Below the pieces are notes generated by a model. It searched no databases and was not told where the DNA came from. It saw only the letters and a program-made list of their open reading frames with translations. Both the position numbers and the translations under genes were made by a program. This document shows positions 1 through 64,000 of a stretch of 64,000 nt of DNA, in pieces (positions within the stretch are counted from its first letter, which is position 1; the number at the start of each line of letters is the position of its first letter). This stretch comes from Chloroflexota bacterium (GTDB lineage Bacteria > Chloroflexota > Anaerolineae > Anaerolineales > UBA4823), in contig JAJUJL010000023.1 in assembly GCA_029265355.1 (NCBI GenBank), forward strand, positions 1 to 64,000. Reading direction: 5' to 3'.

Positions 1-1
1 C

Positions 2-274
2 CTGGAGTGCTGCTCGGTCTCGCCCGCCGGCGAGTACGTCAAGCGCAACAACCTCAAGGACCAGGTCAAGGTGGTCGGTTTCGACCTGCTGCCCTCCACC
101 TTGCAGCTCATCAAAGAAGGCTTCGTCTATGCCACCATCGATCAGGACCCCGAAACCCAGGGGTACATGGCTGTCAAGCTGTTGATCGATATCCTGGCTG
201 GCAAGCCGATCCAATCGGTGGACACCGGCGCCAAGACCTACGACGCCAGCAACGTGGACCAGGTTTTGAAGTAG
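2..274 (+). CDS. Sugar ABC transporter substrate-binding protein, C-terminal fragment
   Basis: The reading frame enters from the left edge and stops at a TAG, leaving 90 residues. They contain the pattern VVGFDLLPSTLQLIKEG, then DPETQGYMAVKLLIDIL, which is typical of the last lobe of periplasmic-binding-protein-like (RbsB/LacI-type) sugar-binding proteins. In such proteins this part closes over the sugar and joins the last hinge strand. The next gene is a RbsA-like ATPase 67 bp downstream, so this is probably its binding protein, acting outside the membrane. No permease gene follows in the window; it may lie upstream. A LacI-type repressor has the same fold and cannot be strictly excluded without the N-terminus, but the context favours transport. 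Confidence 0.75.
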   Translation: MECCSVSPAGEYVKRNNLKDQVKVVGFDLLPSTLQLIKEGFVYATIDQDPETQGYMAVKLLIDILAGKPIQSVDTGAKTYDASNVDQVLK

Positions 275-289
275 CCGGTTTTCATGAGC

Positions 290-315
290 AGGGATGGGGG
301 TCCGTCCCCATCCCT
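290..315 (+). terminator. Intercistronic hairpin after the binding-protein gene
   Basis: AGGGATGGGG (290-299) pairs perfectly with CCCCATCCCT (306-315) around a 6-nt loop. There is no T-run after it, so it looks more like an mRNA-stabilising or partially terminating hairpin that keeps binding-protein mRNA in excess over the ATPase than a full terminator. A similar hairpin follows the other binding-protein gene in this window (24362-24389). Confidence 0.5.
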
Positions 316-341
316 GCCCATCTCCAGGGTGACAATCTCCC

Positions 342-1880
342 ATGCCTGAACCCATCCTGCAGCTCGAAGCCATCACCAAGAAATTCCCCGGCGTGGTTGC
401 CCTCGATCACGTCAGCCTGGAAGTCTTTCCCGGCGAAATCCACGCCATCATCGGCGAAAATGGCGCTGGTAAAAGCACTTTGATGAATATCCTGGCGGGC
501 GAACTGCAGCCAGACGAGGGGCTCATCCGCTATCATGGGAACGAGATCACCATCCCTTCGCCCCTGGTCTCGCGCGCCCTGGGGATCAGCGTCGTCTTCC
601 AAGAGCTGGCGCTGTGCCCAAACCTGAGCATTGCCGAGAACATTTCACTCTGGCGAGCCAGCGAGAAATTCCCCTTCTCGCTGTTGAATCGCCGCATGTT
701 CTATGAAAAAGGCGGCCAGGTGCTCACCCAGCTCGGATTGGGAGATATCGACCTGCGCACGCCGGTGGGGCAGCTCAGCGTCGCCAAGCAACAACTGGTG
801 GAGATTGCTAAAGCCATCTCCACCAATGCCAGCCTGCTGATCCTGGACGAGCCAAATTCTGCGCTGACCCAGGAAGAATCCGAGCACCTGTTCTCCATCG
901 TGCGCCAGCTCCGCGATGCTGGGGTCGCCGTCCTGTACATCTCCCATCACCTGGAAGAGGTGCTCCAGCTCGCTGACCGCATCAGCGTGCTGCGCGATGG
1001 GCGGCTGGTGGATAGCTTGCCTGCCAGCCAGGCAACCATCGGGGGCCTGATCACCCGCATGGTAGGTCGCACGATCACCGCCAAACCGCGCCAGTTCTCG
1101 GATCAATCCGCTGGCGCGCCGACCCTGCAACTGTCGCACTTGAGCAGCCGCGGCGGCTACCAGGACATTTCCTTCGAGTTGCACCGCGGCGAATTTTTGG
1201 GCATCGCTGGTCTGCCAGACTCGTTCAAAGATGAGCTGGTGGAAGGCCTGTTCGGATTGCGGCCCTCCTCGCAGGGTGAAATCCGCGTCGACGGTCAACC
1301 GGTGGCGATTCGCAGCCCGCTGGATGCCATCCACCACGGCATGTACCTGATTCCCGCCGATCGGCGCGGCGCCGGCGCGCTGCTGCAGATGTCGCTGCGC
1401 GATAACATCGTCGTCTCCAGCCTGAAGGACCACCACCGGGCAGGCTTCTTGCGAACCGCCGAGATGCGCCGCACCGCGCGCCGCCACTTCCAAGACCTCG
1501 ACATCCGCGCCTCCAGCCTGGAGCAGCTCATGGCCAACCTGTCTGGCGGCAACCAACAGAAAGTCATCCTGGCGCGTGGATTGGCCACCCAGGCCAGCAT
1601 CCTGGTGTTGCATGAGCCCACGCGTGGCATCGATGTGGGCGCCAAGGCTGAGATCTACCGCATCCTCCAAGAACTTGCCGGGCGCGGCGCGGCGATCTTG
1701 ATCGTTTCTTCAGAGCTGCCCGAGCTGATCTCGCAATGCGACCGCATACTGGTCATGTACGCCGGGCGCATCTGCGGCGAGTTCGATCACCAGGAAGCCA
1801 CCGAAGAAGCCATCCTGGCCTGCGCCATGGGCCAGGCAACTCACCTGAAAGAACCGGTTGAAAGGAGCATCCATGGCTAA
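342..1880 (+). CDS. RbsA-like sugar ABC transporter ATP-binding protein (two nucleotide-binding domains)
   Basis: This is a 512-residue tandem ATPase of the ribose/galactose/simple-sugar import family, expected on the cytoplasmic face with a permease dimer. Domain 1 has a full Walker A (GENGAGKST, Lys44), a signature region LSVAKQQLVEIAKAI and Walker B LLILDEP. Domain 2 has a good signature, LSGGNQQKVILARGL, but its Walker A position reads GLPDSFKDEL with no P-loop glycines or Lys. Its Walker B reads ILVLHEP, with His where Asp is expected. A degenerate second P-loop is common in this family; the Walker B change is less usual. The ATG is preceded by AGGGTGA. The end overlaps the next gene by 8 bp, so the two are probably translated together. 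The sugar is inferred to be ribose or a related pentose from the neighbours. Confidence 0.88.
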   Translation: MPEPILQLEAITKKFPGVVALDHVSLEVFPGEIHAIIGENGAGKSTLMNILAGELQPDEGLIRYHGNEITIPSPLVSRALGISVVFQELALCPNLSIAENISLWRASEKFPFSLLNRRMFYEKGGQVLTQLGLGDIDLRTPVGQLSVAKQQLVEIAKAISTNASLLILDEPNSALTQEESEHLFSIVRQLRDAGVAVLYISHHLEEVLQLADRISVLRDGRLVDSLPASQATIGGLITRMVGRTITAKPRQFSDQSAGAPTLQLSHLSSRGGYQDISFELHRGEFLGIAGLPDSFKDELVEGLFGLRPSSQGEIRVDGQPVAIRSPLDAIHHGMYLIPADRRGAGALLQMSLRDNIVVSSLKDHHRAGFLRTAEMRRTARRHFQDLDIRASSLEQLMANLSGGNQQKVILARGLATQASILVLHEPTRGIDVGAKAEIYRILQELAGRGAAILIVSSELPELISQCDRILVMYAGRICGEFDHQEATEEAILACAMGQATHLKEPVERSIHG

Positions 1881-2805
1881 ACCTGTCATCACCGTTGTTG
1901 GAAGCTTTGCTGTCGGCATGACCCTGCGCACCAGCCGCATGCCGATTTTCGGCGAAACGTTGATCGGCTCGGATTTTGACATGGGACCGGGCGGCAAAGG
2001 GTCGAACCAGGCGGTGGGCGCTGCCCGGCTGGGCTGCGAATCTTACTTTGCCGGCATCATCGGAAACGATAAGCTGGGCGAGATCGCCACAGACCTGTAT
2101 CAGCGCGAGGGCGTGAACACCCGCTACCTGGAGCGAACCGACCGCATGGCGACCGGCGTCGGGTTCATTATCCTGAACCCGCAAGGTCACAACGGCATCA
2201 TCCTGGATATGTCGGCCAACAAGCTGATGGACCCCGCTTTCGTGGATCGCGTCGAAGAGCAGATCGCGCGCAGCGACGTGGTCATGTCGGTGCTGGAAAT
2301 TCCCGTTCCCGCGGCGGCGCGCGCCATGGAATTGGGCAAAAAGCACCATGTGTTGACCGTCTTGAACCCCGCCCCCGCGGCTCCCCTCAGCGATGAGATC
2401 TTGCACAACGTGGATGTCATCACACCCAACGAAACCGAACTGCGCATTTTGCAGGGCTTGCCCCCCGATGATCCGACCCCAACCCGAGAGCTGGCCCACC
2501 GTTTGCAGGCGCGTGGCGCTTCCACCGTGATCGTCACCATGGGCGAGCGCGGCTGCCTGGTGTTGACCCGCGACCTCGAACAGCAAGTGCCTCGCCTGGA
2601 AGTCGAGGTGGTTGACACCACCGGCGCCGGCGACGCCTTCAATTCCGGCCTGGCTGTCGCCCTGGCGGAGGGCAAAGACATCCTCACCGCCACGCGCTTT
2701 GCCAATTGCGCCGGCGCCCTGGCTTGCACGCGGCTGGGCGTCATCCCAGCGCTCGCCTTCCGACCCGCAGTCGAGGCGTTCTACAAGGCCAATTACCCTT
2801 CTTGA
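1873..2805 (+). CDS. rbsK: Ribokinase-like PfkB-family sugar kinase
   Basis: This 310-residue protein has the two PfkB signatures. The N-terminal one is GPGGKGSNQAVGAARLG (around residue 38). The C-terminal one is DTTGAGDAF, whose Asp254 is the expected catalytic base. Ribokinases phosphorylate D-ribose at O5 with ATP in the cytoplasm. An ATP-site segment, NPAPAAPL, and the TPNETEL motif of ribokinase are also present. I chose the ATG at 1873 because AAAGGAG ends five bases before it; a TTG five codons upstream has no such site. The gene overlaps the ABC ATPase and is followed 16 bp later by rbsD, so a ribose assignment is well supported by context. A related kinase for another sugar is possible. 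Confidence 0.88.
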   Translation: MAKPVITVVGSFAVGMTLRTSRMPIFGETLIGSDFDMGPGGKGSNQAVGAARLGCESYFAGIIGNDKLGEIATDLYQREGVNTRYLERTDRMATGVGFIILNPQGHNGIILDMSANKLMDPAFVDRVEEQIARSDVVMSVLEIPVPAAARAMELGKKHHVLTVLNPAPAAPLSDEILHNVDVITPNETELRILQGLPPDDPTPTRELAHRLQARGASTVIVTMGERGCLVLTRDLEQQVPRLEVEVVDTTGAGDAFNSGLAVALAEGKDILTATRFANCAGALACTRLGVIPALAFRPAVEAFYKANYPS

Positions 2806-2821
2806 ATTTACAGGAGTCAGT

Positions 2822-3283
2822 ATGAAACGCAGCGTCATCCTCAACGCAGAGTTAAGTCACGCCATCGCCAGCATGGGGCATGGCGATATCATGATCGTCT
2901 GTGATGCCGGCTTCCCCATACCCAACAGCGCCTGGCGCATCGACCTGGCGGTGATCGAAGATGTGCCCGACCTGCAAACCGTCTTGAGCGCCATCAGCCA
3001 GGAAATGGTGGCGGAAAAGGTGGCTTACGCAGCCGAAATGGCCGATAACAACCCCCGCTTACTGGAAAAGGTCAAGGCGATCTTCCCCGACAGCGAGCAC
3101 TTCACCCTGCCCCACAGCCAGATCCTGTCGGAGATGGCCGCCAAGGCCAAGGTCGTGGTGCGCACCGGCGCCTTCGATCCGTGGGGCAATATCTTGCTGT
3201 ACTCCGGCGTGGACGTGCCGAAATGGTTCTCGAAACCGGGCACCATCGCTCCGGATTACTACGCCAGCAAGTTGAAGAAGTAA
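2822..3283 (+). CDS. rbsD: D-ribose pyranase
   Basis: RbsD interconverts the pyranose and furanose forms of ribose so that ribokinase can use it. The protein has 153 residues, slightly longer than the usual 130-140. It shows the family's N-terminal pattern MKRSVILNAELSHAIASMGHGD with the catalytic His at residue 20, then DAGFPIP, and a C-terminal VRTGAFDPWGNILLYSGV. The start is an ATG with an AGGAG site 7 bp upstream. It follows the ribokinase gene closely, giving an ATPase-kinase-pyranase operon. The closely related FucU (L-fucose mutarotase) is the main alternative, but the ribokinase neighbour argues for RbsD. Confidence 0.87.
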   Translation: MKRSVILNAELSHAIASMGHGDIMIVCDAGFPIPNSAWRIDLAVIEDVPDLQTVLSAISQEMVAEKVAYAAEMADNNPRLLEKVKAIFPDSEHFTLPHSQILSEMAAKAKVVVRTGAFDPWGNILLYSGVDVPKWFSKPGTIAPDYYASKLKK

Positions 3284-3305
3284 GCGCAGCTCCATAAAAA
3301 TCGAC

Positions 3306-4517
3306 ATGGCCTCCTCCACGACTTCAGCAGCTCCGCCTGCGACCTCTTCACGCGAGCGCGTCCTCACCGCCCTGCGCCACCAGGAACCTGACCGGGTGCC
3401 CGTGGACTTCCTGGCCACGCCGGAGATCTGGCAGCGCCTGGTCGAGCATTTCAAGCTCGACGGCTCGAGCATCGACAGCGGCGGATTCTTCTCCCCCGAG
3501 CGGGAAATGCTGCTGCGCCAATTCTCCGTTGACTGCCGCCTGGTTTCCTACGATATGTTCTGCGCACCTCCCGAGCGTGTGCTCCACCCCCAGGCGCAGA
3601 TCGATTGGTGGTCGTCGCTTTCCCGCTCTTCCCCGAACCGCATGTGGCGCCAGCTCTTGCCAGACGGCTCCAGCCTGGATATCTGGGGGCATCACACCCG
3701 CACGGTGGAGAACCCCTCCGGCGCCTACGAGGAATTCCTGCGCTGGCCGCTGCGCGAGGCCGCCACCACCCTCGATCTCAGCCAGTATGACTGGCCTGAG
3801 CCTGATTGGTGGGATTTCTCGCCTCTGCGCTCAGCCATCCAGCGCATCAACCCAAACAGCGAATATCATCTGCGTTACCGCGCTGGAACGGTGTTCGAAT
3901 CGGCCTGGCAACTGCGCGGCATGGAAGAATTCCTCACCGACCTGGCGATCAATCCAGATATCCCGCTCTACATCATGGAGCGTTTGACCGATGTGATTGT
4001 CGAAAACACGCGCCGCGTGCTGCAAGCCGCCGGCGACCTGATCGACATGGTGTATTTCTACGACGACGTTGGCGCGCAGACCGGCTTGATGATTTCAAAG
4101 AACATGTGGCGGCGCTTCATCCGCCCGTTTCACCAGCGCATCATCGAAACCGCGCGCTCGTTCGGCAAATCGGTCATGTATCACTGCGATGGCGCCATCT
4201 ACCCGCTGATCGGCGAGCTGATCGACATGGGCGTGGATGTGCTCAACCCCATCCAACCCAACGCCAAGGATATGGCGCCTGCCCGCCTGAAAGCTGAGTT
4301 TGGCGATCGATTGGCTTTCCATGGCGGGATCGACATCGTCGGCACGCTTCCCAAGGGCACGCCCGAAGAAGTGCGCGACGAAGTGAGACAGCGAGTTCGC
4401 GATTTGGGCGAGGGCGGCGGCTACATCCTGGCCAGCTCACACCACATCCAGGCCGACACGCCCATCCATAACATTCTGGCGATGTACGCCCTGGAGTTGC
4501 GCCGCCGCGATGCCTGA
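3306..4517 (+). CDS. Uroporphyrinogen decarboxylase-superfamily protein (methyltransferase-like)
   Basis: This 403-residue protein has the UroD barrel pattern: a start region RERVLTALRHQEPDRVPVDF, a YFYDDVGAQTGLMIS segment, YHCDGAIYPLI, then GVDVLNPIQP and AFHGGIDIVGTLP. The HemE signature RQAGRY is absent, so it is unlikely to make heme. It resembles the broad group of UroD-like methyltransferases found beside sugar or methyl-transfer genes, in which a His-x-Cys type site can bind zinc. Here the candidate is HCDG at about residue 298. It begins 22 bp after rbsD. The methyl donor and acceptor cannot be read from the sequence. A homocysteine methyltransferase lies 2 kb downstream, but a link is speculative. 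Confidence 0.75.
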   Translation: MASSTTSAAPPATSSRERVLTALRHQEPDRVPVDFLATPEIWQRLVEHFKLDGSSIDSGGFFSPEREMLLRQFSVDCRLVSYDMFCAPPERVLHPQAQIDWWSSLSRSSPNRMWRQLLPDGSSLDIWGHHTRTVENPSGAYEEFLRWPLREAATTLDLSQYDWPEPDWWDFSPLRSAIQRINPNSEYHLRYRAGTVFESAWQLRGMEEFLTDLAINPDIPLYIMERLTDVIVENTRRVLQAAGDLIDMVYFYDDVGAQTGLMISKNMWRRFIRPFHQRIIETARSFGKSVMYHCDGAIYPLIGELIDMGVDVLNPIQPNAKDMAPARLKAEFGDRLAFHGGIDIVGTLPKGTPEEVRDEVRQRVRDLGEGGGYILASSHHIQADTPIHNILAMYALELRRRDA

Positions 4518-4571
4518 CGGCGACTTAACGTTATATACAATCATCAATCGAACTGAGACAGGAGATTATCA

Positions 4572-5888
4572 ATGGACGGATCACGATACTTACGCGCCCA
4601 GGATCGTCGCGCCCGCTTGATGCGCTACGACACCGCCGTCATTCTCAAACGTTTCCATTTTGTGGAGTCCTCCCTGGTGCTGTCTATCGCCGGCTGGATA
4701 CCCGCCACAGCGCCGCTCCTATTGAAAACGACCTACGCCCGCATCCTGTGGGAAGACTCTCAAACCGCCGAAGCCATGCGCCAGCGCGTCTTTGAGCTGC
4801 GCTACCCCTCGCGCCTGATGTCCAAGGAGGGCGAAGAGCCTCTGATTCAACTCATCGATGAAGCCCGCAACGCCCCCTCGGCGCTGGCGTTTTACCTGGC
4901 GCTGGTGCAGGTGCTGCTCCCCGCCCTGAAAGACGCCTACCAGGCCTATCTCGAGCTGACCGATGTCACCGGCGACGGCCCTAGCTGGCGTTTTATGCAG
5001 CAGGCCAGGCAAGAGAAGGTGCAACAGATCAGCGAGCTGCTGGCATTGTTGCCGGACATGCTCGCTGCAGCCCCGCAAGACCTGCCCGCCGCCTCAGCGT
5101 GGGTAGAAGCGCTGCGCCAGCAGCTCGCTCGCCTGGGCGGCATTGGACTGGATCCGGTCGAAGCGCAGGGGGAATCGCCGCTGCTCCCCGGGCGGGTTCC
5201 GTTTGCGGTGGCGCAGATCCCGGCGCGTGAGAGCGGCTTTCGCAAAGTGCGCTTCTACTGGCCGGATGTGTGCGTCCCGGAGTACCCGTATGGGGAAGGC
5301 CTGCAACTGCAACTGCGTTCAGCCGTCAGTCACCTGAATGAAGTGTGGGCTGTCGAAGCCTGCGCGGCTTTCACCTTCGGTCTGGCAGACGAGTTGGGCT
5401 GGGAATTTGTGCTGGACGCTGCACGCTGGACGTATGACGAAGCGCGCCACTGCCGCATGGGCTACGAACGCCTCACCTCCTGGGGTTTCACCAAAGCGGA
5501 GATGCCCCTGGGCGATTACATCTACCGCGCAGCACGCGACCAGGACGCTATCTATCGCCTGGGGATGCTCTTCTTCTTTGAAACCAAGAACATCCACAAA
5601 AAACCGGAGCGCGCCGAGAAATTCCGCCAGATCGCCGATGCGCTCAGCCAGCACGACATGGACTTCGACTGGGCGGACGAGACCATCCACGCCCACTACG
5701 GCAAGACCTGGCTCACCCGCTTGCTGGAAGTGCGCGGCCAGGGCGGCGATCCCAAGGATGTCCGCCAACGCTGCTATGAGCTGGTGGAGGCTGAAGTCGC
5801 CAGCGTCACGCCGCAAGAGCAGGCCGAGATCCTGCAAATCGCTGAAGAGATGATCACCAAGGCTGAACGCCTGGCAGCCGCAGTATGA
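4572..5888 (+). CDS. DUF455-family ferritin-like protein
   Basis: The protein has 438 residues. Its C-terminal half has a ferritin-like four-helix pattern: VEACAAFTFGLADELGWEF, DEARHCRMGYERL (Asp289-Glu290...His293), FFFETKNIHKK, and DMDFDWADETIHAHYGKTW. The repeated Glu and ExxH elements suggest a diiron centre. This layout matches the DUF455 family, whose reaction is not established. The N-terminal 200 residues are helical and less conserved. The gene stands 54 bp after the UroD-like gene with its own AGGAG site 6 bp before the ATG. A possible -10 (TATACA) lies at 4534-4539, so it may have its own promoter. Its stop overlaps the next start in an ATGA. Confidence 0.75.
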   Translation: MDGSRYLRAQDRRARLMRYDTAVILKRFHFVESSLVLSIAGWIPATAPLLLKTTYARILWEDSQTAEAMRQRVFELRYPSRLMSKEGEEPLIQLIDEARNAPSALAFYLALVQVLLPALKDAYQAYLELTDVTGDGPSWRFMQQARQEKVQQISELLALLPDMLAAAPQDLPAASAWVEALRQQLARLGGIGLDPVEAQGESPLLPGRVPFAVAQIPARESGFRKVRFYWPDVCVPEYPYGEGLQLQLRSAVSHLNEVWAVEACAAFTFGLADELGWEFVLDAARWTYDEARHCRMGYERLTSWGFTKAEMPLGDYIYRAARDQDAIYRLGMLFFFETKNIHKKPERAEKFRQIADALSQHDMDFDWADETIHAHYGKTWLTRLLEVRGQGGDPKDVRQRCYELVEAEVASVTPQEQAEILQIAEEMITKAERLAAAV

Positions 5889-6361
5889 GGCACTTTTCTC
5901 TCCTCGACCGTCGGATGAGGCCATCCCCAGGCAGGTCAATGGGGATGGCCTGGTTGTTCACCGCCGCGCTGTTGCTCAGCGCCTGCCAACCCGCCGCAGC
6001 AGCGCATGTCCAGGTGGTGGTCTTGCACTCCCCCATCTGCGTGCACTGCCAGGAGGTGATCGAAACCGTCATCACACCGCTGCAGCAGGAGCACGGGGAA
6101 CGGCTGGAGATCCTGTTTCTCGATGTCACCGGCGAGACCGGAAGGCAGGTCTACCTCGAAGCAGCGCGGCTCGCCGGAGTTGACCCTGCCCTGCTGGGTG
6201 TGCCCGTCATTCTGCTCGAAGACGAGATTTTGGCGGGTGACGCCGTGGAAGAGGAGTTCCCGCAGTCGGTGGCGGATGCCTTCCAGCGCGGCGGCGCGGT
6301 TTGGCCCGACCTGGACAGCTTGCGCCCATTGGTCACGGGTGCATCCACGCCAGCGCCGTAG
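5885..6361 (+). CDS. Thioredoxin-like lipoprotein with CVHC motif
   Basis: This 158-residue protein has an N-terminal hydrophobic segment ending in the lipobox LLSAC at about residue 34, so it is probably anchored outside the cytoplasmic membrane. The thioredoxin-fold part follows, with a redox motif CVHC in the context LHSPICVHCQ. A GVPVILL segment carries the cis-proline expected of thioredoxins. It ends in a short Pro/Ala tail. The start overlaps the DUF455 stop (ATGA), which indicates co-translation. A role in extracytoplasmic thiol-disulfide exchange is inferred; the partner is not visible. A later ATG at about residue 11 or 19 may be the true start, since the first 18 residues are unlike a signal peptide. 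Confidence 0.72.
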   Translation: MRHFSLLDRRMRPSPGRSMGMAWLFTAALLLSACQPAAAAHVQVVVLHSPICVHCQEVIETVITPLQQEHGERLEILFLDVTGETGRQVYLEAARLAGVDPALLGVPVILLEDEILAGDAVEEEFPQSVADAFQRGGAVWPDLDSLRPLVTGASTPAP

Positions 6362-6416
6362 GGAGTCTCAGGGGTTCTTGCCAGACAGGATCACAATCTA
6401 CAAACTCGCATTGCTA

Positions 6417-6471
6417 AGTAAACCGCAGAAAGTGTTTAGAGTAAATCGGCCATCGCGACGGCGGTTTACTC
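6417..6471. other. Intergenic dyads with alternative pairings (6362-6646)
   Basis: The 285-bp gap before the methyltransferase gene has no credible gene. AGTAAACCGC (6417-6426) pairs perfectly with GCGGTTTACT (6461-6470). The same right arm can instead pair with GAGTAAATCG (6439-6448) using one wobble. AAGTGTTT (6430-6437) also matches AAACACTT (6507-6514). These could be remnants of an inverted-repeat element or a structured 3' UTR. A TATAAT at 6612-6617, close to the next gene, is a possible -10 without a recognisable -35. Confidence 0.4.
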
Positions 6472-6571
6472 CAGGGTTTCGCCGGTGCTCGTTCACATTA
6501 TTGTAAAAACACTTACGGCAAAACACCTAGCCACCGCCCATTTTGAACGGCGTGGGTCGCCCCTACCTATG

Positions 6572-6602
6572 CGTGTAATCCGTGCCCAAATCCGTGTTGT
6601 GC
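6572..6602 (+). repeat. Interspersed 31-bp repeat, copy 1
   Basis: The segment starting CGTGTAATCCGTGCCC and ending CCGTGTTGTGC matches 26920-26950 at 27 of 31 positions. Both copies are intergenic and flanked by GC-rich palindromic sequence. Confidence 0.6.
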
Positions 6603-6646
6603 GGGGTAAGGTATAATCATGGTTAATCCCCATTCCGGAGGCTGCC

Positions 6647-7549
6647 ATGTCTACCCTCAGCGATCTTCTCTCCCAACCCGCTCCTGTCCTGCTCGACGGC
6701 GCCATGGGCACCATGCTCATGTCCGCCGGCCTCAACCCGGGCGACTCGCCCGAGCTGTGGAACGTGGAGCGCCCGGACGAAGTGCGCCAGGTGCACCGCG
6801 CCTACATCCAGGCCGGCTCGCAGCTCATCCTGACCAATTCCTTCGGCGGCAGCCGCGTGCGCCTGGCGCGCAATGGATTGGACGCCCGCGCCTTTGAGCT
6901 GAACCGCGCCGCCGCTGAGCTGGCCCGCCAGGAGGCCGACCAGGCCGCTCACCCGGTGCTGGTGGCTGGCTCGATCGGACCCACCGGCGAGCTGCTGCAG
7001 CCCTACGGCCCCATGAGCGTGGAGCAAGCCGAAGAAGCCTTCGCCGAGCAGGCTGCCGGGCTGATTGCCGGCGGCGTCGATCTGCTGTGGATCGAGACCA
7101 TGTCCGACCTGAACGAAGTGCAGGCGGCCATTGCCGGCGCGCGCCGCGCCATGGCGAATACCGGGCGTGAGATTCCCATCGCCGCCACGATGACCTTCGA
7201 CGCCCACGGCCGCACCATGATGGGCGTGCGCCCGGAGCAAGCGGTGCAGGCGCTGTCAAGCCTCGACCTGCTGGCAGTTGGCGCCAACTGCGGCACCGGC
7301 CCGGCGGAGGTCGCCCAGGTGATCGATAGAATGAGAGCCGCCGCGCCGCAAGCGGTGCTGGTCGCCAAGGCCAATGCTGGCTTGCCGCGCCAGCAGGGCG
7401 GGCAGGTGGTCTACGACGGCACGCCCGAGGTGATGGCCCGCTACGCCGTGGATATGCGCTCGCGCGGCGCCAAGCTGATCGGCGCCTGCTGCGGCTCGAC
7501 GCCCGAGCATATTCGGGCGATGGCGGAGGCGCTCCACAGCGACGCCTAG
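6647..7549 (+). CDS. Homocysteine S-methyltransferase family protein
   Basis: This 300-residue protein has the barrel of the zinc-dependent homocysteine methyltransferases (BHMT/MmuM/MetH N-terminal type). Markers in order are LDGAMGTMLM, ILTNSFGGSR, AGSIGPTGELL, IETMSDLNE, GANCGTGP and GACCGSTPEHI. The three Cys in GANC and GACC are the expected zinc ligands that activate the homocysteine thiol. The methyl donor (betaine, S-methylmethionine, methylcobalamin) cannot be decided; there is no cobalamin-binding domain in this protein. GGAGG precedes the ATG. It makes methionine from homocysteine in the cytoplasm. It is separated from the preceding gene by 285 bp and is likely transcribed on its own. 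Confidence 0.87.
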   Translation: MSTLSDLLSQPAPVLLDGAMGTMLMSAGLNPGDSPELWNVERPDEVRQVHRAYIQAGSQLILTNSFGGSRVRLARNGLDARAFELNRAAAELARQEADQAAHPVLVAGSIGPTGELLQPYGPMSVEQAEEAFAEQAAGLIAGGVDLLWIETMSDLNEVQAAIAGARRAMANTGREIPIAATMTFDAHGRTMMGVRPEQAVQALSSLDLLAVGANCGTGPAEVAQVIDRMRAAAPQAVLVAKANAGLPRQQGGQVVYDGTPEVMARYAVDMRSRGAKLIGACCGSTPEHIRAMAEALHSDA

Positions 7550-7681
7550 ACGCGGAGAGAGAAAGCCACTTTCCCGCCGAAAATCTTAGAAAATTCCAAC
7601 ATTTCCCTGGTATGATCTGCGAGCGTCTGCATGCGCCATAATTCCGGCGCGCTCTGCGGACAAGCATTCCAGGAGGTGTTT

Positions 7682-9583
7682 ATGGACTCTCAACCCATCC
7701 CCTTCAAAGCTGAGACCCGTCAACTGCTCAACATCCTGATTCACTCGCTCTACACCGAACGGGAAATCTTCCTGCGCGAGCTGATCTCCAACGCCGCCGA
7801 CGCCCTCACCCGCCTGGACTTCGAGATGCTCACCAACCGCGAGGTGCACTCGCCCGACGCGCCGCTGGAGATCCGCATCACCGCCGACTCGAGCACCAAC
7901 ACCCTGACCATCTCCGACAGCGGCATCGGTATGACCGCCGAAGAGCTCACCGAGAACCTGGGCACCATCGCTCACTCCGGGGCGCGCGCCTTCGTCGAAG
8001 CCGCCCAGGCGGCGGGCGCCAATGGCTCACCAGCACAACTCTCGAATGTCATCGGCCAGTTCGGCGTTGGTTTCTACTCCGCCTTCATGGTGGCTGAGTC
8101 GATCCGCGTCGTCTCGCGTTCTTACCGCAAAGACGCCCCAGCCGCCGAGTGGTGGTGCGACGGCTCCGATTCGTTCATCGTCCGCCCGGCAGAGCGGGAA
8201 GGGCGCGGTACGGATGTCATCATCCAGCTCAAAGAAGACGCCAAAGAGTTCGCCCAGGAATACCGCCTGCGCGAGATCATCAAAAAGCACTCCGATTTCA
8301 TCCCCTATCCCATCTTCCTGGGCAGCGCCAAGGAACAGACCAACCGCCAATCGGCGCTGTGGCGTCAGCAGCCGCGCCAGGTGGAGGCCAAGGATTACGA
8401 CGAATTCTACCGCCAGCTCACCCTGGATTGGGAACCGCCCCTGGCGCACATGCACCTCAACGTGGATGCGCCGGTGCAGATGTACGCCCTGCTCTACCTG
8501 CCCGGCAAGGCCGAGCGCAGCCCCTTCTCCCTGCGCAAAGAGGACGGTCTCAAGCTCTACGCCCGCAAGGTGCTCATCCAGGAATACAGCCGCGACCTGC
8601 TGCCCGAGTACTTAGGCTTCGTGCAGGGCGTGGTCGATTCGGAAGACCTGCCGCTGAACGTCTCACGCGAGAGCGTGCAGGCCAACCGGGTGATGGCCAA
8701 TCTCAAAAAACTGGTCACCAACAAGGTGATCGACACGCTCAAAGACATGGCCGCCAACGACGCCCCGAAGTACGCCGCCTTCTGGCAGTCCTTCGGGCGC
8801 TTCATCCGCCAGGGGGCGGCGGTGGAGCAGCAGGAGTGGGAACGCCTGCTGCCGCTGCTGCGCTTCCGCAGCCTGGAAAAGCCCGGCGAATGGGTCTCGC
8901 TGGATGATTACATCGCCCGCATGAAACCCGGCCAGGAGCGCATCTACTACCTGCTGGGCGACGATGAGCGTTCGCTGCGCTACTCGCCGCACCTCGACCT
9001 GGTGCGCCCTCATGGCTTCGAAGTTCTGCTGATGACCGACCCGCTCGACCCGTTCGTGCTCTCGCGCTTGCGAGAATACCAGGGCAAGCAACTTTCCAAC
9101 CTGGCCTCCCCCGACCTGCAAATCGAGCCTCCCGCTGGCGAGAAGCGCGCCGATGCGGATGAAAGCAAAGATCGAGCAGGCGATGAGCCGGAAAAAACCC
9201 CCGAAGCCGGGGAAAAGAGCGAGCTGGCCCAGCGCATCCAGGCGCAGTTGGGCGAGCGCGTCTCCGAGGTGCGCGCCAACAATCGCCTGTCATCCGCCCC
9301 GGCGCGCCTGGTGGACGCCCAGGGCGCGCTCAACCCCGAGCTGCAGCGCGTCTACCGCATGCTGGACCGCGAATTCCAGGCGCCCAAGAAGGTGCTCGAG
9401 ATCAACCCGGCGCACCCCATCCTGCAGCGCATTGCCGCCCTGCCTCAGGACGACGCCCTGGCGCAGGCAGCCATCGAGCAAATCTACGAAAACGCCCTGT
9501 TGATCGAAGGCCTGCACCCCGACCCGGCGGGCATGATCCCGCGCCTGCAACAATTGATCGAGGCCGCGTTAGGCAAATCGTAG
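7682..9583 (+). CDS. htpG: Chaperone protein HtpG (Hsp90)
   Basis: This 633-residue cytoplasmic Hsp90 has all the ATP-lid and pocket motifs near its start: ELISNAADAL, DSGIGM, LGTIAHSG and IGQFGVGFYSAF. The middle domain has the conserved segment NVSRESVQ and the catalytic-loop region. A charged, Glu/Lys-rich stretch at about residues 490-520 separates the middle and C-terminal dimerisation domains; this is longer than in many bacterial HtpG proteins. The ATG at 7682 follows an excellent AGGAGG (7671-7676). A -10-like TATGAT lies at 7611-7616. The TAG stop is the first three bases of a REP-like palindrome that follows the gene. Confidence 0.96.
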   Translation: MDSQPIPFKAETRQLLNILIHSLYTEREIFLRELISNAADALTRLDFEMLTNREVHSPDAPLEIRITADSSTNTLTISDSGIGMTAEELTENLGTIAHSGARAFVEAAQAAGANGSPAQLSNVIGQFGVGFYSAFMVAESIRVVSRSYRKDAPAAEWWCDGSDSFIVRPAEREGRGTDVIIQLKEDAKEFAQEYRLREIIKKHSDFIPYPIFLGSAKEQTNRQSALWRQQPRQVEAKDYDEFYRQLTLDWEPPLAHMHLNVDAPVQMYALLYLPGKAERSPFSLRKEDGLKLYARKVLIQEYSRDLLPEYLGFVQGVVDSEDLPLNVSRESVQANRVMANLKKLVTNKVIDTLKDMAANDAPKYAAFWQSFGRFIRQGAAVEQQEWERLLPLLRFRSLEKPGEWVSLDDYIARMKPGQERIYYLLGDDERSLRYSPHLDLVRPHGFEVLLMTDPLDPFVLSRLREYQGKQLSNLASPDLQIEPPAGEKRADADESKDRAGDEPEKTPEAGEKSELAQRIQAQLGERVSEVRANNRLSSAPARLVDAQGALNPELQRVYRMLDREFQAPKKVLEINPAHPILQRIAALPQDDALAQAAIEQIYENALLIEGLHPDPAGMIPRLQQLIEAALGKS

Positions 9584-9605
9584 GGGCGGCTCGTGAGCCG
9601 CCCCC
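9580..9605. repeat. REP-like palindrome overlapping the htpG stop codon
   Basis: GTAG (9580-9583) is followed by GGGCGGCTC-GT-GAGCCGCCC, a near-perfect palindrome. A 5' GTAG tetranucleotide plus palindrome is the classical layout of REP elements mobilised by RAYT transposases. Related palindromes occur at 29691-29714, 26884-26903 and 63247-63270, and in the array at 63276-63674. Confidence 0.7.
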
Positions 9606-9700
9606 GCGGTTCGCGAGCCGCCCCCGCGGTTCGTGAGCCGCCCCCGCGGTTCGTGAGCCGCCCCCGCGGTTCATGAGCCGCCCCCGCGGTTCGTGAGCCA
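9591..9700. repeat. 20-bp tandem repeat, five units plus a partial one
   Basis: Units of the form TCGTGAGCCGCCCCCGCGGT repeat exactly every 20 bp from 9591 to 9690. Single-base variants appear in the units at 9611 (TCGCGAG) and 9671 (TCATGAG), and a sixth unit breaks off after TCGTGAGCC. The array continues directly from the REP-like palindrome after htpG. Confidence 0.9.
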
Positions 9701-9743
9701 CCCCACACCGCCCCATCCTGCCCTCCCCGCGCCGCGCCCCCCA

Positions 9744-10640
9744 TCAATCCAGCGTCCCCTCGCCAAACCGGCTAATTTCCGTGATCTCTCCGGCAGCGTA
9801 GCCCACCAGGTTGCCTGCCAGCGCAACCGGCGCGTCCCGGGAAGGCAGTCGCCGCCTCCGCCATGTCTCCCCGCGATTGGATGATTCCACCAACCAGCCA
9901 TCGCCGGTCAACACTCGCACCAAGGGTACTTTTCCCCCAGTCACCTGTATCTGGTTGATCGGTGCATCCACCCCAATGGCTGAGATTCTTTCCCACGACG
10001 CGCCGTTGTCCATGGATCGGTACACCCCGTGCGCTTCTGTGCCGATGAAGAGATGCTCTCCCGCCGCCGCCAGGCTCAGCACGCCATCTCTCGCCGGCAT
10101 GGCGACCTCGCGCCACGATCGACCTTCATTGTGGCTGCAAAACAACCCGCTGCCTGTGCCCGCGTACAGGGTTTCACCAGAGTGCGCCAGGCACAGCACT
10201 TGCTTATCGAGCAGCCCAAAGTTCCACCCCTGCCAGGAAAGTCCACCATCGCCTGAACGCAAAACCCCATCCTCCAGCGTGGCAGCAAACACCAGTCGGT
10301 TTTCGGCATACGTTGGCGAGGGCAATAGCGCCGATACATAGGGGGCGGGCGTAGGGAGCCGAGTCCAGAACCAGGTCTCGCCAGCGTCGTGAGAATAGGC
10401 CACCCCGCCTGGCAGCGCGGCGAACACGGTTCGATCCTTGGCAAAGCCTGGAGAGAAGGCCAGGGCGGTGACGGACAGCGGCTCGTCGTTGATCACTGCC
10501 CTCGGTTCCCATGATTTCCCGGCATCTTGCGAGCGAAGCAAACCCTTGCGGAGACCCGCCAAGACAAGTTTATCCTGCATGAAACTGGGGGAGACAGCAA
10601 GCGCCAGCAGCATCGGGGGAGATGGTTCGGAATCGATCAT
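9744..10640 (-). CDS. BNR/sialidase-type repeat (beta-propeller) protein
   Basis: The protein has 298 residues and at least five repeats carrying the Asp-box-like pattern S-x-D-x-G-x-(S/T)-W. Examples are SQDAGKSW, SHDAGETW, SGDGGLSW, SHNEGRSW and SMDNGASW. This is the structural signature of BNR/YCF48-like beta-propellers. No sialidase catalytic residues or signal peptide are evident. I place the start at the ATG at 10640, because an AGGAG there overlaps the stop codon of the chaperonin-like gene. Upstream sequence in this frame is only antisense to that gene. The two are co-transcribed, 8 bp apart, so the protein may act with the chaperonin-like partner. Its function is unknown. Confidence 0.8.
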   Translation of the reverse strand: MIDSEPSPPMLLALAVSPSFMQDKLVLAGLRKGLLRSQDAGKSWEPRAVINDEPLSVTALAFSPGFAKDRTVFAALPGGVAYSHDAGETWFWTRLPTPAPYVSALLPSPTYAENRLVFAATLEDGVLRSGDGGLSWQGWNFGLLDKQVLCLAHSGETLYAGTGSGLFCSHNEGRSWREVAMPARDGVLSLAAAGEHLFIGTEAHGVYRSMDNGASWERISAIGVDAPINQIQVTGGKVPLVRVLTGDGWLVESSNRGETWRRRRLPSRDAPVALAGNLVGYAAGEITEISRFGEGTLD

Positions 10641-10648
10641 CACCGCTC

Positions 10649-16393
<5,745 letters not shown>

Positions 16394-16430
16394 GTCTTCA
16401 TCCTTCCTGGTTTGGTCGTTAATTAAGATA

Positions 16431-16493
16431 GGACTTACGCAGTTGGCGGGTAGATGGGGGTGACCCCCAAACCCACCCGAAGTGCGTAACACC
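16431..16493. mobile_element. MITE-like element, copy 1
   Basis: A 63-bp element begins GGACTTACGCA and ends with the inverted match TGCGTAACACC; 9 of 11 end bases are complementary. It is flanked by TA on both sides, as with IS630/Tc1-type insertions. The middle contains a TGGGGG-TGA-CCCCCA hairpin. The ends and the inner boundary segment ACCCGAAGTGCGTAAC recur in copy 2 at 25820-25906. It lies 37 bp upstream of the SDR start codon. Confidence 0.7.
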
Positions 16494-16506
16494 TATAGCG
16501 TATTTT

Positions 16507-17616
16507 TCAAGCGGTCACTTTGTACACCATGCGCTCTCGATAGCCCGTCACCACGCTAAAATAACCTGCCAGCAGTTGATCCACCTGGGTGTCGCCCGTA
16601 TCCACGAGCAGCGGTTGCATCCGCAGCGCGCGCAGCTTGTGCGCGGTGCTGACCACCAGGATATTCTCACGCCCGACTTTGCGAATCACCTGCGGCCCGA
16701 TCTGCTGGTTGCCGCGCCCAAACAGGAATCCCTGCCCGCCGATCGGGGTAACGATGATCACGCCGGGAAATTGCTCCAGCAGCTCGAGCAATTGGGATTG
16801 GCTGACATCTCGAGCGACCAATCGCCCATTGCGCACGACATCCACGCCTACCAGCGTCTTTTCGACGTTCAGCCGTTGAGCAATGGCGCGCGTGGTTGTG
16901 CCCGGACCGAGAATATAGGCCACATCCGCTCGCATTTGCTCGATGATATCCGCCGCAATCGCATCGGCTTGATAGGCTTCAGATTCAGGGCTGGGCGCTT
17001 TTCGGTTTTGCAAGAGCAGCGGGCGATACGGCACGTGCAGGGTACCAAACAAGCGCGTCGAGACCCGGCCCTGGCGGTAGGCGTCTTCGTCCAGGTCGAG
17101 CACTTCAGCTTCGCGCAGCCGCGCCTTGCCCTGCAGGAACATCGCTGCCAGTTCGCCAGCGTGCCTGGGACTCGTGGCGTAGACCGCCGAGTGGATCTTC
17201 ACCCCCGCCGGGATACCCAGGCATGGATAGTGAGGCGGGATGGATGAACAGATATCTCGCGCTGTGCCGTCTCCTCCGGCGAAGAGAATCAGGTCCACAC
17301 CCCGGGAGCACATGGCCCGCACCGCGCGGCGCGTGTCCTCGGCGCTTGTCGGGGGACTGATCTCACCGATCACCGAGGGCGTGCAGCCCGCCTGGCGCGC
17401 CGCGCTCTCGCCCATATCGCCCGGAAAGCTGACCACTTCCAGGTGGGGTTCCCGCCGCAGCAGTTCCACCAGGCTCAGGCTGGCGCGATCGATCGACTCG
17501 GGAATGGCGCCCATCTCCAGGGCGCGGCGTTGGGTCTCGAACCCGTCGCTCCCCTTGAGACCCACCCGCCCACCGAGCCCCGCGATGGGGTTGACGATCA
17601 ATCCGATCTGTTTCAT
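16507..17616 (-). CDS. ATP-NAD/AcoX-type kinase family protein
   Basis: This 369-residue protein starts MKQIGLIVNPIAGLGGRVGLKGSDG. It contains the NAD-kinase-type phosphate-binding motif FAGGDGTARDI (around residue 115) and the conserved GIPAGVKIHSAVYA. These place it in the ATP-NAD/AcoX kinase group, longer than housekeeping NadK and with an extra C-terminal region. Members occur next to acetoin and glycine-cleavage type genes; the substrate is not firmly established for the group. The ATG at 17616 matches the conserved family N-terminus, so in-frame codons upstream are ignored. It follows gcvPB by 75 bp on the same strand and is probably co-transcribed with it. Confidence 0.8.
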   Translation of the reverse strand: MKQIGLIVNPIAGLGGRVGLKGSDGFETQRRALEMGAIPESIDRASLSLVELLRREPHLEVVSFPGDMGESAARQAGCTPSVIGEISPPTSAEDTRRAVRAMCSRGVDLILFAGGDGTARDICSSIPPHYPCLGIPAGVKIHSAVYATSPRHAGELAAMFLQGKARLREAEVLDLDEDAYRQGRVSTRLFGTLHVPYRPLLLQNRKAPSPESEAYQADAIAADIIEQMRADVAYILGPGTTTRAIAQRLNVEKTLVGVDVVRNGRLVARDVSQSQLLELLEQFPGVIIVTPIGGQGFLFGRGNQQIGPQVIRKVGRENILVVSTAHKLRALRMQPLLVDTGDTQVDQLLAGYFSVVTGYRERMVYKVTA

Positions 17617-17691
17617 AGCGCACCCAGGCGCATTCTTGCCATCAGGTCCATGCACATCGCCAGTAAGCAACTTCCTCGCCGGTTTGACTGC

Positions 17692-19296
17692 TCATGATTC
17701 CTGGGATTTTTTCAGTTTCCGCTGGTACGCCCGCCACGTCACAGCCCAAGCCTCAGGATCATCGAACGACTCCTGGTCAATCCTGTGAACGGTGCTGTTG
17801 TGCGGCGCGGTGTGGATGATCTCAGGATCTGTGTACGCTTCCTCGGCAATGTGGTTGAGGATGCGGATGTATTCATCGAGGTCCTGCTGTGAGTACGACT
17901 CGGTCGGTTCCAGGGTCATTGGCTCAGGCACAACGAAGGGATGGTGACTTGTCCAATAGTGCGTGCCGAAATCGGCGGCGCGGTAGCCGATCTCTTCCGA
18001 ATGCACGCCCGTTTCTTCGCTGAGCTGTTCCCACGAGTAGCGCACCTGCTCGATGCGGCGTTTTCCTTTTGCATACGGCGCGCTCGCCCCGCGGATTTTG
18101 AGCACGTTGTGCATCAGGTAGTTGTTATTCAGCACAGCCACCTCCGCCACTTCGCGCAGACCATCCGCGCCGAGGCTCATGATCCAGGCATACGCCCGGA
18201 GAAGATTGGGTGCCACGCCATACCACGGGCGAATTTTGCCAATGCTTTGTGGACGGTTGTAATCGAGATAATACCGGGTTCCATCGAATTCGATCGTCGG
18301 CGTGGGCAGGAACGGCGCAATCGCTTCGGTCACCCCACACGCGCCCGCTGCGGGACCGCCGCAGGCGTGCGGCGTGGAAAAGGTTTTGTGCAAATTGAAA
18401 TGGCAGACATCGAAACCCGCCTCGCGGGCGCGGGTGATGCCCAGGATACCGTTGGCGTTCGCCTGGTCGTAGGAGCAAAGCCCGCCGACTGAATGAACCA
18501 GCTCAACGAAGGCTTCGATGCGCGGGTTGAAGATACCTGTGTCTTCAGGGTTGGTGATCAGCAGCGCGGCGGTCCGCTCGGAGACCGCGGCTTTCAACGC
18601 CTCGAAGTCGGGATAACCATCGGCGTCGGGCGGCAGTGTGATGATCCTGTATCCCGCCACCTTTGCCGCCGCCGCATTGGATGGATGCGAGAAGGAGGTT
18701 GTGATCACCTCTGTGCGCTGCTGACCTTCGCCGCGCGCCTCGTGATAGGCGCGGATCATCGATACATTGGTGTAGATCGCCGCTGAGCCAGCCCCGGGTT
18801 GCAGCGTGACGCGATCCATGCCCGAAATCTCTTTGAGCATCCCCTCCAACCGGTACATCACTTCCAGGATCCCCTGCACGGTCGAGAGCGGCTGCAGCGG
18901 GTGCAGCTCAGTCAACCGGTGCGAACGCGCCAACTGATCGTTGACCTTCGGGCTGTACTTCATGGTGCACGTGCCCTGCCCCACGTCGATGTTCAAATCC
19001 ACGCCGAGGTTCTCCTGCGAGAGGCGCAAGTAATGGCGGAGCACGTGCAACTGCGCCATTTCGGGCAGCGCGGGAGGATGCTTGCGCTGCAAGCTGGCGG
19101 GAACGTTGTCGAAGACATCCCCCGCAGTCTCCACAATCGCCGCTTCGGGCTCGGGCGGCAGAACCCCCCGCTGACCGGCAACGCTCAACTCGAAAATGAT
19201 CGGCTCATCCCATCTCGCCTGGTGAAATCGGCGCAAGGCCGGTTTGGGCGCCACAGCTTTTGGCGCGCCGAGCTTTTTTACCGGGCTGTGTGTCAT
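17692..19296 (-). CDS. gcvPB: Glycine dehydrogenase (decarboxylating) subunit 2
   Basis: This 534-residue protein is the PLP-binding half of the split P-protein of the glycine cleavage system. It decarboxylates glycine and passes the aminomethyl group to lipoylated GcvH. The PLP lysine is Lys304 in CHFNLHKTFSTPHACGG. Other markers are QPGAGSAAIYTNVSM, TTSFSHPSNAAAA, LITNPEDTGIF and YDQANANGI. The ATG overlaps the gcvPA stop (ATGA), so the two are translationally coupled. The N-terminal 30 residues are basic and Ala/Pro rich, unlike the rest. gcvT and gcvH are not in the window and must be elsewhere if the system is complete. Confidence 0.94.
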   Translation of the reverse strand: MTHSPVKKLGAPKAVAPKPALRRFHQARWDEPIIFELSVAGQRGVLPPEPEAAIVETAGDVFDNVPASLQRKHPPALPEMAQLHVLRHYLRLSQENLGVDLNIDVGQGTCTMKYSPKVNDQLARSHRLTELHPLQPLSTVQGILEVMYRLEGMLKEISGMDRVTLQPGAGSAAIYTNVSMIRAYHEARGEGQQRTEVITTSFSHPSNAAAAKVAGYRIITLPPDADGYPDFEALKAAVSERTAALLITNPEDTGIFNPRIEAFVELVHSVGGLCSYDQANANGILGITRAREAGFDVCHFNLHKTFSTPHACGGPAAGACGVTEAIAPFLPTPTIEFDGTRYYLDYNRPQSIGKIRPWYGVAPNLLRAYAWIMSLGADGLREVAEVAVLNNNYLMHNVLKIRGASAPYAKGKRRIEQVRYSWEQLSEETGVHSEEIGYRAADFGTHYWTSHHPFVVPEPMTLEPTESYSQQDLDEYIRILNHIAEEAYTDPEIIHTAPHNSTVHRIDQESFDDPEAWAVTWRAYQRKLKKSQES

Positions 19297-20687
19297 CTGA
19301 CTGCCTCCTCGATCGCCTGCACAAGCCGATCGATGTCTGCCTGGGTGTGGACTTCGGTCACGCAATACAGCGCGCATTGTCCCAGCGACGGGAATTCTGC
19401 GCTCAGATCCTTGCCGCCGAAAATTCCTTTGAGCTGCAATGCGTCATTGATTTGTTGGACAGTCCTGCCCGTCGCATTGAAGTCCACCACAAATTCTTTG
19501 AAGTGCGGCGTGTTGGGAAAGCGCGTCTTCACCCCCGGCGCCTGGTTCAGCTTGCTGACCGCGTATCTCACTCTCTGCATAATCCCCTCGCCCAGCTCTC
19601 GCATGCCCTGGGGACCCATCAAAGCCAGGTAGACCCCGGCTGTGATGCCCCATAACGCCGCAGCGGTGCCAACCCACTCCTTGCCTTCCTCGCGCACCGC
19701 GAAGGATGTGCGCTCATACGCCACATCGCCAAAGCCATACTCGCCCTCGACGCGTGTGGTCGCAATACCGAACAATCGCGAGGGAAATTCCATCACGAAT
19801 TTCTCCTCATCCCGCGTGGCGATGAAGCCCGCATGACCGCCGCCAAAATTCATGTGCATGCCCAGCGACTGGATATCGCCGCACACGATATCACCCCCAT
19901 ACGCCACGGGAGGATTGATCACCCCCAAGGTGATCGGATCCACATCAACGACGAACAGCGCGCCATTTTCGTGGGCAATCTGGCCGATCTGCTCCGCCTG
20001 GGTCTCGAGAAACCCCAGGTATGAAGGATTCTCGATCAAGACTGCTGCGGTCTGCGCATTGATCTGCTTCTGCAAATCGGATAAATCCATCAACCCCGTC
20101 GCCTCATCGAACGCTACCAGCGCCACCTGCATATCGGGTCGCAGGTAATCGCGGATCTTCGACAGTTTGTCGGGCATCACCGTTGCCGGCAGGAGAGCAA
20201 GGCTGCGGCCCGTGATGCGGCCTGCCATGCGCAAGGCCGTGGCGCTGGCCTGGAAACCATCATACACCGGCACGTTGACCACATCCATGTTGAGCAGCTC
20301 GCCCATCATGCTTTCATATTCGAACAACGCCTGGAAGCGCCCGTGGTCTTCGTACGGTTCGCCCGCATAGGCGGTGAGAAATTCACTGCGGGAGTTCACC
20401 TCGTCGCACACCGCCGGGACGTGGTGCGGTGCGCATCCCGCCCCCAGGAAGCTCAATACCTCCCGAGTGGACTGGTTCTTCGCCAGCAAACCTTCCACGT
20501 GGCGCACCAGCGCCGCCTCCGAAAGAAGCGGCTCTGGCAGATTCAACCTGCCCCTGAAGCGAATGGACTCCGGGATATCTGCATAGAAGTCCTCCATGCT
20601 TTTCGCTCCCACGGCTTGCAACATGGCCGCTTTGGTAGCTGGCACGGAATTCGGAATGTATGGATAGACGAGCTGTTTATTGCGCAT
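19293..20687 (-). CDS. gcvPA: Glycine dehydrogenase (decarboxylating) subunit 1
   Basis: This 464-residue partner of GcvPB has the typical start YPYIPNSVPATKAAMLQAVG, the segment FLGAGCAPHHVPAVCDEV, then FQALFEYESMMGEL and the glycine-rich LGMHMNFGGGHAGFIA. The subunit lacks the PLP lysine and forms the heterotetramer with GcvPB. The ATG at 20687 follows a good GGAGG; longer in-frame starts have no such site. It sits 16 bp after the GH63-like gene and within a sugar-uptake operon, an unusual neighbourhood for glycine catabolism. It may have been recruited there or be co-expressed for one-carbon supply. Confidence 0.93.
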   Translation of the reverse strand: MRNKQLVYPYIPNSVPATKAAMLQAVGAKSMEDFYADIPESIRFRGRLNLPEPLLSEAALVRHVEGLLAKNQSTREVLSFLGAGCAPHHVPAVCDEVNSRSEFLTAYAGEPYEDHGRFQALFEYESMMGELLNMDVVNVPVYDGFQASATALRMAGRITGRSLALLPATVMPDKLSKIRDYLRPDMQVALVAFDEATGLMDLSDLQKQINAQTAAVLIENPSYLGFLETQAEQIGQIAHENGALFVVDVDPITLGVINPPVAYGGDIVCGDIQSLGMHMNFGGGHAGFIATRDEEKFVMEFPSRLFGIATTRVEGEYGFGDVAYERTSFAVREEGKEWVGTAAALWGITAGVYLALMGPQGMRELGEGIMQRVRYAVSKLNQAPGVKTRFPNTPHFKEFVVDFNATGRTVQQINDALQLKGIFGGKDLSAEFPSLGQCALYCVTEVHTQADIDRLVQAIEEAVR

Positions 20688-20703
20688 TTTTCCCTCCAGG
20701 GTT

Positions 20704-22431
20704 TCAATTCCCAGGTGATGAGTCATTTTCCATTTCATGAGCCAGGGTCAACCAAATCCCCGCCGTCCAAGAGAAGTGAAAGTCGTGGTACCCCTGCCCG
20801 GTTTGCGCGTCGAAATTTTCAGCGAAACCGTTTTGAGCGACCAAATCCACGAAGCGCCGTCGTATCTCACGGGCGAATTCAACCTCATCGCACGCCATCA
20901 GCGCATCGATCAAGATCAGCGTCGGCGCCGCCCAGATTGGACCCCTCCAATAGCCGCGCGGGCGGTAATGCGGGCTTGCCAGGCGCTCGGTGGCAAATCC
21001 ATGCGGGGTCAAAAAACCACCCGGCTGTCGTAGTCCCTGGAGGAGGCGCTGGCGCACCTCCTCCGGCAGGCGCTTGCCCAAGATCAGCGGCAGGTACAGT
21101 TGCAGGCTGTCCGCTTCGATATCGCTCTGAGTTGCGCTCGCCACCGCCACAAAATGATCCTTGCGCCAGAAATGGCGCAGCAGCCTACCGGTCAGCGCCT
21201 CGGCGCGGGCGCGCCAATCCTCTGATTCGGCCTGGCGGCCCAGGTGCCTGGCTGCGTGCGCCAGAAACTCCATTTGCAAAACCAGGTAGGCTGCGATCTC
21301 GGGCGACTCGATGGGTGGGCGCACGGCGAACACGGTGCTGTTATCCCACCCTGTATCATTGCCATGCTGGCATTGGGGAATGCCATCCTGGTCATCATCG
21401 CGGTGCTCGAACCACCAGTTTGTCCAACGCGAAAGCGGCTGGTAGATTTCTTCGAGCCTCTCTGGCTCCAGCAGGCTCGAATCGCGCCACAGCCGGCTCA
21501 ATATCCAGCCATGCACGGGTGGCTTACAAAAACTCCACGAGATCAAACGGTCATTGATCAAATCGGGCAGCACACCGCTGCGATCCTGTTGGTCGAACAG
21601 CGCCATGATCTGGTCCCATGCCAGCTTCGGGTGCGCCTCCGCCAGCGCCAGCGCGTGGAAACAATGGTCCCAACTCCAGGCCCCGATCATGCCATTCTTC
21701 GAGGCATAGACGGTCTCGCGCCTCAGATGTCCGCTGGCGGCGACCACGCACGACCACAGGATGTAGCAAGCCAGCTCGCGCATCTCTGCGTAAGCCGCCG
21801 GCGCGACGGGCATACCCTTCATCCATGCCTCGAATTCTCTCCGGGCATTCGCCACGCAGCCATCGAAGGAACTGCTACGCCCAGGATCGTTCCAATTCAC
21901 CGTGAATTCATCCACAGCAAACTCACCCACACCGTCGCGATCGGGTTGGAGGCAGATCGAGATGTGATCGCAGTTTTCGGCTTGCCACGGCGCGTCGATC
22001 TCCATCCATCCTTTGAGCGGCGCAAACATCAACTTTGTCTCGCAGACGGTGTTCACCGTCAACATCCATTTGCCGTTGGTGTGGGGGATGAAATTATCGT
22101 ACGCACCGGTTGCCATCGAGAAGCGCAGCGTGACGCCCTGCAAACGAAAGCGAATGGAATCCGCCGCATCGAAACACGCTTCAGCTTTTTTACCATCCCG
22201 GGCAAGCAATTCCAGCCGGTGCGCCTCCGCGAATGCCTCGAAAGGAATCGGTTCGCCATTTTCCAGCAACTCAATGAGAAGAATTTCCTGCAAGGGTCGT
22301 CCCCCCGTGGCAGGTCCGCGCACCGATCGCAGGTACAACCCTGCCCGGCGGTGAGGCGCTTCTGGGAGGCGCGAGAGCGCAAGGTAGGAGCCAAAACGCG
22401 TAAAAGGGATTTGCGAAATATCGAATTTCAT
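20704..22431 (-). CDS. GH63-like/MGH1-type glycosidase
   Basis: This 575-residue protein has an N-terminal beta-rich domain (about 1-200) and a C-terminal (alpha/alpha)6 barrel. Barrel markers are GAWSWDHCFHALALA, SGVLPDLIND, HGNDTGWDNSTVF and RPRGYWRGPIWAAPTLILIDAL, the last very characteristic of GH63 and mannosylglycerate-hydrolase-like enzymes. The acidic residues in WSWDH and GWDNS are likely catalytic. No signal peptide is present, so it should act on an imported oligosaccharide in the cytoplasm. I chose the ATG at 22431 (MKFDISQIPFTRFGSYLAL), where the family-like sequence begins. It lies 69 bp after the inner-membrane permease genes. The substrate cannot be specified. Confidence 0.82.
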   Translation of the reverse strand: MKFDISQIPFTRFGSYLALSRLPEAPHRRAGLYLRSVRGPATGGRPLQEILLIELLENGEPIPFEAFAEAHRLELLARDGKKAEACFDAADSIRFRLQGVTLRFSMATGAYDNFIPHTNGKWMLTVNTVCETKLMFAPLKGWMEIDAPWQAENCDHISICLQPDRDGVGEFAVDEFTVNWNDPGRSSSFDGCVANARREFEAWMKGMPVAPAAYAEMRELACYILWSCVVAASGHLRRETVYASKNGMIGAWSWDHCFHALALAEAHPKLAWDQIMALFDQQDRSGVLPDLINDRLISWSFCKPPVHGWILSRLWRDSSLLEPERLEEIYQPLSRWTNWWFEHRDDDQDGIPQCQHGNDTGWDNSTVFAVRPPIESPEIAAYLVLQMEFLAHAARHLGRQAESEDWRARAEALTGRLLRHFWRKDHFVAVASATQSDIEADSLQLYLPLILGKRLPEEVRQRLLQGLRQPGGFLTPHGFATERLASPHYRPRGYWRGPIWAAPTLILIDALMACDEVEFAREIRRRFVDLVAQNGFAENFDAQTGQGYHDFHFSWTAGIWLTLAHEMENDSSPGN

Positions 22432-22500
22432 AGGGCGGGCTGAGATCTCCCTCTCGGCCGTTTTCCGCTGAAGGGCTGGCAGCAAAATATCACCGCCTCC

Positions 22501-23421
22501 TCATTCCTTGATGCCAGTCATTGAGATGCCTTCGATGAACACCCGCTGACCGAAGAAGAAAATGATGATGATCGGCAGAACCACCAGCGTGCTGACAGCC
22601 ATGAGGTAAGGATAAGCATTGGCGATCGTGCTGTTGAAGGTGAATGTGCGCCGTAAGCTTTCCACACCCAGCGCCAGCACAAATTTGCTCTGGTCATGCA
22701 CGTAAACGAGCGGACCCAGGTAGTCGTTCCACGCTCCGATGAATGCCAGCAGGCTGACGACGGTCAGCGCAGGTCGTGAGAGGGGCAGGATGATGCGGAA
22801 CAAAATGTCCAGCTCACTCGCGCCGTCGATGCGCGCCGAGTCTGATAGCTCGGTGGGGATGGTGCGGAAAAACTGCCGCAGCATGAAAATGTAGTAAGGG
22901 CTGCCGAAAAACGCGGGCACAACCAGCGGCAGAAAAGTGTTGATCCAATGCAGTCTCTTAAAGATCATGAACAGCGGCACCATCTGAACCTGGAAGGGAA
23001 CCATCATCGTGGCCAGGCACAGGTAGAAGAGCGTGTCGCGCCACTTCCATTGGAGGCGTGAGAAGCCGTAAGCGACAATCGAGGAGGAAAGCACTGTGCC
23101 AATTGTGTAGGGAATGGCATACAGAAACAGGGTGTTCAGCATGTACTGCGTGAATGGCTGGCTGTTCCACGCGTCGGGGAAGTTATTCCAATAAGCGGGG
23201 TTGGGAAACCAGATCGGCGGCGCGACATACACCTGCGCATCGTTTTTCAGCGCCGAGGAGAACATCCAATAGAATGGCATGACGAACGAGATGGCCAGCA
23301 AGATCAATACGGTGTACTTGACGATCTCGGCGATCCATTCGCCAACCGTCCAGGGTCTGCGTTTGTTCGTCCTGGATCCAGGCTGCCTGGAAGAGGGGAT
23401 CGGTGATACTTGAGCTGTCAT
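22501..23421 (-). CDS. Carbohydrate ABC transporter permease, MalG type
   Basis: This 306-residue inner-membrane protein has six predicted membrane segments, beginning ILLAISFVMPFYWMFSSAL. The cytoplasmic EAA loop is DSARIDGASELDILFRIILPLSRPAL, whose GAS-x5-6-ILPLSRPAL pattern contacts the ATPase. The N-terminal 25 residues are polar and basic, as usual for MalG-type permeases. It is the second permease, 9 bp after the MalF-type gene. No ATPase gene is present in this operon, so it probably uses a shared MsmK/UgpC-like ATPase encoded elsewhere. Confidence 0.92.
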   Translation of the reverse strand: MTAQVSPIPSSRQPGSRTNKRRPWTVGEWIAEIVKYTVLILLAISFVMPFYWMFSSALKNDAQVYVAPPIWFPNPAYWNNFPDAWNSQPFTQYMLNTLFLYAIPYTIGTVLSSSIVAYGFSRLQWKWRDTLFYLCLATMMVPFQVQMVPLFMIFKRLHWINTFLPLVVPAFFGSPYYIFMLRQFFRTIPTELSDSARIDGASELDILFRIILPLSRPALTVVSLLAFIGAWNDYLGPLVYVHDQSKFVLALGVESLRRTFTFNSTIANAYPYLMAVSTLVVLPIIIIFFFGQRVFIEGISMTGIKE

Positions 23422-23430
23422 GATGCGCTC

Positions 23431-24333
23431 CTATTTTTCGCCGCCATAGTAAACCCAACGCGCCGAGGTGCGAAACAGGATGAAAGTGAAAAACACGATG
23501 ACGATGAACAACATCCATGCCAGCGCGGAGGCTTTTCCCATGCGCAGGTACTCGAATGCATTGCGGTACAGGTACAGGCCGTACAGCTCTGTCGAATTGC
23601 TCGGTCCTCCACCGGTGATCAGCCAGGGCAGGGTGAAGGATTGAAAGCCGTCGATAAACCCCATGATCAAATTGAACAAGATGACCGGCGTGCACATCGG
23701 GATCGTGATAGCCCAAAACTTTTGGAAGGCGTTCGCCCCATCGAGTTCGGCGGCTTCGTACAGCGTGCGCGGCACATCCTGCAGGGTTGCCAGGAAGATC
23801 ACCATGGCATTTCCCTGCGCCCACATGTAGATCATAATGAGCGAGGGCTTGGCGAGGGCCGGGCTGGAGAGAAAGGGGATCACGGGCAAGCCCAAGCCCT
23901 GCAGCAACGAATTGATCAAGCCAAATTGCGTGTTCAGTAAAAACTGCCACACCATGGCCACCACAATGCTCGGGACGATGGCGGGGAAGAAGAAAATGGC
24001 GCGGAAGAAGGGTCGCGCCGCGATTTTCGTATTCAAGAGCGCTGCCATGAGAAAGGCAGAAACGACCCCCAGGGGTGCGCTTAACAACACATAGTACAAG
24101 GTATTGCCAATGACCTTCAGAAAGGTGGCATCTTCCGTGAAAAGTTCGATGTAATTCCCCAGCCCAATCCACACCGCCGGACGCAGCAGATCGTAGCGCG
24201 TGAAGCTGTAATAGAAGGACGATGCCAGCGGATAGACGGTCCACAGCAAGAAGCCAATCAGCCAGGGGGAGACAAACAGAAATCCGAGCAGGATTTCGCG
24301 CTGCGAGCGGACTTTGATGAGCGATCGATTCAT
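23431..24333 (-). CDS. Carbohydrate ABC transporter permease, MalF type
   Basis: This 300-residue membrane protein begins MNRSLIKVRSQREI and then has about six membrane segments (first: GFLFVSPWLIGFLLWTVYPL). The EAA loop is EAAELDGANAFQKFWAITIPMCTPVI. It pairs with the next permease to form the channel of a family-1 sugar importer. The ATG at 24333 is preceded by AGGTG. The longer frame upstream runs into the binding-protein gene and is not real. It is 67 bp after that gene, with a stable hairpin in between. Confidence 0.92.
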   Translation of the reverse strand: MNRSLIKVRSQREILLGFLFVSPWLIGFLLWTVYPLASSFYYSFTRYDLLRPAVWIGLGNYIELFTEDATFLKVIGNTLYYVLLSAPLGVVSAFLMAALLNTKIAARPFFRAIFFFPAIVPSIVVAMVWQFLLNTQFGLINSLLQGLGLPVIPFLSSPALAKPSLIMIYMWAQGNAMVIFLATLQDVPRTLYEAAELDGANAFQKFWAITIPMCTPVILFNLIMGFIDGFQSFTLPWLITGGGPSNSTELYGLYLYRNAFEYLRMGKASALAWMLFIVIVFFTFILFRTSARWVYYGGEK

Positions 24334-24361
24334 CCGGCACCTGTGTCTTGGATAAATGAAA

Positions 24362-24389
24362 GCAAGGGGCTTCCGGAGAAACCCCTTGC
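24362..24389 (-). terminator. Hairpin between binding-protein and permease genes
   Basis: GCAAGGGG (24362-24369) and CCCCTTGC (24382-24389) form a perfect 8-bp stem, extended inside by TTC/GAA pairs with a CGGA loop. On the transcribed strand it is followed by a moderately T-rich stretch. It probably lowers expression of the permeases relative to the binding protein. Confidence 0.6.
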
Positions 24390-24400
24390 GATCAATTGGT

Positions 24401-25795
24401 TTAACCGAAACCCGCGTTCTTGTATTCGGTCTCGCACCGCTTCTGGAATTCTGCGGCGGCGTCTGCACCGGTCATGGTGTTGCGATAGACAGCCTCGCGC
24501 AGTTCGCCATAAGCGGTCTCCACAAACGACTGGATCGGGCAGGCGATAGCGTGTTCGATCTCGGTGGCTTCGTTTACCGAGTCGAAATAGAACTTCAACC
24601 CTGGATAGGCGTTTGGATCAGCTTTCGACAGGAACGGCTTGTAGGCGGGAAGCCAGCCCAAATCATTGAACATCTTAGCGCAAACTTCATCCGAGTTGAG
24701 AAATTCGGCAAACTTGAAAGCTTCTTGAGCGCGCTTGGCATCCTTGAAAAACACATTGAAGTGCCCCCCGGTGCCTTGAATTTTGACGCCTCGCCTGCTC
24801 TCAGGGACGGGCACCCAGGTGGCGCGGTTGTGTTTTGCCACCTCGGGCATCTGGGCTTGCGTCTCGCCGGGATGCCAATAACCCTCGATGATCATGGCCT
24901 GCACTTCGGCGTTGAATGACCCACCCCAGGTTTCATTCGCAGCCACAGATCGCATGCCCACCATCTTGTCCGGTCCGACAATCCGGTAGAATTCTCCCAT
25001 CACCTCGAAGGCCTCTGCCATGCCATCGTTGGCCAGATCGAACTTGCCCGTATCGGGATCGAACCACTTGAAGCCCCACGAACGGGCGGCCAGGAAACCA
25101 TCGCCAAACCCGCCGCCTTCCGCATCGTACGGATCGAGCCCGATGGTCAACAGGTTGCCCGCTGAATCGAACTTGGTCAGCTTGCGATGCCACTCCAAAG
25201 TTTCATCCCAGGTGACGGGCGGGTTATCTGGATCCAGGCCCGCTTCTTCCACCATCCTGGCATTGTAATCCAGGCCAAAGCGCACAAAGCATTCGAGCGT
25301 GGGCACACCGTACTGCTTGCCTTTGTAGAAGCCCGCATCCCAGTTGCCTTGAATGTAATCTTCCTTCTTGATGACCGCGCTTTTGCTGACCCAATCGCTG
25401 ATATCGATGCACACATCGCGCGAGAAGAGATCAGAGTAAGGGACATTGGAGGCGGCGTCGGGCGGTGTTCCAGCCGCAAGCGCCGTGAAGAGCGCTTCGT
25501 TCGCGACGTTGGGCTTCATCTCGACATCTGTCGAGCCCATCAACTCTTTATACTTGGCCATCTCCTTGAAGGTCGGGAAGATGGGCACCAGTTCGCCCCA
25601 GCCAACCCACCATTGCACGGCTTCCGGGTTCGCTGGAGCTGGCTCTTCCGTGGTTTGCGGACCAGCGCTGGCGCCCGACTCCGGCGTGAGGGTTACGCGC
25701 GGGCCACACGAGGCGAGCACTGCGCCCAGCGTCCCCATCGAGGCCAGCTTGAGAAAATCCCTGCGGCTGATATACAATCTCAGTTTCTCTGTCAT
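24401..25795 (-). CDS. Extracellular solute-binding protein, family 1 (sugar)
   Basis: This 464-residue lipoprotein has a Tat-like signal SRRDFLKLASMG and a lipobox LASC at about residue 30. A Pro/Glu/Ser linker follows, then a large two-lobe binding protein. Signature segments are FTALAAGTPPDAA, TWDETLEWHRKLT and FFKDAKRAQEAFKFAEFLNS. It captures an oligosaccharide outside the membrane for the two permeases that follow. Two ATGs lie two codons apart (25801 and 25795). The GGAG site is only one base from the first but seven from the second, so I chose 25795. A 225-nt leader is implied by the upstream promoter, and it contains a MITE-like element. Confidence 0.92.
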   Translation of the reverse strand: MTEKLRLYISRRDFLKLASMGTLGAVLASCGPRVTLTPESGASAGPQTTEEPAPANPEAVQWWVGWGELVPIFPTFKEMAKYKELMGSTDVEMKPNVANEALFTALAAGTPPDAASNVPYSDLFSRDVCIDISDWVSKSAVIKKEDYIQGNWDAGFYKGKQYGVPTLECFVRFGLDYNARMVEEAGLDPDNPPVTWDETLEWHRKLTKFDSAGNLLTIGLDPYDAEGGGFGDGFLAARSWGFKWFDPDTGKFDLANDGMAEAFEVMGEFYRIVGPDKMVGMRSVAANETWGGSFNAEVQAMIIEGYWHPGETQAQMPEVAKHNRATWVPVPESRRGVKIQGTGGHFNVFFKDAKRAQEAFKFAEFLNSDEVCAKMFNDLGWLPAYKPFLSKADPNAYPGLKFYFDSVNEATEIEHAIACPIQSFVETAYGELREAVYRNTMTGADAAAEFQKRCETEYKNAGFG

Positions 25796-25819
25796 AACCA
25801 TGCTCCTTCAAATAGGTTA

Positions 25820-25906
25820 GGACTTACGCAGTTGGGGGAAGTTGGGGGTATTTTGGCAGCTTCGCCCGCCAATATAGCCCCAGAACCACCCGAAGTGCGT
25901 AACTCC
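25820..25906. mobile_element. MITE-like element, copy 2
   Basis: An 87-bp element runs from GGACTTACGCAG to CTGCG-like inverted sequence GTGCGTAACTCC; 10 of 11 end bases are complementary. It shares both ends and the inner ACCCGAAGTGCGTAAC with the copy at 16431-16493, but has a longer, different core. It lies 24 bp upstream of the binding-protein start codon, inside the predicted transcribed leader. Confidence 0.68.
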
Positions 25907-26013
25907 AATAAGTATCAGACGGATCATTGAGAGGTCATGAATATTAGCCGATAGAACCTCCTTCTAATGCTGTCACCCGCAAAGAGTTGACATCTCACGA
26001 AAGATGCTGTAAC

Positions 26014-26026
26014 ATGTTTAAAACAT
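26014..26026. promoter_or_regulatory. 13-bp dyad at the predicted transcription start
   Basis: ATGTTTAAAACAT is a perfect inverted repeat around a central A. It abuts the -10 of the minus-strand promoter and would cover its start site, so it is a possible second operator. Confidence 0.4.
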
Positions 26027-26054
26027 ATTATAAGACATATCAGTAAAATGTCAA
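26027..26054 (-). promoter_or_regulatory. Consensus sigma-70-type promoter of the sugar operon
   Basis: On the minus strand TTGACA (26054-26049) and TATAAT (26032-26027) are separated by 16 bp. Both hexamers match the consensus fully. It faces the binding-protein gene and is the best promoter in the window. Confidence 0.75.
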
Positions 26055-26071
26055 TTGCATCTCCAAAATGG

Positions 26072-26084
26072 TTTGGTGACCAAA
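26072..26084. promoter_or_regulatory. FadR/GntR-type operator
   Basis: TTTGGTGACCAAA is a perfect 13-bp inverted repeat with the core TGGTnACCA, the pattern bound by FadR-subfamily GntR regulators. It overlaps the -35 area of the candidate plus-strand promoter whose -10 is TATAAT (26094-26099). It lies 17 bp upstream of the minus-strand -35. The adjacent regulator belongs to this subfamily. Confidence 0.6.
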
Positions 26085-26195
26085 AATCACTTGTATAATT
26101 AAATGGTGATGCTCGGGGGTCGCGGCGCGCTGCAACACCCACATCCCTCTCGAATTTTCGGAGAGACGCCAAGATATCGACAGCCTGGAGTCGCT

Positions 26196-26831
26196 ATGGG
26201 TAAATCTGGCACAAAGAAATCTTTTGTTTATGACCTGCTGAAGAGAAAGATCATTGCGGGGGAGCTCACCGCGGGGACGATTTTGAATGAAGCCGAATTG
26301 GCCAATGAACTTAAGATTGGCAAGACCCCCACGCGCGAGGCGCTCCTTTTACTCACTCACGAAGGCTTCGTCGATGCGCTGCCGCGCGTCGGATATGTGG
26401 TCACCCGGCTCACGCTCCAGGATATCCTCGAGATTTTCGCCCTGCGCATTCTCATTGAAGTGGAAGCCATCGGCATCGCCTCTGAGCGGATCTCCGAAGA
26501 AGACATTCGTAAACTGATCGAAAACAACCAGAAAGAAAGTTTACTGGTGCAACACCAGGGGGACAATTCCCTGCGCGAGCAGGGCTATCAGATCAACCGT
26601 GAATTCCACCTCATCATCGCCCAAGCCACGGGCAACAAGCGTCTCGCCCGCCTCGTTCAGGAAATGATCGATGACCTCGAACGGGCGCTCTCGTTCGACC
26701 CTTACATCGCTGACCCATCCCAACATGAAGAGATCATTTTCCATCTGAGCAATCGCGACAAAGCCAGAGCTCAAGCGGCTATGCGCAGGCACATCGAGGA
26801 AACGCTGGCACGCATCGTCAATCGTTTCTGA
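26196..26831 (+). CDS. GntR-family transcriptional regulator (FadR/FCD subfamily)
   Basis: This 211-residue regulator has an N-terminal winged helix: IIAGELTAGTILNEAELANELKIGKTPTREALLLL, then DALPRVGYVVT. It is followed by an all-helical FCD ligand domain with the Asp/His metal-site pattern (REFHLIIAQATGN; HEEIIFHLSNRDKARAQAAMRRHI). It is divergent from the sugar operon and shares its control region, so it probably represses that operon and itself until a sugar-acid or sugar ligand binds. I chose the ATG at 26196 after CTGGAG, because the longer frame upstream would begin at or before the predicted transcription start. Confidence 0.88.
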   Translation: MGKSGTKKSFVYDLLKRKIIAGELTAGTILNEAELANELKIGKTPTREALLLLTHEGFVDALPRVGYVVTRLTLQDILEIFALRILIEVEAIGIASERISEEDIRKLIENNQKESLLVQHQGDNSLREQGYQINREFHLIIAQATGNKRLARLVQEMIDDLERALSFDPYIADPSQHEEIIFHLSNRDKARAQAAMRRHIEETLARIVNRF

Positions 26832-26883
26832 GCCGGAACGATGTGAGAGACACCCCGCACACGATTTACCGCCGCATCCATAC

Positions 26884-26903
26884 GGGCGGCTCGTGAGCCG
26901 CTC
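26884..26903. repeat. REP-like palindrome
   Basis: GGGCGGCTC-GT-GAGCCGCTC matches the palindrome after htpG with one mismatch. It lies in the 145-bp gap between the convergent GntR and cupredoxin genes. Except for the repeat at 26920-26950, nothing else is seen in this gap. Confidence 0.6.
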
Positions 26904-26919
26904 CACGCCGCCGCCCATC

Positions 26920-26950
26920 CGTGTAATGCGCGCCAAATTCCGTGTTGTGC
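26920..26950 (+). repeat. Interspersed 31-bp repeat, copy 2
   Basis: CGTGTAATGCGCGCC...CCGTGTTGTGC matches 6572-6602 at 27 of 31 positions. Confidence 0.6.
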
Positions 26951-26976
26951 CGCCCCTCTTACGGCGCCGCCCGCAC

Positions 26977-27480
26977 TTAAGGCGCCACCACCAACTTACC
27001 CTTCATCCCCGCCGTGTGGTGCACGCCCTCCTGCTCGAAGCAACCCAACTCCCACTCGCCGACCATGCCCTTGCTCACCGTGAAGGTCACCGTCGCCTGC
27101 TCGCCTGGCTCCAACGCCACCATGAAGCCGGTGTGCCCGGCTGCGTGCTGCAGATCGTGGCTGTGCTGCTCACCCTGCGCCGAGGCGTACACCACTTCTG
27201 GCTCGACGCCGGCGCTCGTAAAGAAATCCGCCTGGTAACCGCTCGGGCGGTTCTCCATCATCATCACCTCTCGCCCGATCATCAACTCGTGCACCAGCGC
27301 GCCGTTGTTCACCAGCTCGAGCGTCACCTGCTGCCCAACTTTCAACTCGATCTCCGCCGGGTTGAAGGCGTATTCGCTCATCTCGATGCGCAAGCTGACC
27401 GGCTCAGCCGGCTGGCTGCTGCACGCTGCAGCCGCCAACAGGGAGCCTGCCAGGAAAATCATCAGTAAAAATCGTTTCAT
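26977..27480 (-). CDS. Cupredoxin-domain lipoprotein
   Basis: This 167-residue protein has a signal sequence ending in lipobox AAAC and a cupredoxin fold. Likely copper ligands are His in NGALVHELMIG, then Cys in GCFEQEG, His in GVHH and Met in AGMKG, in the order expected for a blue-copper (type 1) site. An insertion of about 40 residues (MMMENRPSGYQADFF through DLQHAAGH) lies between the first His and the Cys and is rich in His and Met. It may carry electrons or bind copper at the cell surface. The start is the ATG at 27480 after AAGGAGG. A dyad TTGTA/TACAA (27508-27528) lies upstream; its role is unknown. Confidence 0.82.
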   Translation of the reverse strand: MKRFLLMIFLAGSLLAAAACSSQPAEPVSLRIEMSEYAFNPAEIELKVGQQVTLELVNNGALVHELMIGREVMMMENRPSGYQADFFTSAGVEPEVVYASAQGEQHSHDLQHAAGHTGFMVALEPGEQATVTFTVSKGMVGEWELGCFEQEGVHHTAGMKGKLVVAP

Positions 27481-27652
27481 TTCGGCCTCCTTCTCTTGCG
27501 AAAAATATTGTAGATATATACCATACAAATTCTCCCGATATTTTAAAGATCGTGTAAATTTTTCGATCCCCGCTGGACCTGGTCAGTGTTATGTCGTGTT
27601 GTCTTCGCTGTCACACCCTCGCCCCTGCAACCCAAATAAAATCCAAATCCGA

Positions 27653-27674
27653 TCTTCACAACTTCTTAACAACC
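27653..27674 (+). promoter_or_regulatory. Tandem 11-bp direct repeat, likely OmpR/PhoB-type binding site
   Basis: TCTTCACAACT and TCTTAACAACC are adjacent 11-bp repeats matching at 9 positions. The 11-bp period is that of OmpR/PhoB-family boxes. They end 11 bp before a -10-like TATACAT (27686-27692), where a -35 would normally be. A response regulator of this family is encoded 1.3 kb downstream. Confidence 0.5.
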
Positions 27675-27767
27675 CCTTGCTATCCTATACATGGATCCAA
27701 GATAGCCGGTTTATGGCCAAACCGGCGCCATCCCTAAACCATACACCGATCAGGAGGTATGTCAACC

Positions 27768-28736
27768 ATGAAACGCTTTGTTGTAGTCGCCTTGATCTTT
27801 ACCAGCGTCGTAGCGGTCCTGGCCGTGGGCGGCGCGCTGGCCTTTGGATTCTTCACCCGCGCCCAGGCTGCCCGGGGTGTGGATAACCCCATCGCCAACC
27901 TCTTGGGCGACGTCACCGACGAGGAAATCACCATCGACCGTCGCGGCCCCGGCGGTCCCGGCCTGCCCGGTCTGGGCCTGCCCTTCGGGCGCTCTGTCAA
28001 CCCGGAATACCTGGCCGAAGCGCTGGGCATCACCGTCGATGAGTTGCAAGCTGCCCAACAGGCCGCTCGCGACAAGGCCCTGGAGCAAGCCCTGGACGAG
28101 GCCGTCGCCAACGGCGACCTGACCCAGAAGCAGGCCGACGCCATTCGCAATGGCGATCTCGACGGCGCCCGCTTCCTCTGGGGTATGCTGGGCGGTAAGC
28201 TCGGTTTGCTGGACGCAGTCGACTACCAGGTGCTGCTGGCGGAAGAGCTGGGCATCACCACCGACGAGCTGACCGCCGCCATCGACGAGGCCCAGGCAAC
28301 CGCTGTCGCCCAGGCGGTCGAAGACGGCAAGATCACCCAGGAGCAGGCCGACTGGATCCTGGCCCTGGATGAGCTGCGCAGCTACCTCGACCCGCAGGCC
28401 TTACTGGCCAAAGCCCTGGGCGTCACCACCGACGAGCTGCAGGCCTACCTGGATGAGGGCAAGACCCTGTACGAAATCGTGCAAGAGCTTGGCCTGAGCG
28501 CCACCGAGGTCTCCGACGCCCGTTACCAGGCCTACAAAGATGCCCTGGCGCAGGCAGTCAGCGATGGCGTCATCACCCAGGAGCAAGCCGACAGGCTGCT
28601 GCTCAACAGCATGGGCGGCGGAATGAAGGGCCTGCCCTTCGGAGACCGCCTGCGCGACCGCTTGCATGACCGCTTCGATCGCCGCGGCGGGATGCCCTTC
28701 GGGCTGCCGTTTGGAGATGCTTCACCGGAAGAGTAA
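27768..28736 (+). CDS. Secreted repeat protein with ALGIT-x-DEL and ITQEQAD units
   Basis: This 322-residue protein has an N-terminal signal or anchor segment (FVVVALIFTSVVAVLAVGGALAFGFF). A Gly/Pro-rich linker follows, then three to four repeats that each pair ALGIT(V/T)DEL with a later (D/G)-x-(I/L)TQ(E/K)QAD. Clear units begin near residues 83, 160 and 222. The C-terminus is rich in Arg, Asp, Gly and Phe. The layout resembles uncharacterised secreted proteins with DUF2680-like helical repeats; no function is known. AGGAGG (27752-27757) is 10 bp before the ATG at 27768 but only one before the ATG at 27759, so the later start is preferred. It may be controlled by the two-component system just downstream. 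Confidence 0.75.
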   Translation: MKRFVVVALIFTSVVAVLAVGGALAFGFFTRAQAARGVDNPIANLLGDVTDEEITIDRRGPGGPGLPGLGLPFGRSVNPEYLAEALGITVDELQAAQQAARDKALEQALDEAVANGDLTQKQADAIRNGDLDGARFLWGMLGGKLGLLDAVDYQVLLAEELGITTDELTAAIDEAQATAVAQAVEDGKITQEQADWILALDELRSYLDPQALLAKALGVTTDELQAYLDEGKTLYEIVQELGLSATEVSDARYQAYKDALAQAVSDGVITQEQADRLLLNSMGGGMKGLPFGDRLRDRLHDRFDRRGGMPFGLPFGDASPEE

Positions 28737-28754
28737 TCCCTGAGCCCCTCCCAA

Positions 28755-28793
28755 CCCTCCCCCAAAACCCACAGGCCGGATTTTGGGGGAGGG
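28755..28793 (+). terminator. Strong hairpin after the secreted repeat protein
   Basis: CCCTCCCCCAAAA (28755-28767) pairs perfectly over 13 bp with TTTTGGGGGAGGG (28781-28793). The T-run is inside the stem rather than after it, so termination could be bidirectional or weak. Confidence 0.65.
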
Positions 28794-28841
28794 AGTTCTC
28801 ACGCTGCCAGGATCGCTTGACATCGAGTCACTTTTCCCACC

Positions 28842-28956
28842 TGTCATTGCGAAGCCAGCGTTTTTTGCCGGCTGAAGCAATCTCCCCCGCCGACCGGAAG
28901 ACCGCCACGACCAGCACCGGACACTGGTCCCGCAATGAGAGCTTAGACCAAAAAAG
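28842..28956 (+). repeat. Interspersed repeat with TGTCATTGCG/CGCAATG ends, copy 1
   Basis: The element has inverted ends TGTCATTGCG and CGCAATGAGA. Its right 37 bp (28920-28956) match 46970-47006 at 31 positions, and GCCACGACCAG occurs in both copies. It ends 54 bp before the response-regulator gene. Confidence 0.6.
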
Positions 28957-28971
28957 CAATTGTGCATCCGC

Positions 28972-29001
28972 TTGGCGTGCTTTGCGCCTTTGCGTTAGAA
29001 T
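28972..29001 (+). promoter_or_regulatory. Candidate promoter of the two-component operon
   Basis: TTGGCG (28972-28977) and TAGAAT (28996-29001) are 18 bp apart. Transcription would start only a few bases before the ATG at 29011, and no ribosome-binding site is visible, so the mRNA may be nearly leaderless. Confidence 0.4.
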
Positions 29002-29010
29002 CATTTCACC

Positions 29011-29694
29011 ATGGCAAAAAAGATACTGGTCATCGACGACAAAAAAGAGCTGCGCACACTGCTCAAGCAGTACCTCAGCCAGGAAGGCTTCGACGTGCTC
29101 ACCGCCGCCGACGGGCGTGAAGGCCTGTTCGTCGCCCGCCAGGAAAAACCCGACCTGATCATCCTGGATCTGATGATGCCCGAGATGAGCGGTTACGAAT
29201 TCTTGCGCATCTACTCCCGCGAAGCCGCCACCCCCACGCTGATCCTCACCGCCAAGACCGAAGAAAACGACAAAGTGCTCGGCCTGGAGCTGGGCGCCGA
29301 CGATTACGTCACCAAGCCCTTCAGCCTGCGCGAGCTGACCGCCCGCGTGCGCGCCATGCTGCGCCGCTTCGAGAAAGCCAACGCCCCCAGCGACCTGCTG
29401 CGCGCCGCCGGTATCGAGCTGGATCGCGCCGGGCGGGTCGTGACCGTGAATGGACGCCAGGTGGACCTGACCCCCTCCGAATTTGACCTGCTGGCGACGC
29501 TGATGGCTGCTCCGGGGCGCGCCTTCTCTCGCCTGGAACTGCTCGAGCGCCTGCAGGGCTCGGCCTACGAAGGCTATGAGCGCACCATCGACGTGCACGT
29601 GCGCAACCTGCGCACCAAGATCGAGCCCAACCCCGCCCAGCCCATTTTCATCGAAACCGTCTTCGGCGTGGGCTACCGCTTCACACCCCGGTAG
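29011..29694 (+). CDS. Response regulator, OmpR/PhoB family
   Basis: This 227-residue protein has a receiver domain with acidic pocket DD (residues 9-10), phospho-acceptor Asp53 (LIILDLMMPEM), Thr in LTAKTEE and Lys in VTKPFSLREL. A C-terminal winged helix follows, with LTPSEFDLLATLM, RTIDVHVRNLRTKIE and FGVGYRFTPR. It acts as a DNA-binding transcription factor activated by the histidine kinase encoded 63 bp downstream. The stop TAG is the last three bases of a GTAG that begins a REP-like palindrome. Its targets may include the gene at 27768, whose promoter has a tandem 11-bp repeat. Confidence 0.94.
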   Translation: MAKKILVIDDKKELRTLLKQYLSQEGFDVLTAADGREGLFVARQEKPDLIILDLMMPEMSGYEFLRIYSREAATPTLILTAKTEENDKVLGLELGADDYVTKPFSLRELTARVRAMLRRFEKANAPSDLLRAAGIELDRAGRVVTVNGRQVDLTPSEFDLLATLMAAPGRAFSRLELLERLQGSAYEGYERTIDVHVRNLRTKIEPNPAQPIFIETVFGVGYRFTPR

Positions 29695-29742
29695 GGCAAG
29701 CGGCTAGCTTGCCCACCAACCCGGACAAACGAACCGTTTGTC
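29691..29742. repeat. Two palindromes between response regulator and kinase
   Basis: GTAG (29691-29694) leads into GGGCAAGC-ggcta-GCTTGCCC (29694-29714). A second hairpin, GACAAACG-aac-CGTTTGTC, follows at 29724-29742. The first has the GTAG-plus-palindrome form of a REP and supplies the stop codon of the upstream gene. Confidence 0.65.
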
Positions 29743-29757
29743 TCACAGGATGCACTT

Positions 29758-31125
29758 ATGCGGTCTCTCGCTCTCAAGCTCACCCTGGCCTTTGTGCTGG
29801 TCGGACTGACCGGCGCGCTGCTGATCGCCGTGCTGGTCCGTTTTGGCACCCAGCGCGAGTTCGATCGCCTGGTGCTGGACCAGAACCAGAAGCAGATCGC
29901 CGCCCGGCTGACGGCCTATTACCTGGTCAACGGCTCCTGGGCTGGCGTCGAAAACCTGTTCCTGGCGCGCCTGCAAGAGCTTCCCAACCTGGAGATCGAT
30001 CCGCGCGGCGAAACTCGCCGCATCCTCTTCCTGCTGGCGGACAAAGAGGGTCATGTCATCTTCAGCGGCTCGCCGCTCTTCCGAAACCGCACACTGTCCA
30101 AAGCCCAGCTCAAGCGCGGCTTCGAGCTGGTCGCCAACGGCGAAACCATCGGCTGGCTGGTGTTTGTGCCCGCCCTGGACCGCTGGCGCGCCGACACACC
30201 CGAAGGCCAGTTCTTGCTCACTGTCAACCGCGGCATCACCCTCAGCGCCCTGGCAGCCATCGGCGTGGCGCTGGTGCTGGGCAGCTTCCTGGCTTACACC
30301 CTGACGCGCACACTGCGCGAACTGACCGCCGCCACCCAGGCGCTGGCTGCCGGCGAACTGGGTCGCCAGGTGCCGGTGCGCAGCGATGACGAGCTGGGAA
30401 CACTGGCCGCCGCCTTCAACCAGATGAGCGCCCGCCTGGCGCAATCTGTCCAGCTCCGCCGCCAGATGACCGCCAACATCGCCCACGACCTGCGCACTCC
30501 GCTCTCCGTCATCCAGGGCTACACCGAAGCGCTCGCCGAGGGCAAGCTGCAGCCCTCCCCCGAGATGCTGCAGGTGATCCACGACGAAACCCGCCACCTC
30601 AGCCGACTGGTGGAAGACCTGCGCACGCTCTCGCTGGCCGATTCCGGCGAACTGCCCCTGCTCAAACAGGAGATCGATCCCGCCGAGCTGCTGCAGCGCC
30701 TGGCCAACGCCTACCGCGGCCAGGCCCAAGCCCGGGAAATCGATTTGCAAGTGCAGGCGGCTGCCGGGCAAGCCCTCGTGCAGGTGGATGTCGAGCGCAT
30801 GATGCAGGTGCTGGGCAACCTGGTCAGCAACGCCCTGCGCTACACTCCCGCCGGCGGCGCTATCACGCTTTCAATGCACAACTCCCCAGGCAAGGTCGAG
30901 CTGGTGGTGGCTGATTCCGGCCCTGGCATCTCTCCCGAAGACCTGCCCTTCATTTTTGAGCGCTCCTACCGCGGCGAGAAAGCCCGCCAGCAGGATGGCG
31001 CCGCCGGTTTAGGCCTCTCGATTGCCAGGTCGCTGGTCGAAGCCCAGGGTGGGCAAATACGCGCGGAGAGCCACCCCGGAAAGGGCGCCGCGTTCATCGT
31101 CGCCTTGCCTGCTTCCAGCGAGTGA
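29758..31125 (+). CDS. Sensor histidine kinase, BaeS-like
   Basis: This 455-residue membrane kinase has a first membrane helix (LTLAFVLVGLTGALLIAVLV), an extracytoplasmic sensor of about 130 residues, a second helix (LSALAAIGVALVLGSFLAYTL), a HAMP domain, and a HisKA domain with phospho-acceptor His243 in NIAHDLRTPLSVIQGY. The HATPase domain follows, with N box GNLVSNALRYTP, DSGPGISPEDLPFIFERSYRG and GLGLSIARSLVEAQGG. The sensed signal is unknown. It pairs with the response regulator immediately upstream; both are likely on one transcript despite the hairpins between them. Confidence 0.93.
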   Translation: MRSLALKLTLAFVLVGLTGALLIAVLVRFGTQREFDRLVLDQNQKQIAARLTAYYLVNGSWAGVENLFLARLQELPNLEIDPRGETRRILFLLADKEGHVIFSGSPLFRNRTLSKAQLKRGFELVANGETIGWLVFVPALDRWRADTPEGQFLLTVNRGITLSALAAIGVALVLGSFLAYTLTRTLRELTAATQALAAGELGRQVPVRSDDELGTLAAAFNQMSARLAQSVQLRRQMTANIAHDLRTPLSVIQGYTEALAEGKLQPSPEMLQVIHDETRHLSRLVEDLRTLSLADSGELPLLKQEIDPAELLQRLANAYRGQAQAREIDLQVQAAAGQALVQVDVERMMQVLGNLVSNALRYTPAGGAITLSMHNSPGKVELVVADSGPGISPEDLPFIFERSYRGEKARQQDGAAGLGLSIARSLVEAQGGQIRAESHPGKGAAFIVALPASSE

Positions 31126-31211
31126 CTGCTGAGTTCGCCGCGACCCTCGTAGGGGCGGCGCGCGCTCTGCGAAAAGTTGACTTATAATACAACTGTTCAG
31201 GAGCCGCAACC

Positions 31212-33203
31212 GTGGACGACCCGCAATTCGAACGCCAGCTCGCTGCCTGGAACACTTTCATCCACGAACATGAGATTGCCGCGCATGTCCCGCCGGCCAT
31301 CGCGGCTTCCTGGATTCGCTGCTGGTACCGGCTGAGCCCCTACGAGCATATCCAACCCAAATCGCTGGCGACTAACCACCTGCTGATGGCCCAGGTCGCC
31401 AGCTTTGATATGATGTCCTTCGCCCGCCCGGTGATGGAGGACATTTACCAGTTCATCGAGCGAACCCAGAGCGCCCTGGTGTTGGTCAATGCGGCTTGCT
31501 TTGTGCTGGATATGTTGGGCGATGAAGAAATGCTCACCCAGCTCAGCGATGCGCTGCACATCACCGCCGGCGCCCAGCTTGCCGAACCCGTCACCGGCAC
31601 CAACGCCTTCGCCCTGGCGCTCAGCGAGCGCATTCCCATGCAGGTGACCGGCGCCGAGTTCTTCCTGCAGCAGTATCACCACCTGGCGCAGGCTGCTGCG
31701 CCAATCTTCGATCTCAGCGGCAAACCTCTGGGCGCGCTGGGCGTGATCACCCTGCGCCAGCGCTACCACCCACATGCCCTGGGCATGGTCCTGGCAGGGG
31801 CGCGCGCCATCGAAGGCCAGATCCAGGCCGACCGGCTGCTGGCAGAGCAAAACTCCCAGCTCGCGCAGCTCAACGCCATCCTCTCCGCCAACTCCGAAGG
31901 CGTCATCGTCTGGAACTCCGATTTCGTGCTGATGCACATCAACGAACCCGCCCAAAAATTCCTCGGCCTGCCGGCTGGGGCGCTCTCCGGGCGGCACATC
32001 CGCGAGAAAATCGCCTACCCGGCCTTCATCCAGGAAGCCGTCGAGCAGCGCCGCCCGCTCACCGATGTGGAAGCCACCCTCCAGGTGGAGGGCAAACCGC
32101 TGCGCTGCATCCTTTCGCTGCGCTTTGTCGAGAAAACCAACGGCGAACTGGAATGGATCATCGCCATCCTGCGCCAGGAGCACGACGTGCGCCGCCTGGT
32201 GCAGAACCAGTTCGGCACCCAGGCCGTGCTGACCCTGGACGACATCCCCGGCGAATCGCCCGCCATCCAGAGCGTGCGCCGCTTCGTGCGCACCGCCGCG
32301 CCGGTCAAGGCCAGCATCTTCATCCGCGGCGAAAGCGGCACCGGCAAGAACGCCCTGGCCAGCGCCATCCACAACGCCAGCAACCGCCGGGAGGGTCCCT
32401 TCCTGGTGTTCGCCTGCTCCACCGTGCCCAATGAGCTGCTCAACCGCGAGCTGTTGGGCTATGACGAAAGCCTGAGCAATCACCGCCCCGGCGGGCGACC
32501 GAGCAAGTTCGAGCTGGCGCACGGCGGCACGCTCTATTTCCAGGACATCGACGCCCTGCCCCTCGAAGCCCAGGCCATCCTCTTGAACATGCTCGAAATG
32601 GGCATCATCCAGCGCCTGGGCAGCAGCCTGCCGATCCAGGTGGATGTGCGCGTCATCGCATCTTCCTCGGCGCGCATCGAAAAGCTGGTTGCCCAGGGCA
32701 GCTTCCGCGCCGACCTGTACTACCGCCTGAGCACCTTCGAGATCGCCCTGCCCCCGCTGCGCGAGCGGCTCTCCGACCTGCCCATCCTGGTGGAGCGCAT
32801 CCTGGCGCGGCTCTCCCGGCAGCTCAACCGCTCCTTTACCCTGGCGCCGGAAGTGATGGTGCTGTTCAACAAATACCCCTGGCCTGGCAACATCCGTGAG
32901 CTGGAAAAAGTGCTGGCGCGGGCTGCTATCCAGACCGGCGCCTCCGAGCTGATCGGCTCCATGCACCTGCCCGAGTACATCTTGAACCCGGTGAACTCGC
33001 TGGAGCAGAGCATCGAAATTGGCGCCGCCCAGCCGCTGGATGAGATCGAACGCGAAGCCATCCTGAACGTCGCCCGCCTGTGCAAGGGCAACACCAGCGA
33101 AATGGCGCGCATCCTGGGCATCAGCCGCACCACCATCTGGCGCAAGTTGAAGGAATTCAATATCGCCGCCGATGATTTTCGCGCCCGGGCTGGACGCAAT
33201 TGA
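31212..33203 (+). CDS. DhaR/AcoR-like transcriptional activator (GAF-PAS-AAA+-Fis), lacking GAFTGA
   Basis: This 663-residue regulator has an N-terminal GAF-like region (to about 200), a PAS domain (about 215-330), an AAA+ domain with Walker A GESGTGKNALA and Walker B-like HGGTLYFQDID, and a C-terminal Fis-type helix-turn-helix (GNTSEMARILGISRTTIWRKL). The GAFTGA loop required to contact sigma-54 is missing; the position reads LLGYDESLSNHRPGG. It resembles DhaR, which activates dihydroxyacetone-kinase genes through sigma-70 and binds DhaK and DhaL. Here it lies directly upstream of glpF-dhaK-dhaL, supporting that role. The start is GTG after AGGAG (31199-31203). A TATAAT is at 31183-31188. 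Confidence 0.86.
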   Translation: MDDPQFERQLAAWNTFIHEHEIAAHVPPAIAASWIRCWYRLSPYEHIQPKSLATNHLLMAQVASFDMMSFARPVMEDIYQFIERTQSALVLVNAACFVLDMLGDEEMLTQLSDALHITAGAQLAEPVTGTNAFALALSERIPMQVTGAEFFLQQYHHLAQAAAPIFDLSGKPLGALGVITLRQRYHPHALGMVLAGARAIEGQIQADRLLAEQNSQLAQLNAILSANSEGVIVWNSDFVLMHINEPAQKFLGLPAGALSGRHIREKIAYPAFIQEAVEQRRPLTDVEATLQVEGKPLRCILSLRFVEKTNGELEWIIAILRQEHDVRRLVQNQFGTQAVLTLDDIPGESPAIQSVRRFVRTAAPVKASIFIRGESGTGKNALASAIHNASNRREGPFLVFACSTVPNELLNRELLGYDESLSNHRPGGRPSKFELAHGGTLYFQDIDALPLEAQAILLNMLEMGIIQRLGSSLPIQVDVRVIASSSARIEKLVAQGSFRADLYYRLSTFEIALPPLRERLSDLPILVERILARLSRQLNRSFTLAPEVMVLFNKYPWPGNIRELEKVLARAAIQTGASELIGSMHLPEYILNPVNSLEQSIEIGAAQPLDEIEREAILNVARLCKGNTSEMARILGISRTTIWRKLKEFNIAADDFRARAGRN

Positions 33204-33654
33204 TTACTGCTGACCGCCGGCTTTGTTTCAATATTGAACATATTCTCATCTTTATGTTTCTTAATGAAACATCTTCGTATCAAATACTTGACGTCTGGCA
33301 AAGATAATATAAAATTATAGGTATGTGCGGCAAACAAATCTGCAAGGTCGATCCCAGTGTGAGGCAATCGATGCAGGTTAAGTGCCATACCAGCGCGGTC
33401 CTTCCGCAGACCTGGCAAGTCTGGCGCGTATCAGGATTTTGGAAAACAACCGTCTTCGGGTAACCATTCCAGGAGGCGGTTTTGTTTTGCGCTGTCGCCT
33501 GGGCGCCATCATCATTTGCCGCTTTCGTCCTCGATCAAACGTCGAAAGAAAGGAGGTACTCAAATAATCCGACCGAATAAGCCCGATCCGCTTAACTGCC
33601 TGCAATCACATCAGCATCGGAATTCAATCATTTCAACCTGAGGAGAGTACTGGA
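33204..33654 (+). promoter_or_regulatory. 450-bp control region of the glycerol operon
   Basis: No credible gene is seen; a 61-codon frame here has no ribosome site and no recognisable similarity. The region is AT-rich at 33230-33320. TTGACG (33288-33293) and TATAAA (33308-33313) are a possible promoter, but the 14-bp spacing is short. If used, it leaves a leader of about 330 nt before glpF. Within that leader AACCGTC (33448-33454) pairs, with one wobble, with GGCGGTT (33475-33481), followed by a T-rich run to 33488, like an intrinsic terminator or attenuator. GAAAGGAGGTACT at 33545-33560 resembles a ribosome site but no start follows it. Confidence 0.45.
33448..33488 (+). terminator. Possible attenuator in the glpF leader
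   Basis: A seven-pair stem (AACCGTC with GGCGGTT, one G-T pair) around a 20-nt loop is followed directly by TTTTGTTTT. It sits upstream of the coding region it could control. Confidence 0.45.
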
Positions 33655-34446
33655 ATGAAATCAAAAGGCTTAACTTCAGAACTGATCGGAGAGGTGTTCG
33701 GCACCTTCATCCTGATCCTGTTGGGCGACGGCGTGGTAGCGAACGTGGGCCTGGCTCCCCGCCTGGCTGCCCCAGCCTACAACTGGAACACCATCACCAT
33801 CGGCTGGGCCTTTGCGGTCGTGGTCGCTGTGTATGTGTCCGCCGGCGTCTCGGGCGCGCACCTGAACCCGGCCGTGACGATCGCCCTGGCAGCCAAGCGC
33901 GGCTTCCCCTGGGCTAAGGTCCTGCCGTACTCCATCGCTCAGATCGTCGGCGCATTCCTGGGCGCGCTGGGCGTTTACCTGGTGTATCGCGAAGGCCTGG
34001 TGGCGGCGGGCACGCCGAACGTCTGGTGCACCGGCCCTGGCTCGGTCTTCGGCAACGCCTTCTGGGGCGGAGCGGGCGGCACGGCTGCCGGCGCGTATTC
34101 GTTGACCAACGCTGTGATCGCAGAAATTTTTGGCACCGCCGTCCTGCTGTGGGGTGTGCTGGCCTCTGGCGACAGCCGCAACACCGGCCTGATGCACAAC
34201 ACCGGTCCGCTGCTGGTGGGCTTCACCGTCCTGGCCGTTGGTCTCTCCCTGGGCGGCCCCTCGGGCTATGCCATCAACCCCGCCCGTGACTTTGGCCCCC
34301 GCCTGCTCGGCCTGCTGGTCGGCACGCAGGGCTTGTTCGACGGGCTGTACTGGCTGATCGCCCCGATCATCGCCCCCATCATCGGCGGCCTGCTGGGCAT
34401 CTTCACCTACGACTGGTTCGTCTCCGCTCAAATCGCGGATAAGTAA
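33655..34446 (+). CDS. glpF: Glycerol uptake facilitator
   Basis: This 263-residue inner-membrane channel of the MIP family has six membrane spans and two half-helix NPA motifs, GAHLNPAVTIAL and YAINPARDFGPR. The Asp after the second NPA (NPARD) marks glycerol facilitators rather than water-only aquaporins. It allows passive entry of glycerol and dihydroxyacetone. It is first in the operon with dhaK, dhaL and glpK. The ATG follows GAGGAG. The last half has a typical glycine-rich GTAVLLWGVLASGD segment. Confidence 0.95.
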   Translation: MKSKGLTSELIGEVFGTFILILLGDGVVANVGLAPRLAAPAYNWNTITIGWAFAVVVAVYVSAGVSGAHLNPAVTIALAAKRGFPWAKVLPYSIAQIVGAFLGALGVYLVYREGLVAAGTPNVWCTGPGSVFGNAFWGGAGGTAAGAYSLTNAVIAEIFGTAVLLWGVLASGDSRNTGLMHNTGPLLVGFTVLAVGLSLGGPSGYAINPARDFGPRLLGLLVGTQGLFDGLYWLIAPIIAPIIGGLLGIFTYDWFVSAQIADK

Positions 34447-34522
34447 CCAACCCTCAACTGCTGGAGTGTCGCGAGATCCAAGTGCAGCGGCTGCGCCTGG
34501 ATAATAAAAGAAGGGAGTCTGC

Positions 34523-35524
34523 ATGAAGAAATTGATCAACTCACCTGAGAATGTGGTGCGCGAAGAGCTCGAAGGTGTGGCCCTGGCTCACCCCGACCTC
34601 GTGCGAGTGCATTTCGATCCAAACTACGTCGTCCGGGCGGACGCACCGGTGATGGGCAAAGTGGGCGTGATCTCCGGCGGCGGCTCGGGACACGAGCCCA
34701 TGCACGGCGGCTTCGTTGGCTTTGGCATGCTCGATGCAGCCTGCCCCGGAGCAGTCTTCACCTCGCCCACTCCTGACCAGATGCTGGAAGCCACCAAAGC
34801 CGTCAACGGCGGCAAGGGTGTGCTGCACATCGTCAAGAACTACACCGGCGACATCATGAACTTCGAGATGGCAGCCGAGCTGGCGATGGCGGAGGGCATC
34901 CAGGTCGAATCGGTGATCACCGATGACGACGTCGCTGTCCAGGACAGCCTCTACACTGCTGGACGCCGCGGCGTGGGCAGCACGGTGCTGGCCGAGAAAG
35001 TGTGCGGTGCAGCCGCCCAGGAAGGACGCTCGCTCAAGGAAGTCGCCGATGTGTGCCGCAAGGTCAAGGCCTGGGGGCGCAGCATGGGCATGGCGCTCAC
35101 GTCCTGCACCGTTCCTCACGTGGGCAAGCCCACTTTCGATCTCCCCGAAGACGAAATGGAAATCGGCATCGGCATCCACGGCGAGCCTGGTCGCACGCGC
35201 ATGAAGATCAAGAGCGCCGACGAGATCACCGAGATGCTGATGGAGCCGATCATCAAGGACCTGCCCTACAAAGCCGGCGATGAGGTGCTCCTGTTCGTCA
35301 ACAGCATGGGCGGCACACCTCCCATCGAGCTCTACATCGTCTACCGCAAAGCGCACGAGATCGCCACCAAGCACGGACTCAAGGTCGTGCGCAACCTGAT
35401 TGGCCCGTACATCACCAGCCTGGAAATGGCCGGCACTTCCATCACCCTGCTCAAGATGGACGCTGACCTGCTCAAGCTGTGGGATGCGCCGGTCAAGACC
35501 CCCGGCCTGCGCTGGGGCATGTAA
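34523..35524 (+). CDS. dhaK: Dihydroxyacetone kinase subunit DhaK
   Basis: This 333-residue substrate-binding subunit holds dihydroxyacetone covalently as a hemiaminal on a His. The expected residues are His57 in [11 protein letters not shown] and His219 in GIGIHGEPG (His218 in E. coli). With DhaL and a phosphoryl donor protein it makes dihydroxyacetone phosphate from PEP. It is 76 bp after glpF. A GGGAG precedes the ATG. A stable hairpin follows the stop before dhaL. The presence of the DhaM-like fusion at the end of the same locus indicates the PEP-dependent rather than ATP-dependent kinase type. Confidence 0.95.
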
Positions 35525-35538
35525 GCCTTTCATCCACC

Positions 35539-35564
35539 AGGGGCCAGGCCCTTTCCTGGCCCCT
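35539..35564 (+). terminator. Hairpin between dhaK and dhaL
   Basis: AGGGGCCAGG (35539-35548) pairs perfectly with CCTGGCCCCT (35555-35564) around a 6-nt loop, with no strong T-run after it. It may set the ratio of DhaK to downstream products. Confidence 0.55.
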
Positions 35565-35593
35565 CCAAATCTATCACCTGGAAAGTGCATGGC

Positions 35594-36229
35594 ATGTCTA
35601 TCAGTCGAGACGACACACTGAACTGGATCAAATCATGCGCCGCAGTCCTGGCTGAGAATCGCGATTACCTCACCCAGCTCGATGCAGCTATCGGCGACGC
35701 CGACCACGGCGCCAACATGGACCGCGGTTTCAAAGCGGTCATGGCTAAGATGCCGGAAATGGCTGACAAGGACATCGGCACGATCTTCAAAACGGTAGGC
35801 ATGACCTTGCTCTCGACCGTGGGCGGCGCAGGCGGTCCGCTGTACGGCACCTTCTTCTTGCAAGCCGGCATGAAGTCTGCGGGGAAGATGGAGCTGAGCC
35901 TGGAAGACTGGACCATCGCCCTGGAAGCTGCCCTGGCAGGCGTGGTCATGCGCGGCAAAGCCGAGCTGGGCGACAAGACCATGGTGGACGCCTTGATGCC
36001 CGCCCTGAATGCCCTCAAGCAATCCCTGCAGGATCACCAACCCCTGGGCGATGCGCTGCGCGCCTCGGCCCAGGCCGCGCGCGAGGGCATGATTGCCACC
36101 GTTCCGCTGGTGGCCCGCAAAGGGCGCGCCAGTTACCTCGGCGAGCGCAGCGCCGGGCACCAGGATCCAGGAGCGACCTCTTCCTACCTGATCCTCAACG
36201 CTGCCGCCGAGACGTGGAAAAACACCTGA
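35594..36229 (+). CDS. dhaL: Dihydroxyacetone kinase subunit DhaL
   Basis: This 211-residue helical-barrel subunit keeps ADP permanently bound and passes phosphate from DhaM to dihydroxyacetone on DhaK. The nucleotide-magnesium motif DAAIGDADHGANM near residue 30 and the glycine loop GGAGGPLYGTFF are present. So is the C-terminal KGRASYLGERSAGHQDPGA, typical of the family. The start at 35594 is an ATG three codons into a longer GTG frame. In E. coli the ADP-bound form also activates DhaR; a DhaR-like gene lies upstream here. Confidence 0.94.
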   Translation: MSISRDDTLNWIKSCAAVLAENRDYLTQLDAAIGDADHGANMDRGFKAVMAKMPEMADKDIGTIFKTVGMTLLSTVGGAGGPLYGTFFLQAGMKSAGKMELSLEDWTIALEAALAGVVMRGKAELGDKTMVDALMPALNALKQSLQDHQPLGDALRASAQAAREGMIATVPLVARKGRASYLGERSAGHQDPGATSSYLILNAAAETWKNT

Positions 36230-36270
36230 TTCGCTCAATTTAGACACACTAACGATTAGGAGGCTATGAT

Positions 36271-37767
36271 ATGGCTAAGTATGCAGCAGCAATAGACCAG
36301 GGAACCACCAGCACCCGCTTTATGATCTTCGATCACAGCGGCAAGGTTGTTTCCGTCGATCAAAAAGAGCATGAGCAGATTTACCCGAAGCCCGGCTGGG
36401 TCGAGCACGACCCCATGGAAATCTGGTCCCGCACCCAGGAAGTGATCCGCGGCGCGCTGTACAAAGCCAACATCAGCCCGGCAGACATCGCCGCCGTGGG
36501 CGTCACCAACCAACGCGAGACCACCGTGGTCTGGGAGAAAGCCACCGGCAAGCCGGTCTACAATGCCATCGTCTGGCAGGACACCCGCACCGACAAGATC
36601 TGCAACGAGCTGGCCAAGGACGGCGGGCAGGATCGCTTCCGCCCGCAGGTGGGCTTGCCCCTGGCGACCTACTTCTCCGGCCCCAAGATCAAGTGGATCC
36701 TGGACAACGTGCCCGGCGTGCGCGAAAAGGCTGAGAAGGGCGAAGTCCTCTTCGGCAACATCGACACCTGGGTGATCTGGAACCTGACCGGCGGCCCCAA
36801 CGGCGGCGTGCATGTCACCGACGTCTCCAACGCCTCCCGCACCATGCTGATGAACCTCGAGACGCTGGACTGGGATCCTGCCATCCTCAAGATCATGGGC
36901 GTGCCGCGCGCCATGCTGCCGGCTGTGCGCCCCTCCAGCGCCGTGTATGGCACCGCCGTCGGCGACCTGGCGGGCGTGCCCGTCGCCGGTGACCTGGGCG
37001 ACCAGCAAGCCGCCCTCTTCGGGCAGACCTGCTTCTCCGCCGGCGAGGCCAAGAACACCTACGGCACCGGCTGCTTCATGCTGCTCAACACCGGCACCAA
37101 GGCGGTGCAGTCCAAGAATGGCCTGCTCACCACCCTGGGCTACAAGATCGGCAACGATGACGCCGTGTACTGCCTGGAAGGCTCGATCGCCATCACCGGC
37201 GCCTTGGTGCAGTGGTTGCGCGATAACCTCGGCCTGATCCAGAAGTCGGCCGATGTCGAAGCCCTGGCAAAGACCGTGGAAGACAACGGCGGCATTTACT
37301 TCGTGCCCGCCTTCTCCGGCCTGTTCGCCCCCTACTGGAAGAGCGACGCCCGCGGCGCCATCGTCGGCATGACCCGCTACGTCAACAAGGGCCACATCGC
37401 TCGCGCCGCCCTGGAAGCCACCGCTTTCCAGACCCGCGAAGTGCTGGATGCCATGAACAAGGACTCCGGCGTCGATCTGAAAGCCCTCAAAGTGGACGGC
37501 GGCATGGTTTACAACGACACCCTGATGCAGTTCCAGGCCGATATCCTGGGCGTGCCCGTCATTCGCCCGACCGTGGCCGAGACCACCTCGCTGGGCGCAG
37601 CCTATGCCGCCGGCCTGGCGGTGGGCTTCTGGTCCAAGGTGGAAGACCTGCGCGCCAACTGGGGCAAGGATCACGAGTGGACGCCCAAGATGGACAACGC
37701 CACCCGCGAATCGCTCTACAAGGGCTGGAAGAAAGCCGTCACTCGCACCTTTGACTGGGTGGAGTAA
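36271..37767 (+). CDS. glpK: Glycerol kinase
   Basis: This 498-residue FGGY-family kinase phosphorylates glycerol to sn-glycerol 3-phosphate with ATP in the cytoplasm. Family signatures are [58 protein letters not shown] and GLFAPYW, and [10 protein letters not shown] near the end. The length matches the family. TAGGAGG lies 9 bp before the ATG. It is the fourth gene of the operon after glpF, dhaK and dhaL, so the locus encodes both glycerol and dihydroxyacetone kinases. A strong hairpin follows the gene at 37884-37921. Confidence 0.97.
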
Positions 37768-37883
37768 AACGCTGGCAAAGGGCGCCTGGTTGGAGAAAGC
37801 GAACTCAACGCTGAGCAGATCCATCGTCCCGCCTCGCGTCCCCGCCATGCGCCCCGCCTAGCGTTCTGCCTGGCGTCAGCGTT

Positions 37884-37921
37884 CGGGCGGCACACCTGGG
37901 CAAGCATGGGTGTGCCGCCCG
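37884..37921 (+). terminator. Terminator-like hairpin after glpK
   Basis: CGGGCGGCACACC (37884-37896) pairs perfectly over 13 bp with GGTGTGCCGCCCG (37909-37921), followed by GTTGGTTTA. Partial termination would separate glpFK-dhaKL from the glpA part of the locus. Confidence 0.6.
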
Positions 37922-37976
37922 GTTGGTTTAGTCGCTGGCGATCGCGGGAACCCCGCCACAGTGGAAGGTTGACCAA

Positions 37977-38237
37977 ATGGCAAAATCATCCAAAGAAGGC
38001 AAAAAAAGCAGCCAGAAGCAGGAAGCCCAACCCATCCCCGGCGCCTGGATCAAGATGCGCACCGGCGTGATCGTAATTTCCATCGTCAGCATCGCCATGG
38101 CTGTGCTCACCGCCTGGCAGGCGGTGCCTCAGAAGGGCTGGGTGGAAGGCATTTTGTGGGGCGTGTTCTTCGGCGGCTCGATCTGGGTCATCTTCCTGGT
38201 CTTCGTGCTGTACGGGCGGCTCTTCCGCCGCTCTTGA
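37977..38237 (+). CDS. Small two-helix membrane protein
   Basis: This 86-residue protein has a basic, Lys/Ser-rich N-terminus of about 28 residues. Two predicted membrane helices follow (TGVIVISIVSIAMAVLTAW and GILWGVFFGGSIWVIFLVFVLYG), with a C-terminal FRRS. I do not recognise the family. It lies between glpK and the glpA-sdhBCD-like genes, so it could be an accessory of the membrane complex, but that is a guess from position. A GGAAGG site is 8 bp upstream of the ATG. Confidence 0.65.
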   Translation: MAKSSKEGKKSSQKQEAQPIPGAWIKMRTGVIVISIVSIAMAVLTAWQAVPQKGWVEGILWGVFFGGSIWVIFLVFVLYGRLFRRS

Positions 38238-38273
38238 GGCGCGCTGTCTGCCGCCTCCCCAGGGCAGGTTCGC

Positions 38274-38879
38274 ATGGACGCTGCACAGCTCGGATTGGAC
38301 AGCTGGGAAGCCGCCTGGGCTCCCTACGATGAGCGCACTTACGCGCAAGTCTGCGCGGCGGTGTCCGCCCAGGATACCCTGCTGGAGATCGGCGCCGGCG
38401 ACCTGCGACTGGCGCGCCGACTGGCAGGCATCGCCAGGCTCGTGATCGCCATCGAGCTGCAGGCCGCCCCGCTCCAGCGCGCCCGGCTTGCCGGCTCGCT
38501 GCCCGGCAACCTGCTTGCCATCCAGGCCGACGCCCGCAGCTTCCCTATCCCGCCCGGTGTGACTGCGGCGGTGCTGCTGATGCGGCACTGCACCCATTTT
38601 CAACTCTACGCCCAAAATCTGAAAAATGCCGGTGTCAGCCGCCTGATCACCAACGCCCGCTGGGGAATGGGCGTGGAGGTGATCGCTCTGCAGGCCCCTC
38701 GCCTGGCATACCAGCAGCTTCTCATCGGCTGGTATGCCTGTTGGTGCGGGGCGGCCGGGTTCAAACCTGGACCGGTCGAACTGCTCACCCCGGCGCTGGA
38801 TACCATCCAGCACGAGGTCAGGCACTGCCCCCGCTGTCAGCCAGGCATGGCGACGCCCCCTGGCGCCATGCTTGCCTGA
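38274..38879 (+). CDS. Putative SAM-dependent methyltransferase
   Basis: This 201-residue protein has a class-I methyltransferase motif I, LLEIGAGDLRLARRLAG (around residue 38), an acidic end of strand 2 (VIAIELQAAPLQRARL), and a strand-4-like ADARSFPIP...AAVLLMRHCTHF. The C-terminal part is short and ends with a Cys pair HCPRCQ, perhaps metal binding. The order of motifs resembles rRNA adenine dimethylases but the catalytic NPPY-type motif is missing, so the target is unknown. It starts 36 bp after the small membrane protein and precedes glpA. Confidence 0.6.
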   Translation: MDAAQLGLDSWEAAWAPYDERTYAQVCAAVSAQDTLLEIGAGDLRLARRLAGIARLVIAIELQAAPLQRARLAGSLPGNLLAIQADARSFPIPPGVTAAVLLMRHCTHFQLYAQNLKNAGVSRLITNARWGMGVEVIALQAPRLAYQQLLIGWYACWCGAAGFKPGPVELLTPALDTIQHEVRHCPRCQPGMATPPGAMLA

Positions 38880-38910
38880 CGTCTGAAACGACATATGGGA
38901 GTGGCTGTTT

Positions 38911-40077
38911 ATGGATAAACCACACGCAATTATCATCGGCGCCGGCTTCACCGGCGTCGCCACCGCGCACGACCTGGCGCTGCGCGGCTTCGATGTCACC
39001 GTCGTCGAGCGCGGCCCGATTGCTAACGGCACCTCCGGGCGCACCCACGGCTTGCTGCACTCCGGTGGTCGCTACGCCGTCAAAGACCAGGAATCGGCCA
39101 TCGAGTGCATCGATGAAAACATGATCCTGCGCAAAATCGTCCCCCAGGTGATCGAACCCAACGGGGGGCTGTTCATCGCCCTCACCGAGAGCGATCTGGA
39201 GTACGGCGAGCAGTTCATCGAGGGCTGCGAAGCCTGCCATATCCCCATCGAAGAGCTCAAGCCGCAGCAGGCGCTCAAGCTGGAGCCCAACCTCAACCCC
39301 AGGCTGCTGGCGGCCTTCACCATACCCGATGGCACCTTCGATCCGCTGCGCCTGGCGCTGTCCTTCGCCGCCACCGCCAAATCCAACGGCGCCAGGTTCC
39401 ACCTGTACACCGAGGTGGAAGGCTTGCTGCTGGACGGCCAGGGCAACGTGGTCGGCGTCAAGACCTGGGACCGCAAGACCAACCAGCGCGGCGAGCTGCG
39501 CGCCGATATCGTGGTCAACGCCACCGGCGCCTGGGCAGGCGAGATCACCGAGATGGCCGGCGCGTCTGTGCCGGTCAAGCCCACGCCAGGCATCATGGTG
39601 GCTTACGATCAGCGCCTGTGCCAGCGCGCCATCAATCGCCTGTGCCCGCCCTCCGACGGCGATATCATCCTGCCCCAGCGGCGCATGATGGTGGTCGGCA
39701 CCACCTCCTTCGAAGTCACCGACCTGGATTACGTGCCCGTCATCGAAGAGCAGATCGAGCTGATGCTGGAGCGCGGCGCCGAGATGGTGCCCGGCATCCG
39801 CCAGGCCAAGGTGCGCGGCGTTTACATGGCCACCCGCCCGCTGATCGGCGCCGGCGTCACCGGCCGCAGCATCGCCCGCACCTTCAAATGCTACGACCAC
39901 AAAGCCTCAGACAACGTTGACGGGCTGGTCACCATCACCGGCGGCAAAGCCACCACGCTGCGCGCCATGGCCGAAGCCACCGCCAACATGGTCTGCGCCA
40001 AGCTGGGCGTGACGGCGCAGTGCAGCACCAAGGATACGCCCCTGCTCAGCTACCGCCAATTCTATGCACTGCCCTGA
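38911..40077 (+). CDS. glpA: Glycerol-3-phosphate dehydrogenase, GlpA-type FAD subunit
   Basis: This 388-residue FAD protein of the GlpA/GlpD (DAO) family begins with the Rossmann motif IIIGAGFTGVATAHDLALRGFDVTVVERG. It continues with GTSGRTHGLLHSGGRYAV, VVNATGAWAGEI, and the C-terminal RPLIGAG and TITGGKATTLRAMAE. It oxidises glycerol 3-phosphate to dihydroxyacetone phosphate. It lacks the extra C-terminal ferredoxin-like domain of E. coli GlpA (about 540 residues). No glpB or glpC follows; instead the next three genes are of succinate-dehydrogenase type. It is probably membrane-associated through them. Confidence 0.9.
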   Translation: MDKPHAIIIGAGFTGVATAHDLALRGFDVTVVERGPIANGTSGRTHGLLHSGGRYAVKDQESAIECIDENMILRKIVPQVIEPNGGLFIALTESDLEYGEQFIEGCEACHIPIEELKPQQALKLEPNLNPRLLAAFTIPDGTFDPLRLALSFAATAKSNGARFHLYTEVEGLLLDGQGNVVGVKTWDRKTNQRGELRADIVVNATGAWAGEITEMAGASVPVKPTPGIMVAYDQRLCQRAINRLCPPSDGDIILPQRRMMVVGTTSFEVTDLDYVPVIEEQIELMLERGAEMVPGIRQAKVRGVYMATRPLIGAGVTGRSIARTFKCYDHKASDNVDGLVTITGGKATTLRAMAEATANMVCAKLGVTAQCSTKDTPLLSYRQFYALP

Positions 40078-40089
40078 CAGGGAGGCGCC

Positions 40090-40818
40090 ATGATCAACGA
40101 ATGGAAAATCACCCTCAAAATTTACCGCCAAAAAGGCCAGGAGCCGCCGCACTACGACACCTTCGAGCTGGAGGTCAATCCCGATGAATATGTGTTGGAC
40201 GCCATCGAGCGCGTCTGGGCTTTCCGCGACCGCTCGCTGACCTTCGCCCACGCCTGCCACCACTCCACCTGCGGCGCCTGCGGCATGCGCGTCAACGACG
40301 TCGAAAAGCTCACCTGCATCACCCCCATCCGCTCGGTGGTCGCCAACGGTGGTGTGCTCAAGGTCGACCCGATGCGCAACTTCCCCGTGGTCAGCGACCT
40401 GGTGGTTGACCTGGGCTCGCTCTACCAGCGCATGGACCAGGTCGGGCACCGTTCCGTGCTGCCCCTGGGTGAGGAACCCGCCCCGCACCCCGCCGCCGCC
40501 CCCGCCCCCGAAGATTTGCAGGCGCTGCGCCTGGCGGACTGCATCGAATGCGGCCTGTGCATCAGCGCCTGCCCGGTGGCCACCACCACACCCGCCTACC
40601 TGGGGCCGGCCGTCCTGGCCGGCGCTCAACAGCACGGCTTGAACGGCGATCTCAAGCTGCTCGAGCTGGTGGACAGCGACTCGGGCGTGTGGCGCTGCCA
40701 CAGCGCTTTTGAATGCACCGCCGTGTGCCCGTCCAATGTGGACCCCGCCCGGCGCATCATGGACCTGCGCCGCCAGGTGATCGGCGCCCGCATTGCCCGG
40801 TTCTTCGGCCGGGGTTGA
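40090..40818 (+). CDS. Succinate dehydrogenase/fumarate reductase-type iron-sulfur subunit
   Basis: This 242-residue protein has three cluster motifs in the SdhB/FrdB order. The N-terminal ferredoxin domain has [2Fe-2S] ligands in ACHHSTCGACGMRVN...LTC. The C-terminal domain has a [4Fe-4S] motif CIECGLCISACP, then CHSAFECTAVCPSNVDP, which fits the [3Fe-4S] site plus the last ligand. It carries electrons from a flavin subunit to a membrane anchor. It starts 12 bp after glpA, and no SdhA/FrdA gene is present, so its flavin partner here is probably GlpA. It is not GlpC-like: no CCG domains are present. GGGAGG precedes the ATG. Confidence 0.9.
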   Translation: MINEWKITLKIYRQKGQEPPHYDTFELEVNPDEYVLDAIERVWAFRDRSLTFAHACHHSTCGACGMRVNDVEKLTCITPIRSVVANGGVLKVDPMRNFPVVSDLVVDLGSLYQRMDQVGHRSVLPLGEEPAPHPAAAPAPEDLQALRLADCIECGLCISACPVATTTPAYLGPAVLAGAQQHGLNGDLKLLELVDSDSGVWRCHSAFECTAVCPSNVDPARRIMDLRRQVIGARIARFFGRG

Positions 40819-40838
40819 GCGAGGAGGATAAAACCACC

Positions 40839-41219
40839 ATGAGCAACAAACCTTCACCCTCGAACTGGCCCAAGTGGTTCGACCCCCGCCGCCGCGAGGC
40901 GGGAAGCTGGGCCTTCATCCTGAACCGGCTCTCGGCCCTGGGGTTGACCTTCTATCTCTTCCTGCACCTGATCGTGCTCGGCACCCTGGCGCAGGGCGAG
41001 GCCGCCTACGACAATTTCCTGGAAACCATTCACAACCCGCTCTTCATCCTGGGCGAGCTGGTGGTGATTGTCGGCGCGGTGTACCACGGGCTCAACGGCC
41101 TCCGCGTCGGGCTGACCTCCTTCGGCATTGGCGTCAGCGTCCAGAAGCAGCTCTTTTACATCACCCTGGCGATCACCGCGGTTGTCGCCGTGTTCTTCGC
41201 TGTCCGCATGTTCAGTTAG
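40839..41219 (+). CDS. SdhC-type cytochrome b membrane anchor subunit
   Basis: This 126-residue protein has three predicted membrane helices. The first, NRLSALGLTFYLFLHLIVLG, matches the SdhC pattern (QR-x-SG...FLHL). The second ends in AVYHGLNGLRVGLTSFG, whose His is the likely heme b ligand. It should anchor the Fe-S subunit and help form the quinone site. It lies 20 bp after that gene, with GAGGAGG upstream of the ATG. The N-terminal 25 residues are polar and rich in Pro, Arg and Trp. Confidence 0.85.
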   Translation: MSNKPSPSNWPKWFDPRRREAGSWAFILNRLSALGLTFYLFLHLIVLGTLAQGEAAYDNFLETIHNPLFILGELVVIVGAVYHGLNGLRVGLTSFGIGVSVQKQLFYITLAITAVVAVFFAVRMFS

Positions 41220-41229
41220 AGGTGCCATC

Positions 41230-41607
41230 ATGGTTGAAACGAACGCTGCACAATCTTCCACCGAGAGCGGCTGGTTGTGGCTGATCAAAATTCTCAGCGG
41301 GCTGCTCATCCTGGTGATCATCACCATCCACTTGATCGTCAACCACTTCGTCGGCTCAGCGGCTGGCTTGCTCACCTGGGCTGAGGTAGTGGCGTATTAC
41401 CAAAATCCGATCATCCCGCTGATGGAAGCGGCATTCCTGGTCTTCGCCGTTTCGCATGCCATGATCGGCCTGCGCAGCATCATCATCGACCTGCACCCCT
41501 CTCGCGCTGTGCTCAACGCCGTCACCTGGTTGTTGACCGGTGTGGGCGCAGCAGCCATCGCCTACGGCATCTGGTTGCTGTGGACCATCGTCGTGCAGGG
41601 GAGGTAA
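41230..41607 (+). CDS. SdhD-type membrane anchor subunit
   Basis: This 125-residue protein has three predicted membrane helices: ISGLLILVIITIHLIVNHFV, then FLVFAVSHAMIGLRSIIIDL, then WLLTGVGAAAIAYGIWLLW. SHAMIGLRSIIID matches the H-x3-G-x5-D pattern of SdhD, with the second likely heme or quinone-site His. It completes the B-C-D set after glpA. Start and stop fit tightly: 10 bp after SdhC and 19 bp before the DhaM-like gene. Confidence 0.83.
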   Translation: MVETNAAQSSTESGWLWLIKILSGLLILVIITIHLIVNHFVGSAAGLLTWAEVVAYYQNPIIPLMEAAFLVFAVSHAMIGLRSIIIDLHPSRAVLNAVTWLLTGVGAAAIAYGIWLLWTIVVQGR

Positions 41608-41626
41608 GCGCCACACGGAGGGGAGT

Positions 41627-44158
41627 ATGGTTGGGATCGTTATCGTCTCGCACAGCCGCCCATTGGCCAACGCCCTGGCGGACCTGGTGCGCCAGGTCGC
41701 CTCGCCGGAGGTGCCCATCGCGGTTGCCGCCGGCGTGGGAGAGGAGCGGGCTGAGTTTGGCACGGACGCGGTCGAGATCATGCAGGCCATCCTCTCGGTG
41801 GATTCGCCGGATGGCGTGCTGGTGCTGATGGACCTGGGCAGCGCCATTCTCAGCGCTGAGATGGCGTTGGAGCTGTTGCCGCCAGAAACCGCGGCGCGCA
41901 TCCGCTTCTGCGCGGCGCCGCTGGTGGAAGGCGCCATCGCCGCCGGCGTGCAGGCCGGGCTGGGCATGGACCTGCAAACGGTGTGCAGCGAGGCCTCCGA
42001 CGCTCTGCTGCCCAAGGCCGAGCAGCTCGGCGCGGCTCAGTCGCAGCCAACCGCCGCCGCGCCGCCGCCCGAGCCGCCCGCCCAGGATAGCCTGCAAACC
42101 ACGCTCACCCTGCACACCCTCCACGGACTGCACGCCCGCCCGGCGGCGCTCTTTGTGCAAACCGCCGCCCGCTTTGACGCCGATATTCGCGTCAAAAACC
42201 TGACCACCGGCAAAGGCCCGGTCTCTGCCCGCAGCCTGAATGCGCTGGCAACCCTGGCAGCGCTCCACGGTCACCAGGTGCAGGTCAGCGCCTCCGGTCC
42301 GCAGGCCGCCCAGGCCCTGGCCGCCCTGGAGGCGCTGGTTGCCGACAACTTCGGCGAACACACCCTGGCCCCCGCCCCGCCTGCTCCACCCGCCGCCCCG
42401 GCCCCCGCCCCGCTCCCCGCAGCCCTGCCCGGCGCGCTGATGGCGACCCCCGTCGCCGAGGGCGTCGCCCTGGGGCCGCTCTTCCGCTTCCAGCCGCCCC
42501 TGCCGCCCGTCTCCGCAGAGCCGGCGCAGCACCCCGAGCAAGAGCTGGCGCGCCTCAACCAGGCCATCGAGAGCACCCGCCAGGCCATCCGCCAGCGCAA
42601 GCAGACCATCGCCCTGGCCGCTGGCGCGCAAGAAGCCGCCATCTTCGACGCCCACCTGCTCATCCTGGAAGACCCAGAGCTGCTGGAGCAGGTGCAGGCG
42701 CTCATCCAGCAGGAGCATTTCAACGCCGCTTACGCCTGGAAGCAGGGCATCGACCGGGTGGCGGCCGCCTACCAGGCCCTGCCCGACCCCTACTTGCAGC
42801 AGCGCGCCGCCGACGTGCAGGATGTCGGCTCGCAGGTGCTCTTTGCCCTGGCGGGCAAAGCCAGCGGCCTGGAAATCCGCTTCCCAGAGCCATCCATCTT
42901 GTTCGCCGCTGACCTGACCCCCACCGAGACCGCCCAGCTCGACATGAGCCAGGTGCTGGGGGTGATCACCGTGGGCGGCGGACCCACCTCCCATTCCGCC
43001 ATACTGGCGCGCGCCCTGGGCATCCCCGCCGTCTCCGGCGCCAGCCTCAGCCTGGAGCAACACAGGGATGGCACGCTGGTCGGCCTGGACGGTGTGCGCG
43101 GCGCCATCTGGATCGAGCCGCCCCCTGCCGTGCAAAGCGACCTGCTGCAGCGCCGGACGGCCTGGTTGGAAGAGCGCCAGCGCCTGCTGCGCACCTCCCG
43201 CGCCCTGGCAGCCACCCGAGACGGACAGCGCATCGAGGTGGTCGCCAATGTCGGCAGCGTGCCAGACGCTCGCCTTGGCTTGCAAAACGGCGCCGAGGGC
43301 ATCGGCCTGCTGCGCACCGAGTTCCTGTACCTGACGCGCGCTTCCGCCCCCAGTGAGGACGAGCAGGTGCAGTCCCTGCGCCTGATCGCCCAGGAGATGG
43401 CTGCCGATGGCGACGCCAGCCGCCCGATCATCGTGCGCACGCTGGACATCGGCGGCGACAAAGAATTGCCCTACCTGCCCATGCTGCCAGAGGCCAACCC
43501 CTTCCTGGGCGTGCGCGCCCTCAGGCTCTCGCTGCGTTCCCCCGACATCTTCCGCGCCCAACTGCGCGCCGTGCTGCGCGCTGGCGATGGGTACAACTTC
43601 CGCATCATGTTCCCCATGGTCGCCAACCTGGATGAGCTCCTTGAAGCCCGCCGCCGCCTGGAGCAGGCGCATCAGGAGCTGCTCGCCGAGAACGTCCCCC
43701 ACGCCTGGCCGATCCAGACCGGCATCATGGTCGAAATTCCCTCCGCGGCGCTCACCAGCAACATTCTCGCCCCCCACGTGGATTTCTTCAGCATCGGCAC
43801 CAACGACCTGACCCAGTACACGCTGGCTGCCGAGCGCGGCAACCCGCTGCTGGCCGCCTACGCCGACGGCCTGCACCCCGCCGTGCTGCAGCTCATCCGC
43901 CAGGTGACCCGCGTCGCCCAGGCGCACGGCAAATGGGTGGGCGTGTGCGGCGAGCTGGCCGGCGACGCCCTGGCGGCGCCCATCCTGGTCGGCCTGGGCG
44001 TTTCCGAGCTGAGCATGAACCCCGCCGCCATCCCCAGGGTCAAGGCCGTGCTGCGCAACACCAACCTGGCTGAAGCCCAGGCCCTCGCCGATCGAGCGCT
44101 CTCCACGAAGAGCACCGCCGAAGCGCGCGCCCTGGCACAGGCTTTCGCCGCCTCGTAG
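41627..44158 (+). CDS. dhaM: DhaM-HPr-enzyme I fusion, PEP-dependent phosphoryl donor for dihydroxyacetone kinase
   Basis: This 843-residue protein has three phosphotransfer modules. An EIIA-Man-like DhaM domain (about 1-130) has active His9 in VIVSHS. An HPr domain (about 155-245) has His169 in GLHARPA. Enzyme I (about 268-843) has phospho-His456 in GGGPTSHSAILA. Pro/Ala linkers join them. Unlike E. coli DhaM, which keeps only the N-terminal part of enzyme I, the full PEP-binding barrel is present (RTEFLYL, GTNDLTQYTLAAERGN, VCGELAGD, LSMNPAAIPRVK). The protein can in principle autophosphorylate from PEP and feed DhaL. I start at the ATG at 41627 after GGAGGGGA; the longer frame lies in the upstream gene. 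Confidence 0.93.
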   Translation: MVGIVIVSHSRPLANALADLVRQVASPEVPIAVAAGVGEERAEFGTDAVEIMQAILSVDSPDGVLVLMDLGSAILSAEMALELLPPETAARIRFCAAPLVEGAIAAGVQAGLGMDLQTVCSEASDALLPKAEQLGAAQSQPTAAAPPPEPPAQDSLQTTLTLHTLHGLHARPAALFVQTAARFDADIRVKNLTTGKGPVSARSLNALATLAALHGHQVQVSASGPQAAQALAALEALVADNFGEHTLAPAPPAPPAAPAPAPLPAALPGALMATPVAEGVALGPLFRFQPPLPPVSAEPAQHPEQELARLNQAIESTRQAIRQRKQTIALAAGAQEAAIFDAHLLILEDPELLEQVQALIQQEHFNAAYAWKQGIDRVAAAYQALPDPYLQQRAADVQDVGSQVLFALAGKASGLEIRFPEPSILFAADLTPTETAQLDMSQVLGVITVGGGPTSHSAILARALGIPAVSGASLSLEQHRDGTLVGLDGVRGAIWIEPPPAVQSDLLQRRTAWLEERQRLLRTSRALAATRDGQRIEVVANVGSVPDARLGLQNGAEGIGLLRTEFLYLTRASAPSEDEQVQSLRLIAQEMAADGDASRPIIVRTLDIGGDKELPYLPMLPEANPFLGVRALRLSLRSPDIFRAQLRAVLRAGDGYNFRIMFPMVANLDELLEARRRLEQAHQELLAENVPHAWPIQTGIMVEIPSAALTSNILAPHVDFFSIGTNDLTQYTLAAERGNPLLAAYADGLHPAVLQLIRQVTRVAQAHGKWVGVCGELAGDALAAPILVGLGVSELSMNPAAIPRVKAVLRNTNLAEAQALADRALSTKSTAEARALAQAFAAS

Positions 44159-44175
44159 GAGCGCCCCGTTCGCCC

Positions 44176-44249
44176 CACATCCCGTAGGGGCGACCCATGC
44201 GAGATGGCTTCGCCGCCCGGCTGGGGCGCCGCGCTGCCCCGTTCGCCCC
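44176..44249 (+). repeat. 74-bp direct repeat, copy 1
   Basis: CACATCCCGTAGGGGCGACCC...CCGTTCGCCCC is repeated at 44287-44360 with few differences (TAGGGG/TCGGGG, CATG/CACG, GCTGCC/GCCCCC). It lies in the 208-bp gap between the dhaM-like and regulator genes and contains the GTAGGGGCG motif seen at REP-like sites elsewhere. Confidence 0.85.
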
Positions 44250-44286
44250 ACGTCCAGCGACGCACGGGTCGCCCAACCCCAACCCC

Positions 44287-44360
44287 CACATCCCGTCGGG
44301 GCGACCCACGCGAGATGGCTTCGCCGCCCGGCTGGGGCGCCGCGCCCCCCCGTTCGCCCC
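44287..44360 (+). repeat. 74-bp direct repeat, copy 2
   Basis: This is the second copy of the 74-bp repeat, 111 bp after the first. It ends 7 bp before the stop of the minus-strand regulator gene. Confidence 0.85.
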
Positions 44361-44366
44361 TACACC

Positions 44367-46751
44367 CTAACCTTCTCCCTTTGCAATCAATGCCCTGGCT
44401 TGCTGCAAGGCCTCATCCCGGCTCAACTTCCTTCCGCTCTCAAATTCCTCAATCCAGGCGCTTTGGCCGAGCTGCTGGCGCGCCTGGCGGCTGCGCTGTT
44501 CATTCAACTGCCGGTAAAAAATGGACAGGGAAACCCCCGATCGTTCGACCAGCGCATCGATGGCGCCGTACAGGCGAGCTGCCGCGGCTGCCTGCCTGCC
44601 GCCCGGCGGCGCCAGGAGCAGGTATCCGGCTGCCGCGCACAGGAACACAATCGCTCGCCGGATGTGAGCTCCGGTGTACGCGTAGGATTGCTCCAGCCAG
44701 TGCTGCGCCTGGGCGAATTGATTTTCAGCCAGCGCCGCCTCCGCCAGGTCCACCCTGGCAATCCCCTGGAAAATCGGCTCATCGTCGGTCAGCAGGTCGA
44801 GCGCTTCGTGCAGGATGGCCCTGGCATCCTCCCGCCGCCCCTCGAAAAGCGCCAGCTCTCCAAGCTGCGCCAGCGGCGCGCCTGGATTGAGGGCTTGCGG
44901 GTCAGCGCGCGCCAGCTCGAGGCACTCCTCCAGCACCCGGCGGGCTTCAGGGAAAAGGCCGCGCTCGAGATTGATCCGGCCCAGGCGGTTCAGATACACC
45001 GCCGTCGCGCTGCGCAAGCCCTGGGCGCGCCCCAACTGCACCGCCTGTTCGGTGTAAGACAGCCCGGTCTCGAAGTCGTGCAGTTGCCAGGCCAGGTCAG
45101 AAGCCATGCCCAGCAGGTCCAGGCGCGCTTGCACCGGTAAGTCGCCCGGCATAGCCAGCAACCGTTGGATAAACTGCAGCCCGGCCTTATCGTAGCCGAA
45201 CTTCGCCCAGTAACCTTCCAGCCGGATCACCAGCTCGTAACCCAGCCTGGCGCGCTGGGCAACCAGCGCCCAATTCAAGGAGGTATGCAAGTTTCCGACA
45301 TTGGCGGAAAGGAAGGATTCTCGCTCATCAACATCAGCGCTGCCGAAAGCCATCAACCGCTCCAGGTAATGACCGGCGCGCCGCTCCTCGAGCTCAGCGC
45401 GCCGAGCCGGGCTGAGCCGCAGGCTGGCATATTCGTGAATGATCTCCAGCATGCGCCAGCGCGGCTTTCCCTGCCCGCTCTCGCGCACCAGCAAAGAATG
45501 CTCGCTGAGGTCTTCCAGCCATTGGCGCACGGCAGCGCGCTCGGGAAGCGGCTCATCGCAGCAAATCGAGCGCGCCGCCTCCAGGTCGAATCCATCGACG
45601 AAAACCGACAGGCTGGAAAACAGCTCCTGCTGGGAGGGGGTGAGCAGCGTGTAGCTCCAGGCGACCACATTCTCCAGCGTGCGCTGCCGGGCAGGCAGAT
45701 CGCGCGCCGGAGTGCTCACCTGCTTCAACCAGCTCTCTCCTTCCGGGCGGTGCAGCAGCCCGTTCAATTCCTCCAGGCTCATGCGTTGCAGCGTAGCGGC
45801 TGCCAGCTCCAGCGCCAATGGGATACCTTCCAAATCCCGGCAGATGTCCACGATGGCGGCGGCATTCTCGGTGGTGGGCGTGAGGCCCGGCTGGTGCAGC
45901 CGGGTGCGCATCACAAAAAGCTGCACAGCTTCGTAGTCCATCAGGCTGGCGGGCCGCCGGGCAGCCTCTTGCGGCGGGATCGACAACGGCGGCACACGAT
46001 AGAGGTGCTCGCCATAGATGTAAAGCGGGATGCGGCTGGTAGCCAGGACTTTCACCTGCGCGCTGCGCTTGAGCAGGCCGGCAATTTCCACCGCTGCGTC
46101 GGTGACGTGCTCGAAGTTATCCAACACCAGCAGGAGCGAGCGGGCGTGCAGCTCGCGCGCGAGCTGCTCCAGGCTGGCAGCGGCTGGCACGCCCAGGCTC
46201 GCCAGGGCGCGGCAAACCGCCGGCAAGACAAAACTGGCATCTTCTACCTGCGCCAGGTCCACGAACCAGGCGCCATCCGCAAAATGAGCCAGCGCCTGCC
46301 TGGCGCTCTGAATGCTCAGGCGGGTCTTGCCAATGCCGGGAGGTCCGATCAAGGTGATCCATCGCACCGCCGCATCCTCCAGCAGCCTGGTGATGAATGT
46401 TGCATCCCGGATTCGGTCAATCAGCGAGGTCAGCGGCGCTGGCAGGTTTTCTGCAACCAGGGCCGGGACGCGTCTGCCGGCGGCGGCTGGCGCTGCCGCG
46501 GGCGCATGCAACGGCGGCAAGCCGCGAGCCATTCGCAAAAAAGTTTGGCGCTCAGTATCGGGTATCTGCAGCGCATCTGCCAGCAGCCCGGCAAGCTCCT
46601 GGGAGGGTTTGCGCTCTCCCGCTTCGAATTTGCGAATCGCCGCGCCTGAACAGCCTGCCAGCCTGCCCAACTGCTCCTGGGTCAGGTCCAGCAGCCGGCG
46701 CCGCCGCTTGAGCCACTGGCCGAAGCTCTCGAATTCGATCTCTGCACGCAT
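44367..46751 (-). CDS. XRE-type helix-turn-helix regulator with STAND ATPase and TPR domains
   Basis: This 794-residue protein starts with an XRE helix-turn-helix (FGQWLKRRRRLLDLTQEQLGRLAGCSGAAIRKFEAGERKPS, abbreviated as residues 10-50). A STAND/NB-ARC ATPase follows, with Walker A GPPGIGKT (about 135) and Walker B LLLVLDNFEH (about 205), then KVLATSRIPL and GIPLALELAAATL. The C-terminal half is helical with TPR-like repeats. Such proteins are signal-responsive transcription factors. The target is unknown; it could act on the convergent dhaM region or the divergent lipoprotein gene. Direct repeats of TTGTCACGCT lie right at its start codon, suggesting autoregulation. Confidence 0.86.
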   Translation of the reverse strand: MRAEIEFESFGQWLKRRRRLLDLTQEQLGRLAGCSGAAIRKFEAGERKPSQELAGLLADALQIPDTERQTFLRMARGLPPLHAPAAAPAAAGRRVPALVAENLPAPLTSLIDRIRDATFITRLLEDAAVRWITLIGPPGIGKTRLSIQSARQALAHFADGAWFVDLAQVEDASFVLPAVCRALASLGVPAAASLEQLARELHARSLLLVLDNFEHVTDAAVEIAGLLKRSAQVKVLATSRIPLYIYGEHLYRVPPLSIPPQEAARRPASLMDYEAVQLFVMRTRLHQPGLTPTTENAAAIVDICRDLEGIPLALELAAATLQRMSLEELNGLLHRPEGESWLKQVSTPARDLPARQRTLENVVAWSYTLLTPSQQELFSSLSVFVDGFDLEAARSICCDEPLPERAAVRQWLEDLSEHSLLVRESGQGKPRWRMLEIIHEYASLRLSPARRAELEERRAGHYLERLMAFGSADVDERESFLSANVGNLHTSLNWALVAQRARLGYELVIRLEGYWAKFGYDKAGLQFIQRLLAMPGDLPVQARLDLLGMASDLAWQLHDFETGLSYTEQAVQLGRAQGLRSATAVYLNRLGRINLERGLFPEARRVLEECLELARADPQALNPGAPLAQLGELALFEGRREDARAILHEALDLLTDDEPIFQGIARVDLAEAALAENQFAQAQHWLEQSYAYTGAHIRRAIVFLCAAAGYLLLAPPGGRQAAAAARLYGAIDALVERSGVSLSIFYRQLNEQRSRQARQQLGQSAWIEEFESGRKLSRDEALQQARALIAKGEG

Positions 46752-46752
46752 C

Positions 46753-46784
46753 TTGTCACGCTTTTTGTCACGCTGGGAGTGACC
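46753..46784. promoter_or_regulatory. Direct repeats at the regulator start
   Basis: TTGTCACGCT occurs at 46753-46762 and 46765-46774 (12-bp period), and GTGAC at 46779-46783 makes an inverted partner. They occupy the leader just before the regulator's start codon, a likely operator for a self-regulating XRE protein. Confidence 0.45.
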
Positions 46785-46909
46785 TTTCCAGCGAGAAAGA
46801 AGAGTATGCTTTCGCTTGCATGCTTAATTGTACACGTTCTGCAACCAACCGGCGGTTTCACGCTGAAAAGCTGCTCGCACGATGTGGGCCACGCAAAACG
46901 ACCTGATAG

Positions 46910-47006
46910 GAGATTGCCACGACCAGGGCTGAGGAAAGCGCCTCAGCATCAGGCGGGTAGAAAACACCCGACGCTGGTATCGCAATGACAGCTAAGATCA
47001 AAAAAG
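46910..47006 (+). repeat. Interspersed repeat, copy 2 (right half conserved)
   Basis: GAGATTGCCACGACCAG and the right 37 bp ending GATCAAAAAAG match the copy at 28842-28956. The left TGTCATTGCG end is lost or replaced. It ends nine bases before the lipoprotein start codon. No other feature is seen in the gap 46785-47015. Confidence 0.6.
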
Positions 47007-47015
47007 GGATAGAAA

Positions 47016-47816
47016 ATGAAGAAACTCCGCTTATTAGCCATCATGCTGAGCCTGGTTCTGAATGGCTGCGTCCAGGCGAATGCCCTGCCGGAAACGCCCG
47101 CGCCGACTTCGCCTTCCAGCGTGCAAGCGCCTGCCATCCTGTCTTCTCCGTCGCCAACGCAGCCGCCAGCTTCGATTGAATTAGCCGAGACGCCGCTGCC
47201 GACGCCGGCTGCGTCCTCCGATTCTGGCGGGATTTGCCGCAACCCCTACTACCCCGTTGTCGATGGCGCTTCCTGGGTGTATGAAGTGCAGGACCTGCCC
47301 CAGGTGGTGCACACCATGAGCATCGAAGAAGAAGGCTCGTTCAAGATCGCCATGGTGGACGCCAATTCGGCGGCTGTGCTCGAGGGGCGCTGCACCGAGC
47401 AGGGCATCGTCCTGATGGACATGGGCATGGGAGGCAACTTCTTCTCCGAAGACGGCTCCTCTTCCGTAGACTCCCAATACTCGGAGGGTGTCACCCTGCC
47501 CAACGACCTGCGGGTGGGCAGCGAATGGTCACAGGTTTCCGGCATCCAGGCGCAGGGCGATGACGACGAAACCACCCTGGACGCCAGGATCGTCACCAAT
47601 TACGTCGTGACCGGTGAAGAAACGATCACGGTGCCTGCGGGCACGTTCACAGCCCTGCGCATCGAGCAAAATGGCTCGTTGACCCTGCAGGGACAGGAGA
47701 TCCTCACCCAGGGCATCCTGTGGTACGCCCGTGGCGTCGGCAATGTCAGGTCGGAGACCGGCATGGCAGGCGGCGAGCGCTTTGTCAGTGTCCTGGTTTC
47801 CTACAACATTCCCTAG
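47016..47816 (+). CDS. Lipoprotein of unknown function
   Basis: This 266-residue protein has a signal peptide with lipobox LNGC at about residue 18. A 60-residue linker rich in Pro, Ser, Thr and Ala follows, then a beta-rich domain starting GGICRNPYYPVVDGASWVYEV. This domain type, with the pattern VTGEETITVPAGTFTALRIE and LWYARGVGNVRSE, is common in uncharacterised surface lipoproteins (DUF3108-like shape). No catalytic residues are evident. The stop is 11 bp before the giant peptidase gene, so the two are probably one operon and both work at the cell surface. Confidence 0.75.
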   Translation: MKKLRLLAIMLSLVLNGCVQANALPETPAPTSPSSVQAPAILSSPSPTQPPASIELAETPLPTPAASSDSGGICRNPYYPVVDGASWVYEVQDLPQVVHTMSIEEEGSFKIAMVDANSAAVLEGRCTEQGIVLMDMGMGGNFFSEDGSSSVDSQYSEGVTLPNDLRVGSEWSQVSGIQAQGDDDETTLDARIVTNYVVTGEETITVPAGTFTALRIEQNGSLTLQGQEILTQGILWYARGVGNVRSETGMAGGERFVSVLVSYNIP

Positions 47817-47827
47817 GAATCGAGCTG

Positions 47828-50800
47828 ATGACGATACACTGGCCTCTGGCTTCACAAGCCATCCTTCGACAACCGCTTGCTACCAGGTGGGCCAGGCTGG
47901 TTTTTGCCATCTGCCTGTTCTTTTCCTGGCTGGCTCCTGCCATCCCCCTGCCGCAAGCCCGTGCAGCGGTCAGCGCGCCGTTGTCTGCCGGGCAGAACAG
48001 TTTCCAGCTCTTTGGCTTCCGCCCGGAAAGCGGTTATCCCCTCAGCTATATCCAGGTGCCGTATTCCTTAAACCTGAACAATTTCAGCCTGGGCATCACC
48101 CTGGAAGCCTGGGTGCGCCGGGATGACGCCAGCCGCTACGAGTCGGTCATCTGCAACGGCTGGCAGCAGTCCTACTGCCTGAGCTTTGCTGGTCCCAAGG
48201 TGCGCCTGCAGACCTCCGGTGGGGCTTCATACCTGGACAGCGTTTCAGATGTCCCGGCTGGGAAATGGACTCACATCGCCGCGACCTATGATCGCGTTTA
48301 CCAAAGAATCTACATCAACGGCAGGCTGGATGTGTCGCGCTACTACCCTGGAAACATCGGCGCCAGTTCTGGCACACCCCTGGGTATCGGCGCGGACCTG
48401 GTCAACGACTACAATCACAATTATTTCAAAGGACTGATTGACGAGGTGCGCATCTGGAAATACGCGCGACCCTCCCATTCCGTGCAGGCAGGCATGTTGA
48501 CCTCGATTTCTGGTGATTACTCCAGCCTGGCTGCGAATTGGAATTTGAACGGCAACGCATTCGACAGCAGCGGGGGAAACCACGGCATCGTTCAGGGCGG
48601 CGCCTGGCGGCTGGATGGCGCCATGCCCCACGATCTGCGCATCCCGTGGGTCCAGGTGACGCCGGTTTTGGACGCCGCCTGTAATCTCACGCAAGAGTAC
48701 GCCAATGCCATTCAAGTGGCTGTTTATTGGAACGCGGAGCCAACCACCGCTTACCTGCTGCACAACGGCAGCGACCTGTGGGCGTGTTTTACCCCGCTCA
48801 CCCCGGCAGGGCATCTCGACCTTAATTGGACAGCCGTTTACATCGATCGCAACTGGAGCAGGCATGAGCTTGCCCAGCCGGACGACCTCACCCTGGAAGT
48901 GCACAACAATTACACCACGGCTGCGCGCCAGGGAGATGGCCTGGGAGATTACGCGCCATCGACCACTGCGGATGGCTTATGGGAGGGTAAATTTGCCTCC
49001 ATTTCGGGCATCACACCTCTCAACAGCGCCGAATTTCGCATCGATCTGAGCCTGATCGGCCAACCGGGAAGCACCTTTGGCCTGATGCTGGCTCAGAATT
49101 GGGTGAATTTTCCCGGGGATAACCGCGAATTTCCAGCCCTTTCCACCTGGAACAGCCCAGTTACCTGGGCCTCCGCCACGCTGGCTGGCCAGGGTTCCTC
49201 CTATAGCTTCTCCGGCAAAGTGCTCTACCAACCGCGCAATAAATCCACTTTGCCTGCAGGCATCCCAGGTGTGCGTGTCAACCTGGTGTCTGGCGATAGC
49301 AATGGAACCTGGCAGGTCAGCGATACGAGTGTGACCAACCTGGACGGATCTTTCAGCCTGGCTGCGCTGCATGATTACAGCAGGCATTACCTGGAGATCG
49401 ACCCGCTGTCGCTGCCGCGTGGCTATGCGCCGGGCAGCTCTTTTGCTCCGCACGTCGGCAGGGGCATCGACGCGCGCGTCATCGATTATTACAGCAGTCC
49501 GCCCGGGAGCTACAGCGATGCAGAGTTTCGCCTGGTAGACGCTGTGACGCCTGCCGCCAACCGCGGCATGGGACCGTATTTCCTGATCATCGCACCGCAG
49601 GCGGTCATCGACAGTAATGCCCTGGATGAGTTCACCGATTACAAGCGGCGCCTGGGCTTCGATGTCGAAGTGCACAGCCTGGAAAGCGCCCAGGCCAATT
49701 ATCCGGGCATCGATCTACCGGAGAAAATCCGCAACCTGGAGGTCCAGCGTTACAGCCAGTTCGGCAGCCGATTTAAGTATCTCATGCTGGTCGGCCCAGA
49801 CGATGTCATTCCCTACGCTCGCATGCAAATGGAGGCTGAGAGCAATCCCGCGCTGCGCAGCGACCCGCAGACGCAGTGCCGGGCGCCGCTCGGCGGCTGG
49901 CCAACCGATTGGTACTATGCCGACCTGGTCAGCAATTGGGATACCAACGGCAACGGCTGCCTGGGCGATGGCGCCTTCAGCAACCCGCTCAAGCAGGCTA
50001 AGAATAATTACATTGGAGACACCCAACTTAAATTTCAACCCACGCTGTCAGTCGGGCGCTTGCCGTTCAAGAATCCAAACGAAATTCGAAGTGTGCTGCG
50101 CAGCAGCATGGATTTTGAGCAACAGACCCCGGATTTCAAGCTCCAGGCTCTGCTGGCAACCAGCATGTTCAGCCTGAAGGGCGATGCCGCAAAGGGGTAC
50201 TGCTGGTTTCCGCCGGATGATCTCGCCAATGGAAAATATTACACCTCGACGGTGACGATCAACAATACAGTATATGAATGTCCCGATATCACAGGCACCG
50301 GCCAGGACGGATCCTACCTGGCAGAGAAGCTGCGCAGCCAGGTGCTGGATCCCGCCGGTTTCACGCCGCCGGTGACCTTTTATGAAAATACGCCAGCCAG
50401 CGCCGGCGGCTCTCCCTACAAATCTCCCCAGGTGATCACCGAGACAGCCATCATCCCTTATCTCAATAGCGATGATTTCGGCCTGGTGCTGCTGGAAGGT
50501 CATGGAAATGGCAACGGCGTCTACCGCACCTACTGGAAAGGCGATTTCAATGGCGACGGCGCAGTCAACCACCCCACTCGCCCGTTTGGTAACCCGGCCA
50601 AGAGCGCCTGGGAGATTGGCGGCGGAGCGGTCTTTACCAAGAAAGGCTTGAACCTCACCATCACCCCCTCGGGGCGCGGCGCCATCTGGCTGGTGGTGGC
50701 CTGTGAAACCGGCGCCTGGAGCAGCCAGGACAATTTCGGCGCCGAACTGCTGCGCCAGAAGGACGGGATCGCCTGGATTGGCGGTGTCGGCACGATCCCC

Positions 50801-53086
50801 ACCACCACTGCGGAGGAGGTCAGCTACCAGATCGCCGCCAATCTCTTCACTTCTGAGATGCGCCTGGGAGACGCGGTGTGGCAGGCGCTGGGCAACCGCA
50901 TGCAGCAAATGTACAACAGCCCAAACCGCTGGAATTGGGGGTGGTGGGTGTTCGTCTATACTCTGTTCGGGGATCCCAGCCTGGCATACTGGGGCAACCC
51001 GGGGGGCGATACTGCCGGCGCGCCCTGGCCCATGCTGCGCCAGACAGCCTACGGAGAAGGTTATTCCCGCCTGGTCGCGCCTTCATTCCCCAAGCAAAAA
51101 TGGACCTATCCCGCTGCAGCCCGAGTGCTGGACAGCCTGCAACCATCGCCTGTTGTCACCCGCGATAACACCGTCATCCTCGCTCACGCCGCCAACCTGG
51201 ATATCCTCCAGAATGGACAGCTCTTCCAGCGCCTTGGATTGAACGCCCCCCTGGTGGGCACGCCGGCGCTGTCTGCAGACGGCACCCTCTACACCGCCGA
51301 CCGCAACGGTTTGCTCTACGCCATTGTTCGCCACCCGGTCTCCGGATTCTTTGCGGTGCGCTGGCAGGTCGACCTGGTTGGACGACCGCTCTCCAGCCCG
51401 ATCATCGGTTCCGATGGTTTTATCACGCTGGCTGTCGAGGATGGGGATAATTCGGAGGTCGTCCTGGTGCGCCCAGATGGGCGCATCCACAAGCGTTCTT
51501 CGCAACTGTGGATTGCGCCATTTATCCCACTCACCCTACCGGGCGTGGGTGTTGGCGCTGCCGCGGTGGACGCGCACCGTCGCACCTACCTGACGACAAC
51601 CGCTGGTGCCGTGTGGAAGCTTAACTTGCTGTGCAATTCCAGCTTCGATTTCACCTGCATCACAGCCGACCCCAATCCTGGCGCGCCCTACACCACGCCG
51701 CCTCTGCTCGCTTATGGCAGCCTCTACGCCGGGCAGCAGGATGGCACGCTGGTCCGCAAAGATGCGACAACGCTGGCCACCCTGGGCGAGTTCTACGCCG
51801 ACAGCGCCATTACCGTTGGCCCGATCGCCGGCCCAGGCGACCAGGTGCTGATCGGCACTCAAAACGGCAGCTTGTACAGCCTGTCCGCCAGCCTGGCGCT
51901 GCGCTGGGCGATCTCGGTGCCTGGCTTGCGCGGCATGCCCGCCTTCAGCGCGGACAGGTTGATCCTGGTCGAAGGGGATTACCTGAACCTGCGCAATCCC
52001 TACACCGGCGCTTTGGAAAGCCAGGCATATCTCGCTGCTTCGCCGCAGGGTGGATCGGTTGCCATCGGGTATGGGCGGGAGATTTTCGTGCAAACTGGTG
52101 CCGGTCCCCTGGTCGCGATTGGCGAGGGGTGGGCGCTGCCACCCGCCTGGCTGAACGCCCAGCCAGTGAAATGGACCAACATCGATGGCTTCACCGAAAC
52201 AGCCATGCGCATCACCTGGGCCATGCCTCTCGCGTCGCAAGCTGCCTCCCACATGCCAGCCGCTCTGGCAGGCAGTATCGCAACCCCCACCCTGCAGAGC
52301 GGCTTTCTCCTGCAGCGCAGCGCAGAGAACGAAGATTGGCAGGACCTGGTTGTGCTGCCAGCCGGCGCAAGCGTATTTACCGACACCACCGCGATCCCGG
52401 GGCAATGGTACAGCTACCGCATCCAGGTATTGGATGCCGCCGGGAAGGATTCCGACTTCACCACGCTGCAAGGCAGCTTACGCAGCCTGCCAGCCTCGCC
52501 AGGCGCGCCGTCCCAGGTATCGGTGAGCGCCCTCGGCGCTGATCGCCTGCAGGTCACCTGGACTCCGCCAGGCGCCAGCGAGGTCAGCGCCTACCAGGTC
52601 GAACGCGCCTCGACCGCGGCTGGTCCATACACCCTGGTCGGAGAGACTTCCGCGAGCAGCTTTGTTGACCAGGACTTGCAGCCCGATACGGTCTATTACT
52701 ACCGGGTCATGGCCCGCAACGAGACCGCCAGCAGCGCACCATCCGAACCCGCCTACGGGCAAACGCGAAGCCTGGCACTCAGCGCGCCGCAGTCCGTAAA
52801 AGCTGAGCTGCTCCCAGATGGCATGATCGAGGTGAGCTGGCAGACCGGCCCAGCCGGCATGACAGCCGTCATCGAAGGTCGCGCTGAAGGCTCCGCCGGA
52901 TACAACCTCCTTGGCAGCGTGCCCGCCTCGAGCTCCTTCAAATTCCTGCCCACCCAGGTCATTCGCATGAGCTTCCGGGTGAAATTCGTGCAGGGCAGCA
53001 GCGAGTCGCCATACGGCATGAGCGTATTGGCCATCGATTTGCAAGATCCTACAAAACTGTTGTTCTTACCGATGTTGAGGCGTTAA
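47828..53086 (+). CDS. Giant secreted gingipain-like (C25) peptidase with LamG, beta-propeller and FN3 domains
   Basis: This 1752-residue protein has an N-terminal signal (LVFAICLFFSWLAPAIPLPQARA). A LamG-like lectin domain (about 50-260) and a linker region follow. The C25 cysteine-peptidase core starts near residue 580 (YFLIIAPQAVI, YLMLVGPDDVIPYARM); the likely dyad is His892 in LLEGHGNGNG and Cys959 in LVVACETGAW. Calcium-loop-like DFNGDGAVNH lies between them. A PQQ/WD-type propeller (about 1090-1430) and two or three FN3 domains follow, the clearest being TPPGASEVSAYQVERA. The end is LLFLPMLRR. It probably digests proteins or attaches to substrates outside the cell. The dyad spacing (67 residues) is longer than in gingipains. 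Confidence 0.82.
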   Translation: MTIHWPLASQAILRQPLATRWARLVFAICLFFSWLAPAIPLPQARAAVSAPLSAGQNSFQLFGFRPESGYPLSYIQVPYSLNLNNFSLGITLEAWVRRDDASRYESVICNGWQQSYCLSFAGPKVRLQTSGGASYLDSVSDVPAGKWTHIAATYDRVYQRIYINGRLDVSRYYPGNIGASSGTPLGIGADLVNDYNHNYFKGLIDEVRIWKYARPSHSVQAGMLTSISGDYSSLAANWNLNGNAFDSSGGNHGIVQGGAWRLDGAMPHDLRIPWVQVTPVLDAACNLTQEYANAIQVAVYWNAEPTTAYLLHNGSDLWACFTPLTPAGHLDLNWTAVYIDRNWSRHELAQPDDLTLEVHNNYTTAARQGDGLGDYAPSTTADGLWEGKFASISGITPLNSAEFRIDLSLIGQPGSTFGLMLAQNWVNFPGDNREFPALSTWNSPVTWASATLAGQGSSYSFSGKVLYQPRNKSTLPAGIPGVRVNLVSGDSNGTWQVSDTSVTNLDGSFSLAALHDYSRHYLEIDPLSLPRGYAPGSSFAPHVGRGIDARVIDYYSSPPGSYSDAEFRLVDAVTPAANRGMGPYFLIIAPQAVIDSNALDEFTDYKRRLGFDVEVHSLESAQANYPGIDLPEKIRNLEVQRYSQFGSRFKYLMLVGPDDVIPYARMQMEAESNPALRSDPQTQCRAPLGGWPTDWYYADLVSNWDTNGNGCLGDGAFSNPLKQAKNNYIGDTQLKFQPTLSVGRLPFKNPNEIRSVLRSSMDFEQQTPDFKLQALLATSMFSLKGDAAKGYCWFPPDDLANGKYYTSTVTINNTVYECPDITGTGQDGSYLAEKLRSQVLDPAGFTPPVTFYENTPASAGGSPYKSPQVITETAIIPYLNSDDFGLVLLEGHGNGNGVYRTYWKGDFNGDGAVNHPTRPFGNPAKSAWEIGGGAVFTKKGLNLTITPSGRGAIWLVVACETGAWSSQDNFGAELLRQKDGIAWIGGVGTIPTTTAEEVSYQIAANLFTSEMRLGDAVWQALGNRMQQMYNSPNRWNWGWWVFVYTLFGDPSLAYWGNPGGDTAGAPWPMLRQTAYGEGYSRLVAPSFPKQKWTYPAAARVLDSLQPSPVVTRDNTVILAHAANLDILQNGQLFQRLGLNAPLVGTPALSADGTLYTADRNGLLYAIVRHPVSGFFAVRWQVDLVGRPLSSPIIGSDGFITLAVEDGDNSEVVLVRPDGRIHKRSSQLWIAPFIPLTLPGVGVGAAAVDAHRRTYLTTTAGAVWKLNLLCNSSFDFTCITADPNPGAPYTTPPLLAYGSLYAGQQDGTLVRKDATTLATLGEFYADSAITVGPIAGPGDQVLIGTQNGSLYSLSASLALRWAISVPGLRGMPAFSADRLILVEGDYLNLRNPYTGALESQAYLAASPQGGSVAIGYGREIFVQTGAGPLVAIGEGWALPPAWLNAQPVKWTNIDGFTETAMRITWAMPLASQAASHMPAALAGSIATPTLQSGFLLQRSAENEDWQDLVVLPAGASVFTDTTAIPGQWYSYRIQVLDAAGKDSDFTTLQGSLRSLPASPGAPSQVSVSALGADRLQVTWTPPGASEVSAYQVERASTAAGPYTLVGETSASSFVDQDLQPDTVYYYRVMARNETASSAPSEPAYGQTRSLALSAPQSVKAELLPDGMIEVSWQTGPAGMTAVIEGRAEGSAGYNLLGSVPASSSFKFLPTQVIRMSFRVKFVQGSSESPYGMSVLAIDLQDPTKLLFLPMLRR

Positions 53087-53410
53087 GCTTCAGCCCATCC
53101 CCTCGATACCCGCCGGCAATAGGGGGTGCTGGCGCTCGATCTGATGCGAAGTGGGCAATCGGTGGCCCTTCGCGCCGATTGCCTCGTACAGCGCCTGCCC
53201 GCAGCGATGACATGTTCCTTCTCTCGCCAGCGATTGCAGGCGCTGTGCAGTTCCCCACCTCTCCCTGCAATGTCTTTCACAGTGAAACCGGAGTGAACTG
53301 GTGGCATTTATTAGAGTCTGGTTAACAATTTATGACCAGCCATAACATTTCGCGCTCTATTCCGACATAACCTACAGACCGGGTGTCAATTCACCCAGGA
53401 GGAATGGATT
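53087..53410 (+). promoter_or_regulatory. 324-bp control region of the exopolysaccharide cluster
   Basis: No gene is seen. TTTCACAGTGAAA (53275-53287) is a perfect 13-bp inverted repeat, a possible operator. GGGTG (53381-53385) pairs with CACCC (53392-53396) in a hairpin that abuts the AGGAGG ribosome site (53397-53402) of the first glycosyltransferase gene, so it could influence translation. No clear -35/-10 pair was identified. Confidence 0.45.
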
Positions 53411-54544
53411 GTGAAGATCTTAATGATCATCTCTGAAGCGCCTCCCGTGAAAAGCGGTGTGGCGCGCGTCGCCGAGCAACTCAGCAACGGGCTCTACCGC
53501 CGGGGACACACCGTCGATATCCTGTCGCTGCCCGATATCCCTCGCTACGAGTTCGGCGAGGTGCGCCTGTCCAGCATGCCGCTCAAGATGGGCGAGCTGA
53601 AAGAGCGCTTCAGCCAGTACGACCTGATTCACCTGCACGGCCCGGTGCCCACCTTCTCGGATGTCTTCCTGCTGTGGGGACTGCGCGGGATGGGGCGCAA
53701 GCGGCCGCGCCTGGCTTACACCTACCATGCCCCCATCGACCTGCGCCTGCCCCTGCTGCAGCCCGCCATCAGCCTGTACAACTGGTCCCAAGAGCGCCTG
53801 GCAAACCTGGCCGACGCGGTCATTGTCAGCACGCACTCCTATGCTCAGCGCCTGCAGCGCTACGTGCCCGCCCACAAGCTCTCCGTGGTGCCCTGGGGCG
53901 TGGACTTTGCGCGCTTCTTCACCGACAGCGCTGGGAACTCCAACGGCGCGCGCCAGCCGTTCACCGTGCTGTACCTGGGCCAGATCCGCCCCTACAAAGG
54001 CCTGCCTGTGTTACTGGACGCGGTGCAGGGGATGCAGGAGACCCGCCTGTGGGTGATCGGCAACGGGCACTACGCCGAGGCGTGCAAGCAGCAAGCCGCC
54101 CGCCTGGGCCTGGAGGACGTCACCTTCTGGGGACATCTCAGCGATGCTGAGGTGATCGAAAAGCTGAAGCAGGCTCACGTGCTGGTCTTACCCTCCATCA
54201 CCCGCTCAGAGGCCTTCGGCATCGTCCTGCTGGAGGGCATGGCTGCCGGCGCTGTGCCGGTCGCTTCGCACCTGCCCGGCGTGGCAGACGTGGTGGGCAA
54301 CGAAGGCTACACCTTCAAACCCGGCGCCGCCTCCGACCTGCGCGAGATCCTGCTGCGCCTGCGCGACGACGAGGCCCTGCGCCAGCACATGGCCTCGCTG
54401 GCGCAGCAAAAGGCGCGCTTGTACTCCTGGGAGCGCACGGTGTTTGGCTACGAGCGCATTTTCAACACGCTTGTGGAAACCGCCATCACCAAACCGCTGC
54501 CGCTGGCGCCTGTGCCCGTCAATGCGACGCAATACGGAGACTGA
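53411..54544 (+). CDS. Glycosyltransferase family 4
   Basis: This 377-residue GT-B enzyme opens with MKILMIISEAPPVKSGVARVAEQL. It contains LYLGQIRPYKGLPVLLDAV and the GT4 donor-binding motif EAFGIVLLEGMAAGAVPVAS, whose Glu pair contacts the sugar nucleotide. It transfers a sugar from an activated donor to a growing polysaccharide or lipid carrier on the cytoplasmic side. The start is a GTG after AGGAGG. It is the first gene of a cluster with a flippase and further glycosyltransferases. Donor and acceptor cannot be predicted. Confidence 0.9.
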   Translation: MKILMIISEAPPVKSGVARVAEQLSNGLYRRGHTVDILSLPDIPRYEFGEVRLSSMPLKMGELKERFSQYDLIHLHGPVPTFSDVFLLWGLRGMGRKRPRLAYTYHAPIDLRLPLLQPAISLYNWSQERLANLADAVIVSTHSYAQRLQRYVPAHKLSVVPWGVDFARFFTDSAGNSNGARQPFTVLYLGQIRPYKGLPVLLDAVQGMQETRLWVIGNGHYAEACKQQAARLGLEDVTFWGHLSDAEVIEKLKQAHVLVLPSITRSEAFGIVLLEGMAAGAVPVASHLPGVADVVGNEGYTFKPGAASDLREILLRLRDDEALRQHMASLAQQKARLYSWERTVFGYERIFNTLVETAITKPLPLAPVPVNATQYGD

Positions 54545-54568
54545 GGATTGGATGATTAACCAACGCCT

Positions 54569-56119
54569 ATGACTTCCACCAGACGCCATGGGGCGGTATT
54601 GATGGCAGCCAATATCGCGACCTCCGTGCTCAACTATGCCTTCGGCGTGGGCTTGAGCTGGTTCTTCACGCCTGCTGAATTCGGCGCCCTGGGCGTGGCG
54701 CAGTCGTTGCTGCTCTTGTCGGCGCTGGCGGTGGGTTCTGGCTTTGCCTGGACAGCCAATCACGACCTGGCCTCTGGCGGGTTGAGCGAATTCACCCGGC
54801 AACGCGTCCGTTCCGCCCTGCTGATCAACGGGCTGCTGGGCTTGCTCCTGGCGCTGAGCTTATGGGCAGCCTATCACACCGGCTGGCTGGCGCTGGGCAG
54901 CGGCTACGAGCAGATCATCCCGCTGGTCGGGCTGACCACGGCGCTGCTGGCGCTGCGGGCGGTGCTCAACGGGGCGGCGCGCGGCCTGTACGCCTATCAG
55001 CCGGTCGCCCTGAACCTGGTGGGCGAAGTGCTGGTCAAGATGCTGGTCGGCCTGTGGCTGGCGAAGATGGGCGCCGGAGCTGGTGGTGTGCTGGTGGGCT
55101 TTGCCGCCGGCGCTGGCCTGTCTCTGCTGCACGCCCTGTGGGTGCTGCGCGGCGCGCAGCTCTTCCAGGGCGGCCGCCGCCTGGGCGCCTGGCAGGATCG
55201 GCGCATCGTGGGCGACACGCTGCCGCTCTTCGCCGGCATGCTGGGCGTGGCGCTGATGCTCAACCTGGATGTGCTGGGCTTGAAACTGCTCAACCAGGGC
55301 AGCCGCGGCGATGAGCTGGCTGGCTTCTACCAGGCCGCCGTCATCCTGGCGCGCACGCCGGTGTTTCTGGCCCAGGCGCTGACCATGGTGCTGTTCTCGT
55401 ACGCTGCCTCGTCCGCGGCGACCGGCGCGCCTGGCAATTACCTGCGCCTGGCGGTCAAATCCTGGGCGCGTTTGCTGCTCCCGGGCGGGTTGGCGCTGAT
55501 GCTGGCGCCACAAGCTGCGCTGCGCCTGTTCTTTCCCCTGCGCTACCAGCAGGGTGAGCTGGCTCTGCAAATCGCGGCCGCCGGGTGCCTGCTGCTGGCG
55601 CTGGTGACGCTGCTCAGCGGCGTGCTGCAGGCCATCGGACGTCGCAAAGTCGCCGCGCTGGCCTCTGGCCTGGCGGTCGCCGCGCAACTGGCTGTGCTGG
55701 CCTGGTTGGCGCCCACCTGGGGCGCGCTGGGAGCGGCGCTCTCGCTGCTCGTCGCCGGCGCAACGGCCTTGCTGGCCCTGGCCCCTTCGCTTTCAAAATC
55801 GATCCCGCACCGCGATGGCCTGCCTGCCTGGCGCAGCCAACTGCGAACCGCCTTTTCTCGCGGCGCCTTGCAGCAGGTCGTCGCCCTGCTGGCGCTGGCT
55901 TTCCCCCTGCTGCTCATCCCCGATTTCAGCCGCTTGCTGGCGCTGCTGCAGTTTGGCCTGGCCGGGCTGGCTTACCTGGCGGTGATTGCGGCGTTCAGCT
56001 TGCGACAGCCGGGCAGCGCGCTGCCCGCCCCGCTGGCTGCTCCCAGGGAGAAAAGACCCCTGGGGCAGTACTCAAAGATCGCTGCACTCGCCCTGGCGCG
56101 AGCGCTGTGGGGAGGTTGA
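54569..56119 (+). CDS. Polysaccharide flippase (Wzx/MATE-like)
   Basis: This 516-residue hydrophobic protein has roughly 12-14 predicted membrane helices. It opens GAVLMAANIATSVLNYAFGVGLSWFFTPAEFGALGVAQSL, shown here only as the first 40 residues in outline, a typical O-antigen flippase start. Small motifs at the helix ends (FYQAAVILARTPVFLAQAL) also fit. Such proteins move lipid-linked sugar units across the membrane. It is 24 bp downstream of the first glycosyltransferase gene, and the next gene begins 3 bp after its stop, so the cluster is one operon. Confidence 0.85.
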   Translation: MTSTRRHGAVLMAANIATSVLNYAFGVGLSWFFTPAEFGALGVAQSLLLLSALAVGSGFAWTANHDLASGGLSEFTRQRVRSALLINGLLGLLLALSLWAAYHTGWLALGSGYEQIIPLVGLTTALLALRAVLNGAARGLYAYQPVALNLVGEVLVKMLVGLWLAKMGAGAGGVLVGFAAGAGLSLLHALWVLRGAQLFQGGRRLGAWQDRRIVGDTLPLFAGMLGVALMLNLDVLGLKLLNQGSRGDELAGFYQAAVILARTPVFLAQALTMVLFSYAASSAATGAPGNYLRLAVKSWARLLLPGGLALMLAPQAALRLFFPLRYQQGELALQIAAAGCLLLALVTLLSGVLQAIGRRKVAALASGLAVAAQLAVLAWLAPTWGALGAALSLLVAGATALLALAPSLSKSIPHRDGLPAWRSQLRTAFSRGALQQVVALLALAFPLLLIPDFSRLLALLQFGLAGLAYLAVIAAFSLRQPGSALPAPLAAPREKRPLGQYSKIAALALARALWGG

Positions 56120-56122
56120 CGG

Positions 56123-57145
56123 ATGCAACCGCCATTTTACGACTCCTCTGTGGAAGCTGAACTGCAATCACGCCGTGGGCTTGCCTCGCTCAGCTACCGC
56201 CTCGACCAGTCGCCAGGCGCGCCGCGACCCTCCGGACAGCCCTATATCAGCGTGATCATCCCCTCCCTCAACGGGCGCGTCCAGGCGCTGGTGGAAGCGC
56301 TCATCTCCCAGAGCCTGCCCCCAGATCTGATCCAGGTGGTGGTAAATGTCAGCCCCAACGGCAAAGCTCGCAACCAGGGGGTGCGCGCCTGCCTGGAAGC
56401 GCCAGCGCCTCGTTTCATCCAGGATGAACCCGCGCACACCTCTGGCGACCGCCCGCTGGTGCTGGTGTTCATCGACGACGACGCCATACCCACCTCACCG
56501 CACCTGCTGCAGGCGCTGGTGCAGCCTTTGCTGGAGGACGAGAGCATCGGCGTCACCGGCTGCGCCCGGGTGCTGCCCGAATACGCCTCCCCGTTCCAAA
56601 AGCGCGTGGCGGCCGAGATTCCCCGCACGGTCAACGAAATTCCCTCCCAACCCTTGGAAACCAACCCCCCCATGCAGGGCTACGGACACTCGCTGATCAC
56701 CACCACCTGCTGCGCAATGCGTTACGAGACTTACCGGGCGGTGCGCGGTTTCTCGGAGACATTGCAATCCGGCGTGGACACCGATTTTTTCTACCGCGTG
56801 CGGCAGCTTGGACTGCGCTTCGTCATGGTTCCGCATGTCGCCGTGACGCATCCCGCCCCAGCTTCCCTGAAGGAGCTGTGGCGCAAATTTCAGTGGTATG
56901 GCTACGGCTACGCCCAGGAAACCATCCGCCGCCCACAGCAGCGCATGGGACTGCGCCTGCCCAAGCGCTGGCAGCGCTGGGCATTCTTGCTGGCGGCCAC
57001 GGTGTGGCTGCTGCCGAACATTTTTATCCTCTATTCGCTGGGCTACCCGCGCCTGGAGCTTGGCTTTCGCCCTCTGAAAGCCTACAGCACCTACGCAGTT
57101 GCCTGGGGGTACGTGCGCGGCTGGCAGGCAGAGCAAAAGGACTGA
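56123..57145 (+). CDS. Glycosyltransferase family 2
   Basis: This 340-residue GT-A enzyme has the start ISVIIPSLNGR, a metal-binding acidic motif FIDDDAIPTS (around residue 115), and the acceptor-side segment GVDTDFFYRVRQLGLRFVMVP. The C-terminal 80 residues have one or two hydrophobic helices (WAFLLAATVWLLPNIFILYSL), so it is probably membrane-attached. The ED motif of many GT2 enzymes reads VDTD here. It transfers a sugar during polysaccharide assembly. Its TGA overlaps the start of the next gene (TGATG). Confidence 0.87.
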   Translation: MQPPFYDSSVEAELQSRRGLASLSYRLDQSPGAPRPSGQPYISVIIPSLNGRVQALVEALISQSLPPDLIQVVVNVSPNGKARNQGVRACLEAPAPRFIQDEPAHTSGDRPLVLVFIDDDAIPTSPHLLQALVQPLLEDESIGVTGCARVLPEYASPFQKRVAAEIPRTVNEIPSQPLETNPPMQGYGHSLITTTCCAMRYETYRAVRGFSETLQSGVDTDFFYRVRQLGLRFVMVPHVAVTHPAPASLKELWRKFQWYGYGYAQETIRRPQQRMGLRLPKRWQRWAFLLAATVWLLPNIFILYSLGYPRLELGFRPLKAYSTYAVAWGYVRGWQAEQKD

Positions 57146-59157
57146 TGAATTCGTTTCTTTTTTCACAACCATCTCATAAGCGCATTTCACCCATCGCCAG
57201 GCGGCTGGCCTGGCTCCTGGGTATTTTCGTGTTCTCTTTTGGAGCGGTGGCGCTGCGCAACCACCTGGCGCCCGACATCTTCACCGACGAAATCGTCTAC
57301 ACCCGCGCCGCTCTGCGGGTGGCAGGAGAAGGGGCGCTGGTGTGGGATTCCGGCGTGCCCTTCCTGGTGCACCCGCCGCTGTACTTCTTACTGGCTGGGC
57401 TGTACAATGGGCTCACCAACGCCAGCCACATCACAACCTACTCGCCCGGCGATATCTTCGCCAGCGTTTACCACACGCGCCTGCTCAATGCCGTCTTTGC
57501 CGGGCTGAGCGCGCTGCTGCTCTTCGCCTTCTCCCGGCGCCTGGCAGCCAGCCAGGGCGTTTCCTCTTCCCGCCAGCTCCTGTGGATCGGCTTGAGCAGC
57601 GTTCTGCTCTTCGCGATCGATCCCTTCGGCGTGCGCATCAACCGGCGCGCCATGCTGGAGACGCTGGCCGCCTTGCTCACCCTGCTGGGCATGCTGCTGT
57701 ATTGGATCAGCATAACCCGCCGCTCCCGCTCCGCGGAAGGGTCTCAGCTTTCACCCTGGGCGCTGCTGTCGGGTTTGGCGCTGGGTGCTTCGTTGCTGGC
57801 AAAAGAGCTGTCGTTTATCCACTTATTTGCGCTGCTGCTGTTCGCTGCCTGGGAATTTATCCAGGCACTGCCCGGGCTTTTCAAAGCGACCAGCGGCTGG
57901 CGGCGCTGGCTGCTGCCGCTGCGCTCCGCGGCGGTGCTCAATGGGGTGATTGCCGTGGGGCTGGCGGGGCTGACCTACCTGATCTACCCACTGTGGGCCT
58001 ACAGCACCGGGCGCTGGGATATTTACATCGAAGAGAAAGGGCTCGGCTTTTTGCGCATGTTGGGGCGCGTGCAGCTCACCGGCTGGAACCGGGAGGGCAT
58101 CTCTTTCTTCAGCCTCTTCCTGCAGCGACTGGTGGACTACGGCACAACTTACCTGCTGTTGGCGCTGGGCGGCGCGGCCGCGCTGTGGCTGGCAATCCTT
58201 GGTCTGCGCCACGGTCAGGCGCGCCGCGCCCAGCGCTTCCTGGCCGCCTGGGGGTTGGTCATCTACCCATTCTTCGCTTTTCTGATGCTGTTCGGCAGCG
58301 GCAATGACCAGTTCTTCTATTACTTGCTGGGACCAGCCGTGCTGCTGGCCGTCGCGGCCGCCTTCAATGCTAGGCATTTGGCGCAGAGCGCGCTGCAGCA
58401 AGCCCAGCCCTCCCCCAGCCGCCTCAGCGAGCAGCAGGCCTTGGAGAGACTGCTGGCAGGCAAGCGCAAACCACCTGCAACCGCGCAGGCTCTTCGGAGC
58501 AGCGTCCTACGCCTGGACTGGCGCGCCTGGCTGGGGCGCGGGGAAGCCGCCTTATTGCGCCTGGCGCGCTTCGCGCCGCTGCTGCTGCTGCTCATGCTGC
58601 CGTTCAACCTGTTCAAATGGGTGGATAAGTACTTGCTCAGCCAGGATAATGGCTATGCGCAGCTCGCCGAATTCGTCCGCGCCAACTTGCCCCCCGACGC
58701 CGCCATCAACGCCACCGGCGACCCGATCAAGTTCGCCTATTTCTTCCCCGAGCGCCCGGTCTATGCCCTGGCGCAGCCCACCCACGCCCAGGCCGCCGGC
58801 GTGCAGTACTTCGCCCTGGCTCCCAAGGATGTCGCCCTGCGCTACGGGCGCATCACCCCAGAGCTGGCCACCTGGATCATCGCCAACGGCGAGCAGCTCT
58901 TCGCTTACCAGAGCGACTCCTACGGCGAGCTCTACCTGCTGCGCGTCGCCCCGCAAACCGCCAGCGCCGCCAACATCGACCCCCCGCCGCCTTTCGAGCG
59001 CCGCTTCCAGGTGGCGCAAGCCGGCTACGTGGACAGCCTCATCGCCATGCTCCTGCTGTGGGTGACCGCCTGGTTGGTGATGGCCGGTTTCGTGGTGTAC
59101 ACCCGTCGCAAGCGCGACGAGGTCCTGGACACGGTCTCTTCCAACTCATCGCTCTGA
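57145..59157 (+). CDS. Multi-span membrane glycosyltransferase (GT39/ArnT-like)
   Basis: This 670-residue protein has about ten membrane helices and a C-terminal soluble part. Near the N-terminus the sequence APDIFTDEIVYTRAAL carries the acidic motif seen in lipid-phosphate-sugar-dependent glycosyltransferases of the PMT/ArnT group (an Asp-Glu pair on the first outer loop). NRRAMLETLAALLTLLGML also fits this type. It would use a polyprenyl-linked sugar at the outer face. I chose the ATG at 57145 because it overlaps the previous stop and is followed by a basic segment and the first helix; the longer frame is within the upstream gene. Donor and acceptor are unknown. Confidence 0.78.
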   Translation: MNSFLFSQPSHKRISPIARRLAWLLGIFVFSFGAVALRNHLAPDIFTDEIVYTRAALRVAGEGALVWDSGVPFLVHPPLYFLLAGLYNGLTNASHITTYSPGDIFASVYHTRLLNAVFAGLSALLLFAFSRRLAASQGVSSSRQLLWIGLSSVLLFAIDPFGVRINRRAMLETLAALLTLLGMLLYWISITRRSRSAEGSQLSPWALLSGLALGASLLAKELSFIHLFALLLFAAWEFIQALPGLFKATSGWRRWLLPLRSAAVLNGVIAVGLAGLTYLIYPLWAYSTGRWDIYIEEKGLGFLRMLGRVQLTGWNREGISFFSLFLQRLVDYGTTYLLLALGGAAALWLAILGLRHGQARRAQRFLAAWGLVIYPFFAFLMLFGSGNDQFFYYLLGPAVLLAVAAAFNARHLAQSALQQAQPSPSRLSEQQALERLLAGKRKPPATAQALRSSVLRLDWRAWLGRGEAALLRLARFAPLLLLLMLPFNLFKWVDKYLLSQDNGYAQLAEFVRANLPPDAAINATGDPIKFAYFFPERPVYALAQPTHAQAAGVQYFALAPKDVALRYGRITPELATWIIANGEQLFAYQSDSYGELYLLRVAPQTASAANIDPPPPFERRFQVAQAGYVDSLIAMLLLWVTAWLVMAGFVVYTRRKRDEVLDTVSSNSSL

Positions 59158-59164
59158 TCTGGCT

Positions 59165-60325
59165 ATGCGCATCGCTTTCGACGCTCGCTATATCAATGAC
59201 CGCTACCACGGCATCGGTCGCTACGCCTTTCGCCTGCTCGAAGCCCTCGCCCTCTCTTCCCTGCAGCGCGGCTTGCCCTATTCCTTCGCCGTTTACCGCG
59301 GCTCCGCCCCAGATTCCCGCTTCGACTGGCAATCTCTGCAGGCCCTCCCCAACATCCGCCTGCACCCCGGCCCATCCGCCCTCTACCTGCCCACCGAGCA
59401 GCTCGCCTGGGCGCGCCTGCTGCGCCGCCAGCCAGCCGACCTGTTTCATTCGCCCTATTTCGTCGCCCCGCTGCTGGCGCCTCGCCGCCTGCCGGTGATC
59501 ATCACCGTCCACGACCTGATCTTCGACCGCTACCCACAGTACATGCCCATGGCCTGGTCCCGCCCCTATTACCGACTGCTGATGCGCCTCAGCCTGGGGC
59601 GGGCGGCGGCGGTTGCTGTTATCTCGCAGGCCACCGCCCAGGACCTGGCGCAGGTTTACCCGCTATCCGCCAGCAAGGTGCGGGTGGCCAGCGAGGGCGT
59701 CGAGGCAGCCTTCCATCCCCCCGCCTCCTGGTTGTCGGTCACTGCCATGCGCCAGCGCTACAAGCTGCTCAGGCCTTACATCCTCTGCGTCGGCGCCCGT
59801 CGCCCACACAAGAACCTGGCGCGCCTGGTGCGCGCCTTCGCCCACCTGGACGGGGAATTTCCCCACGAGCTGATCTTCGTCGGCCCACCCGATGAGCGCT
59901 TTCCAGACGAGGCCCGCCAGGAAGCCCTGCGCCTGAATTCGAACGGCAGCGCTGCCCGGGCGGGGCGCGTGCGCTTCCTGGATTGGGCGCCGGAGGCCGA
60001 CCTGCCGCTGCTCTACGCCGGCGCCGAGCTGGTGGTCCTGCCCTCGCTGGTCGAAGGCTTCGGCCTGCCCGCCCTGGAGGCGATGGCCTGCGGCGCGCCG
60101 GTGCTGGCATCCAACAGCTCGTCCCTGCCCGAGGTGGTGGGCGAGGCTGGCTTGCTGTTCGACCCGCTCGACGAGCAAGCCCTGGCGCAGCGCATGGCGC
60201 AGGCGCTCAGCGACGCCGAGCTGCGCCGCGCCCTGTCGCAGGCGGGTTTGCGGCGCGCCCGCGCCTTCACCTGGCAGCAGGCCGCCGGGCAGCTCCTCGA
60301 TCTCTACGCGCAGGTGCTGGCGTGA
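59165..60325 (+). CDS. Glycosyltransferase family 4 (mannosyltransferase-like)
   Basis: This 386-residue GT-B enzyme opens MRIAFDARYINDRYHGIGRYAFRLLEAL, typical of the WbaZ/MtfB group. It contains HSPYFVAPL, a nucleotide-side segment YILCVGARRPHKNLARLVRAF, and the donor motif EGFGLPALEAMACGAPVLASNSSSLPEVVG. It starts 7 bp after the membrane glycosyltransferase gene. The end overlaps the next gene in a GTGA. A mannosyl- or rhamnosyl-type transfer is plausible, but specificity cannot be read. Confidence 0.9.
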   Translation: MRIAFDARYINDRYHGIGRYAFRLLEALALSSLQRGLPYSFAVYRGSAPDSRFDWQSLQALPNIRLHPGPSALYLPTEQLAWARLLRRQPADLFHSPYFVAPLLAPRRLPVIITVHDLIFDRYPQYMPMAWSRPYYRLLMRLSLGRAAAVAVISQATAQDLAQVYPLSASKVRVASEGVEAAFHPPASWLSVTAMRQRYKLLRPYILCVGARRPHKNLARLVRAFAHLDGEFPHELIFVGPPDERFPDEARQEALRLNSNGSAARAGRVRFLDWAPEADLPLLYAGAELVVLPSLVEGFGLPALEAMACGAPVLASNSSSLPEVVGEAGLLFDPLDEQALAQRMAQALSDAELRRALSQAGLRRARAFTWQQAAGQLLDLYAQVLA

Positions 60326-61461
60326 ACGTGCTCCTGCTCACCAGCGTGCCCATGACGCCGCCCTGGGACCAGGGAGACAAGAACCTGGCCTACACCCTGG
60401 CGCGCGCCCTGCCCCAGGTCAACTTTGGCGTTTTGACCACCCAGTGCGCCGAACCGCCCCCGCACCACAACCTGGAAATGCTGCCTCTCTACCACTCGCG
60501 GCGGCCATCGCTGCTGCAGAAAGCGGCTGTCTTCAACTGGCTGCGCCTGCGCCCTACGGATGCCGCCTTGGTGCACCTGGTGTACCGGCCCTACGCGCTG
60601 TCATCCTTCATGCTGCGGCGACTGCCCGCCATGCGCCGCTCTCTGCACACCGTTCCCGCCACCAACGACCAGCACTACCTGGTTCCCAGCCTGTTCTTCA
60701 GCCAGCGCCTGGCGACCATCTCCGCCTACGGGCAGCAGCGCCTGCAAGGCATGGGCCTGCAGCACGTCGAGCACATCCCACCGGGCATCTTCGTGGAAGA
60801 CTGGCAGGCGCTTGCCGACCAAGGCGAGGCCTTGAAAGCCCGCCTGGGGCTGGCAGGTCGTCCGGTGGTGCTCTTTCCGGGGCACTACGGTCCCGGGCAA
60901 GGCGCCAGGGTGCTCTTAGAGGCGCTGCCAGCCGTGCTCCAGGCCGTTCCACAGGCGGTTTTCCTGTTTGCCTGCCGGCTGCGCTCGCGCCGTGACCGCC
61001 GGGTGGAAGGGCAGATCAAAGCGCGCCTGCAGTCCGCCGGGCTGCTGGCGGCGGCACGCTTTTTCAACGTGGTGCCGGATATGAAAAGCCTGATTGGCGC
61101 CAGCGACCTGGTGACGCTGCCCCTGCAAACGCTGCGCGACAAGCTGGACATCCCTACCACGCTTCTGGAAGCGATGGCTGCCGGCCGCCCGCTGGTCATC
61201 TCCGATCTGCCGCCGATGAACGAGGTGCTGCTGGACGAACACAACCAACCGCCAGCCCGCGAAACTTCAGCCCCCGGCCTGGCGTTTCCGACGGGCGACG
61301 CCCAGGCCCTGGCCCAGGCCCTGATCCGCCTGCTGCAAGACGCACCGCTGCGCAGGCGCATGCAATCCAACGCTCAGCGGCTGGTGCAGGCGCGCTACGA
61401 CATCCGCCGCGCCGCCGCCCGCTACTCCCAGATCTACCAGGAACTCGCTCATGAAAGTTAA
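60322..61461 (+). CDS. Glycosyltransferase family 4-like protein
   Basis: This 379-residue protein has an N-terminus MNVLLLTSVPMTPPWDQGDKNLAY, a linker region with VPPGIF-like PPGIFVEDW, the nucleotide-binding segment VVLFPGHYGPGQGARVLLEAL, and a donor motif variant LDIPTTLLEAMAAGRPLVISDLPPMNEVL. The first Glu of the usual E-x7-E is replaced (LDIPTTLLE), as in several atypical GT4 proteins. The start is GTG at 60322 overlapping the previous stop; its stop overlaps the next gene. It likely adds one sugar in the same polysaccharide. Confidence 0.84.
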   Translation: MNVLLLTSVPMTPPWDQGDKNLAYTLARALPQVNFGVLTTQCAEPPPHHNLEMLPLYHSRRPSLLQKAAVFNWLRLRPTDAALVHLVYRPYALSSFMLRRLPAMRRSLHTVPATNDQHYLVPSLFFSQRLATISAYGQQRLQGMGLQHVEHIPPGIFVEDWQALADQGEALKARLGLAGRPVVLFPGHYGPGQGARVLLEALPAVLQAVPQAVFLFACRLRSRRDRRVEGQIKARLQSAGLLAAARFFNVVPDMKSLIGASDLVTLPLQTLRDKLDIPTTLLEAMAAGRPLVISDLPPMNEVLLDEHNQPPARETSAPGLAFPTGDAQALAQALIRLLQDAPLRRRMQSNAQRLVQARYDIRRAAARYSQIYQELAHES

Positions 61462-63250
61462 CCCGATCCGCTCCATTTACACGCTCATCGCTTTGATCAC
61501 CCTGGTCGCTTTCCTCCTGCCCGCCTCTCCAGCGGCGGCTGGCAGCGCCCGGCGCAAGCTGCAAGGACCCGACCCCATGCCCTTCCTGTTTGGCGTGGTC
61601 AGCGACACCGGCGCGCACTACGACGAGCTGTGGAAACTGGGGCTGCGCGCCACCACCTTCGAATTCCAGTGGAAGCGCTACGAGCCGTCCGAGGGCGTCT
61701 ACGACAGCGCTTACATCAATCACATGCGCGCCAAGCTGGCTCAGCTCAAGGCCCAGGGCTGGTACGTGCAGATGGTGCCCGGCTTTCACTACGCGCCAGA
61801 TTGGGTATTTCAGAAGTATCCCAACCTGTATTACCTCAACCAATGGGGCGAAAAGTACAATCCCGATCCGTTGAGCAAGGGTGATTTCCGCGTCATCAAC
61901 GCGCCTTTCAACCCGCAGGCGCGCCAGCTCATCGCTGGATACCTGCAGCGCATCTTCCAGGATTTCCCGCAAAACGACCCGGCGACGCGCTTCGACGCGG
62001 TGCGCGTCGGCGGCGGCGTGCAGGGCGAGCTGCGCTACCCGCCCAGCGAGTACAACGGGCGCGCCAACAACTACTGGGCTTTCGACGCCAGCGCCCAGGA
62101 CCCGGCCATCTCGGGCATCCCCGCCTCCGTCGTCGGCTGGCGGCCCGGCATCGACCCTAACCCTGGCGCAACCGGCAAAGGGCAATTGCTGGTCAACCCC
62201 GGCTTCGAAACCACGCATGCCTGGTACCAGCCCTTCGCCTGGACGCCCGACGGCGAATTGCTGGCAGAGCAGGTGAACGGCGCGGCGCACAGCGGCAGCC
62301 TGTCGCTGCGGGTGACCCTGGAGACCGCCCACCGCGTGCACCAGTTCGTGCGCATCGAGCCGGGCAAAACCTACGAGCTGAGCGGCTGGGTGAAATCCGG
62401 CGACGGCGTGGGGCGCGCCCGCCTGTTCGCTGTGCCCTACGACGCCAGCTTCCAGCCGCTCTCTGCGGACTTCCTCAAGCTGGAAAGCGCCGCCAAAACC
62501 TGGACACGCCTCTCCGGCAGCCTGGCGACTCCCGCCGCAGCCCGCTTCCTCAAAATCGAGCTGGACGGCGACCGGGCTGGCAGCTTCAGCTTCGATGATC
62601 TCTCGCTGCGCCTGCAGGCCTCCACCGCCGCTGGCGATCGCGAAGTCAGCGTCCCGACTGCCTTCCTGGATTGGTACATCCAGAAGATGAGCGAATACCA
62701 GGCCTGGCAAATTGCCGAGCTGCGCAAATACTACTCCGGCGAGCTGCACCTGGTCTACGCGGGCAAGGGCTTGCAAACCCGCCAGGTGACCGCTGCCCTG
62801 GTCAACGATCTGCGCGGCGATGGCTGGAGCGAGACCTCCTCGGCGCTGTACGCCGCCGCTGATTATTCCCGCCACCTGCAAGACCTGACCGGCTCGCAGG
62901 GGTTGGCCGTCTACCTGACCGGTATCGAAGATCCGCCCGCCGCCCAGGTGAACGACACCTCCTACAATCCGGGGGAGTGGTCTGCCGCCCACTGGCTGGC
63001 GTCCCTGGCGCGGCCGCGCGGCTTGCCCCTGTGGGCGGAAAATTCCGGCAAAGATACGCCCGAGGAACTGGCCCTGGCGGTGCAGCGCCTGGAAATCAAC
63101 GGTTACCGCGGCCTGCTGTGGGCCACCGAAAGCGAGCTGTTCGCCGGCTCCGGCTACGCCACCGCCCAGGATTACGCCAACCAGATCACGCGCATCGCCA
63201 ACACCCGGCGGGTGTTCCTGCCCATCGCGCTGCGGGTAATTCGCCCGTAG
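61451..63250 (+). CDS. Secreted glycoside-hydrolase-like TIM-barrel protein with a carbohydrate-binding-like insert
   Basis: This 599-residue protein has a signal peptide (YTLIALITLVAFLLPASPAAA). The barrel resembles GH42/GH5-type enzymes: FEFQWKRYEPSEGVYDSAYI, then VRVGGGVQGELRYPP with a Glu at a plausible acid/base site, and LPLWAENSGKD with a Glu at a plausible nucleophile site near residue 540. A jelly-roll CBM4/9-like domain (about 240-395) begins LLVNPGFETTHAWY and interrupts the barrel. The end VFLPIALRVIRP resembles the tail of the giant peptidase. It may trim or bind the polysaccharide made by this cluster. The ATG overlaps the upstream gene by 11 bp. The TAG stop starts a REP-like element. 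Confidence 0.75.
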   Translation: MKVNPIRSIYTLIALITLVAFLLPASPAAAGSARRKLQGPDPMPFLFGVVSDTGAHYDELWKLGLRATTFEFQWKRYEPSEGVYDSAYINHMRAKLAQLKAQGWYVQMVPGFHYAPDWVFQKYPNLYYLNQWGEKYNPDPLSKGDFRVINAPFNPQARQLIAGYLQRIFQDFPQNDPATRFDAVRVGGGVQGELRYPPSEYNGRANNYWAFDASAQDPAISGIPASVVGWRPGIDPNPGATGKGQLLVNPGFETTHAWYQPFAWTPDGELLAEQVNGAAHSGSLSLRVTLETAHRVHQFVRIEPGKTYELSGWVKSGDGVGRARLFAVPYDASFQPLSADFLKLESAAKTWTRLSGSLATPAAARFLKIELDGDRAGSFSFDDLSLRLQASTAAGDREVSVPTAFLDWYIQKMSEYQAWQIAELRKYYSGELHLVYAGKGLQTRQVTAALVNDLRGDGWSETSSALYAAADYSRHLQDLTGSQGLAVYLTGIEDPPAAQVNDTSYNPGEWSAAHWLASLARPRGLPLWAENSGKDTPEELALAVQRLEINGYRGLLWATESELFAGSGYATAQDYANQITRIANTRRVFLPIALRVIRP

Positions 63251-63270
63251 GGGCGGCTCGCACGCCGCCC
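63247..63270. repeat. REP-like element overlapping the glycosidase stop codon
   Basis: GTAGGGGCGGCTCGCACGCCGCCCC begins with GTAG and is an imperfect palindrome. TAG (63248-63250) is the stop codon of the upstream gene. Confidence 0.6.
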
Positions 63271-63275
63271 CGACC

Positions 63276-63674
63276 CGTCCGCCATTTACACGGCGATCGA
63301 TCGCGCCGCATCCATCATCCGCGGGGGGCGGTTCACGAACCGCCGCGACCCGCCGCCACGATACGTCGCCACGACACGTCGCCGCACGTCGCCGCCCCGA
63401 CCCGTCCGCCATTTACACGGCGATTGATCGCGCCGCATCCATCATCCGCGGGGGGGCGGTTCACGAACCGCCACGACCCGCCGCCCCGACCCGTAACCCC
63501 GATACGTCCGCCATTTACACGGCGATCGATCGCGCCGCATCCATCATCCGCGGGGGGCGGTTCACGAACCGCCCCTACACGTCGCCCCGACCCGTAACCC
63601 CGATACGTCCGCCATTTACACGGCGATCGATCACGCCGCATCCATCATCCGCGGGGGGCGGTTCACGAACCGCC
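63276..63674 (+). repeat. Four direct copies of a 69-70-bp REP-containing repeat
   Basis: Copies lie at 63276-63344, 63403-63472, 63505-63573 and 63606-63674. Each runs from CGTCCGCCATTTACACGGCG to GGCGGTTCACGAACCGCC. The last 18 bases form a palindrome (GGCGGTTC-AC-GAACCGCC). Spacing is 127, 102 and 101 bp, and the spacers share GTCGCCCCGACCCGTAACCCCGATA-type pieces (first 20 bases only partly conserved). They fill most of the 525-bp gap between the glycosidase and transposase genes. Confidence 0.9.
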
Positions 63675-63717
63675 CCTACACGTCGCCGCCACGACACGTC
63701 GCACGCCGCCGGTCCTG

Positions 63718-63746
63718 TTGTTGCCTATCAAAAAATCATATACAAT
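63718..63746 (+). promoter_or_regulatory. Candidate promoter of the RAYT gene
   Basis: TTGTTG (63718-63723) and TACAAT (63741-63746) are 17 bp apart, 29 bp before the ATG at 63776. Confidence 0.5.
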
Positions 63747-63775
63747 CGATGTATCAACCACGCACAACCATTGCC

Positions 63776-64000
63776 ATGAAATCGAATTCCTCAGATCATA
63801 AACCCACCCACAACCGGCGCTCGATCCGCCTGAAAGGTTTCGATTACACCCAACCTGGCGCCTACTTTATCACCCTGGTGACGCAAGACCGCGCCTGTCT
63901 TTTTGGAGACATCCAGGATGGCTGCATGCTGCCCAGCCCCGAGGGGATTATCGTCGATGAAACATGGCATGAATTAGAAGACCGCTACCCATATCTTGAA
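63776..64000 (+). CDS. REP-associated tyrosine transposase (RAYT), N-terminal fragment
   Basis: The frame runs open from the ATG to the end of the window (75 codons). It reads HNRRSIRLKGFDYTQPGAYFITLVTQDRACLFGD, of which RLKGFDYTQPGAYFITLVTQ is characteristic of the Y1-transposase (TnpA_REP) family's first strand. These enzymes cut and move REP palindromes bearing a 5' GTAG or GGAG. The catalytic HUH and Tyr lie beyond the window edge, so activity cannot be judged. It lies 101 bp after the last copy of the REP-containing array. Confidence 0.85.
   Translation, partial: MKSNSSDHKPTHNRRSIRLKGFDYTQPGAYFITLVTQDRACLFGDIQDGCMLPSPEGIIVDETWHELEDRYPYLE

Follow-up and report, generated by a model that had tools for sequence, protein, structure and literature searches.

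A Short GlpA Encoded with SdhB-, SdhC-, and SdhD-like Subunits in a Glycerol Operon of Chloroflexota: A Putative Glycerol-3-Phosphate:Menaquinone Oxidoreductase on the Complex II Plan

Introduction

Complex II is usually regarded as tied to SdhA or FrdA. In the genome of a Chloroflexota bacterium (G000, 98.45% complete), four plus-strand genes in the order glpA-sdhB-sdhC-sdhD, located at positions 38911–41607 of the window (the whole stretch of 64,000 nucleotides analyzed), raise the question of which flavoprotein the Fe-S and membrane subunits serve. A corresponding arrangement was described for Thermofilum-related archaea, in which glpA is followed by counterparts of sdhB, C, and D; a GlpA-SdhBCD complex was drawn for T. 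pendens from gene order, and bacterial glpA was stated to co-occur consistently with glpB and glpC (Schmerling et al. 2025, PMC11962113). Based on the analysis presented here, we consider it very probable that the four genes encode one membrane glycerol-3-phosphate:menaquinone oxidoreductase following the plan of complex II, with GlpA replacing SdhA.

Organization of the Glycerol Operon

The four genes belong to a glycerol operon with the order aquaporin, DhaK, DhaL, GlpK, GlpA, Fe-S protein, SdhC, SdhD, and DhaM (Table 1). Gaps of 12 bp (GlpA to Fe-S), 20 bp (Fe-S to SdhC), and 10 bp (SdhC to SdhD) separate the genes of the set, as the first-pass annotation of this DNA had noted with its spacing of 10–20 bp, and DhaM follows SdhD after 19 bp. 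Each start of the set is preceded by a purine-rich stretch resembling a ribosome site. The three-cluster SdhB-type protein and the two three-helix anchors that had been read from the sequence downstream of GlpA were recovered by domain matches and by three hydrophobic segments in each anchor.

Table 1. Genes of the glycerol operon and of the separate succinate dehydrogenase operon of the same genome.
Feature	Position	Strand	Evidence or remark
Aquaglyceroporin-type MIP channel	33655..34446	+	TIGR00861 175 bits, above cut-off
DhaK dihydroxyacetone kinase subunit	34523..35524	+	TIGR02363 487 bits, above cut-off
DhaL dihydroxyacetone kinase subunit	35585..36229	+	TIGR02365 249 bits, above cut-off
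GlpK glycerol kinase, source of the substrate glycerol 3-phosphate	36271..37767	+	TIGR01311 762 bits, cut-off 590
Small two-helix protein	37977-38237	+	between GlpK and SAM-methyltransferase-like gene
SAM-methyltransferase-like gene	38274-38879	+	directly upstream of short GlpA
Short GlpA, FAD-dependent glycerol-3-phosphate dehydrogenase flavoprotein, 388 aa	38911..40077	+	TIGR03377 439 bits; DAO domain only
SdhB-type Fe-S protein, 242 aa	40090..40818	+	Fer2_3, Fer4_8 (4Fe-4S dicluster); TIGR00384 163 bits, cut-off 88
SdhC-like membrane anchor, 126 aa, three TM helices	40839..41219	+	PF01127 (Sdh_cyt) E 1.1e-13; TIGR02970 57.3 bits, cut-off 52.3
SdhD-like membrane anchor, 125 aa, three TM helices	41230..41607	+	PF01127 (Sdh_cyt) E 2.3e-9
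DhaM phosphoryl donor fused to HPr and enzyme I	41627..44158	+	EIIA-man, PTS-HPr, PEP-utiliser domains; TIGR02364 and TIGR01417 above cut-off
sdhC of L007 (contig C50)	7129-7512	-	own operon
sdhD of L007 (contig C50)	6690-7118	-	own operon
sdhA of L007 (contig C50)	4884-6674	-	own operon
sdhB of L007 (contig C50)	4167-4868	-	own operon

Genes for SdhA/FrdA, GlpB, and GlpC had also been reported as absent. On the contig of the window, neither an SdhA-family match nor a Fer2_3 match besides that of the Fe-S subunit was found, the best GlpC match of a genome-wide profile search stayed below the cut-off (58.7 vs. 279.9 bits), and no GlpB was found among the genes adjoining GlpA. The SdhA of this genome is encoded on contig C50, within an operon of its own. 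The possibility of a standard GlpABC whose B and C subunits have diverged was rejected, as GlpB or CCG domains are absent from the downstream proteins.

The Flavoprotein

The match of the window GlpA to TIGR03377 (439 bits, under the cut-off of 552.8) spans profile positions 2–380 of 530, and a domain search found no Fer2_BFD domain, which is located at 432–484 in E. coli GlpA, so that the first reading of a GlpA without its usual C-terminal domain was correct. GlpA is the best family match by a wide margin, with 439 bits vs. 96 for the GlpD type and 87 for ThiO. Residues R54, Y55, R309, and K346, aligned with the crystal sequence of the B. halodurans glycerol-3-phosphate dehydrogenase and invariant in 15 homologues, are likely the phosphate and substrate residues. 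Comparison of the structure model with VIA-align resulted in a Z score of 41 to GlpD (2r45), the aligned rows covering essentially the GlpA domain (7–380). Both enzymes share a DAAO-fold catalytic domain and presumably the reaction; GlpD forms a homodimer and reduces quinone directly, having neither Fe-S nor heme subunits.

The DAAO superfamily is broad, and the fold neighbors of the model include glycine and sarcosine oxidases, so that the complex might be real and its flavoprotein might still act on another small hydroxy or amino compound. We consider this very unlikely in view of the family match, the glycerol operon with GlpK, and the invariance of the likely phosphate and substrate residues, and infer glycerol 3-phosphate as the substrate. 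The genome also encodes a GlpD-like enzyme on contig C46; the GlpA complex therefore need not be its sole glycerol-3-phosphate dehydrogenase.

Conservation of the Gene Order and a Two-Gene Form

A GlpA search of 301 Chloroflexota genomes revealed 80 with a match at 1e-40. A clean identity gap set apart 17 full-length matches in 16 genomes, with at least 49% identity, from the canonical GlpAs with at most 44%, nearly all of which are frames of at least 518 aa. In 14 of these 16 genomes, the Fe-S gene adjoins the short GlpA and is followed by the anchors, except in G144, where the contig ends inside the Fe-S gene, and at a second copy in G257. In two Thermoflexales genomes (G262 and G037), GlpA and an Fe-S gene of this type lie on different contigs, and GlpA-type anchors are absent. 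A scan of named genomes yielded 80 loci. The 40 that were scored as the anchored type show median gaps of 16, 10, and 13 bp, with SdhC in 38, both SdhC and SdhD in 37, and GlpK within the fetched stretch in 34. With a few exceptions, GlpB and GlpC come after the canonical GlpAs among the 80 loci wherever the contig extends far enough. The order glpA-FeS-sdhC-sdhD, for which a check in relatives had been proposed, is therefore conserved across Chloroflexota, and the anchored form also occurs in some MAGs labelled Actinomycetota.

Spirochaetota, Desulfobacterota, and one MAG with the label Myxococcota have a two-gene form: the Fe-S gene comes after the short GlpA, its start often overlapping the GlpA stop, and the anchors are missing. 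GlpA was detected in 36 of 198 sampled Spirochaetota genomes; at 25 fetched loci of this phylum, the short GlpA adjoins the Fe-S gene in 5/5 cases and the long GlpA adjoins GlpB in 20/20. In four Spirochaete genomes (G304, G305, G307, and G308), SdhB-type genes other than the GlpA-linked one are missing, Sdh_cyt genes were not found, and no SdhA-family match reaches the cut-off, G307 having no such match at all. Single absences of this kind are weak, as the completeness of these genomes is not stated, but all four agree. Given these anchor-less relatives, the module need not always end in quinone reduction.

Membrane Anchors, Hemes, and Quinone

Alignment of the anchors revealed invariant histidines, namely His43 and His83 in the SdhC-like (40/40) and His34, His39, and His76 in the SdhD-like subunit (41/41). 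In Sdh2 of M. smegmatis, two hemes are bound by the pairs C47/D65 and C87/D107 (PMC7447783). The spacing of 40 residues between C43 and C83 and of 42 between D34 and D76 is identical to that of this diheme enzyme. The genome's own SdhD has no histidine equivalent to D34, and the GlpA-linked anchors are therefore predicted to hold two b hemes. MenA was found above the cut-off in the genome, making menaquinone the likely acceptor. The midpoint potentials are about -190 mV for DHAP/G3P and about -74 mV for menaquinone, so that electron transfer from glycerol 3-phosphate to menaquinone would be favorable.

The anchors might also merely dock a functional GlpA-FeS enzyme at the membrane, with the electrons passing mainly to a soluble carrier. 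The Spirochaetota and Desulfobacterota relatives with GlpA-FeS and no anchors, several of them in genomes without any Sdh_cyt, fit this reading, to which we assign a small probability; the invariant heme-ligand histidines of Chloroflexota and their diheme spacing are, however, hard to square with a passive anchor.

The Iron–Sulfur Subunit and the Separate Succinate Dehydrogenase

Alignment of the Fe-S subunit with FrdB and SdhB of E. coli identified three groups of cysteines, which, by E. coli precedent, we take to be ligands of a 2Fe-2S (C56, C61, C64, and C76), a 4Fe-4S (C151, C154, C157, and C213), and a 3Fe-4S cluster (C161, C203, and C209). Across 17 paired homologues, each of these cysteines is either invariant or conserved to at least 90%.

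The same genome harbors a complete sdhC-sdhD-sdhA-sdhB operon on contig C50 (Table 1). Its SdhB is typical, with 319 bits to that of the M. smegmatis Sdh (6LUM), and no PDB chain gives the Fe-S protein of the window more than about 105 bits. With a full sdhCDAB elsewhere, the GlpA-linked subunits are not spare Sdh parts, and the case in which the genome has no other sdhBCD and a distant SdhA pairs with them does not apply. Among the Chloroflexota genomes examined, all 17 have an SdhA-family match, 15 of them above the cut-off, and none lacks an SdhB-type gene; 16 carry a second gene of that type, the exception being G088, which has a canonical GlpABC. Each of 16 further genomes besides that of the window has its own SdhA-family and SdhB-family genes.

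The first-pass annotation had also suggested a tree of the Fe-S subunit. A branch with 100/100 support and a length of 1.34 completely splits the two kinds in an unrooted maximum-likelihood tree of 77 Fe-S proteins: on one side lie the SdhA-linked sequences without exception, SdhB and FrdB of E. coli among them, and on the other all GlpA-linked proteins plus the two unlinked ones. The anchor-less group forms a single clade (100/99). A spare or duplicated succinate dehydrogenase was ruled out by this tree, the genome's own sdhCDAB, and the separate sets of the relatives.

Co-Evolution, Fusions, and Structure Models

A tree of GlpA sets the canonical GlpABC rows apart by a 100/100 branch, which also takes in a shortened GlpA without GlpB (L128), and again shows the anchor-less form as a clade (100/96). 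For 58 loci, the pairwise distances among the GlpA proteins and those among the Fe-S proteins correlate with r = 0.82, a value reached in none of 5000 permutations, and with 0.79 and 0.89 within each subgroup. The two proteins have co-evolved, shared species history also explaining part of the correlation.

Two natural fusions were identified: GlpA and the Fe-S protein in one 695-aa frame of a MAG labelled Actinomycetes (L092:5980-8064), and the Fe-S protein and SdhC in one 378-aa frame of another MAG (L110:7177-8310). On its own, each of them might be an assembly artefact; the frames were taken without frameshift correction. Chance adjacency of GlpA and the three other genes was ruled out by the fusions and by conservation in tens of genomes.

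AlphaFold2 modelled the L092 fusion with a pLDDT of 86.9 and a pTM of 0.87, despite a disordered linker of 55 residues (398–452); without a fixed domain orientation, a pTM of about 0.55 would be expected from the length share of the larger domain, by our own uncontrolled estimate. For the window, a read-through model of GlpA and the Fe-S protein, in which the in-frame GlpA stop was bridged with 4 spacer residues before the Fe-S protein as a purely computational device, with no claim about the organism, reached a pTM of 0.83 with 17 paired rows. For the L092 fusion, packing of the two domains against each other is confidently predicted.

It is extremely improbable that the Fe-S protein and anchors make up an additional succinate dehydrogenase or fumarate reductase borrowing the distant SdhA, with GlpA a neighbor acting alone. 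They are true homologues of SdhB, SdhC, and SdhD, and an SdhA exists on C50; however, that SdhA is accompanied by B, C, and D subunits of its own, the Fe-S tree splits the two kinds completely, a natural GlpA-FeS fusion exists, and in the four Spirochaete genomes the sole SdhB-type gene is linked to GlpA, with no Sdh_cyt gene and, in G307, no SdhA-family match.

Proposed Complex and Comparison with Known Systems

The idea of the first-pass annotation that GlpA replaces the flavin subunit of succinate dehydrogenase is supported by the sdhCDAB elsewhere, the conserved gene order, the Fe-S tree, the fusions, and the structure predictions, from which we infer a physical complex and its activity. 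In this complex, GlpA would oxidize glycerol 3-phosphate to dihydroxyacetone phosphate on its bound FAD, and the electrons would pass via the 2Fe-2S, 4Fe-4S, and 3Fe-4S clusters of the SdhB-type subunit to two b hemes between the SdhC-like and SdhD-like subunits, a proximal one putatively ligated by C-His83 and D-His76 and a distal one by C-His43 and D-His34. Menaquinone would be reduced at the end of this chain.

Regarding the features of complex II (SQR/QFR), the locus has a three-cluster SdhB-type subunit and bis-His anchors, with heme binding predicted, and no SdhA/FrdA partner. Sdh2 of M. smegmatis (PDB 6LUM, PMC7447783) is alike in its three-cluster SdhB-type subunit, two three-helix anchors, and heme-histidine spacing, but its flavoprotein is SdhA and not a GlpA with DAAO fold, and the Fe-S protein of the window lies across the 100/100 branch from SdhA-linked SdhB. 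With E. coli GlpABC, the window shares a homologous GlpA catalytic domain and presumably the reaction with menaquinone as acceptor; unlike there, GlpA has no BFD domain and no adjacent GlpB/GlpC, and the electron path would run through an SdhB-type protein and SdhC/D-like anchors. The Thermofilum GlpA-SdhBCD, a proposed membrane glycerol-3-phosphate dehydrogenase with complex II wiring, has the same gene order, the feature by which we compare the two. Thus, the arrangement is not wholly new; compared with the archaeal proposal, our case is bacterial and adds the fusions, the two-gene form, and the predicted diheme ligands. A search of a literature collection lacking preprints and most subscription papers found no report of a bacterial GlpA-SdhBCD. 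Our result extends the Thermofilum proposal and contradicts the statement on the pairing of bacterial GlpA with GlpBC (PMC11962113).

A GlpA-driven complex II in several bacterial phyla would make its Fe-S/heme part an interchangeable electron outlet, and might explain glycerol 3-phosphate respiration in the many Chloroflexota without GlpBC. Automatic labelling of the GlpA-linked genes as succinate dehydrogenase subunits is misleading. We are evenly divided on whether GlpA and the SdhB-type protein constitute an old mobile redox module of bacteria, which joins a diheme quinone-reducing anchor in Chloroflexota and some Actinomycetota-labelled MAGs, or runs without membrane subunits to a non-quinone acceptor in Spirochaetota and Desulfobacterota; if so, it would be a complex II with a swapped flavoprotein, including a soluble form. 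The two-gene form poses the question of its electron acceptor. In the 2009 genome paper of Desulfobacterium autotrophicum, a "GlpAB" adjoining HdrF was described (PMC2702500).

GlpA loci and Fe-S genes in related genomes

Based on the GlpA tree, the GlpA of one locus (L128) was placed inside the canonical GlpABC clade, while no GlpB, GlpC, or Fe-S gene was found between it and the downstream methyltransferase gene. At two further loci, L097 (1-3629) and L116 (1692-7906), canonical-type GlpABC genes and the short GlpA-FeS system were located near each other, with GlpB/GlpC in the former and a canonical GlpA-GlpB in the latter upstream of the short GlpA-FeS pair. Two Thermoflexales genomes carry the GlpA-type Fe-S gene apart from GlpA and without anchors.

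Features of the glycerol operon, of its relatives, and of other G000 contigs
Feature	Location	Remarks
GlpA	L128, 1028-2194	388 aa
GlpA-type Fe-S gene	L178, 6793-7614	Thermoflexales
GlpA-type Fe-S gene	L179, about 6386-7033	Thermoflexales
Sigma-54-dependent regulator	window, 31212-33203	GAF, PAS, AAA, HTH_8; upstream of glycerol operon
Small two-helix membrane protein	window, 37977-38237	GlpK-GlpA interval
SAM-methyltransferase-like gene	window, 38274-38879	weak RrnaAD/Methyltransf matches
DhaM fused to HPr and complete enzyme I	window, 41627-44158	843 aa
Second SdhA/FrdA-like flavoprotein	C50:3044-4615	494 bits, below cut-off
GlpD-like second G3P dehydrogenase	C46:303381-304763 (L181)

Other genes of the glycerol operon and further flavoproteins

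Counterparts of the methyltransferase-like gene (45-56% identity) were identified in glycerol operons of many Chloroflexota, and the gene is also present in operons with canonical GlpABC (L111, L121, and L123). The small membrane protein is kept in Anaerolineales-type loci (36-56%). The regulator, whose architecture resembles that of DhaR, is kept upstream in several relatives. Elsewhere in the genome that contains the window (G000), the second SdhA/FrdA-like flavoprotein gene and the sdhCDAB operon are a few kilobases apart, and a GlpK-like FGGY kinase adjoins the GlpD-like dehydrogenase. In the window, one operon holds both GlpK and DhaKLM, and the DhaM fusion could represent a self-contained PEP phosphorelay serving dihydroxyacetone kinase.
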